From a virus: DNA of 32,863 nucleotides. Below, piece by piece: positions 1-32,863 of the stretch. Numbering within the stretch: the first letter of the stretch is position 1; each line of letters starts with the position of its first letter. The stretch is from positions 1 to 32,863 of IMG/VR virus record IMGVR_UViG_3300030098_002658; one strand, written 5' to 3'. The notes under the pieces are model-generated. The model had not been told where the DNA came from. It ran no database searches and worked only from the letters and a program-made list of their open reading frames with translations. A program made the translations under genes and the position numbers.

Positions 1-365
1 ACAGTCAACCTTTAGTACTTAACTCATGGGAAATTAGTATTACTAGACCATTGGCAAGAGTTGGATACATTGACACCACAGATTATAATCCATATGGTTA
101 TGTGCAGACTGGTCCATATGAGGTGACTGGTAGTTTATTAACAAAAAGAGATGATACCATAGAAGATTTGGCAACGCAACTAAAAGGTGATAGCGCAGGA
201 ATTGCAATAGCATTAGCTGAGTCTAGTGGATTTACTATTTCCATACCAGATGCAATGATAGATAATTCACAGCCAGAAAATGGTGAATTCATGCTACAAA
301 ACATACCATTTAGAGCATTTGCTGCTAGTGAAACTGCTACAATAATTTCAATCACGATCGCCTAA
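1..365 (+). CDS. Major tail protein, C-terminal part (gene crosses the circular join)
   Basis: The frame is open from the first base, with codons beginning at base 3, and ends at TAA 363-365. It continues the gene that starts at 32145; joined across the overlap it codes for 327 residues. This part holds the 'WEISITRPLARVGYIDT' strand-rich segment and ends in 'SETATIISITIA'. Its place between a tail-completion-like gene and the paired tail chaperone frames, followed by the tape measure, is the usual position of the tail tube subunit. The role is inferred from gene order, size and beta-rich composition rather than from a decisive motif. The next gene starts 29 bases downstream after an AGGA site. 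Confidence 0.75.
   Translation, partial: SQPLVLNSWEISITRPLARVGYIDTTDYNPYGYVQTGPYEVTGSLLTKRDDTIEDLATQLKGDSAGIAIALAESSGFTISIPDAMIDNSQPENGEFMLQNIPFRAFAASETATIISITIA
3..100. repeat. Terminal overlap, copy 1 (circular join)
   Basis: This 98-base stretch is identical to the last 98 bases of the window (32766-32863). It falls inside the major tail protein gene, and joining the ends keeps the reading frame, so it is best read as the overlap left when a circular assembly was cut open. It is less likely to be a true terminal repeat, which would have to split an essential structural gene. Base 2 (C) differs from base 32765 (T). Confidence 0.93.
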
Positions 366-394
366 ACCACGCCATTTTCATCTTAGGATGAAAC

Positions 395-661
395 ATGAAA
401 ATAAAAACAGACCATGGTGCATTTGATGTACCAGACATAACCTTTAAGGCACGTAGAGAGTTACATAAATTAGAAGTCAAGGCAATCACCAAGGAAGGTG
501 ATCTTGATACTTCTAAATTCTTTGATGTTCTTGATTGGATTACTAATTACGCATTTACTGACCCAGAAAAGTCATTGGGAGAATTTGATGACAATGTCAT
601 TGATGAAATACTAATGGCTATTTATAATAAGTATAAGGATGTAAATCAAAAAAAGTCTTAA
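395..661 (+). CDS. Tail assembly chaperone, short form (lambda gpG-like role)
   Basis: An 88-residue acidic, helix-rich protein with ATG at 395 and an AGGA site about eight bases upstream. It lies between the major tail protein and the tape measure, where long-tailed phages encode the chaperone that coats the tape measure during tail building. Near its end the codons CAA AAA AAG contain the classic slippery heptamer A AAA AAG in the correct phase (649-655), two codons before the stop. The stop TAA (659-661) overlaps the ATG of the next frame. Ribosomes that do not slip make this short form. The sequence itself has no recognised catalytic motif, so the assignment rests on position plus the frameshift signal. 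Confidence 0.78.
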   Translation: MKIKTDHGAFDVPDITFKARRELHKLEVKAITKEGDLDTSKFFDVLDWITNYAFTDPEKSLGEFDDNVIDEILMAIYNKYKDVNQKKS

Positions 662-680
662 TGCACCGCGTTGCGATGTG
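649..680 (+). promoter_or_regulatory. Programmed -1 ribosomal frameshift site
   Basis: The slippery heptamer A AAA AAG at 649-655 is in phase with the upstream gene. After an eight-base spacer comes a short potential stem: CAC CGC (664-669) pairs with GCG (673-675) and GTG (678-680) around a GTT loop with a two-base bulge. A -1 slip joins residue 87 of the short frame to Val-Leu-Met of the next frame and gives a fusion of about 221 residues. Confidence 0.82.
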
Positions 681-1059
681 GATGAGTTATAAAAATCAAC
701 CTAGTCGCAACCTTCATTTTCCATATCAAGCTAAATCTCCAACGCTCAAGAAAATCATTACATATGATGAAGATGAGTTATGGAATGAAATATGGCGTAT
801 CGTAGATGATGCCCAGGGTGGAAAATTTACGCTTGGTGCTGCGTTATATCATTCATTAGTATTCTGTGCTGACTCTACTTACTTCTTAACGCCTGAGACC
901 ATATTTGCGCTTGAGGAGTATATTGCCATTAAGAGATTTAACCTTGCTTTAGCAAGTACGATAGATGAAGCAGATTATCATCGTTTAGTCATCTATTCGG
1001 CTATAGATGAAGAATTTAATGCACTCCAATCAGAAGACATGAAGAAAAAAAATGGCTGA
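661..1059 (+). CDS. Tail assembly chaperone, frameshift extension (lambda T-like part)
   Basis: A 132-residue frame that starts at an ATG overlapping the stop of the upstream gene, without a good SD of its own. It is open upstream through the slippery site, so it is most probably translated as the C-terminal part of a frameshift fusion with the 395-661 product, as in lambda gpG/gpGT. It is rich in aromatic and acidic residues and ends 8 bases inside the tape measure gene. In lambda the T part recruits the major tail protein to the tape measure. That role is taken from the family; here only the arrangement is seen. Some independent initiation at 661 cannot be excluded. Confidence 0.75.
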   Translation: MHRVAMWMSYKNQPSRNLHFPYQAKSPTLKKIITYDEDELWNEIWRIVDDAQGGKFTLGAALYHSLVFCADSTYFLTPETIFALEEYIAIKRFNLALASTIDEADYHRLVIYSAIDEEFNALQSEDMKKKNG

Positions 1060-2977
1060 AAAGAAATTTATAATTGAGGTTCGCACGAAAGGTTTTGCGC
1101 GAGCTACTAAAGATTTTAAACAGATTAACACACGCAGTAGGCAATATGAACAAACTACAAATAGACTAAGAAAATCAACAAGAGGATTGGAGCGTGTCTT
1201 TGGTACTTTAAGAAATCGTCTTTTAGTAGGTGCTTTTGGTTTTGGTATCATTACAAAAGCTGCGCAGTTATTTTTTCGTTCATCCATACAATTTGAGGAT
1301 GTTAAGACTCGTTTAATTGGTTTAACTGGTAGCGTGGAAGATGCGCAATTTGCATTTGAAAAATTTAGTAACGTAGCAGCAACTACACCTTTTCAATTGG
1401 ATGATGTAGTTAATGCTGGTGCGCAGTTAAATGCTTTTGGAGCAAGTGCAAATGAAACCATAAAACCGATTACTGATTTAGCCGCGTTCATGGGTACGAC
1501 TGCTACTGAAGCAGCAAATGCATTTGGTCGCGCCTATGCTGGAGGAGCAGGAGCGGCTGATATTTTACGCGAAAAAGGTGTATTGAACATTATTAAGGAT
1601 TTTAAAGGCATAGAAGACATCACTGACCTTACTCTTCCTCAATTTAGACAAGCAATGATAGATGCTTTTGTTGATCCCGAAATAGGCATAGCAGGAAGCG
1701 CAGATAGGCTTTCAAAAACAGTACGTGGTGCATTTAGCAACATGTTGGATGCAGTAACTAGATTATCAGCAGAATTATCAGGTCCATACCTTTCCAGTCT
1801 ACAAGGTGCAATTCAAGGAACAACCAACTTTTTGAATGAAACAATAGATTTCATTCGGTTTACCAGAAAAGGAAGAGAAAATTTTGAGACTTTTGGTGAA
1901 GCGGTAGATGCATTTTCATTACGTATTCGTAATACGAAGGATTTAAAAGAACTCAACAATGAGTTGGAACGTTTAAAAACTCAAATGGAACTTGCGCAAC
2001 AACCTGTGGTTGTTTTGGAAACAGAAATCGTAGGTTTATCACCTAGTATCAAGCGCACAAAAGATAATCTCAAGATCTTTACTGATGAAGCACAAGAAGG
2101 ATTTAAGAATTTAGAAGCAATTACGCCAGGCGTTGCCGTATTTGAAGGTGTATTAGGTAATCTTACTGAAGCAATTCAAAAACAAAATGAAGCACAAGCA
2201 ATAACTGGTACAGGAACATTAAGCTTAGCAGAGAAAATAAAAATATTACAAGCACGAATTGATGAACTTAATGAAGAAGAAAGAGAGAGATTGAATATAA
2301 TGAATGACATAGACTTGGAAGAAAGACTACGTGAAGAACGAATTTTAGCATTAGCATCATTAGAAAAACAAAGACAAGAAGAAATAGCAAGAGCAAATGC
2401 ATTATTAGATGATCAAATAATTAGAATGGAAAACGCAGCAATGAAAACTGCTGGTATGACCGATGAATTCAGTGATACTACGAATAAAGCACAATTAGCT
2501 GCTGGAGCAATTAACGGTTTAGGTAACGCGATGAATATCATGTCTCAGGAAACAGATAATGCTGGGCAAAGAATGCAACAATTTCTTCAAGTTGCTGGGG
2601 CATTGTTAGTTGTTTTTGGTGGAACAGCAGGATCCGTTGGGTCAATACTTGCTGCGATTGGTTCAATACCAATACCATCTTCAAACATCGCTCACACTGG
2701 TGGCTTGATCACGAATCGAGGAGTGCAAAGATTTGCAAATGGTGGCGTAGTTCAAGGTCAGGACAATGTACCCATATTGGCACAAGCTGGTGAATTTGTA
2801 ATGCGTAGAGATGCAGTACAAAACATTGGTTTAGATAATCTTACATCAATGAATCGTACTGGCAATGCTGGCGGTGTCACTATTAACATAAGTGGAAACA
2901 TGGTGGCAAATGAGTCATTTGTTCGTGATACATTAATTCCAGAAATACAGAAAGTATCTAATGAAGGTTTAGCATAA
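1052..2977 (+). CDS. Tail tape measure protein
   Basis: A 641-residue protein and the second longest of the tail block. It begins with a basic coiled N-terminus ('FARATKDFKQINTRSRQYEQ'), then a hydrophobic patch ('LLVGAFGFGIITKAAQLFF'), and carries phage tape-measure-like helical sequence around 'FSNVAATTPFQLDDVVNAG'. A long charged coiled-coil stretch runs through roughly residues 300-470. A hydrophobic segment follows near residues 508-540, then a glycine-rich tail with 'FANGGVV...VPILAQAGEFVMRRDAV', a pattern typical of tape measure C-termini. In this family length sets tail length; 641 helical residues would span roughly 95 nm at 0.15 nm per residue (inference). It overlaps the chaperone frame by 8 bases and its stop overlaps the next ATG (TAATG). 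Confidence 0.92.
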   Translation: MAEKKFIIEVRTKGFARATKDFKQINTRSRQYEQTTNRLRKSTRGLERVFGTLRNRLLVGAFGFGIITKAAQLFFRSSIQFEDVKTRLIGLTGSVEDAQFAFEKFSNVAATTPFQLDDVVNAGAQLNAFGASANETIKPITDLAAFMGTTATEAANAFGRAYAGGAGAADILREKGVLNIIKDFKGIEDITDLTLPQFRQAMIDAFVDPEIGIAGSADRLSKTVRGAFSNMLDAVTRLSAELSGPYLSSLQGAIQGTTNFLNETIDFIRFTRKGRENFETFGEAVDAFSLRIRNTKDLKELNNELERLKTQMELAQQPVVVLETEIVGLSPSIKRTKDNLKIFTDEAQEGFKNLEAITPGVAVFEGVLGNLTEAIQKQNEAQAITGTGTLSLAEKIKILQARIDELNEEERERLNIMNDIDLEERLREERILALASLEKQRQEEIARANALLDDQIIRMENAAMKTAGMTDEFSDTTNKAQLAAGAINGLGNAMNIMSQETDNAGQRMQQFLQVAGALLVVFGGTAGSVGSILAAIGSIPIPSSNIAHTGGLITNRGVQRFANGGVVQGQDNVPILAQAGEFVMRRDAVQNIGLDNLTSMNRTGNAGGVTINISGNMVANESFVRDTLIPEIQKVSNEGLA

Positions 2978-5805
2978 TGGCCTTTACCAATGCGCCTGGT
3001 GTATCCAACATTAATGAGAATTGGTTAGTTCAATTTACCGCAGACAATAATCATTGTTTAGAGTTTGATGGCTCAAATGATTGGATTTCATTTGGTGACA
3101 TCCTTGGTACATATACAAGTTTTACAATCGAAGCGTGGTTAAAAATAGATACAACAGCTACGAGGCCAATATTATCATTAGGATATTATGATAACCCAGA
3201 GGCTGAAACAACAAATACAGTGTTTAATTTATCCATTCAAAGTGCTGGGGATTTGAAACTTAGTTGGGAATATGGAGATGGAACATCCGAATCTGAATTT
3301 GATGACGATTATGCAATATCTACAGATACCTGGACACATGTGTGTGCAACTAGAGATAATTCAGATGACAAAGTAAGGTTTTATAAGAATGGAGTACTTG
3401 TAGAAACGTCAGGTGCTACTAACGATCCTACTGGTGGAGGTTCATCAAATGTGAATTTTAGAATTGGTACGAATCAAAACCATGGAAGTGCTTCTTGGTT
3501 TGATGGTGAGTTGGCGCATGTGCGGATATGGAATGTTGCACGAACAGATGATCAAATAGCATATTCTTACAATAGGCTCGTAGATAGTAGTGCAAGTGGA
3601 TTAGTGGGTTATTGGAAATTAGACGAAGGTAGTGGTACAACGGTGTATGATTCTAGTTCTAATAGTAATAATGGAACTATTGTCTCTGGTACGAGTTCAA
3701 GTACTGGAGATGCAGTATGGTCATTAAATGGATTTGACGAATTCATTCATGCGTTTGGTATTGCGTTCAAAGATACAATCATGGAGAGTAATACGTATCA
3801 TGGAGCAATCTTAAATCACGATTTAATGATTCGTGAAAGTATTGACATTACTGCTGGTAAGGCATCTACATCCAATATTAAGCTAGATTGTGTTAATTTT
3901 AATATTCATGGCACTGATTTTTATAAATTACTATTTAATGGTACAAATAATTACCATAACAAGGCCGTGCGTATATATGCACAAATAAATGAAGCATCTA
4001 CACTTAGTGATTGTCAAAGAATATTTACTGGACGATTAGTAGACATTAGCATAGATAATAATGAAATAATCCATTTAGCAATTAATACTCATCGACCTTG
4101 GGATGGTATTTCATTTCCACAAACACAAACTACGAATGGGATATATCAGCCTGTTGTTTATGGTGATTATACGATACATGGTGATAAGGATTTAGTAAGA
4201 GATCATGCAAATGCTGTTTTTCCTGTGCCTTTTAAGCATAAAACAAACAGTACAGATTTTTTAATAGTAACTCCAGTAGCATCGTCAGATATTAGACCAT
4301 GTTATTATGACGCAACAGCAGATGCATTTTTAGGCATCAAAGCAGATAACTACACTGCTGCGACTAAAAATTTAGACAGTGACTATGATGCAAACACCAA
4401 TATTGGCATTGTGAAGCGTGAAATGCGCAGACGATTTAGAATTAATCCAGTTTCATTTAGTCAAGATGGTTCGACTACTTTCACCACAGGAACAAATTTA
4501 TTAATGGATTCTTACAATGTTTCTGGTATAGTACATGACTTTGTAAATACGCAAGCTGCTCAAGCTAAAAACTTTTATGCTAATTTTGCGGCAGAACTTG
4601 GTAAAATAAATGATGTAGATTTAGATATAAAAGGTACGGTTACTACGCCAGTACAATCTGGTAATGTTAACTTAACTTTACGAGTTAGTTATAGTGGACA
4701 ATCTGGCGATTATTATGCTAGTACGATTGCTGGTGGAAATAGCGCAACTCCTATTTTACCTTCTTCCGAAGGTGGTATTGGTACGAATGCTGTTGCAGTC
4801 TCTAGTGATGAATATAGTCACATCGGGTTATCGCTTACGAATAATAATATAAATACAGTTAATTTAAGTAGTACAATATCAAGTAGTGGTGTAAACCGAT
4901 CATTAACACTTACAATTACTGATTTTGTAATGTATTTAGATGTTCAGCATTCTTATGATGAAGATAAGGCGAATACGAATGTAAGTATTTCCAATTTATC
5001 TAATCTCCAATATTTATACCTACCCATAGATGGCTTAACTGCATCCTGGGATGATGGCGCAATTAGCCATGGACACGATGCGCATAGAGATTTATTACAA
5101 CGCTTCGCAGGTATACCAAGTTCTGATCCCATTGGTTGGAGTGATTTAAATACAGATAGAGCAATCGATAATTGGAAAATACGTTATTGGCAATTACAGC
5201 CAATCAAATTACAAGAAGCTTTAGATAGATTAGCATATGAATTTGGTTTTGTTGCAAAATACACAGCCACAGAGCAAATAAAATACATTTATGTCAAGAA
5301 ATCTAGTGAATTAAGTGCAACGTTAAATTTAACACAACATGATATTAGCAATCTAACTGTAAAAACTACTGGCATTGGGAATATTACTACGCAAATGCAG
5401 ATTTCAAATAAGTTACATCCCGCAGAATCCAGTAGATACTATGATACGGTTACTGCAAAGAATTCAACATCAAGATTTAAAAACAACTTAAATGACCTGG
5501 AAGGTATCCAAAGTATTAATTTAGATGCGAATGTTGGAACGATTCCTACTACTGCCAATGCAGATTGTAATGCAGACTTTTATTCTTATTATGATAATTT
5601 AGTAGGTGATTTAAAAATACTCGTACAATGTAATGTTGTAAATCCTGCAAAGTCATATAAGTTAGAAACTGGAGACATAATCACATTTACAAACATGCCT
5701 GTAGAAATGTTTGGTACAAACTTTGCAACAAATAAATATTTCATGATTATTGACACAAAGAGAGCATTAGGCATGGTAACAATCACAGCACGAGAGGTAG
5801 GATAA
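2977..5805 (+). CDS. Tail hub/baseplate-like protein with inserted LamG domain
   Basis: A 942-residue protein, the largest in the genome, placed right after the tape measure where distal tail or hub proteins are encoded. It opens with 'FTNAPGVSNINENWLVQF'. Residues of about 27-248 form a LamG/concanavalin-like jelly roll: 'CLEFDGSNDWISFGD', 'FTIEAWLKI', 'WTHVCATRD', 'VRFYKNGVLV', 'GELAHVRIWNVARTDDQI' and 'LVGYWKLDEGSGTTVYDSS'. After it comes the sequence that in related phage proteins, as far as I recall, directly follows the N-terminus ('FDEFIHAFGIAFKDTIMES', 'IRESIDITAG', 'IFTGRLVDIS'). LamG domains bind sugars, so it probably helps attachment to the host surface. The exact hub role is inferred from order. 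Confidence 0.78.
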   Translation: MAFTNAPGVSNINENWLVQFTADNNHCLEFDGSNDWISFGDILGTYTSFTIEAWLKIDTTATRPILSLGYYDNPEAETTNTVFNLSIQSAGDLKLSWEYGDGTSESEFDDDYAISTDTWTHVCATRDNSDDKVRFYKNGVLVETSGATNDPTGGGSSNVNFRIGTNQNHGSASWFDGELAHVRIWNVARTDDQIAYSYNRLVDSSASGLVGYWKLDEGSGTTVYDSSSNSNNGTIVSGTSSSTGDAVWSLNGFDEFIHAFGIAFKDTIMESNTYHGAILNHDLMIRESIDITAGKASTSNIKLDCVNFNIHGTDFYKLLFNGTNNYHNKAVRIYAQINEASTLSDCQRIFTGRLVDISIDNNEIIHLAINTHRPWDGISFPQTQTTNGIYQPVVYGDYTIHGDKDLVRDHANAVFPVPFKHKTNSTDFLIVTPVASSDIRPCYYDATADAFLGIKADNYTAATKNLDSDYDANTNIGIVKREMRRRFRINPVSFSQDGSTTFTTGTNLLMDSYNVSGIVHDFVNTQAAQAKNFYANFAAELGKINDVDLDIKGTVTTPVQSGNVNLTLRVSYSGQSGDYYASTIAGGNSATPILPSSEGGIGTNAVAVSSDEYSHIGLSLTNNNINTVNLSSTISSSGVNRSLTLTITDFVMYLDVQHSYDEDKANTNVSISNLSNLQYLYLPIDGLTASWDDGAISHGHDAHRDLLQRFAGIPSSDPIGWSDLNTDRAIDNWKIRYWQLQPIKLQEALDRLAYEFGFVAKYTATEQIKYIYVKKSSELSATLNLTQHDISNLTVKTTGIGNITTQMQISNKLHPAESSRYYDTVTAKNSTSRFKNNLNDLEGIQSINLDANVGTIPTTANADCNADFYSYYDNLVGDLKILVQCNVVNPAKSYKLETGDIITFTNMPVEMFGTNFATNKYFMIIDTKRALGMVTITAREVG

Positions 5806-6887
5806 TGGCAAATCAAAACATACGAACACCAAGGTTTTATACGGACCTCATTAGCTATCATAGAGCAAGAGGTTCTGCCATTGGATCAGTAACAGCAACT
5901 GATGGTGCAACTTATTTTACTGGTTTACAATCGCAAAACACTGTAGCGGACCTATTAGATCTAAGGCCATTGAACACGGTAGAGTTTTTAACAGCACGAG
6001 ACACAGATTCACATGTATTATGTAATTTTACATTCTCTACGGCCAATTACAAACAAAATTATATTGCAATATTAAATCACAATCTCGCAACGGCTGTTGG
6101 TAAGATAAGAATTTTTGCTGGTGATGAATCATCTGATGTTACAGCCTTAGATGGTGCAAATGCAGATACAGCAGATATTAATTGGGGTAGCGTTACGGTA
6201 ACTGACATCGTAAATGGTGATACACGCACTGCTGCATCTAATAATAAAAGTGTTGTGATTGAACCAGCCACTGATGGTACTACGATTATCACCTTTAATG
6301 AACAAGACCTTAGATATTGGGCAATTCAATTTGAAGGAAATACAACCAACACTGGTAATGCAACAAATGGAACTTGGGGGTCAACTAATCTTACAGTAGC
6401 TGGAATAATGATTGGTGAGTATTTCGACATGTCACAAGCACCAGACCTATCATTAAAACGTAGCGTTGCATATGATAAAGTCAAAATACAAGAATCTATT
6501 GGTGGTCAGCGTTATGCAATAGCCAATAGTTTTGGACGAACCGCATCTAGTACTTCCAAGAGTCCATTTACATTGGCTGATAATAGTCAAGAAGTGTATG
6601 GCGGGCGCATTTCATATGACATGAATTTTAGCTATCTTTCTTCAGATAACATTTTTCCATCTGAAACCACCTTATTTCAATATGGTGACGATACTGTCAT
6701 TTCAGATGTGTGGAACTTAGCGGATGGACCATCAAGACCTTTCATACTATCCATTGATAAGGATAGTGCAGGAAACAACGCAGAATCAGAACATCTCTTT
6801 GCACGATTTGCACAAAATAGCCTATCAATGCAGCAAGTATCTCCAGACGTATATAATATAGGATTACGCATTGAAGAAGAGTTTTAA
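5805..6887 (+). CDS. Tail structural protein (tail tip or fibre-associated)
   Basis: A 360-residue protein beginning at an ATG overlapping the upstream stop (TAATG). It is rich in Thr, Asn and Ser with alternating hydrophobic residues, as in beta-rich virion proteins. Recognisable stretches are 'NYIAILNHNLATAVGKIRIF' near residue 85 and 'DLRYWAIQFEG' near residue 170. No catalytic motif is visible. It is the last gene of the tail block, so it is probably a tip component assembled with the 942-residue hub. The stop is followed within about 20 bases by the operator palindrome of the early region. I saw no terminator hairpin after it, so late transcription may run into the regulator gene. Confidence 0.62.
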   Translation: MANQNIRTPRFYTDLISYHRARGSAIGSVTATDGATYFTGLQSQNTVADLLDLRPLNTVEFLTARDTDSHVLCNFTFSTANYKQNYIAILNHNLATAVGKIRIFAGDESSDVTALDGANADTADINWGSVTVTDIVNGDTRTAASNNKSVVIEPATDGTTIITFNEQDLRYWAIQFEGNTTNTGNATNGTWGSTNLTVAGIMIGEYFDMSQAPDLSLKRSVAYDKVKIQESIGGQRYAIANSFGRTASSTSKSPFTLADNSQEVYGGRISYDMNFSYLSSDNIFPSETTLFQYGDDTVISDVWNLADGPSRPFILSIDKDSAGNNAESEHLFARFAQNSLSMQQVSPDVYNIGLRIEEEF

Positions 6888-6905
6888 ATGAAATAATACT
6901 TGCTT

Positions 6906-6937
6906 AGTGTTGACAATCTTCATAATTTGTCAACACT
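6906..6937. promoter_or_regulatory. Operator-like palindrome around a -10 element
   Basis: Arms AGTGTTGACAA (6906-6916) and TTGTCAACACT (6927-6937) are perfect inverted repeats of 11 bases separated by 10 bases. Each arm holds the self-complementary core TTGWCAA, and the arm centres are 21 bp apart, about two DNA turns. The gap contains CATAAT (6921-6926), five of six matches to a -10 box, so a protein bound to both arms would cover the promoter. The ATG of the first XRE gene begins two bases after the right arm. Confidence 0.75.
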
Positions 6938-6938
6938 T

Positions 6939-7127
6939 ATGAAGCATTTAACACAACATATGAGAGAGTGTGGTTATTCCCAAAATCAATTAGCGCGTGA
7001 GATTGCGCTGGATAAATCAATGCTCTCACTTATGATGCGTGGCAAGCGTAAGTTTCGTTATGAACATAAAGTCAGGATCGCCAGAGTTCTTGGCATCAAG
7101 ATGGAGTTTATCCAGTGGCCTTATTAA
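6939..7127 (+). CDS. Small XRE/Cro-type HTH regulator
   Basis: A 62-residue protein made almost entirely of one helix-turn-helix domain: 'GYSQNQLAREIALDKSMLSLMMRGKRKFRYEHKVRIARVLGI'. The frame is open to a TTG at 6900, but that would place the operator palindrome inside the gene; ATG 6939 is preferred. No SD precedes it, and a transcript from the CATAAT box would begin only about six bases upstream, so translation is probably near-leaderless, as for lambda cI from its maintenance promoter. The palindrome directly upstream suggests it controls its own synthesis (inference). Its size resembles Cro more than CI, since there is no oligomerisation or cleavage domain. Confidence 0.8.
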   Translation: MKHLTQHMRECGYSQNQLAREIALDKSMLSLMMRGKRKFRYEHKVRIARVLGIKMEFIQWPY

Positions 7128-7144
7128 AAAAAAGGAGAGAGAAA

Positions 7145-7594
7145 ATGCAAAGTGAAATACGTAATATTATAGATGATATAAAATCTAGAAGAAAAGAGTT
7201 AGGTATATCTCAAACTCAAATATCTAAAACAATAGGCATGACCACAAGAAGCCTTTCTAGATATGCAGATTGTAATTATTATTCTCAAGGAAACATACCA
7301 CTTAAATTAAAAAAACTTAGTCAAATTGCTGAATATTTAGGTTGTAATGTGCTAGTGCCAAATATAATTAACAAACAACATACTATTTTTGGAGAAAAAG
7401 TAGAGGATGTTAAGGGCATATTATTTAATAATAAATGGTATAAAAGCACTCATAGTAATGTTTTAGAATTTATTCACGATCCAATACGTGAAGAATACTT
7501 TTTTTCATTTTGGTTTAACGATAAGAATAGAATTGCTAACGCAGAAAGAATGTCGGGTAAAATTGAAATGATACAGGCGGTAGCAGTTGATTAA
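7145..7594 (+). CDS. Second HTH (XRE-like) regulator with C-terminal domain
   Basis: A 149-residue protein. ATG 7145 follows a strong purine-rich SD (AGGAGAGA, 7133-7140), so it is chosen over an in-frame upstream start at 7115. Residues of about 1-65 form an XRE-type HTH ('RRKELGISQTQISKTIGMTTRSLSRYADC' continuing to 'LSQIAEYLGCNVLVP'). The second half is an unassigned domain rich in aromatic residues ('NNKWYKSTHSNVLEFIHDPI', 'YFFSFWFNDKNR'). It lies 17 bases after the smaller regulator and is followed by the long hairpin at 7610-7681. It could be the real repressor or an early-gene activator; the sequence does not decide. No serine-lysine cleavage dyad was recognised. Confidence 0.72.
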   Translation: MQSEIRNIIDDIKSRRKELGISQTQISKTIGMTTRSLSRYADCNYYSQGNIPLKLKKLSQIAEYLGCNVLVPNIINKQHTIFGEKVEDVKGILFNNKWYKSTHSNVLEFIHDPIREEYFFSFWFNDKNRIANAERMSGKIEMIQAVAVD

Positions 7595-7609
7595 AATTTA
7601 TCATACAAA

Positions 7610-7681
7610 ATGGGCAGTGCTGATTGAAGTGACGTTCCACAACTACTCTCTCTCTCTCTTACGTCATTAGGTACTGCCCAT
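7610..7681 (+). promoter_or_regulatory. Long two-stem hairpin with CU-repeat loop burying a start codon
   Basis: The outer stem is ATGGGCAGT (7610-7618) with ACTGCCCAT (7673-7681), nine perfect pairs. The inner stem is TGACGT (7630-7635) with ACGTCA (7661-7666). The 25-base apical loop holds a (CT)7 run (7646-7659). The right outer arm includes the first two bases of the ATG at 7680, and a weak AGG site (7669-7671) lies in the internal loop. There is no T-run, so it is not a simple terminator. A translational switch or small RNA is suggested. Confidence 0.6.
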
Positions 7682-7898
7682 GCTCCTCACGATCCACATA
7701 CCAGATAATCAAGAAAGATATGAATTTGCACGAAAGGTGCAAAAATTATTGGGTGAATCCCAAACATACATTCCAGGTGCGCGAAAAGTCTATCAATCAG
7801 ACATCGGTGTAAAGGCAAGCATAGATGAATTTACTTATAATAAGGTAATTGCCTTGCTCGATCGCAGTGGATATAATTATAACATAAATAAGGAGTAA
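7680..7898 (+). CDS. Small early protein of unknown function
   Basis: A 72-residue, mixed-charge soluble protein with no motif I recognise. Its ATG lies in the descending arm of the long hairpin at 7610-7681, so its translation may depend on that structure opening. It starts with a short hydrophobic strand ('LLTIHIPDN') and ends 'YNYNINKE'. A start-proximal AAGGAG site serves the next gene, 2 bases downstream, which encodes an SSB-like protein; the two are probably co-transcribed. It may work with DNA replication because of that neighbour, but nothing in the sequence shows it. Confidence 0.6.
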   Translation: MLLTIHIPDNQERYEFARKVQKLLGESQTYIPGARKVYQSDIGVKASIDEFTYNKVIALLDRSGYNYNINKE

Positions 7899-7900
7899 GG

Positions 7901-8398
7901 ATGAGTGGATTAATAGAACCTACCTACGATGTGCCAAGCGCTGGTGAGAGTAGCTTCATGAAATTTGTCAAAGGCGAAAACAGATTCAGAATATTAGATA
8001 AGCCAATAATGGGTTATATATATTGGCAAGATGATCGTACGCCAGTTCGCATGAAAACAGCAGCAGAAGCACCCGCAGGTGAGAAGCCAAAACATTTTTG
8101 GCAAGTTCCTGTCTGGTCTGGTAGTCAAGTGAAGATATTAGACATTACACAGGCTACTGTGCAGAAGCAGTTAACAGAGTTGGATCGCAACTCTGAATGG
8201 GGTAACCTTACTGAATATGATGTGATCGTTACACGAAGTGGTGATTCATTAGATACTACTTACACTATTACACCATGTCCAAAATCGCCAGTTACTGATG
8301 AAATAAAAGATGCATATGCAGATTTTAAAAAAACCCATGAACCTGATAAGGTTTTTGAGAGTACGTCTACAGCAGAAGAAGAAGACCTACCGTTCTGA
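7901..8398 (+). CDS. Single-stranded DNA-binding protein (SSB-like)
   Basis: A 165-residue protein with ATG 7901 after an AAGGAG site. A beta-rich body ('FMKFVKGENRFRILDKPIMGYIYW', 'KHFWQVPVWSG', 'KILDITQATVQKQLTEL', 'YDVIVTRSGD') is followed by an acidic tail ending EEEDLPF. The tail matches the SSB C-terminal tip (acidic residues then a hydrophobic-Pro-Phe end), which in bacterial SSBs and phage gp32/gp2.5 recruits replication partners. It lies at the head of a rightward operon of nucleases and a primase-helicase. The OB-fold is inferred and not shown by a signature. The stop TGA overlaps the next start (TGATG). Confidence 0.78.
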   Translation: MSGLIEPTYDVPSAGESSFMKFVKGENRFRILDKPIMGYIYWQDDRTPVRMKTAAEAPAGEKPKHFWQVPVWSGSQVKILDITQATVQKQLTELDRNSEWGNLTEYDVIVTRSGDSLDTTYTITPCPKSPVTDEIKDAYADFKKTHEPDKVFESTSTAEEEDLPF

Positions 8399-8790
8399 TG
8401 CCTTCTTCCGCATCCCGAAAAGGCTATAAAGGTGAAGTCGAGGTCGTTGAATTGCTCCGCGACCTTGGCTTCATAGCCGAACGTAGTTGGGGTAGCGATG
8501 GTCGTAGTTTTGGTGAGAAAAGTGACATAGATGTCAAGGCTACGAAAGGTGACTTAACTATTAGAGTTCAAGTCAAGCGTAGAAAAAAGATTGCAGGATT
8601 TTTAGATTTTAAGAATGCGGACGTAGTGATGGTCCGCCAAGATAGAAAGCCTTGGCTATGGATAGCCAGGCATGAGTGGATGAAGCGTTTATTTACAAGC
8701 GGGGTCGTAGAAACCCATGAACCAGAAAATGGCGTGTCTAATGATCGTGATAGTCATGACCCCGCGAAATTATCAGGAGAGAGAAAATGA
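8398..8790 (+). CDS. PD-(D/E)XK nuclease, Holliday-junction-resolvase-like
   Basis: A 130-residue protein with the layout of archaeal/phage Hjc-type resolvases: '[22 protein letters not shown]' gives the helix with a catalytic Glu (E13 or E15), '[15 protein letters not shown]' supplies Asp (D43/D45), and '[10 protein letters not shown]' gives the Q-x-K motif (Q58, K60). A basic surface follows. Such enzymes cut branched DNA made during replication and recombination, and would clear junctions before packaging. The last 35 residues ('[18 protein letters not shown]') look unstructured. It overlaps its upstream neighbour by one base and its downstream neighbour by four. A restriction-type or VRR-type nuclease is the alternative. 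Confidence 0.75.
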
Positions 8791-8975
8791 TTAATGAAGC
8801 TACAAAACAGCATAGTGGTGCATTTATTAGGAAGATTGGTGGATGGGGTAAATATTATCAATTCCTAAAATCACAAAAAACAATACGAAGATCTGCGCCC
8901 AAAATAGGTCGCAATGATCCTTGTCCATGTGATAGTGGTAAAAAGAATAAAAAGTGTTGTAAGGTAACTAATTAG
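8787..8975 (+). CDS. Small SEC-C motif (zinc knuckle) protein
   Basis: A 62-residue protein whose end is a textbook SEC-C motif, '[18 protein letters not shown]': Cys-x-Cys then Cys-Cys (the second ligand pair is C-C here rather than C-H). In SecA and many small proteins this binds zinc and mediates contacts with other proteins or nucleic acid. The N-terminal half is basic and aromatic ('[14 protein letters not shown]'). ATG 8787 overlaps the upstream stop and follows an AGGAGAGA SD. Its job in the phage is unknown; sitting beside a resolvase-like nuclease, it might be an accessory factor. Confidence 0.75.
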
Positions 8976-8977
8976 AA

Positions 8978-9151
8978 ATGCCATATCCAATGAAAAAAGA
9001 TCCTAAGGCAGTAATGGTAGCAATAGTAAGTAAATGCATGAATAAAGCTTTGAAAAAGGTGCTTGTGAGCGAGGATTTAAGATTAGACATATGCATGGAT
9101 GCCTGTGATGAAATATTAAGAATAATAAATAAAAAAGGAGAGAAAGAATGA
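8978..9151 (+). CDS. Small helical early protein
   Basis: A 57-residue frame, ATG 8978 to TGA 9149-9151, which fills the gap between the SEC-C gene and the adenine methyltransferase. Its stop overlaps the next ATG by four bases (ATGA), the same coupling seen at neighbouring genes, which supports it being real. The product is helical with four cysteines or near-cysteine positions ('[14 protein letters not shown]', '[13 protein letters not shown]'). No function is recognised. The SD of the methyltransferase (AAGGAGAG) lies within its last codons. It lacks a strong SD of its own. Confidence 0.55.
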
Positions 9152-9609
9152 AAAAACGATATTGGGCAACACCACCAGATCTAATGAAACAATTAAACGA
9201 TGAGTTTGATTTTGATTACGATCCATGTCCGCATCCTAGACCAGAAGGTTACGATGGTTTAGAAGTGGAATGGGGTCAGCGTAATTATGTAAATCCACCA
9301 TTTGTTGGTGGTGTCATGAAATGGGTTCGTAAAGGTATGGAAGAACATGCAAAAGGTAAATTGGTTGTGTTCATATTACCAATGTTTGCTTGTCGTGGTA
9401 TTGCAGTATTATGTGAATATGGTGCAGAAATTAGATACGCAGGCCTGCCACAGTGGTTAGCGCTAGAAGATGGAGAACCAAATCCCGCAAAGAAGTTTGA
9501 TAGGCAACCTTGTGTTTTATTAATATTAAGGACAGAGAATCCAAAGTGTATTATGTGTGAAGATTCTTTGTGTGAATATTGTTTGGAGAGTAAAAATGAC
9601 GTACGATGA
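9148..9609 (+). CDS. Phage DNA adenine-N6 methyltransferase (Dam family) with zinc tail
   Basis: A 153-residue protein of the phage N-6-adenine-methyltransferase family (PF05869 type). '[24 protein letters not shown]' is the characteristic start, NPPF (49-52) is the catalytic motif IV, and '[10 protein letters not shown]' and '[13 protein letters not shown]' follow as in the family. The enzyme transfers a methyl group from S-adenosylmethionine to adenine. An added C-terminal tail carries C134, C137, C142 and C145 (CxxC-x4-CxxC), a likely zinc knuckle that I do not remember in the usual family members. Methylation probably shields phage DNA from host restriction or marks it. No matching endonuclease is certain, but PD-(D/E)XK genes lie within 1.2 kb. 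Confidence 0.88.
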
Positions 9610-10024
9610 ATATAATAAGTTTAGAACCAAGTTTTTTAATATCGCATCGAAGATAAGCGATAGTAAATCAATAGAATATACCATCAGTAACGAAGATAAA
9701 TTCTATAACTTCAAGCACGTTGCGGAACGACTTGGAAGTACGGCAAAGAAGTCAATGATGGTTTATATCTTAAAACATGTCGATGCACTATGCAACGATG
9801 CAAAAACAGGCAAGACCTATAGTGATGAAACCACATACCAAAGATGTCTTGACGTGGTAAATTACATGGTGCTGTATGCCGCATTAGACTACGAGGAACA
9901 ACCACATGCAAATAATACTGAACCACCTGGAAGCACAGATAGCAGTGCAGATGGGTACAGCACGAATGCTTCAAAATCAAAAAAATGGAGTCATTTCACG
10001 CGGACCGCGAAAACTCGAACCTGA
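9596..10024 (+). CDS. DUF1599-like / nucleotide-modification-associated helical protein
   Basis: A 142-residue protein from ATG 9596, chosen because GGAG precedes it by nine bases; an in-frame start at 9557 lies deep inside the methyltransferase gene. The pattern 'FNIASKI...[23 protein letters not shown]' then '[11 protein letters not shown]...[17 protein letters not shown]' resembles DUF1599-type and MazG-like all-alpha proteins (D-x-F-x-NF, KH, and D-x-x-NY-x-x-L), thought to act on nucleotides. The last 40 residues are Ser/Thr/Asn-rich and overlap the next gene by 119 bases in another frame. The assignment is by motif spacing only. It fits a cluster concerned with DNA modification. Confidence 0.6.
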
Positions 10025-10373
10025 CATAAATGGCGCAGGTGGTGAAATCGCAGTATGTAAGTACTTTAATCGATATCCTGATACGACAATTGGACCACAT
10101 TTTAGTGGTTACGACCTCAAGGTCAAAGGAAATAGAGTGGATGTCAAGACCACTTCTTATGACCCAGGTTATCTACAAGCCAAAATTAAGAAAGACCCAA
10201 AGGATTGTGATGTATTCGTATTGGTACATGTATCATTTCCAGTATTTACAATTCTTGGTGGAGCATCCTCAAGTCAACTATTACAAGACATTAACATCCA
10301 AGACATGGGATATGGTGCAAAATATGTCATGGAACAAAGTCAACTTAATTCAATGGAGCAACTTTTTGCATAG
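9906..10373 (+). CDS. PD-(D/E)XK nuclease-like protein, first of a pair
   Basis: A 155-residue protein. The core is 'INGAGGEIAVCKYF' (E47 on the first helix), 'SGYDLKVKGNRVDVKTTS' (D70, then D79-V-K81), then 'DCDVFVLVHVSFPVFTIL', which matches the PD-(D/E)XK nuclease fold. A GAGG site nine bases before ATG 9906 supports this start, although it makes a 119-base overlap with the upstream gene; later in-frame ATGs at 9951 and 9966 are alternatives. It sits between an adenine and a cytosine methyltransferase, so a restriction-like role or a recombination role are both open. The target is unknown. Confidence 0.68.
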   Translation: MQIILNHLEAQIAVQMGTARMLQNQKNGVISRGPRKLEPDINGAGGEIAVCKYFNRYPDTTIGPHFSGYDLKVKGNRVDVKTTSYDPGYLQAKIKKDPKDCDVFVLVHVSFPVFTILGGASSSQLLQDINIQDMGYGAKYVMEQSQLNSMEQLFA

Positions 10374-10752
10374 TTTAAATAAAGGTGCATTAGGTGAGTT
10401 GGCAGTCAAGAAAGACTTGCTAGAACAAGGATATAACATCTATGCGCCCATCGTAGATGTTGACCAAGTAGACCTCATTGTTGAATTAAATAATGGTGTA
10501 ATGAAGCGTGTACAGGTAAAAACAGTCACCAGGATTAAACGAGGTACATCCATAGAAGTTAATTTGTCAAAATATAAACATACCAATCGCGTAGATGTAG
10601 TAGCGGTATATTATTTGCCAAAAAACATTATTGCTTATTACACATATGATAATGAGCATGCGTTGAGTTTGGCAATTACCACTGGAAAAAATAATCAAAC
10701 AAAAGGTAGGAAATGGTTTTATTCGTATGAGCGATTTCCTGATTTTAGTTAA
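10366..10752 (+). CDS. PD-(D/E)XK nuclease-like protein, second of a pair
   Basis: A 128-residue protein if it starts at TTG 10366, which has GGAG at 10355-10358, eight bases upstream. ATG 10324 is an alternative without a good SD, and the longer open frame upstream is a shadow of the preceding gene. The core is 'NKGALGELAVKKDLLEQGYNIY' (E11), 'DVDQVDLIVE' (D36), 'KRVQVKTVTRIKRG' (Q50, K52) and 'TNRVDVVAVYY', the layout of group I intron-type and archaeal resolvase-like PD-(D/E)XK enzymes. It overlaps the upstream nuclease by 8 bases, so the two are translated together. Whether they form a heterodimer is untested. Confidence 0.7.
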   Translation: MHSLNKGALGELAVKKDLLEQGYNIYAPIVDVDQVDLIVELNNGVMKRVQVKTVTRIKRGTSIEVNLSKYKHTNRVDVVAVYYLPKNIIAYYTYDNEHALSLAITTGKNNQTKGRKWFYSYERFPDFS

Positions 10753-10970
10753 TGAACGCACACTACGCTGGCAGCATAGCTTATGATAATGAACATGATG
10801 AATGGGAAGATCATGTATTAAAAGCAAATGATATTGAGGAGTTATTGAGAGATATGAAAGCATTCATGAAGTGTAGAAAGAATGCAGAAGTATTTTTTGC
10901 TGCGTTCATTAATAAACGAGGTAAGGAAAGTGATATAACAGATAAAGTAAAGGAGTTGATGGATGTCTAA
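10752..10970 (+). CDS. Small acidic protein of unknown function
   Basis: A 72-residue, strongly acidic, helical protein ('YDNEHDEWEDHVLKANDIEELLRDMKAF' then 'ITDKVKELMDV'). Its ATG overlaps the upstream stop (TAATG), and its 3' end holds the AGGAG site and start codon of the next gene, so it belongs to the same early operon. Small acidic proteins beside nucleases can be DNA mimics or inhibitors, but nothing specific points to that here. No family is recognised. Confidence 0.62.
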   Translation: MNAHYAGSIAYDNEHDEWEDHVLKANDIEELLRDMKAFMKCRKNAEVFFAAFINKRGKESDITDKVKELMDV

Positions 10971-11232
10971 TTATACAATTTTTGGTGGCGCTAAGCAAAA
11001 GACATTGAAAAAGAGAGAAGAAAGAAGAAATTTAGACGCAGAATTAGCAGACAGAACCATATTTTATTGCACTAAATGTAAAATATGCTTTGAACCTTCG
11101 CGAGCGAATTGGCATGATAATACAATGTATTATGAGAATTTTGTTAGCTATGGAAAACCAAGAAAAATTTGCGATAGATGTAAACCCGACAAAAGTGCAA
11201 AAAAACAGAATGATAATGTTAGTATTGGCTAG
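10963..11232 (+). CDS. Small zinc-finger-like protein
   Basis: An 89-residue basic protein with ATG 10963 after AGGAG (10951-10955). It carries two cysteine pairs and an extra cysteine, 'YCTKCKICF' and 'KICDRCK', spaced by about 33 residues, which would suit one zinc site with long loop. The N-terminal part is rich in Lys and Arg ('KQKTLKKREERRN'). DNA or RNA binding is plausible. Its last 36 codons also read open in another frame that runs to the next gene, but that second frame has no SD and is taken as a shadow. Confidence 0.62.
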   Translation: MSNYTIFGGAKQKTLKKREERRNLDAELADRTIFYCTKCKICFEPSRANWHDNTMYYENFVSYGKPRKICDRCKPDKSAKKQNDNVSIG

Positions 11233-11267
11233 GTGGATGCTACCTTGTCGGGTTATATTGGAAAAAT

Positions 11268-12707
11268 ATGAGAATGCTTGACCTATTCAGTGGTATCGGT
11301 GGATTCCACGAAGGTTTTAAACGCGCGGGTTATGAGTTTGATTGGGTAGGCTATAGCGAAATAGACAAATATGCCAGCGCGGTGTATAAATATAATTATA
11401 AGGAAAGTGAGGAATTAGGTGACATTAAACTTATTCGACCAGGAAGAGATTTACCAGATAACATTGACATCCTTTGTGGAGGATTTCCTTGCCAAGCATT
11501 TAGCATGGCTGGAAAGCGACTCGGATTTAATGACACCAGAGGTACTCTCTTTTTTGAAATTGCACGGATTCTCACTCATTATGTCGAAAACAAAAGACCA
11601 ATCCGATGTTTGGTACTCGAAAATGTTAAAGGCTTACTTAGTCACGATGATGGACGCACATTTGCTACAATCTACCGAGTTCTTAATAACCTTGGGTATA
11701 CCATTGAGTTCCAACTACTCAATACTCGCTGGTGGCTACCCCAAAATAGAGAGCGGATATACATTGTCGGATATATTGGAAACCGAGGTAAACCACAAGT
11801 ATTTCCTATCGGAGAAAATGGTAAAGCAATTGGAAGTGAGTGCGGATCAAGGAATGCCGTCTCCTGTATTGATGCATCCTACTACAAAGGAGCAGATGGA
11901 AAAAGAACAATGATACAGATAGGAACAAGCGGTATGGGAGCGAAAACTGGGTTGTATAAGGTTCGTGGTGGATTGCAAAAAAATGCTAGTGAGGTAGAAA
12001 ACTGTTCTACCGCATTAACCGAAGCAATGGGTAAAGGTGGCGGTCATACACCATTGTTGATAAAAGAAGCCACGAAGAAAGTAAAAAAGGTTGGTAATAT
12101 TTATCAAAGCGGTGGAGAGAATGGTAATGTTTATGACACATCAGGTGTTGCACCAACATTGAAAAGTGGAACGACAAGTAATAAAAAACATGGCGGTATT
12201 GGTTCATCAAACTCTCCAAAAATATCTGTTCCAGAAGCCACGAAGAAAGGCTACGCAGAAGCAGAGGTTGGTGATTCCATCAATCTTTCTGTGCCTAACA
12301 GTAAGACCAGGCGAGGTAGAGTAGGTAAAGGTGAAGCGCAGACGTTGGATACTGGTATGCAGCAGTATACGATACAGCCTAAGAAAATCGAGATAATTGG
12401 TAACTTAAAAGGAAAGGATGGACATGAGTGTCACAATGTGCATTCAGCAGAAGGAATTGCACCTGCGGTGCGCGAGAATCATGGCAAGACAACGATGGTC
12501 GAAGCAAAAACACAAATAAGGCGTTTGACTCCTGTGGAATGTATGAGACTTCAGGGCTTTAGCGATAACCACAACAAGTATGGTGTGATGGATGGTAAGG
12601 TGGTCGAGATGAGCGACACGCAAAGATATAAGCAGGCAGGCAACGCAGTGACCGTTGATGTGGTCCAGGCAGTTGCTACAATCATAAAAGAAAAGGAGTT
12701 AACATGA
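11268..12707 (+). CDS. Cytosine-C5 DNA methyltransferase with multi-module target region
   Basis: A 479-residue enzyme with all main C5-methyltransferase motifs: I 'DLFSGIGGF' (5-13), IV 'GGFPCQAFS' with catalytic C75, VI 'ENV' (118-120), VIII 'QNRERIYIVG' (159-168), and IX/X 'TPVECMRLQGF' and 'QAGNAVTVDVV' near the end. It methylates cytosine using S-adenosylmethionine. The target-recognition part (about residues 181-425) is unusually long and holds repeated blocks of the type 'G-N-x...V-x-D/N..G-x-APTL'; a 17-base DNA direct repeat at 12065 and 12233 marks two of them. This recalls multispecific phage methyltransferases such as those of SP-beta-type Bacillus phages. No cognate restriction enzyme is obvious. 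Confidence 0.93.
   Translation: MRMLDLFSGIGGFHEGFKRAGYEFDWVGYSEIDKYASAVYKYNYKESEELGDIKLIRPGRDLPDNIDILCGGFPCQAFSMAGKRLGFNDTRGTLFFEIARILTHYVENKRPIRCLVLENVKGLLSHDDGRTFATIYRVLNNLGYTIEFQLLNTRWWLPQNRERIYIVGYIGNRGKPQVFPIGENGKAIGSECGSRNAVSCIDASYYKGADGKRTMIQIGTSGMGAKTGLYKVRGGLQKNASEVENCSTALTEAMGKGGGHTPLLIKEATKKVKKVGNIYQSGGENGNVYDTSGVAPTLKSGTTSNKKHGGIGSSNSPKISVPEATKKGYAEAEVGDSINLSVPNSKTRRGRVGKGEAQTLDTGMQQYTIQPKKIEIIGNLKGKDGHECHNVHSAEGIAPAVRENHGKTTMVEAKTQIRRLTPVECMRLQGFSDNHNKYGVMDGKVVEMSDTQRYKQAGNAVTVDVVQAVATIIKEKELT
12065..12249 (+). repeat. 17-base direct repeat inside the methyltransferase target region
   Basis: AGAAGCCACGAAGAAAG occurs at 12065-12081 and 12233-12249, 168 bases apart, in the same reading frame (both encode 'EATKK'). 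The repeats begin similar protein modules, which suggests duplication or exchange of target-recognition units by recombination. Confidence 0.85.
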
Positions 12708-12874
12708 GTTTTTGGTTAGAGTCGCTACAAGAGAATGCATTTGATGTGTTTATTGTCACGATAATCATTGTATCGATCATCATATACCATTACTTGCAAA
12801 AATGGTACATATCAAAGAAGATAAAGGAAATCGAAGACATATTGATGGCTATTCATGACGAGGTAATATCATGA
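12704..12874 (+). CDS. Small single-span membrane protein A
   Basis: A 56-residue frame whose ATG overlaps the methyltransferase stop (ATGA) and follows AAGGAG at 12693-12698. It has a short acidic N-terminus, one strongly hydrophobic segment ('DVFIVTIIIVSIIIYHYLQ', residues about 14-32), then a basic and acidic helix ('KKIKEIEDILMAIHDEV'). It is coupled by another four-base overlap to a second membrane peptide. A membrane role inside a replication operon is odd: tethering replication to the membrane, superinfection exclusion or a holin-like function are possible, none shown. Confidence 0.7.
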   Translation: MSFWLESLQENAFDVFIVTIIIVSIIIYHYLQKWYISKKIKEIEDILMAIHDEVIS

Positions 12875-12981
12875 TATTAATTGACATATCCGAATTTGCG
12901 ATCAATGCTTTATTATATGTATTGGTTGCACACCTCATCATATGGTTATTTGATAAGATAAAGGAGCGAATTAATGAGTAA
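12871..12981 (+). CDS. Small single-span membrane protein B
   Basis: A 36-residue peptide, ATG 12871, preceded by GAGG at 12860-12863. Nearly all of it is one hydrophobic helix ('FAINALLYVLVAHLIIWLF') with a charged end ('DKIKERINE'). It overlaps the gene before by four bases and the nuclease after by eight, so it is certainly part of the operon if translated. It may pair in the membrane with the 56-residue protein encoded just upstream. No family is recognised. Confidence 0.65.
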   Translation: MILIDISEFAINALLYVLVAHLIIWLFDKIKERINE

Positions 12982-13630
12982 AACAAAACTACATGGTCAA
13001 AACTACGTGCTGAAAGATGGTAAACGCGCAGCAAGTGTTACCACCATCATTAATAATCAGTTAGGATGGAATAAGAATACACTAATTGCCTGGGCAAAAC
13101 GAATAACTGCTCAAGGTGAAGATGCAGATGCGGTGATGCGAGAAGCGGGTGACATAGGAACTTTGACACACTTGATGATTCAAGGGTACTTACAAGGTTT
13201 CACGGTCGATACGAGAGATTTTACACCAAATCAAGAACAGCAGGCATTAAAAGCATTCGTAGGTTTTCGTAATTGGTATGATAAGGCAAACTTTAAGGTA
13301 TTAGCCAGCGAGCTTGCATTGGTCAATGAAGAATTACGTGTTGGTGGTACGGTGGATTGTATTGGGAAAATAGATGATGAATTAGTTCTTGTTGATTGGA
13401 AGACATCAAAAGGTGGACCATACCCAGAAATGATGATTCAATTAGGTGCATATACCTTAATGTACGAAGCTGCGCAACCAAAAGCAGATGTAAAACATGG
13501 CATCATCATGCGTTTTGGGAAAGAAGATGGTAAGTTTCACAAACATGTCATTAGCCGTGAGAAATTAGATGCTGGTGCGCAAGCATTTCGTCATTGCTGT
13601 GCATTGTATAACCTACGTAGGAAGTTTTGA
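12974..13630 (+). CDS. RecB/Cas4-like PD-(D/E)XK exonuclease
   Basis: A 218-residue protein with ATG 12974 and AAGGAG at 12960-12965. The RecB-family nuclease signature is complete: 'GTLTHLMIQG' (H66), 'ASELALVN' (E113), 'VGGTVDCIG' (D128), 'LVLVDWKTSK' (D141, K143) and 'EMMIQLGAYTLMY' (Q156). Enzymes of this group degrade or process DNA ends during recombination and replication. Phage versions usually sit beside primase-helicases and SSB-like proteins, as here. There is no iron-sulfur cysteine set like that of Cas4, so it is the simple RecB-like form. The stop overlaps the next start (TTGA). Confidence 0.88.
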   Translation: MSKTKLHGQNYVLKDGKRAASVTTIINNQLGWNKNTLIAWAKRITAQGEDADAVMREAGDIGTLTHLMIQGYLQGFTVDTRDFTPNQEQQALKAFVGFRNWYDKANFKVLASELALVNEELRVGGTVDCIGKIDDELVLVDWKTSKGGPYPEMMIQLGAYTLMYEAAQPKADVKHGIIMRFGKEDGKFHKHVISREKLDAGAQAFRHCCALYNLRRKF

Positions 13631-15477
13631 AAAGTGCATCGGATTTCTTCTCTAAAATAAGTCCTAATGGTAAGCGCGCATGGTGTCCTGAGTGTGACGA
13701 TGGTACATCACGTAAGCAAGGCACGGTGCAGATCAATGGTGAGTATGCCTACTGCCACAAATGCAATCATGATTGGGATTTTAGCGAAGATAGGATTCAA
13801 ACCCCGCGGGTACAATATAAATTGGCAAATACTAAGGTTAAAGTTGAGTCAAGAGAGGTAAAAAAGAGCGGTTATGCGCAGGCCCGTGACACCTTTGTTA
13901 CGCATTGGCAAAAGGCTGTTGATGAATTGGAGTTGCCTTGGAACGAAAAATGCTTGGACCTACCGATTGGTGTAAGACGTGACGAAAGCAAGAACGCTCA
14001 GTTGGTATTTCAAATTAATGACAATCATGTAAAATTTCACAAAGGACCGCAGTTCGGTGACGCAGAATGCAAGGTGTTTGAGACTCCGCATCAATCTCGC
14101 TCCTACCTTGTGATCTGTGAAGGCGAGAAAGACCTTGTCACCGCATACTGCAATGGCGCATCCGCCTTGACATTTACGTCAGGTGCGGGTGCGCTGCCTG
14201 CCAAAATTTCCCTGGACGATAGATATAATAAGGTATACATCGTGTACGATAACGATGAAAAAGGCGAGCTAGGTGCGAAAAAACTCGCAAAAAGGCTATT
14301 TGGGAAGAAGGTTGAGTTGTATGTAATGAGATGGAAAAGTAAACCTTCCAGGTACGATCTTACCGACTGGTTTAGCGATGGATTCACGATGGACCAGCTC
14401 TTTGCGTCTTGTGAACGGTTTGGCGATAAACCAGAGGACATTGGCGGAATGCGCAGTTTTAGTCCATCGCAGTTTGCAGAAACCTTTGTGAACATGCCAG
14501 AACCCATCATTGAGGATCTGTTCTTTGAAAAGGACATCATGGGACTCGCAGGTGGTACGAACGTGGGTAAATCGGTGATGAGCTTGCAGTTAAGTACGTG
14601 TTTGGCTCTAGGAGTGCCTTTCCTGGGGTTTAGAATACCCAAGGCAAGGAAAGTGATGCATGTGCAGTTTGAATTGAAAGATGAAAGCTTTAAGCAGTTG
14701 ATCGAGAGGACCGCAATGCATTTTGTTGACAAGTATCCAGTAGAAGCGGAGCGGTTTGAACAGAATCTTAGTATTTTGAGCAGTGGGCAGAATAACGTGT
14801 TTACTGATAAATGGGAAGAGATGGACGCAAATTTAACATTTGATCCTTGTGATGTACTGGTTGTTGATAATCTTTATACCAGTACGAATAAGAACGTAAG
14901 TAAGAATGATGACGTGATGGACCTGTTGCGTACGATGGTGAATTTAAAGAATAAACACAAGGTCGCTATCTTGATCGTGTCACATCATAAGAAGCTGGGA
15001 GAAGCTACTCCATTGGATGTAAGTCAAATGCTTGGTGGTAGTGCGTATACGAATCATTTGGATGGTATCGTACAGCTTGCAAGTAGTCAACGTCTTCCAG
15101 GATTAAAAGTAATGAAGATCACGAAAGTACGTAGCCAGAATGATTTACATGGCGTACCAGTTGGAGTGAAGTTACATAACGTGAGCGATGGTCCACTTTT
15201 TTTTGAGTATCTTAAACCATTACCAAAGAATGAAATGTTTTGGTATACTGATCCAAAGGAGTCGGTAGAGGAAAAAGTGCTACAAGCCATTGTGACAGAT
15301 GGGCATAATTTTAGTAGAGAAATGTTTAAGGCTGCGCTGGAAGAGGTGGTTGGTTTTGGTAGCAACGCAGCAGTTACAAATTGGATCGAAAGAATGATGA
15401 AACAAGGTCTAATAAATAAGATTGGTCATGGTCAATATCGTAAAATGGAGACTGAATTGGATGGTTTAGTTGATTAG
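13627..15477 (+). CDS. Bifunctional primase-helicase (zinc ribbon, TOPRIM, RecA-like)
   Basis: A 616-residue replication protein that starts at TTG 13627; AGGAAG at 13618-13623 supports this. The domains run in order: zinc ribbon C20-x2-C23 and C43-x2-C46; TOPRIM with 'ICEGEKD' (E165) and 'VYDND' (D208, D210); RecA/RepA-like ATPase with Walker A 'GGTNVGKS' (309-316), Walker B 'VLVVDN' (D414) and 'VSHHKK' (451-456); and a C-terminal winged helix (about 550-612, 'NWIERMMKQGLINKIG'). It would lay primers and unwind DNA at the fork, as T7 gp4 does. The ATPase looks more like the RSF1010 RepA/AAA_25 group than DnaB. No DNA polymerase gene is present, so it must serve a host polymerase. Confidence 0.9.
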   Translation: MKSASDFFSKISPNGKRAWCPECDDGTSRKQGTVQINGEYAYCHKCNHDWDFSEDRIQTPRVQYKLANTKVKVESREVKKSGYAQARDTFVTHWQKAVDELELPWNEKCLDLPIGVRRDESKNAQLVFQINDNHVKFHKGPQFGDAECKVFETPHQSRSYLVICEGEKDLVTAYCNGASALTFTSGAGALPAKISLDDRYNKVYIVYDNDEKGELGAKKLAKRLFGKKVELYVMRWKSKPSRYDLTDWFSDGFTMDQLFASCERFGDKPEDIGGMRSFSPSQFAETFVNMPEPIIEDLFFEKDIMGLAGGTNVGKSVMSLQLSTCLALGVPFLGFRIPKARKVMHVQFELKDESFKQLIERTAMHFVDKYPVEAERFEQNLSILSSGQNNVFTDKWEEMDANLTFDPCDVLVVDNLYTSTNKNVSKNDDVMDLLRTMVNLKNKHKVAILIVSHHKKLGEATPLDVSQMLGGSAYTNHLDGIVQLASSQRLPGLKVMKITKVRSQNDLHGVPVGVKLHNVSDGPLFFEYLKPLPKNEMFWYTDPKESVEEKVLQAIVTDGHNFSREMFKAALEEVVGFGSNAAVTNWIERMMKQGLINKIGHGQYRKMETELDGLVD

Positions 15478-15492
15478 CGCGTGCAAAGAAAA

Positions 15493-15614
15493 CGCAGAAT
15501 ATGCAGAATATGAAGAATTTCAAATTCTGCCATGCAGTAGAAAAAGAGAATTTGAGAAACTGGAGTTATAGAGGAGAGAGAGAGAGATATTCTTCAAATT
15601 CTTCAAATTCTGCG
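15493..15614. repeat. Nested inverted and direct repeats (candidate origin, part 1)
   Basis: An imperfect 26-base inverted repeat (15493-15518 with 15589-15614, three mismatches) has arms built of 9-base tandem units: GCAGAATAT twice on the left and ATTCTTCAA twice on the right. TTCAAATTCT occurs three times (15519, 15593, 15602), and CAAATTCT (15521-15528) pairs with AGAATTTG (15547-15554). A purine run, (GA)7, lies at 15574-15587. It directly follows the primase-helicase gene. Confidence 0.8.
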
Positions 15615-15628
15615 TCTGAGGTACTCTA

Positions 15629-15847
15629 GTGATTTTTGCTGAAAAATGCTCACTTTCCAGGAAAAAGGATAAATCTTGTGAATTCGTACAAATCGCTAGT
15701 GATGGTGAGCGATGTGCGCTGGTTTTGGAGTGGCACGAAGACACTAGAGTGTGCAATTTAGATAGGTGTTGGATACGAATGAAGAGTCGTGACAAATTGG
15801 CATGGCGTAATAGAATGGTTAAGAACAAAATTACCCTGAGTAAATAA
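15629..15847 (+). CDS. Possible small protein after the replication operon
   Basis: A 72-residue frame from GTG 15629, preceded by GAGG (15618-15621) at seven bases. The product is basic with four cysteines ('EKCSLSRKKDKSCEF', 'DGERCALVLEWHED', 'VCNLDRCWIRMKSRDK'), and might bind zinc. It lies between two repeat clusters, and its last codons run into the first of the 24-base iterons, which argues that either the gene or the repeats are constrained. It has no recognised relative. It is kept because the start site is good, but it could be chance. Confidence 0.45.
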   Translation: MIFAEKCSLSRKKDKSCEFVQIASDGERCALVLEWHEDTRVCNLDRCWIRMKSRDKLAWRNRMVKNKITLSK

Positions 15848-15908
15848 TATAATTTTGCAAAATTACCCTGAGTAAATAATATAATTACCCTAGCAGTATA
15901 ATATAATT
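15831..15908 (+). repeat. Three iteron-like 24-base direct repeats (candidate origin, part 2)
   Basis: Two identical 24-base units begin TTACCCTGAGTAAATA at 15831-15854 and 15863-15886. A diverged third copy, with TTACCC and the same ATATAATT end, lies at 15885-15908, sharing two bases with the second. Spacings are 32 and 22 bases. An AT-rich stretch with several dyads follows. Confidence 0.8.
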
Positions 15909-16064
15909 GAGATATATATTGGGTCAAATAATGATGAAAAATGACTAAAATCATTAAAATTTAGTTATACATAACGTTGTATGATTCATCATAAAAATTA
16001 TTTGTAACAATATGTTATTCTATGTTACAATAAAAATAACTGATTTAAATAAATAGAGACAAAA
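15909..16064. other. AT-rich dyad-rich spacer (candidate unwinding region)
   Basis: No gene is seen here. The stretch is very AT-rich and holds GTTAT-AC-ATAAC (15964-15975), the inverted pair TTGTAACA (16002-16009) with TGTTACAA (16023-16030), and a central TATGTTAT between them. Together with the iterons just upstream, it has the build of an initiator-binding and melting region, though regulation of the flanking operons is possible. Confidence 0.5.
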
Positions 16065-16089
16065 AAAAACCCGCATGAAGCGGGTTTTT
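16065..16089. terminator. Bidirectional intrinsic terminator
   Basis: AAAAACCCGC (16065-16074) pairs perfectly with GCGGGTTTTT (16080-16089) around the loop ATGAA. The A-run before and T-run after make it work on both strands. It sits between the rightward early region and the leftward operon that ends at 16178, so it stops both converging transcripts. Confidence 0.92.
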
Positions 16090-16177
16090 ATTCTATCTCA
16101 TCCCAAGGAATATTTAAAACTATATATAAATATATTAGTAAAATCCAGATCATTTTAATATATATGATGTTTAACCA

Positions 16178-16483
16178 TTATGTGTAAAGCTCATCTTCGT
16201 TACTTTGAATAATGCTCACAACCTCATCGATTAAATCGGTTGTAAACAATACCTGATCATCTTTTGCCTTACAATTATTTTCATTATGATTGCATTGTAC
16301 AAACTCTATTCTATTTAACCATATCCTTACCTCAAACCATTCCTCACTATCCTCTTCATAGTAACTCATTGGTGTGTATTGAAACATCTCATAATGTTGA
16401 TCGCCTGAATCAGTCCACAAAAAACCGTACTCTTCAAAATGATCACAGAGTTCCTTTGCATCTTTATATTGTTTAGTCATCAT
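16178..16483 (-). CDS. Acidic protein of unknown function (leftward operon, last gene)
   Basis: A 101-residue, very acidic, aromatic-rich protein ('YGFLWTDSGDQHYEMFQYTPMSYYEEDSEEWFEV', 'DLIDEVVSIIQSNEDELYT'). It starts at either of two adjacent ATGs (16483, 16480), immediately after the stop of the upstream gene; there is no clear SD, so it is probably translated by coupling. It is the last gene before the bidirectional terminator. The charge pattern could suit a DNA-mimic inhibitor, which is speculation. No family is recognised. Confidence 0.65.
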   Translation of the reverse strand: MMTKQYKDAKELCDHFEEYGFLWTDSGDQHYEMFQYTPMSYYEEDSEEWFEVRIWLNRIEFVQCNHNENNCKAKDDQVLFTTDLIDEVVSIIQSNEDELYT

Positions 16484-16924
16484 TTATTTATTATTTAATC
16501 GTTTTCTTAATAGGTTTAAATTGATCTTTATTTCACTATCTATTGATGATTTATTTTCTACGTTAAAATAATTCTGCCATTTATCCATCATTTTTTCCAT
16601 GATATAAAGCGCAGCATCTTCGAAAAGCATGTCATTAATTATTGTATTTTTTGCTCCATGCCATACAATGAATTGAAGTTTTTCTTGATCGAACATCAGC
16701 GCGCAATCTTGCTGGTTATTCATGATAGTATTATAAATCTCATGAGCGTTTTTAATTTCATCACAATAATATAAATTACCTTTTATGTAGTCATATTCTA
16801 CGTAACCGCTTAAATCATGCTTTAATGGTGATTTAATCCATGTTACCTGATCCATTATTTCATCATATTTAGAAGCATTAGATCTGGTAATTTCTATTTT
16901 CTTATTGTATCCTTTTATTTGCAT
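16484..16924 (-). CDS. Protein of unknown function (leftward operon)
   Basis: A 146-residue protein. The frame opens at 16960, but ATG 16924 has AAAGG seven bases upstream, while 16960 has none and lies against a GC-rich hairpin; 16924 is chosen. The product mixes strands and helices ('KKIEITRSNASKYDEIMDQVTW', 'QLQFIVWHGAKN'-like stretch, 'DAALYIMEKMMDKWQNYF') and ends with a basic helix. No family is recognised. It is followed at once by the acidic 101-residue gene and preceded by another small leftward gene. Confidence 0.65.
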   Translation of the reverse strand: MQIKGYNKKIEITRSNASKYDEIMDQVTWIKSPLKHDLSGYVEYDYIKGNLYYCDEIKNAHEIYNTIMNNQQDCALMFDQEKLQFIVWHGAKNTIINDMLFEDAALYIMEKMMDKWQNYFNVENKSSIDSEIKINLNLLRKRLNNK

Positions 16925-16965
16925 TTTATTACCTTTCTTATTTGGGTTTTTAGTTTCCATATATC

Positions 16966-16982
16966 CCGCGCATTATGCGCGG
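16966..16982 (-). other. GC-rich hairpin between leftward genes
   Basis: CCGCGCAT (16966-16973) and ATGCGCGG (16975-16982) are perfect inverted repeats around one base. No T-run follows on either strand, so a terminator is unlikely. It may act as an RNA stability or processing element or as a protein site. It stands out in AT-rich surroundings. Confidence 0.7.
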
Positions 16983-17019
16983 AATTTCATACGATAACAA
17001 ATCGCGATCATCAGTATGG

Positions 17020-17328
17020 TTAAATCGTTTTTTTATTACTAGCGTAATATTCAACCTCGCTCTCCCTTTTTAACCTATATATTTTTTTTCCAACAACCGC
17101 GCGAATGTCTTTCGCGAATGCGATCACCTCGTAACATTCCGCTAATACCATACGCGTTTCTTGTTTTTGCGCTTCATTACCTGAGTCTTTATCATCAACC
17201 TCAATGGAATGTACGATATCATTCACAGCGCTAATCGATACAAATTGCGTATCGGTCTCAATTATGTATTCATATCCGATGATATTATGCGCTTGTGACT
17301 GATCAGGATCAAATTTATATAGTATCAT
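17020..17328 (-). CDS. Protein of unknown function (leftward operon)
   Basis: A 102-residue protein with ATG at 17328 and a strong AAGGAG site on the minus strand. It has a mixed charge pattern with 'YEYIIETDTQFVSISAVNDIVHSIEVDD' and a basic C-terminus ('VGKKIYRLKRESEVEYYASNKK'). No motif or family is recognised. It follows the GP88-like gene by 19 bases, so the two share a transcript, and it is followed by the GC-rich hairpin at 16966-16982. Confidence 0.68.
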   Translation of the reverse strand: MILYKFDPDQSQAHNIIGYEYIIETDTQFVSISAVNDIVHSIEVDDKDSGNEAQKQETRMVLAECYEVIAFAKDIRAVVGKKIYRLKRESEVEYYASNKKTI

Positions 17329-17347
17329 TTTTACTACTCCTTTTTTT

Positions 17348-18055
17348 TTAGTTAACTACGAAACCGCTCTCATCATTTTTCGCGAGGCCTTTTGCGATTA
17401 AACCTACACAAGATTGTTGAGGATCTAAGAATCTTAAATCGTGCTTATCACCATCAACGACTGTTAAACCTAAATATTTTTTAGGTAGTTTGGACCTAAA
17501 AACCGCGCTAATATTTAGACCATTTTCTATCGCTTTATAAGTTTCCTTTTGATTCGCCTCCGCTCGCGAAAATGTTAAATGATAATTATCAGGTAGGTTT
17601 TTACGATTATGCAATTTGGTATAATCATAAAATTGTATCTCGTTAAAATACTTCATGATATTAAATGATTTATGATTATTTTCAAATCGCAAATCGCTTG
17701 TCCCATTTAGTCTAAATACTGGTGTCAAATCACGTTTTTTTGCCCATCTGATCCCGCTCTTGATTTCTTTTGTTAATTGTTCAAAGAATCGATCACGATC
17801 ATTAAAATATAATAACGTACGATTTAACCGCGCTTCATGGATAGGATTAATTTTATTATTTTTTCTTATCCATAGCGCGCGACCGCTTACGTTTAAACAT
17901 GATGCAATGCAGCCAGGCGTAGCGCCTGGACACGTATTATATCCGCTTAATTTATGCGGAGCAAGATACATTATGAAATTGGCATATCCATAATACATGC
18001 TCTTATTGGTTTTTGTTGATCCGTGCGGGTATGTTAATAATTTAATCTCTCTCAT
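17348..18055 (-). CDS. GP88 / DUF7227-like cysteine-motif protein
   Basis: A 235-residue protein of a family I know from mycobacteriophage gene 88 and many phages and plasmids. The marks are 'GYNTCPGATPGCIASCLNVSGRA' (C42, C49, C53), 'EARLNRTLLYFNDRDRFFEQLTKEI', 'VFRLNGTSDLRFE', 'IQFYDYTKL', 'NYHLTFSRAEANQ' and 'VVDGDKHDLRFLDP'. The cysteines suggest a metal or iron-sulfur site; the biochemical role is not established to my knowledge. ATG 18055 follows AGAGAGG. It heads the larger genes of a leftward operon whose first genes are two tiny membrane proteins. The family-level match is fairly sure, the function unknown. Confidence 0.75.
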   Translation of the reverse strand: MREIKLLTYPHGSTKTNKSMYYGYANFIMYLAPHKLSGYNTCPGATPGCIASCLNVSGRALWIRKNNKINPIHEARLNRTLLYFNDRDRFFEQLTKEIKSGIRWAKKRDLTPVFRLNGTSDLRFENNHKSFNIMKYFNEIQFYDYTKLHNRKNLPDNYHLTFSRAEANQKETYKAIENGLNISAVFRSKLPKKYLGLTVVDGDKHDLRFLDPQQSCVGLIAKGLAKNDESGFVVN

Positions 18056-18071
18056 TTTTAACCTCTCTTAT

Positions 18072-18176
18072 TTAATACGCAAATAAAATTACAATCATTA
18101 TTGAACATCCCATTATTAAAGCGCATGTAAAAATGGATAGGATGCTAATAATTAAAAATTGTTCAAATCTATTCAT
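18072..18176 (-). CDS. Tiny membrane peptide (leftward operon)
   Basis: A 34-residue frame, ATG 18176 to TAA 18072-18074, with GAGAGAGG just upstream. After a short charged start (MNRFEQ) the rest is hydrophobic ('FLIISILSIFTCALIMG', 'SIMIVILFAY') and probably spans the membrane. It begins two bases after the stop of a similar small gene, and its SD lies in that gene's last codons. The same GAGAGAGG-TTAAA leader motif precedes three leftward genes, supporting expression. Function unknown. Confidence 0.62.
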   Translation of the reverse strand: MNRFEQFLIISILSIFTCALIMGCSIMIVILFAY

Positions 18177-18178
18177 GT

Positions 18179-18331
18179 TTAACCTCTCTCTTGTGATTTC
18201 ATTGACATTTTAAAAAACCGAATAAATTGCACGATATTTAATATCGTAATACATACGAATACTACAGGTAGCTTAATAGTACTTAATGCGAATAATTGAA
18301 ACGCAATAAATAATTGAATTGAATCTTTCAT
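18179..18331 (-). CDS. Small membrane protein, first gene of leftward operon
   Basis: A 50-residue frame, ATG 18331 to TAA 18179-18181, preceded by a GAGAGAGG site on the minus strand. It has two hydrophobic stretches ('IQLFIAFQLFALS' and 'LPVVFVCITILNIVQFI') and a basic C-terminus ('RFFKMSMKSQERG'), so one or two membrane passes with the tail inside. It is the first gene after the candidate leftward promoter at 18390-18418. Function unknown; early membrane peptides of phages often alter the host envelope or exclude other phages. Confidence 0.65.
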   Translation of the reverse strand: MKDSIQLFIAFQLFALSTIKLPVVFVCITILNIVQFIRFFKMSMKSQERG

Positions 18332-18389
18332 TGTTTAACCTCTCTCTTATTTTTTTAAAATACTCTTAGCGCCTCTCAAAACGCTCCTA

Positions 18390-18418
18390 AAATTAATTTA
18401 AAATATTGAACTTGTCAA
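18390..18418 (-). promoter_or_regulatory. Candidate leftward promoter
   Basis: On the minus strand a perfect TTGACA (-35; plus-strand 18413-18418) is followed after 17 bases by TAATTT (18390-18395), a weak -10. It would start transcription about 50 bases before the first leftward gene. The -35 lies in a copy of the TTGTCAACA motif, so a regulator bound there would block it. Confidence 0.5.
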
Positions 18419-18578
18419 CATCTTTAAAAATAAAAAAATGATGTGTAATGAAATCAAAAAAGAATGTCGACGGCCTATGACATCGTGACATGCTTTCATA
18501 TGATAAATAATTATTTAATCTTGTCATTTATCATAAGTTATTAATTTTATTGAATGTATCATTTATTTACACTTGGCC

Positions 18579-18584
18579 TATAAT
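18579..18584 (+). promoter_or_regulatory. Candidate late -10 element
   Basis: This is a perfect TATAAT on the plus strand, 115 bases before the first late gene. No good -35 is found 16-18 bases upstream (GTATCA at 17), so it may need an activator. A TTGTCAACACTT motif lies about 85 bases downstream, in the leader. Confidence 0.35.
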
Positions 18585-18668
18585 AAACATTATGTATAAC
18601 TAATGGGTATACCAAGGTCAATGCATTTTTTCTTTACTTACCGCGTCTTAAAATTTTTACTTTCGTTT

Positions 18669-18680
18669 TTGTCAACACTT
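18669..18680. promoter_or_regulatory. Operator-like motif before the late genes
   Basis: TTGTCAACACTT is identical to bases 6927-6938 beside the first XRE gene. It ends 18 bases before the ATG of the first late gene, which itself has no SD. On the minus strand it contains TTGACA, with TTTAAG 17 bases on, so a second leftward promoter is possible. Confidence 0.6.
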
Positions 18681-18698
18681 TCTTTGTAAATTCAAATA

Positions 18699-19031
18699 AT
18701 GGAAGAGGTATGGTCTAATCTAACTGATGAAAATACAGATAAATGGCTACACGCCATCGACCGCGCAGATCGTTACCATCTCCACATGTTAGTATTCCGA
18801 AGTGGACTCATAGAACCTCATCTACGTCACCTACAAATCAGCGCACATTCATTCTATGACTTAATGTCTCCCCAGGAGCTACGTGTATTCAAGCAAAGAA
18901 CATTGGGTCATACCTTTGTTGACATCGCAGTAGAGATGAATATTACTGAATCCAGCGTTAAGGAATATTGGCGCAGAACATTGAAAAAAATTAAGAGTGT
19001 CATCGAAAAGGCTAATATAGATGAAAAGTAA
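18699..19031 (+). CDS. Sigma-70 region-4-like / LuxR-like HTH protein
   Basis: A 110-residue protein. The C-terminal 55 residues ('LMSPQELRVFKQRTLGHTFVDIAVEMNITESSVKEYWRRTLKKIKSV') follow the sigma-70 region 4 / LuxR helix-turn-helix pattern (L-x-x-x-E-x-x-V-F, G-x-x-x-x-D-I-A, S-x-x-x-V-K-x-Y). The N-terminal half is helical and unassigned. It lies just before the terminase genes, as late regulators and ArpU-like proteins do. ATG 18699 lacks an SD and stands 18 bases after an operator-like motif. It may activate late genes, or be an accessory DNA-binding subunit of the terminase. Confidence 0.68.
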   Translation: MEEVWSNLTDENTDKWLHAIDRADRYHLHMLVFRSGLIEPHLRHLQISAHSFYDLMSPQELRVFKQRTLGHTFVDIAVEMNITESSVKEYWRRTLKKIKSVIEKANIDEK

Positions 19032-19419
19032 AGTAGACAAGGATAAGGTACGAATGCTTGCATCATTTGGATGTAACTACGTTGAGATAGGTAAATATTT
19101 CGAGTGCGGTGAAAGTAACATACGCAAAAACTTCAAGGCTGAGTATGAAGCTGGTCGCGAAGAAATGAAATTCAAACTTAGACGTGCAATGTGGGTATCT
19201 GCGATTGAGAACAATGCAATTGCAATGCAAATATTCATGGCGAAGAATTATTTAGGCATGAGTGATAAGACAGCCGTTGACATGACTGGCAACCTACAAA
19301 CTGTATTACAGCAGTGTGGGTTTGAGGACAATCCAATTGATAAAGCAAATACTGAACAAGCAAAAGCTCTGGAGTCTCTTGGGGTATCACCCGACTCCAC
19401 AGCAGTTGGAAGTTCATAA
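19021..19419 (+). CDS. Terminase small subunit
   Basis: A 132-residue protein with an N-terminal HTH ('VRMLASFGCNYVEIGKYFECGESNIRKNF') followed by 'LRRAMWVSAIENNAIAMQIFMAKNYLGMSDK', a pattern typical of small terminase subunits (oligomerisation helix after the DNA-binding domain). It recognises the phage packaging site and feeds DNA to the large subunit. It overlaps the upstream gene by 11 bases and, if the large subunit begins at GTG 19316, overlaps that gene by about 100 bases. The C-terminus ('SLGVSPDSTAVGSS') is low-complexity and shares DNA with the large-subunit start. Confidence 0.85.
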   Translation: MKSKVDKDKVRMLASFGCNYVEIGKYFECGESNIRKNFKAEYEAGREEMKFKLRRAMWVSAIENNAIAMQIFMAKNYLGMSDKTAVDMTGNLQTVLQQCGFEDNPIDKANTEQAKALESLGVSPDSTAVGSS

Positions 19420-20644
19420 CAGCAAAAAGCGTTGGCGCGTTTGTCTCATGGGCAGACGCAGTGGAAAATCGTTCATGGCAGCACACGAAATACTGCCCTG
19501 GTTACTCACGCCTAAAACTCGTGGCTGGATAGTAGGTCCTAATTACTCACTAGCCAATAAGATAGCGCGTGAGGTAAAGCGCGTAGTAATGACCGAGCTA
19601 AAACTGCCAATAGAAAGTAAGAAAGAAATATCTGGTGATCTGTACTACATGAAACTCGCAGGTTTGCAAAGCGAACTTGTAGTGAAATCAGCGGATGCAC
19701 CAGATAGTTTGATTGGAGAAGGAATTGACTATTTAGTATGCGATGAAATGGCCTTAATACCTAGAAACACATTTGAGATGTACCTGCGCCCAACGCTATC
19801 CGATAGACAAGGCTGGGCGTTATTCTGTTCTACTCCACGTGGATTCAATTATTTACATAAACTCTACGAATTTGGATCCAGCGAAGAACACCCAGATTGG
19901 GAATCTTGGCGTTTTCCTAGTACCTTATCTCCATATTTCAAGGATGATCACGAAGAATTAAAGCGCACTCTCACGAAAGAAACCTATCTCCAGGAAATAC
20001 TTTGCGAGTTTCAAAGCTACGCAGGTAAGGTTTTTCCACTTGACAGAACAACGCAGATACGAGAAGATGTGCAATACGACCCATCCAAGCCAGTATATGC
20101 AGGAATTGATTTTGGATACAGACATGCACACGCAGTGATTGTTCAATTACACAACAAAGAAAAGAATTTTGCTGATGTACATCAAATTGATGAGGTCAGC
20201 CTACAAAACACTCGCACAGAGGAGTTTGCAATGAAAATGAAGTCACTTGGCTATGAATTTACTGGTATATGGGGCGATCCTGCTGGAAGTGGTACGAATT
20301 TGCAGTCAGGAATTAGTGATATTCAGGTGTTTTCTGCGCAAGGTCTAAAAGTTAATGTAAAACGCGATGCAGTAACAAGAAACGTAGTATCTGGCGTATC
20401 TCACGTACGCAGATGGTTTGAGGATGCAAATGGAGAACCACATTTCTTTATTCATCCAAAATGCAAGAAAAGTATAGAATCATATGAGAATTATCATTAT
20501 CCAGAACATCGCGAAGATCAAACCTTGCGCCATGAACCTAAAAAAGATGGTAAGTTTGATCATGCTTGTGATGCATTACGTTTTCTGTTGACCAATTTAT
20601 TTCCAATGAAAAATAGACACGCTGGTGTCATCGATTTCTTTTAA
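19316..20644 (+). CDS. Terminase large subunit
   Basis: A 442-residue packaging motor. The ATPase has Walker A 'GRRSGKS' (46-52), Walker B 'YLVCDE' (D143, E144) and the coupling motif 'FCSTPRG' (170-176). The RNase H-like nuclease has 'YAGIDFGYRHAHA' (D265), 'GDPAGSG' (D321) and 'FDHACDALRF' (D415/D419). It translocates DNA into the head and cuts it. The GTG at 19316 gives a 104-base overlap with the small subunit and no SD; TTG 19379 has GGAG but only four bases away, so the start is uncertain, though either form keeps all motifs. It is followed by portal after 8 bases. Confidence 0.95.
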   Translation: MGLRTIQLIKQILNKQKLWSLLGYHPTPQQLEVHNSKKRWRVCLMGRRSGKSFMAAHEILPWLLTPKTRGWIVGPNYSLANKIAREVKRVVMTELKLPIESKKEISGDLYYMKLAGLQSELVVKSADAPDSLIGEGIDYLVCDEMALIPRNTFEMYLRPTLSDRQGWALFCSTPRGFNYLHKLYEFGSSEEHPDWESWRFPSTLSPYFKDDHEELKRTLTKETYLQEILCEFQSYAGKVFPLDRTTQIREDVQYDPSKPVYAGIDFGYRHAHAVIVQLHNKEKNFADVHQIDEVSLQNTRTEEFAMKMKSLGYEFTGIWGDPAGSGTNLQSGISDIQVFSAQGLKVNVKRDAVTRNVVSGVSHVRRWFEDANGEPHFFIHPKCKKSIESYENYHYPEHREDQTLRHEPKKDGKFDHACDALRFLLTNLFPMKNRHAGVIDFF

Positions 20645-20652
20645 AGGTAGAT

Positions 20653-22020
20653 ATGCTTACAATTCAAGATCAATCCGAAGGCGCGATACTTAGCGCATTA
20701 CAAGAACAGTTAAAATACATTGAGGATGAGCGTACTCGCGAGCGTGATTATTTGATGGACTTTTATGAAGGCATCAATCTGGAGCATTATGTGAGTGACT
20801 ATTTTGGTCCAGAGACTCTACGTCAGACGGTCATCCCACAAAACAATCTCACTAGAAGAGTGTGTAGTCTACGTTCGATGACATACAAACGTCCACCGCG
20901 CATTCGTACGAATGAATCGTATGTTGACATCATTGACAAACATGGACTCAATGCGCAAAGAAGAATTTTGGAGCGATTGACATTCTTACTTGGCACGATG
21001 GCATTTAGAAGTAAATGGAATGACGTGGCTCAAAAATTAGAATATGAGATATTATCACATTTCACGCCACTATTCTTGGCAGGTGATTCAAGAGACAAAC
21101 CAATTGGGGTCATGTATCCAATTGAGCATCAAGGAAATGCTAGGACATCAGATGTAGTACATGCTGTATGGACCGAAGAGCGTTATGGCATACCAGGAAG
21201 ACACTTCTTAGTAGATGAAGATGGGAAGGTAATTAGCGTAAATGATAATGACGTGAATCCATATGGCATACTTCCAGTAACATTTTGCCATCGTTATCCA
21301 CCGATACGTGATTATCACGTAGGCAACGCAATGGATGTTGCTCAAACAGATCTTGCGGTAAATGTGGCACTTCTGGAATTAAATTTAGCGATTCGCTATG
21401 GGTGTTTGGGAATTAAATTCATCACTGGTGTCGAGGATCCAAGTCGTATTACCATTGGAACTGATAAAATTTTGTATTTACCAGAGCAGAGTAATTTTGG
21501 TGTAACCTCAAGTGGTGGTAACCTCAATGACATTGTGGACTCTACTAGATTCTTAGTGGAAACCACATTGAATAACAATCATATCCGCGCAAAATATGCT
21601 AGAGATGACTCAGGAAACGCACCAAGCGCAGCAAGTCTTAGTATTCTTGAGATGGAAAACATGGATGAGCGTTCCGCAATGACTGAAGACACCTGGAGAC
21701 CATGGGAACAGCGTAGATTTCAAGTGGATAAGAAAATCATTGAGGTAGAAGCTAATGTCAACGTAGGTGATGAATATAGCGTTGATTTTCTAGAGCCAAA
21801 TTATGCATTGACTCCTGAAGCAGAGGTCATGTTATGGAGTTGGAGATTTGATCGTAATCTCGCACAGCCTATTGAGTGGTTCTTGTATCACAATCCCGAT
21901 GCCTCAAAAGATGACATCGCAAGGTTCGAGGAACAGCAAAACGAATTAAACGAACAAGAACCAGAGCCACAGAACAGACTACTAAATATCTTGAATGCCA
22001 ACAATAGACCAAGCAGTTAA
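20653..22020 (+). CDS. Portal protein
   Basis: A 455-residue protein after AAAGG and ATG 20653, directly downstream of the large terminase. The N-terminus is helical and charged; it holds 'ILPVTFCHRYPPIRDYHVGNAMDVAQTDLAVNVALLELNLAIRYG' in the middle, close to the stem and wing region pattern of portal proteins, and 'SILEMENMDERSAMTEDTWRPWEQRRF' afterwards. The acidic C-terminus ('EEQQNELNEQEPEPQN') is probably flexible. Twelve copies would form the channel through which DNA enters and leaves the head. Assignment rests on size, order and these stretches. It overlaps the next gene by 26 bases. Confidence 0.88.
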   Translation: MLTIQDQSEGAILSALQEQLKYIEDERTRERDYLMDFYEGINLEHYVSDYFGPETLRQTVIPQNNLTRRVCSLRSMTYKRPPRIRTNESYVDIIDKHGLNAQRRILERLTFLLGTMAFRSKWNDVAQKLEYEILSHFTPLFLAGDSRDKPIGVMYPIEHQGNARTSDVVHAVWTEERYGIPGRHFLVDEDGKVISVNDNDVNPYGILPVTFCHRYPPIRDYHVGNAMDVAQTDLAVNVALLELNLAIRYGCLGIKFITGVEDPSRITIGTDKILYLPEQSNFGVTSSGGNLNDIVDSTRFLVETTLNNNHIRAKYARDDSGNAPSAASLSILEMENMDERSAMTEDTWRPWEQRRFQVDKKIIEVEANVNVGDEYSVDFLEPNYALTPEAEVMLWSWRFDRNLAQPIEWFLYHNPDASKDDIARFEEQQNELNEQEPEPQNRLLNILNANNRPSS

Positions 22021-22666
22021 CTCATATGAGAATAGTATTGAAGATGCAATCAATGGATTCCAGCAAGATGTGGAATCGCTTGAAGAGGAAGGCTTATCTA
22101 CATTGGAAATATTGGGTGTTATCGCTGCGATTGATATTACGTCCTATTTTATTGAGGAGTTACGTTTTTCTACCGCAATCAACTCCTTCATGGCTGCAAC
22201 TGAGGATATTCTTGCTGATTTGCCGAGTTTTGGGCGTGCAAGAGAAATCCAACTCGTGGCTCTACAGACTCTCCAACGCAAGGGAATCGAAGGAATGACC
22301 AGGCAAGTTAGTAATGTGATGCAAAATGCAATGGTATCTGGAATCAACAGTGGATTAAAAGGAGCAGAATTACAAGGAATAATGCGCAATGCAGTTCGCA
22401 CGAACATTCCAAGAGTCGAAAATGTAGTTGGTACGATGCTTGGTGACTACCGTAGGTCTGTCATTGGTGCAATGGCAATTGACCTACCAGATGATACTCA
22501 ATATGAATATATTGGACCAGATGATGAAAAAACGCGTCCCATTTGCAGAACTTACTTATCTAGCGATCCTCTGACACTGAAAGAGATAAGACAGATTAAA
22601 TTAGATGGTTTTGAGCATGGTGGTGGAGTGAACTGTAGACATTACTGGAGTCCAATTGATGTTTAA
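21995..22666 (+). CDS. MuF-like head morphogenesis / minor capsid protein
   Basis: A 223-residue protein right after the portal. The C-terminus has the MuF hallmark: 'YEYIGPDDEKTRPICRTYLSS' then 'GGGVNCRHYWSPI', with two cysteines and a histidine. Helical sequence fills the N-terminal 150 residues ('GIEGMTRQVSNVMQNAMVSGINSGLKGAELQGIMRNAV'). MuF proteins (Mu gpF, SPP1 gp7) bind the portal and are thought to help DNA packaging or release. ATG 21995 lies inside the end of the portal gene. It overlaps the next gene by 8 bases. Confidence 0.85.
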   Translation: MPTIDQAVNSYENSIEDAINGFQQDVESLEEEGLSTLEILGVIAAIDITSYFIEELRFSTAINSFMAATEDILADLPSFGRAREIQLVALQTLQRKGIEGMTRQVSNVMQNAMVSGINSGLKGAELQGIMRNAVRTNIPRVENVVGTMLGDYRRSVIGAMAIDLPDDTQYEYIGPDDEKTRPICRTYLSSDPLTLKEIRQIKLDGFEHGGGVNCRHYWSPIDV

Positions 22667-23123
22667 GTTACAGAATATATTGAAATTTAAGGAGTCTGAT
22701 GTAAGAAAAATGGCCGATAATGCTGTGAATCAGACTAAAAAGCAGATTGCAAGTGGAAAAGATTTTTCAAACAAACCATTTCAACCTTATTCCAGAGAGT
22801 ATGCGAAGAGTAAAGGTGTAAGTAGAAGTGCAGTCAATTTAAAATTGACTGGTAAGATGTTACAGGCATTTAGAGTACAGCGTACTAAAGTAAAAAAGAA
22901 CCAAGAAATACAATTTTTATATGGAATTAAGAAGAATAAGCAAGGAACGAAAATGATGGAGCATAATACAGGTGTTCCAGAAAAGAATTTACCAAGGCGT
23001 TCCATTGCTGAGAATCAAGAATTAGGCGATCAAGTAGAAAAAGGTATCGTTAGAGACTTCGCCAATATAATTGGCAAGAACCTATCACGTATGCGCAAGA
23101 CACACGTTAAAATCAATATATAG
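22659..23123 (+). CDS. Virion morphogenesis / neck protein (HK97 gp10 or gpG-like)
   Basis: A 154-residue basic protein. ATG 22659 is preferred to TTG 22656, with GGAG (22647-22650) eight bases away. The stretch 'ASGKDFSNKPFQPYSREYAKSKGVSR' with 'LKLTGKMLQAFRVQ' is characteristic of phage virion morphogenesis proteins (Mu gpG / HK97 gp10-like), which bridge head and tail. In most phages this gene lies after the capsid gene; here it is between MuF and scaffold. The end 'NLPRRSIAENQEL' is also typical. It overlaps the MuF stop by eight bases. Confidence 0.72.
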   Translation: MFKLQNILKFKESDVRKMADNAVNQTKKQIASGKDFSNKPFQPYSREYAKSKGVSRSAVNLKLTGKMLQAFRVQRTKVKKNQEIQFLYGIKKNKQGTKMMEHNTGVPEKNLPRRSIAENQELGDQVEKGIVRDFANIIGKNLSRMRKTHVKINI

Positions 23124-23133
23124 GAGTGACAGC

Positions 23134-23676
23134 ATGTCCGAAGAACAAAAAGAAGTTGCACAGCCAGTGCCTGAACCTACGGTTGAATCTGTAGAACCAG
23201 AAAAAAAAGAAGAAGAAAGCCAACCGCAACTCGAAGTTGGTAATCTCATAGCGGAAAGCAAGAAATATCGCGCTCGCGCCCAAAAAAGTGAGCAAGAACT
23301 TGCAGAATTACGCAAAGAAATCGAGGATTCTCGTGTATCTCAGTTGGAAGAACAAGAACAATGGAAAATGCTTGCCGAGGAACGCGCACAAAAGTTAGCG
23401 GAACTTGAACCCATTGTTGAAGCTGCAAAGAAGCAAGAAGCAATGCTTCGTGCTGAATTGTTAATGGAGATACCAGAAGAAGAGCATGCCACATTTGGAG
23501 AGTTACCTCTGGAAGCATTGCGTGCTATAGTAAAAAAACTAAAAAAACAACGCGTTAGTGTTTCTAATGCACCATCTGCGCCAGTCAATGCTAGTAATGT
23601 TGAATTAAAGAAGATTAAAGATGAAGATAGGCGCATGAATTGGAGCAATATATTAGATTCATATAAACGCAAATAA
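23134..23676 (+). CDS. Capsid scaffolding protein
   Basis: A 180-residue, highly acidic, coiled-coil protein just before the major capsid gene. ATG 23134 follows TAGGAGTG; an in-frame start at 23071 lies in the gene before and has no SD. The Glu/Pro-rich N-terminus (about 1-35) leads into a long coil ('SKKYRARAQKSEQELAELRKEIEDS' and on to about residue 110), and a basic helical end ('RRMNWSNILDSYKRK') is the usual capsid-binding part of scaffolds. It would direct procapsid assembly and leave before packaging. No protease motif was found in or near it. Confidence 0.85.
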   Translation: MSEEQKEVAQPVPEPTVESVEPEKKEEESQPQLEVGNLIAESKKYRARAQKSEQELAELRKEIEDSRVSQLEEQEQWKMLAEERAQKLAELEPIVEAAKKQEAMLRAELLMEIPEEEHATFGELPLEALRAIVKKLKKQRVSVSNAPSAPVNASNVELKKIKDEDRRMNWSNILDSYKRK

Positions 23677-23691
23677 TCGAAGGAATAAAAA

Positions 23692-24561
23692 ATGGCAGAT
23701 GGAAACGTAACCCCGACCACCGCGGCCAAGTTCATCCCTGAGTTATGGCGTGACGCAATCTTAGACTACGCAGAGCGTAAGTTTGAGTTGCGTAATCAGG
23801 TGATGGACTTTTCATCCGAACTAACTACAGGAGATACTTTACATATCCCCAAGGTTACAGAGGAAACTGCGGCTGCAAAATCCGCAGGAACTGCGGTTAC
23901 ATACACAAATAATACTGATGGTGAAGTTACCATTAGTGTTGACCAACATCATTATGAAGCGAAACGTATTGATGATATTGTTCGCGTCCAGGAAAGTGCC
24001 AATCTCTTTGGTGCATATGCTCAATCCATGGGTTATGCACTTGCAAAGAAGGTTGAAAGCTACTTGGCAGTAGACGTACTTCAATCAGCGACTGGAAATG
24101 ATGTCACTCTTGGAACAGATAACCAAGTAACCTCTGCGCTACTACGTACTGGTTTGCAGAAGTTATTAGACGCAGGTCATGATTATGCTGATGGTGAAAC
24201 ATTTTTATATGCATCACCAGCTGCGTACATGTATCTCTTGAGTTTACAGGATTTCTATGATTCATCTCGTAGAGGTGATGAGCAGAATCCTAACGTCTCA
24301 GGCGGTGTTGGAATGATTTATGGTATGCCAACATACATCTCAACTGATTGGGATGATGATGGTGGTACTGGAGATGAAACTGCAACGGTATTTAAGAAAG
24401 AAGCAGTATACATGGCAATGCAGATCGCACCAAGAGTGCAGTCAGCATATGACATAGACCACCTAGCGACAAGCGTGGTTGCCGACATTTTGTTTGGCGC
24501 ATCTTTGTCACACGGTGCTTCTAGTACATCACTTGGAGTGGTAAACTTCAATAATCCGTAA
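23692..24561 (+). CDS. Major capsid protein
   Basis: A 289-residue protein after an AAGGA site. Its start 'TPTTAAKFIPELWRDAILDYAERKFELRNQVMDFS' and 'GDTLHIPKV', then 'YEAKRIDDIVRVQESANLF', 'DGETFLYASPAAYMYLLSL' and 'GMIYGMPTYISTDW' match the HK97-fold capsid group common in environmental siphoviruses ('FIPELW' start). A strong terminator follows 20 bases on, typical for very highly expressed capsid genes. With the scaffold just upstream and the portal before that, the assignment is firm. I see no N-terminal extension long enough for a fused scaffold. Confidence 0.9.
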   Translation: MADGNVTPTTAAKFIPELWRDAILDYAERKFELRNQVMDFSSELTTGDTLHIPKVTEETAAAKSAGTAVTYTNNTDGEVTISVDQHHYEAKRIDDIVRVQESANLFGAYAQSMGYALAKKVESYLAVDVLQSATGNDVTLGTDNQVTSALLRTGLQKLLDAGHDYADGETFLYASPAAYMYLLSLQDFYDSSRRGDEQNPNVSGGVGMIYGMPTYISTDWDDDGGTGDETATVFKKEAVYMAMQIAPRVQSAYDIDHLATSVVADILFGASLSHGASSTSLGVVNFNNP

Positions 24562-24580
24562 GGAATACTGAATGAATAAT

Positions 24581-24610
24581 AAAAAGGCGGGTCTCTTGAC
24601 CTGCCTTTTT
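24581..24610 (+). terminator. Intrinsic terminator after the capsid gene
   Basis: AAAAAGGCGGGT (24581-24592) pairs with ACCTGCCTTTTT (24599-24610) with one G-T pair around a six-base loop, and ends in a T-run. It lies 20 bases after the capsid stop. Partial read-through would lower expression of the following small genes and tail genes. Confidence 0.9.
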
Positions 24611-24626
24611 AAAAAGGAAAAAATAA

Positions 24627-24788
24627 ATGAAGTATTTTAAAAGAAAAGATGGTTCGGTTTTTGGCAAAAAAGAGTCCATTAGTAAAGAGCAGATTGATGC
24701 ATATATTGAAGATGGGTGTGAGCCATGTAATGAAAAAGGCGAGGTCAAGAAACCTCAAAAAAAAATAAGCCTTAAAAAGAAAAAATGA
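24627..24788 (+). CDS. Small lysine-rich protein
   Basis: A 53-residue frame from ATG 24627 (AAGGA at 24614-24618) to TGA 24786-24788. It starts 'MKYFKRKDGSVFGKKESI', which looks like a short structured protein, and ends in a lysine-rich tail. Its stop overlaps the ATG of the zinc-ribbon gene (ATGA), which supports it. Two cysteines ('CEPC') may bind metal. It lies between the capsid terminator and the putative 110-residue structural protein. Function unknown. Confidence 0.65.
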   Translation: MKYFKRKDGSVFGKKESISKEQIDAYIEDGCEPCNEKGEVKKPQKKISLKKKK

Positions 24789-24970
24789 AGACTAATGATT
24801 TTTTATGTCATCTTTGTGACTACAAATGGGAACAGTTATGGTCCAAAAATGATAAAATTACTTGCCCAAAATGTAAATCTGTACAGGTTCGCAAATTAAT
24901 AGCAAGTCCAATCATTCACATGAAAGGAATTAGTGATGCCAAATTACGTGATCAAGGCATCATAGATTAA
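24785..24970 (+). CDS. FmdB-type zinc-ribbon protein
   Basis: A 61-residue protein with 'FLCHLCDYKWEQLWSKNDKITCPKCKSVQVRKLIASP', the zinc ribbon of the FmdB family of putative regulators: CxxC, about 17 residues, CxxC, then 'V-x-K-L'. The rest is a short tail with 'HMKGISDAKLRDQGIID'. Many phages and bacteria carry this family with no fixed role known. It sits among head and fibre genes, so it may be a small virion or regulatory factor. Translation is coupled to the gene before. Confidence 0.75.
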   Translation: MKTNDFLCHLCDYKWEQLWSKNDKITCPKCKSVQVRKLIASPIIHMKGISDAKLRDQGIID

Positions 24971-25031
24971 ATAACCGAAATGCCCATGAGAGTAGTCACG
25001 CTCGGTAAGGCATTCAAGAAGGAGAAACAAG

Positions 25032-25364
25032 ATGGCTGATCTTTCCAAACATTCAGTAGTTGAGTCGCTGAATATCAGTAGCTCTGCAAGTCATTCAGTT
25101 CAAAGCGCACAAAGCGTAACCACAGGAACAGAATATAATTTAAACGTATCATCAGTACATAGCGTCATATTACAGCCTAGTAGCGATGTTTATTATGGAT
25201 TCAGCAATAGTGCCAGCGATATGATAAGTGCTTCAAATAGCTTGTATTTAGCAGGTGGAGACACTATATATGAACTCAATGTGCCACATGGTATTGGTGC
25301 AGCAGTGTATTTACACTTACTCGGTAAAGGTGCGACCTCTACGGTGCGCATTGTCTTAGCATAG
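25032..25364 (+). CDS. Small structural protein, decoration or head-fibre candidate
   Basis: A 110-residue protein with ATG 25032 after AAGGAG (25018-25023). It is rich in Ser, Val and Gly with strand-like alternation ('YNLNVSSVHSVILQPSSDVYYGF', 'LYLAGGDTIYELNVPHGIG', 'AAVYLHLLGKG'), resembling small beta-barrel virion proteins. It is between capsid and fibre genes, with 9 bases before the fibre gene. It may trim the head surface or attach the fibre. This is inferred from composition and place; no family signature was identified with certainty. Confidence 0.6.
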   Translation: MADLSKHSVVESLNISSSASHSVQSAQSVTTGTEYNLNVSSVHSVILQPSSDVYYGFSNSASDMISASNSLYLAGGDTIYELNVPHGIGAAVYLHLLGKGATSTVRIVLA

Positions 25365-25373
25365 GAGTATGAA

Positions 25374-27218
25374 ATGGCATCATTTAAAAATTTAATTAGT
25401 AATACATCTGCACAAATAGCATCTGGTGGTACTATTACAGGAGACTTAGTTATCAATGGAGATCTCCAGGTTAATGGTGATGGTTCACTTTCATTTGATG
25501 AGGTAATAGAAGGTACTCAGGTTATAGACGTAACCAATACAGAAGCATTTCTTGTACGCAAGAATAGCGATGGTGGAGATGTATTTGTAGTAGATACCAC
25601 CAATTCAAAGATTGGGATTAATGAATCATCTCCCGATAAGGCAATTCATGTTAAATCTTCTACATCTGGTGATGGTATTACATTAGAGCAAACCAGCACT
25701 GGTTCTAATACAATAAGATTTGAAGCAAATAGCAGTGCATTAAGAGCATTGATTGGTACTGAAGACAGTGATGGTGGTTCGATGTTTACTAATGCTTCAG
25801 GATACGCTATTTCCATTAGGTCTCAAGCAAGTATTCATCTTGGAACTGGTGGTGATAACATAAGAATGACACTTGATGACAATTCCAGAATTTCACTTTC
25901 TAATAATGATTCTGCTGGCACTGGTGGTTCAGATAGTACAAGTGGTGTAACATTATTAGGTTATGGTGCTGGGAATAATATTGCTTCTGGTGGTGTAGAT
26001 AATTCATTTTTTGGACACGGAACTGGGAATAGAAACACGACAGGCGAAAAAAATTCTTGCTTTGGTAATTTAGCTGGATTTGGTAATGCTACTGGAGACC
26101 ATAATACTTATGTTGGTTATGGTTCTGGATGGGGGGTAGCTAACAATAACAATAGTAATAATACTGGTGTAGGTTTTGAAAGCTTAAAAGCCATAACGAC
26201 AGGCGGTAGTAATGTAGCAGTTGGTTATGAAGCTGGAGATTTATTAACTACTGGCTCAAATAATACAGTAATAGGTGATAGTGCAGAAGTTTCGGCAAAT
26301 AGTGCCTCCAATCAAACTGTGGTAGGTCAAGGAGCAACAGGGCAAGCAGATAACTCAGTAACGCTTGGTAATGCATCTGTTGCTAATGTTTATATGGCAC
26401 AAGATAGCGGTGCTACAGTTCACGCTGGTGGTGCGAGAATAGGTTCGCCAACAATCACAAGTTTTGCAACAAATATTAAAGCAAGTACAGATGTTTTAAG
26501 CTTAGAAGCAGATGGGGCTGGCGGTCCACAGCTTAGATTAACCGACACTAGCTCATCTTCTGATGATGATACATTTTCATTAATAGATTTTTCTGCAAAA
26601 GACTCTGGCGGAACTCAGACAATTATGAATCGTATTGCAAGTACAATTCCTGATAACTCTGCTGGAACTGTAGATACTGCATTATCCATATACGCAAAAA
26701 GCAATAATACTTTAACAGAAACTGTTAGAATTGGTAGTAGTAGATTATATTTACCTCAAGGTCAAATAGGTTTCCCAGCTACTCAAAATGCAAGTTCAGA
26801 TGCAAACACATTGGACGACTACGAAGAAGGCGAACATTCTGCAACTATTACTTGCTCATCATCAGGTAGCTATACTATGGGTACAAACAATACACTTCGA
26901 TATACGAAGATAGGTAGGTTGGTCCATATTCAAGGATTACTTGTAGTTACATCTGAAAGTTCTCCAAGTGGTGATATAAGGATTAATCTTCCATTTACTG
27001 CTGGGACTGGTACGGATGAGAGTGGGAGAAGTTATGGTAGTTGTCAGATATACGACCACGGAGGAACTATATCTGGGAATACAAGTGTAGAAGTCGTTGG
27101 AGGTAATAGTTTTATACAAATTCTTGAAGTTGAGGATGATGGCGATAGAAATTACCTTAATGAAGGTGACGTTGATACTGGATGGGGTCTTGGTTTCGAT
27201 TTTACATACTCGGTTTAA
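25374..27218 (+). CDS. Fibre protein with YadA-like head repeats
   Basis: A 614-residue protein, ATG 25374 after AGGAG. The N-terminal part (about 20-60) has strand-like 'GDLVINGDLQVNGDG' repeats. Residues of about 190-335 are a left-handed beta-roll of the YadA-head kind ('NSFFGHGTGNRNTTGEKNS', 'NTYVGYGSG', 'NTGVGFESLKAITTGGSN', 'NNTVIGDSAEV'). The C-terminal domain after 'QIGFPATQNASSDANTLDDYEEG' (about 464-487) is a type seen in marine phage fibres, probably the receptor-contacting end. It likely forms trimers. It lies in the head block rather than after the tail tip, so it may be a head fibre or an early-encoded tail fibre. There is no chaperone or S74-type cleavage motif. Confidence 0.85.
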   Translation: MASFKNLISNTSAQIASGGTITGDLVINGDLQVNGDGSLSFDEVIEGTQVIDVTNTEAFLVRKNSDGGDVFVVDTTNSKIGINESSPDKAIHVKSSTSGDGITLEQTSTGSNTIRFEANSSALRALIGTEDSDGGSMFTNASGYAISIRSQASIHLGTGGDNIRMTLDDNSRISLSNNDSAGTGGSDSTSGVTLLGYGAGNNIASGGVDNSFFGHGTGNRNTTGEKNSCFGNLAGFGNATGDHNTYVGYGSGWGVANNNNSNNTGVGFESLKAITTGGSNVAVGYEAGDLLTTGSNNTVIGDSAEVSANSASNQTVVGQGATGQADNSVTLGNASVANVYMAQDSGATVHAGGARIGSPTITSFATNIKASTDVLSLEADGAGGPQLRLTDTSSSSDDDTFSLIDFSAKDSGGTQTIMNRIASTIPDNSAGTVDTALSIYAKSNNTLTETVRIGSSRLYLPQGQIGFPATQNASSDANTLDDYEEGEHSATITCSSSGSYTMGTNNTLRYTKIGRLVHIQGLLVVTSESSPSGDIRINLPFTAGTGTDESGRSYGSCQIYDHGGTISGNTSVEVVGGNSFIQILEVEDDGDRNYLNEGDVDTGWGLGFDFTYSV

Positions 27219-27264
27219 TAATATACCTAATGGATTTTAGGTTGGAACAAATAAGGAGTTAAAA

Positions 27265-27522
27265 ATGGCTTTAGAGAAAAAAATAACATACGATTACGAA
27301 GTTCGTACTGAACATAAGATAATTCAGCAAAGGCAAAGAACTGCAATCGTAGAAGATGGAAAAGAAATATCGTTTTCTTATCTCAGAAAATCATTTGCAC
27401 CAGATGCAGATATTAGTGGTGAATCTGATGAGTTGAAAGCATTGGCAAATAGTTTATGGAATGACGATGTAAAAAAAGCGTATGAAGATTTTAAAAAAGG
27501 ACAAAAGAATGAAATGGTCTAA
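27265..27522 (+). CDS. Small fibre-associated protein
   Basis: An 85-residue protein with a good AAGGAG site (27253-27258) before ATG 27265. Its start, 'MALEKKITYDYEVRTEHKIIQQRQRTAIVEDGKEIS', and 'YLRKSFAPDADIS' are of a kind I associate with small genes next to fibres in marine phages; as far as I recall they have no known role. It is charged and probably helical at the end. Its last codons hold the SD and start of the next gene. A minor virion or fibre accessory role is likely but not shown. Confidence 0.68.
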   Translation: MALEKKITYDYEVRTEHKIIQQRQRTAIVEDGKEISFSYLRKSFAPDADISGESDELKALANSLWNDDVKKAYEDFKKGQKNEMV

Positions 27523-27757
27523 GTATAGCGTTTTAAAAACAGCAGAAAAGGTATCTTTTACTAAGGAAGATGATGTTTATTACTTGGTGCAAAAATTATA
27601 TGATTTTGAAACTGGTGAAGCGTTAACTGATTCTAAATCAATCATAACATTAGCTCAGTTAGAATTTGAAAAATCAAAACGTGATAAGGCGATTACAGAT
27701 TTAACAGAAGAATCAGCAGAATTAGCAAAAGCAATAGAAGATTTTAAGAAACTTTAA
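27509..27757 (+). CDS. Small helical protein after the fibre genes
   Basis: An 82-residue protein. ATG 27509 is chosen because AAGG at 27497-27500 precedes it; a longer open frame from 27482 has no SD. The N-terminal half is mixed ('YSVLKTAEKVSFTKEDDVYYLVQKLYDFETGEAL') and the C-terminal half is a charged helix ('AQLEFEKSKRDKAITDLTEESAELAKAIEDFKKL') that could form a coiled coil. It overlaps the 85-residue gene by 14 bases. Function unknown. Confidence 0.65.
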   Translation: MKWSKYSVLKTAEKVSFTKEDDVYYLVQKLYDFETGEALTDSKSIITLAQLEFEKSKRDKAITDLTEESAELAKAIEDFKKL

Positions 27758-27772
27758 AAACAGGAGTATAAA

Positions 27773-28027
27773 ATGGCTAAAAAAGAAAAAGAACAGCCTG
27801 TATTAAATCTTGATGGTAATGAATATATTATTGATGATATGACTGATGAACAAAAAGAATTAGCAGCAGAGGTTGCATTATACCAAAACCATGTAAATGA
27901 CATACAACATAAGCTAAATACTAATACTTTCATTCGTCAACAATTAATTGAATGCGAAAAAGTATTTGTTGCAAAACATCAGCAAGGTGTTGTAGAACTA
28001 AAAAATCAATTGGAAGATATAAAATAA
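27773..28027 (+). CDS. DUF6447-like coiled-coil protein
   Basis: An 84-residue protein after AGGAG. The start 'LNLDGNEYIIDDMTDEQKELAAEVALYQNHVNDIQHKL' resembles the DUF6447 family of phage proteins ('-x-DGKEY-x-x-x-x-x-S/T-x-E-x-x-'), a short strand pair followed by a long coil. The role of the family is not known; its genes lie with structural and lysis genes in aquatic phages. The next gene begins two bases after its stop. The match is from memory of the pattern, so it is moderate. Confidence 0.65.
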   Translation: MAKKEKEQPVLNLDGNEYIIDDMTDEQKELAAEVALYQNHVNDIQHKLNTNTFIRQQLIECEKVFVAKHQQGVVELKNQLEDIK

Positions 28028-28029
28028 TA

Positions 28030-28320
28030 ATGTTAATACGAAAAAGTTCCAAGGGTCATGATTTAAAATTGTATCGTAATACGAATCCAGGTGCAATTCG
28101 CACCAAAACATTTCCAGACAAATCAACTGAAACTGTAACTTATCCTACTAGTGGTTCATATTTTCTAATGTTAGATGGTAAACTTATTAAGCAAAGTGAT
28201 GATTGGAACTCAATTGAGCAATCATATGTAGATGAGTGTCAGTCTCTTCATGGTGGTGGTAGCGGTCGAATGTTATTAGGTAAGCATAAGTTAGTACAAA
28301 ATGTATTAAAGGAATTGTAA
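28030..28320 (+). CDS. Small protein of unknown function
   Basis: A 96-residue protein. ATG 28030 is taken because the longer open frame reaching back to 27952 lies inside the previous gene. The sequence 'RNTNPGAIRTKTFPDKSTETVTYPTSGSYFLMLDGKLIKQSDDWNSIEQSYVDECQSLHGG' looks like a small alpha/beta protein. No family is recognised. Placed between a coiled-coil gene and a putative lipoprotein, it could be part of the lysis or virion set. Confidence 0.6.
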   Translation: MLIRKSSKGHDLKLYRNTNPGAIRTKTFPDKSTETVTYPTSGSYFLMLDGKLIKQSDDWNSIEQSYVDECQSLHGGGSGRMLLGKHKLVQNVLKEL

Positions 28321-28358
28321 GTAATCTTTGATGAATAAAGTAATAAAAAAGTTAAAAA

Positions 28359-28598
28359 ATGGAGACTTTAAAGTTGTTAATGCGAGTTATAATCTTCCTA
28401 TTACTTATGAATTTAATAGGATGCGGAAAAGGTTGGAGCGTGGGAGAAATACAACTAACGCCCCAGGATACTGTTACGAACACAGTATTCATAGAAATAA
28501 TGGGAGTTGATTCTGTGTTACATTATTATCATGGTAAGGTAATGATGTATTCTAACTGGTGTTGGGTTCATCATCAGTATGAGGATGTGGTGCAATAA
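28359..28598 (+). CDS. Putative lipoprotein (outer-membrane spanin candidate)
   Basis: A 79-residue protein with a lipoprotein signal: 'MRVIIFLLLMNLIGC', lipobox L-I-G-C with the modified Cys at position 22 of the longest form. Start may be ATG 28359 or 28380 (M8). After cleavage a 57-residue exported part remains, rich in His, Tyr and Trp ('LHYYHGKVMMYSNWCWVHHQ'). Its stop overlaps the next gene (TAATG), a single-span coiled-coil membrane protein, so the pair could act as spanins joining the two membranes at lysis. The order is reversed from lambda Rz/Rz1. It implies a Gram-negative host (inference). Confidence 0.6.
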   Translation: METLKLLMRVIIFLLLMNLIGCGKGWSVGEIQLTPQDTVTNTVFIEIMGVDSVLHYYHGKVMMYSNWCWVHHQYEDVVQ

Positions 28599-28915
28599 TG
28601 GACTGGATAATGGCATATCAAGAAGGTGGAATGGTATTAGTAGTCGCAATGATGTTTGTCTACTTAGTAGTATCAATGTCTAAAAAAAATGAAACACAGC
28701 AAGAAACATTAGAGAATTTAAAAATTGAGAACAAAGGTCAAAGTGAGACACTTGAAAACATGGAAGGAATGATTATCAAATTAATTAATAGATGGAATCA
28801 ATCAGACGATAAACTTGATAGAAAATTTGACTCAATGACCAAGAGTATAAATGATTTGGATAATCAAGTGTCTCGGATAGACGGATCTTTAAGTCGAATT
28901 AATGGAAAGAATTAA
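28598..28915 (+). CDS. Membrane protein with coiled-coil domain (inner spanin or holin candidate)
   Basis: A 105-residue protein: one N-terminal membrane span ('GGMVLVVAMMFVYLVVSM', about residues 9-26) and a long coiled coil ('ETQQETLENLKIENKGQSETLENMEGMIIKLINRW' to the end). This build is that of inner-membrane spanins, or of XhlA-type lysis helpers. Genes on both sides encode membrane proteins and overlap by one base. Final choice between spanin and holin accessory is not possible from sequence. Confidence 0.6.
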   Translation: MDWIMAYQEGGMVLVVAMMFVYLVVSMSKKNETQQETLENLKIENKGQSETLENMEGMIIKLINRWNQSDDKLDRKFDSMTKSINDLDNQVSRIDGSLSRINGKN

Positions 28916-29061
28916 TGGATAGTTTAAAAGTATCAGGAATATCATTTTTTAATTATGGAATTCATCTAGCAAACATTAATTTAATTCTTCAATGTATTAT
29001 TGGGGTAATGACAATTATATATCTTAGTTATAAAATCAAAACAATAAAGAAAGGTAAATAG
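28915..29061 (+). CDS. Small membrane protein, holin candidate
   Basis: A 48-residue frame from ATG 28915 (overlapping the upstream stop, TAATG) to TAG 29059-29061. It has an N-terminal amphipathic stretch, then one clear span ('INLILQCIIGVMTIIYLSY', about 21-39) and a basic tail ('KIKTIKKGK'). Small single-span proteins with a charged end in a lysis cluster are often holins. The Asn-rich 'ANINLILQ' motif before the span is also seen, in my memory, in marine phage holin-like proteins. It overlaps nothing downstream; the next gene starts one base on. Confidence 0.62.
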   Translation: MDSLKVSGISFFNYGIHLANINLILQCIIGVMTIIYLSYKIKTIKKGK

Positions 29062-29062
29062 A

Positions 29063-29296
29063 ATGGAATGGTTAACATGGGCAAATTTTGCATATATGAT
29101 GGCGATAATCTTAGCAGCAGTTGGTACAATGGTAGCTACAAAATACAGAATAGTAATTAAAGAATTAAAAGAAGTAGCAGATACGTATCATACCGCCATG
29201 AAAGATGGTGAACTAGATGAAAAAGAAAAACAAAAATTAGCAAAAGAGTGTATGGATGTAGTAATGTCTGTAGTTCGCTTAGTATGGAAGTTCTAA
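29063..29296 (+). CDS. Membrane protein of the lysis region, holin-like candidate
   Basis: A 77-residue protein with one N-terminal span ('FAYMMAIILAAVGTMVAT', about 9-26) and a charged helical domain ('VIKELKEVADTYHTAMKDGELDEKEKQKLAKECMDVV'). ATG 29063 comes two bases after the previous stop, with AAAGG in the end of that gene as SD. Its size and build suit a holin, antiholin or holin regulator next to the 48-residue membrane protein. Which one forms the pore is not decided by the sequence. Confidence 0.6.
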   Translation: MEWLTWANFAYMMAIILAAVGTMVATKYRIVIKELKEVADTYHTAMKDGELDEKEKQKLAKECMDVVMSVVRLVWKF

Positions 29297-29303
29297 AAAA
29301 ACA

Positions 29304-29600
29304 ATGACTGTACCAGCACGAGTTAAATCTACAATGCGCAGATTAGGACTGCGTGGAGTTAATAAACCAAAGCGTACTCCAAGTCATAAGACCAAATCAC
29401 ATGTAGTGATGGCAAAATCTGGTGATAGGTATAAGTTAATTCGCTTTGGTCAGCAAGGAGCTAAGACCGCTGGTAAGCCACGTAAAGGTGAATCAGAAAG
29501 AATGAAAGCAAGGCGTAGGTCATTTAAGGCAAGACATGCAAGAAATATCGCTAAAGGTAAGATGAGTGCTGCTTATTGGGCAAATAAGGTAAAATGGTAA
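29304..29600 (+). CDS. DUF6321-like basic protein
   Basis: A 98-residue, strongly basic protein with the family pattern 'ARVKSTMRRLGLRGVNKPKRTP', 'HKTKSHVVMAKSGDRYKLIRFGQQG', and the end 'RRRSFKARHARNIAKGKMSAAYWANKVKW', which I know from DUF6321 proteins of cyanophages and other marine phages. The conserved role is not established. Basic Lys/Arg-rich composition suggests nucleic acid binding. It starts a run of three cationic small genes ahead of the lysozyme-like gene. Its stop overlaps the next ATG (TAATG). Confidence 0.8.
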   Translation: MTVPARVKSTMRRLGLRGVNKPKRTPSHKTKSHVVMAKSGDRYKLIRFGQQGAKTAGKPRKGESERMKARRRSFKARHARNIAKGKMSAAYWANKVKW

Positions 29601-29773
29601 TGAAAGTAAAAGGTATCAGTGTAACAGGATTAAGTAAACGTCAGGTCGCGGCAATGCGTAGACATGCAAGGCATCACACTGCAAAGCATTTAAGATCTAT
29701 GGTAGCCGCAATGCGCAAAGGAGCAACATTTAGTCAGTCACATGTTAGTGCAATGAAGAAAGTTGGGCGTTAA
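29600..29773 (+). CDS. Small His/Arg-rich basic protein
   Basis: A 57-residue frame whose ATG overlaps the stop of the DUF6321-like gene (TAATG), ending TAA 29771-29773. It is rich in Arg, Lys and His ('KRQVAAMRRHARHHTAKHL', 'RSMVAAMRKGATFSQSHVSAMKKVG') and looks like two amphipathic helices. Proteins of this form ('LTKRQ...HHTKKHM...MRKGM-F-x-x-AH-x-x-AMKKVG') occur, as I recall, in marine cyanophages. The role is unknown; DNA binding or head assembly are possible. Confidence 0.72.
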   Translation: MKVKGISVTGLSKRQVAAMRRHARHHTAKHLRSMVAAMRKGATFSQSHVSAMKKVGR

Positions 29774-29815
29774 ATATAGTAAAAGAATAAAAAGCAAAGT
29801 AAGGAGCGCAAGATA

Positions 29816-29893
29816 ATGCCATATCATTATGGAAAAAAGAAAACAAAGAAAAAGAAGAAGAAGAAAATGAAACGTGGGATAAAACGTGGTTGA
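29816..29893 (+). CDS. Lysine-rich mini-protein
   Basis: A 25-residue frame from ATG 29816, preceded by AAGGAG (29801-29806), to TGA 29891-29893. It begins MPYHYGKKK and is then almost entirely Lys/Arg, ending KRGIKRG. Mini-proteins of this kind exist in several marine phages. The clear SD and eight-base overlap with the next gene's GTG support expression. Suggested roles are DNA condensation or membrane disturbance; none is shown. Confidence 0.68.
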   Translation: MPYHYGKKKTKKKKKKKMKRGIKRG

Positions 29894-30368
29894 TAAAAAA
29901 CAAATGCGTGGCATTATCAATGATGTCTTACAGAAGTTAGGTGAGAAATATGCTCATCCTAAAGCATTGGATTTAGTATACAATACTGGTTTAGTGGAAT
30001 CAAAGTACGTATATCTAAAGCAAATTAAAGGACCAGCGGTTGGATTTGCGCAAATTGAACCGTGGGTTGGAATTTCAATGATTAAGGATTATTTACAATA
30101 CAGAGAATCATTGATGAAAAAAGTAGCAGATGTGTGTAAAATAGATTGGAAGTACTTCATAGACCCAAAAGAAGATGACTGGCGTTACATATTAACAGTA
30201 AACATTGCTGCTCAAATTGTGTTTTGTAGGTTGCACTATTGGAGAGTACCTAAGTCACTACCAAGCACATTAGAAGAACAAGCGCAGCAATGGAAAGTAT
30301 TTTATAACACTGCTAAAGGTGCTGGAACTCCAGAAAAATTTATTGAAATAGTGCAAAAATATGGATGA
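29886..30368 (+). CDS. Lysozyme/transglycosylase-like endolysin candidate
   Basis: A 160-residue protein. The frame begins at GTG 29886; ATG 29904 is an alternative, and neither has a strong SD. 'DLVYNTGLVESKYVYLKQIKGPAVGFAQIEPWVG' follows the lysozyme-fold pattern of lytic transglycosylases: catalytic Glu in '-x-ES-x-Y/F' (E34) and 'G-x-A/M-QIEP' a short way on. It would cut cell-wall glycan to release progeny. There is no signal peptide, so a holin would be needed; membrane proteins lie just upstream. A virion-bound lysozyme is the alternative. The last bases overlap the next gene. Confidence 0.72.
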   Translation: MVDKKQMRGIINDVLQKLGEKYAHPKALDLVYNTGLVESKYVYLKQIKGPAVGFAQIEPWVGISMIKDYLQYRESLMKKVADVCKIDWKYFIDPKEDDWRYILTVNIAAQIVFCRLHYWRVPKSLPSTLEEQAQQWKVFYNTAKGAGTPEKFIEIVQKYG

Positions 30369-30558
30369 AGCACAGCAAATCGATGATTTGATTCATTTAA
30401 TGTATGAACTCAAGGAATTGGCTAGTAACCTGGAAGATCCAAGAAAGGATATTGACATTATCATCGGAACGATTATTGCTTTGATTATTTGCGCTAAAGT
30501 ACCCGATGTAACCATTCTACCTACTAGTAGTAATACAAATGAGATAGCACAAGCATGA
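30361..30558 (+). CDS. Small protein with one membrane segment
   Basis: A 65-residue protein whose ATG lies within the end of the lysozyme-like gene (eight-base overlap). An acidic N-terminal helix ('DEAQQIDDLIHLMYELKELASNLED') precedes a hydrophobic segment ('IDIIIGTIIALIICAKVP', about 32-49) and a polar tail. With the lysin next to it this could be a holin or an antiholin, but the acidic first half is unusual. Its end overlaps the next ATG (ATGA). Confidence 0.58.
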   Translation: MDEAQQIDDLIHLMYELKELASNLEDPRKDIDIIIGTIIALIICAKVPDVTILPTSSNTNEIAQA

Positions 30559-31529
30559 GTTATTTAGAAGCATTTTGCAACACAACCACAGATTTACAGG
30601 CAATTGTTAGTGATATAGATCGATATGATCGTAAGCGCGTACTAATAAGTAATTTCATTACAACAGATACAACTAATTTATATCAATTAATGAATACAGG
30701 ACATATCGAACAGTTGTATCGTGATGGCATTGAGATGACTGCTGTAACTGATAGTCCAAACGCAGATAACGAGTATAATTATTCAAGCACTACAGACTCT
30801 TTTCAATTCTTTTTATCTTCTTCATCTGTTAACGCATTAAATAGTAGCGTATTTGAATCTGGTGAAGATTGGAATACTTTAAAAACTAAAGTTACTAAAG
30901 AGCAAGCAGACCACATGCGCAGTTATTTAAATAGACCAATCTACAAACGCGGTAATTCAAATTACCAGGGAGCAAGTGATAGGCCATATGACTTCATTGT
31001 AATTCGTTGTAATGCCATACTGGCCTGTGCTGATTTAGTGCGTAGCCAAAACCCAGAGAAAGCAGACGAACTTGAAGAGCGCGTACTTGGTGAAGATGGA
31101 TTATTAGTAAAACTAAAAAGACGCGATTACGTCATGTGGAATGAAACATCATTTCGCAGTGAATCTGGTGTCATAAGAGAGATAAGCGTCAATGGGTCAA
31201 CCACTGGATACATAGAAGATATTAAAATGTTTGGACCACCAAGTACTGATTACGATGAGGTTCGCGTTGTGATTAGTACAGCAGGTACATTTTCTCCTGG
31301 AACTGCATCAACAGTTAAGTATGATGTGTTTACTAAGGATGATACTGGATTACGCAGGCATAAGTCAGTAGATGCTGAAGTAATGAATGGAGATTACCAA
31401 TCACTAGCATATGGCGCACTAATAAGATTTCAAGCTGGTGTTTATACACTAAATGACGAGTGGTCCATTACATTTCAATCAGATGATATTCAAGTAGGTA
31501 CTGTGCGAAGCGGACAAATTTATAGATAA
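30555..31529 (+). CDS. Head-tail connector / adaptor-like structural protein
   Basis: A 324-residue protein. The helical N-terminal two thirds ('SYLEAFCNTTTDLQAIVSDIDRYDRKRVLISNF', 'HIEQLYRDGIEMTAV', 'DHMRSYLNRPIYKRG', 'YDFIVIRCNAILACADLVRSQNPEKADELEERV') resemble the connector proteins of environmental phages. The C-terminal third is beta-rich ('GYIEDIKMFGPPSTDYDEVRVVISTAG'). It opens the tail block, before a tail-completion-like gene and the major tail protein. The role is taken from the order; no decisive motif is seen. Starts at ATGA overlap; stop overlaps next ATG. Confidence 0.62.
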   Translation: MSYLEAFCNTTTDLQAIVSDIDRYDRKRVLISNFITTDTTNLYQLMNTGHIEQLYRDGIEMTAVTDSPNADNEYNYSSTTDSFQFFLSSSSVNALNSSVFESGEDWNTLKTKVTKEQADHMRSYLNRPIYKRGNSNYQGASDRPYDFIVIRCNAILACADLVRSQNPEKADELEERVLGEDGLLVKLKRRDYVMWNETSFRSESGVIREISVNGSTTGYIEDIKMFGPPSTDYDEVRVVISTAGTFSPGTASTVKYDVFTKDDTGLRRHKSVDAEVMNGDYQSLAYGALIRFQAGVYTLNDEWSITFQSDDIQVGTVRSGQIYR

Positions 31530-31960
31530 TGGCCATTACATTTAATAATGTTATTTACGATAGAGTTATCGACAATCTTCACAGCATACTTGCGAATGAA
31601 TTTGGGATTCAGATATTTTATGATGAACATAAAGGAAATCAAAGTTTTCTTCTTGAACCTTTATCAGACGAACTAAATGAACAAATTAACATTGGAATGG
31701 TTAGAGATTATACGATTCTCATTAGTTATCAAGTAGATTTTGCTGGTAATTATTCAAAAGAAAGTTTTAGGCAAGTCGCACTCGTAGCGGAGCGGTTAAA
31801 GAGATTATTATACAATAATCGTAATTACAGCGTGTCAGGAACAAGACAATTTTATAATGCAGTCATCGATTCCACTGTATATGAGCGCGATGAAGAGAAT
31901 CGAGATCTCTTGCGCGCTAACATGACTGCTATAGTATCAGCAATGGAGATTATGACATGA
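31529..31960 (+). CDS. Tail completion / tail terminator-like protein
   Basis: A 143-residue protein with a mixed alpha/beta pattern ('VIDNLHSILANEFGIQIFYDEHKG', 'RDYTILISYQVDF', 'ALVAERLKRLLYNNRNY', 'RANMTAIVSAMEIM'), the layout of tail-terminator proteins (gpU-like): long helix, strands, then a C-terminal strand. It lies two genes before the major tail protein, the expected place. ATG 31529 overlaps the upstream stop. The assignment depends on order and length. Confidence 0.65.
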   Translation: MAITFNNVIYDRVIDNLHSILANEFGIQIFYDEHKGNQSFLLEPLSDELNEQINIGMVRDYTILISYQVDFAGNYSKESFRQVALVAERLKRLLYNNRNYSVSGTRQFYNAVIDSTVYERDEENRDLLRANMTAIVSAMEIMT

Positions 31961-32145
31961 TGTACAAGGCAAAAGAATCATATTTAAAATTGAAGGATAG
32001 TGAGAATTTTTGCGCTCACTGGAGTCCGAATAAACACAAATTATTAGTTGCTGGTTGTTCGGTAGAGATAACAAGTGTTCCAAAGGTATTAGAAAAACAT
32101 CTTGAAAGCATAGATATTAAAAAAAAATCAAAGGAAGATAAGTAA
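31957..32145 (+). CDS. Small protein between tail terminator and tail tube genes
   Basis: A 62-residue basic protein with two adjacent ATGs (31957 and 31960) and a four-base overlap with the gene before. It holds 'CAHWSPNKHKLLVAGCSVEIT' with two cysteines and a basic, helical C-terminus ('LEKHLESIDIKKKSKEDK'). Its stop overlaps the major tail protein ATG (TAATG). It probably takes part in tail assembly, by position alone. Confidence 0.62.
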   Translation: MMYKAKESYLKLKDSENFCAHWSPNKHKLLVAGCSVEITSVPKVLEKHLESIDIKKKSKEDK

Positions 32146-32863
32146 TGGCTGAAACTAATTTTCAAGCACAATCGAACATAGCGGTTGCTATTGGTAGTAA
32201 AGGTAGTAATGTAAACTTAGGTACATCACACGCAGCTGGCGATACATGGAATTTTTTACAAGTAACTGATTTTAACATACAGCACGCAGGTGCGACATTG
32301 GACGTTGCGCCAAATAAGAGTGGTATTCTAGGTCAATTAGAAAGCCAAGGACATCATCGTCCAGATACCATGATGTACGAAGTTACCTTAACCATGCGTG
32401 GAACTCCTACAGCAGTTCTAAAGTCTTGTTTAGCATTATTTAGTGAAGGTTCTAGCGCGGCAGCACTAACACCAGCGTCAAGCACTGGTACCATGAAACA
32501 TGATACAGGAACTACAGATGCAGTAACCTTATTATTTAAAAATGGTGGTTCTGATGCAACAAACATTAGTGCAGTCATGGTAGGTTGTTTCTGTACTTCC
32601 ATGATATTACGTGAAGATGTAGGAACGAATGGTGGAGAAATGGTTGTTGAATCGACTTTCGTCACAGGATATAGGCCAGTAGAAAATACATTAGCCGCTA
32701 GTTCTGAAACTCTTGATACTGATTCACCAAAAAACATTTTTTCACTTGCAACTCAAACCATTAATAGTCAACCTTTAGTACTTAACTCATGGGAAATTAG
32801 TATTACTAGACCATTGGCAAGAGTTGGATACATTGACACCACAGATTATAATCCATATGGTTA
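32145..32863 (+). CDS. Major tail protein, N-terminal part (gene continues at base 1)
   Basis: The frame begins at ATG 32145, overlapping the stop of the previous gene, and runs open to the end of the window. Joined at the overlap to 1-365 it gives 327 residues. It starts 'AETNFQAQSNIAVAIGSKGS' and has beta-rich stretches ('NFLQVTDFNIQHAGATLDV', 'MMYEVTLTMRGTPTAVLKSC', 'MVVESTFVTGYRP'), the layout of tail tube proteins. The codon at 32763-32765 is AAT (Asn), whereas the copy at the start ends in C (Asn too). The gene leads into the chaperone pair. Confidence 0.78.
   Translation, partial: MAETNFQAQSNIAVAIGSKGSNVNLGTSHAAGDTWNFLQVTDFNIQHAGATLDVAPNKSGILGQLESQGHHRPDTMMYEVTLTMRGTPTAVLKSCLALFSEGSSAAALTPASSTGTMKHDTGTTDAVTLLFKNGGSDATNISAVMVGCFCTSMILREDVGTNGGEMVVESTFVTGYRPVENTLAASSETLDTDSPKNIFSLATQTINSQPLVLNSWEISITRPLARVGYIDTTDYNPYG
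32766..32863. repeat. Terminal overlap, copy 2 (circular join)
   Basis: This is an exact copy of bases 3-100. The offset between the copies is 32,763, which is divisible by three, and both copies lie in the same reading frame of the major tail protein. The unit genome length is therefore about 32,763 bp. Confidence 0.93.

Follow-up and report, generated by a model that had tools for sequence, protein, structure and literature searches.

The early transcript of a family of uncultured marine phages contains a long RNA hairpin that has stayed at a single place in the early operon through deep divergence and for a very long time, with matching changes in its two arms. In the stretch of viral DNA analyzed here (32,863 nucleotides of IMG/VR record IMGVR_UViG_3300030098_002658; hereafter the window), the hairpin occupies positions 7610 to 7681 of the + strand and its base reaches into the start codon of ORF72 (7680-7898, + strand), a gene for a 72-amino-acid protein of no known family. 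The hairpin is a real conserved RNA and apparently an undescribed one: no Rfam family reached the gathering threshold in the window, a single chance match (E 4.4) was returned for positions 7560-7760, and no description of it was found in the literature searched. From its structure, strand, conservation and place at the start codon, we infer both that it represses and how it may be opened. Our preferred reading, held with moderate confidence, is that it is a cis-acting element of the early operon's sense transcript and closes the ORF72 translation start, such that ORF72 would not be translated independently.

Structure and conservation of the hairpin

Nucleotides 7610-7618 (ATGGGCAGT) are fully complementary to nucleotides 7673-7681 (ACTGCCCAT). 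In the minimum free energy (MFE) fold of the RNA, this match is part of an outer stem of 12 pairs, G-U pairs counted, between 7610-7621 (AUGGGCAGUGCU; compensatory changes at columns 13-19 of alignment A1) and 7670-7681 (GGUACUGCCCAU). A 7 x 2 asymmetric internal loop, with its 5' side at 7622-7628, leads to an inner stem of seven pairs between 7629-7635 (GUGACGU) and 7661-7667 (ACGUCAU), four of which have changed on both sides among relatives. The inner stem closes a 25-nucleotide terminal loop (7636-7660) that is nearly devoid of G and contains CCACAACUA followed by (CU)7 at 7646-7659. An earlier note made from the letters of this DNA had described stems of nine and six perfect pairs around a 25-base loop with (CT)7; the loop and its repeat are as described and both stems fold, if in a slightly longer form. 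The MFE of -26.1 kcal/mol compares with a mean of -16.1 kcal/mol for shuffled sequences (z = -3.4), one shuffle in 200 being equally good.

The 3' arm extends into the ATG at 7680-7682. The first two bases of this codon lie in the arm in the window, as the earlier note had stated, but relatives usually pair the A only (the pair involving the A is present in 29 of 31 relatives and the next one in 18 of 31). AGG at 7669-7671, the candidate Shine-Dalgarno (SD) sequence of ORF72, is located 8 nt 5' of the ATG and half inside the outer stem; its place is taken by other letters in L056 and L057. On the 5' side, a 15-nt leader (7595-7609, + strand) separates the stem from the stop codon of the upstream gene (7592-7594). 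That the hairpin is coding sequence was ruled out, as close relatives change frame in the loop.

Relatives were collected via the downstream gene for a single-strand DNA-binding protein (SSB), which yielded 62 loci from IMG/VR. In a first alignment of 31 distinct sequences, 95.6% of the cells are paired and 11 of 19 pairs are compensatory, with a total of 62 compensatory cells; none of 500 shuffles matched the paired percentage or the covariation score, the pairing signal was lost upon sliding the partner columns by one to three positions, and RNAalifold, unprompted, recovered the same structure. A second alignment, of 17 remote sequences, is 98.6% paired with 8 of 13 pairs compensatory; its structure was drawn from one member, a choice that works in favor of the paired percentage without affecting the two-sided changes. 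Both stems thus stay paired in the relatives, the opposite of the unpaired changes that the earlier note had named as counting against the hairpin, and an inverted repeat conserved with such compensatory changes is far beyond chance. Inverted repeats near regulator genes may also be double-stranded DNA palindromes, serving as protein operators or forming cruciforms. A DNA site would, however, be symmetric, whereas G-U pairs far exceed A-C mismatches in the two alignments (73 and 37 against 3 and 0, or 110 against 3). The folding molecule is therefore the sense-strand (+) RNA; the DNA reading is largely refuted by this asymmetry and we give it almost no credence.

A distant-mode search for (CU)n loops in named phages with this region gave only short unrelated matches. 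In Flavobacterium and Cellulophaga phages the SSB homologue was the sole shared feature, and their upstream DNA was left out of folding. A search of genome contigs with the SSB alignment returned two contigs.

Position of the hairpin at the ORF72 start codon

A profile search for the ORF72 family identified 252 loci, of which 64 had enough upstream DNA after duplicate removal. All 64 distinct loci carry a hairpin of -20 to -38 kcal/mol with its base at or near the ORF72 start codon (-3 to +2 nt from it in 61 loci, +6 to +8 nt in the other three), and in each of them a stable stem covers or adjoins the start or ribosome-binding site (RBS), as is typical of the start-codon-sequestering class of hairpins. 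The SD of ORF72 is weak or buried. Across clades, the sequence, the loop and the upstream gene vary; the geometry relative to the start codon is constant.

Clades differ in where the upstream stop codon is placed. In most remote loci the upstream frame enters the stem and its stop codon ends 3-24 nt within it, whereas nearly all members of the window's clade, despite differing in their upstream gene, have a stop that ends 11-20 nt 5' of the stem (15 nt in the window). In one member of this clade, L042, the stop position reads -2, perhaps owing to a spurious reading frame.

Two further features of the 5' flank were observed. In L207, L214, L215 and others, a single stem pairs the UAG stop of the upstream gene with a CUA immediately 5' of the GUG start of the next gene. 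Many remote loci (L206, L207, L199, L201, L287 and others) display a GCUCCGCA motif a few bases 5' of the stem, the counterpart of which in the window is the 15-nt leader. Because this motif is coding in some clades and lies 3' of the stop codon in others, it is probably a nucleic-acid signal.

A stem of -26 kcal/mol running into a start codon should block independent initiation. Given that the place of the hairpin at the start codon is conserved, we argue that gating is its purpose: covering the ORF72 start, the outer stem would keep the gene off until opened. The proposal in the earlier note that the RNA holds back its own gene thus finds indirect support in a conserved sense RNA whose stem sits at the start codon throughout the family, repression itself being what we infer. 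Remote relatives have the upstream stop within the stem, so that a ribosome completing translation of the upstream gene may unfold it and thereby allow ORF72 to start, which would couple the two genes translationally. With the stop beyond the expected footprint of the ribosome in the window's clade, opening there probably needs another step, which could be the binding of a protein to the pyrimidine-rich loop, cleavage by RNase III or re-initiation across the hairpin. Related clades differ in whether the upstream stop falls within the stem; a translation gate at ORF72, if true, would therefore be a natural system, strongly conserved, in which the contributions of unfolding and of re-initiation to translational coupling could be told apart.

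The closest parallel to this arrangement is found in f1, where a hairpin between genes VII and IX ends just 5' of gene IX, shifting the upstream stop away abolishes coupling, and opening of the hairpin by the ribosome has been proposed (reviewed in PMC12548453). As in f1 and with other RBS-sequestering hairpins, the long hairpin described here ends just 5' of the downstream start, where a ribosome translating the upstream gene could open it. In contrast to the f1 hairpin, a single structure is maintained by covariation across very divergent phages, and its loop, G-poor and about 25 nt long, is conserved; the window's clade has its upstream stop ahead of the stem, and the coupling proposed here is a putative one.

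The gate may not be the whole role of the hairpin, because two contigs without ORF72, L144 and L222, keep it. In both, the upstream gene overlaps the hairpin and no start codon follows; their stems are paired and differ from one another solely by wobble-compatible changes. These two contigs would be better explained if the hairpin were an operator, a processing site or an antitermination signal. In addition, the conservation of loop sequence within clades is more than gating alone needs.

ORF72, its neighbors and other possible roles of the hairpin

The gene upstream of the hairpin in the window is an accessory HTH gene (7145-7594) that is missing in many relatives and whose SD is GGAGAGAGA; ORF72 is followed by the SSB gene (7901-8398; PHROG 1607 match) and by a gene encoding a Hjc/RusA-like Holliday junction resolvase (8398-8790), all on the + strand. 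The ORF72 protein had no match in Pfam or PHROG. Its AlphaFold2 model, built with 36 sequences, adopts a beta-alpha-beta-beta-alpha-beta, ferredoxin-like fold (pLDDT 86.6), and the best matches to this model in the PDB have Z scores of at most 6, among them ribosomal proteins S6 and S10 (Z 5-6). Structure comparison revealed only the common ferredoxin-like arrangement, and the likeness of the predicted structure to S6 and S10 proves nothing, the fold being too common.

Phage ssDNA-binding proteins and ribosomal proteins repress their own mRNAs. The hairpin might by analogy be a protein-binding operator, whose clamped-open, G-poor pyrimidine loop would be bound by SSB or the ORF72 protein to repress the operon, a reading that we find unlikely. 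Its merits are a long loop that is G-poor and pyrimidine-rich in every clade, a hairpin that is always located after the regulator genes and before SSB, even in L144 and L222, where ORF72 is lacking, and the resemblance of the ORF72 model to S6 and S10. Z scores of 5-6 are, however, uninformative for a ferredoxin-like fold, and SSB autoregulation is known from other phages only. The hairpin is like the translational operators of T4 gp32 and S6 in that it heads an SSB-containing operon whose first gene product has an S6/S10-like predicted fold, but it has no sequence relation to them.

The location of the hairpin, after Cro-like/HTH genes and before replication genes, resembles that of nut and put sites, and a stem of this length and irregularity, interrupted by an asymmetric internal loop, is of the kind suited to RNase III. 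An element for mRNA processing or transcription at the head of the early operon, whether an RNase III site or a put/nut-like antitermination signal, would also account for the retention of the hairpin in L144 and L222. Neither role needs a stem that ends at the start codon, as in the 64 loci, or a conserved G-poor loop, and we consider such an element rather improbable. RNase III processing hairpins are found between the early genes of T7, and the present hairpin shares with them an intergenic location close to where the next gene starts and an irregular stem that contains an internal loop; unlike them, it has a conserved loop sequence and a fixed distance to the start codon. The putRNA of HK022 is likewise a structured element near the beginning of an early phage transcript, but its 73 nt form two stem-loops and a triplex (PMC9378689) and its effect is on RNA polymerase, whereas the fold and both alignments reported here contain one stem-loop, tied to a start codon.

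Two other structured elements were noted in this region. A second, GC-rich hairpin lies 5' of the SSB gene, between ORF72 (or its place) and SSB, in most remote clades (L056, L061, L142/L201, L206, L208, L211, L214, L215, L144 and L222) and is absent from the window's clade; an ACCACAA motif is often present 3' of it. The start of the Cro-like gene in the window has an inverted repeat (6895-6948; AATACTTGCTTAGTGTTGACAA / TTGTCAACACTTATGAAGCATT) that includes a TTGACA box and is likely to be a repressor operator or promoter.

The CU-rich loop and its purine-rich counterparts

A (CU)n loop is present in 39 of 68 distinct loci, all from one clade; the loops of other clades are of the UCUAUCCU or ACYACAACUA type, also pyrimidine. 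In the window, the loop is complementary to the SDs of the genes starting at 7145 (GGAGAGAGA, 7134-7142), 8787 (GGAGAGAGA, 8776-8784) and 9148 (GGAGAGA, 9137-9143), all on the + strand, with duplex energies of -14.8, -14.8 and -12.9 kcal/mol, respectively. GGAGAGA sites stand 5' of each of these three ATGs, and the duplexes rank in the best 0.2-0.5% of 20-mers of the genome. The pairing is stronger than that of a typical 16S tail, which stood in for the tail of the host. The earlier note had rightly pointed to these three sites; it had also listed purine-rich SDs before the leftward genes, where only one GAGAGG-type site was seen, at 18055.

GGAG sites continue with AGA in 50 of 153 cases in the (CU)n clade versus 2 of 75 elsewhere. 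GGAGAGAGA occurs directly 3' of the resolvase gene in most members of this clade, even where the next gene differs, and genes inserted upstream bear it as well. The (GA)7 run reported in the earlier note is present on the + strand at 15574-15587, where it adjoins the right-hand one of the inverted, iteron-like arrays of 9-nt repeats found 3' of the primase gene (15492-15615, + strand). Among records long enough to be tested, 12 of 13 from the (CU)n clade (two of the 12 only with the contig read as circular) and 0 of 11 others have a same-strand GA run of at least 10 bases located 6-9 kb downstream; in the non-(CU)n clades, GGTAAAAAA-type arrays without a GA run lie at the same place.

The above complementarities could reflect pairing in trans or at long range between the (CU)n loop and two purine targets, the GGAGAGA sites in front of accessory early genes and, in the iteron-like element at the far end of the early operon, the (GA)5-7 run, an explanation that we regard as doubtful. 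The evidence in its favor comes from the energies of the duplexes, the excess of GGAG-AGA sites and the distribution of the GA run. But any CU run pairs with purine-rich SDs, and all three traits (loop, SD and GA run) mark one clade, such that they count statistically as one evolutionary event; the Fisher value of 5e-7 treats relatives as independent and is not a probability. Other clades are devoid of loop-complementary SDs, those of the AGGATAG type that would match UCUAUCCU-type loops not being used there, and pairing between loop and element outside the (CU)n clade reached the best 2% of segments in G015 only, being elsewhere no better than with random segments. Co-variation of loop and target outside the (CU)n clade was rejected on these grounds. 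The idea is coherent within the clade, where such a role is possible, and fails outside it. As for the suggestion of the earlier note that the RNA could pair in trans with several SDs, the complementarity within the (CU)n clade is stronger than claimed but amounts to a single coincidence at clade level, and such pairing is not conserved, 29 of the 68 loci having no (CU)n loop.

A variant of this explanation, in which we have equally little confidence, is that the hairpin of the (CU)n clade became a purine reader whose loop would pair with the GGAGAGA sites of interchangeable accessory genes and/or with (GA)n in the iteron-like element that lies 6-9 kb further along that strand and is possibly an origin. 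Were the loop to have partners, a single RNA loop would coordinate accessory phage genes; if it reads purines in this manner, the start of the early transcript would be linked to its end or to replication. A separate trans-acting small RNA with its own promoter and terminator is not indicated: in a consensus scan, promoter-like sites were no more frequent than expected by chance, and 7681 is not followed by a terminator.

We note that accessory genes of the early operon share the SD AGGAGAGAGA (window 8776-8975 and 7134-7594; L008, L043, L080), as though the SD belonged to a cassette that can be exchanged. The arrays at 15492-15615, which follow the primase/helicase gene, have arm sequences that vary among relatives with matching changes, and possibly correspond to a replication origin or to the end of the operon.
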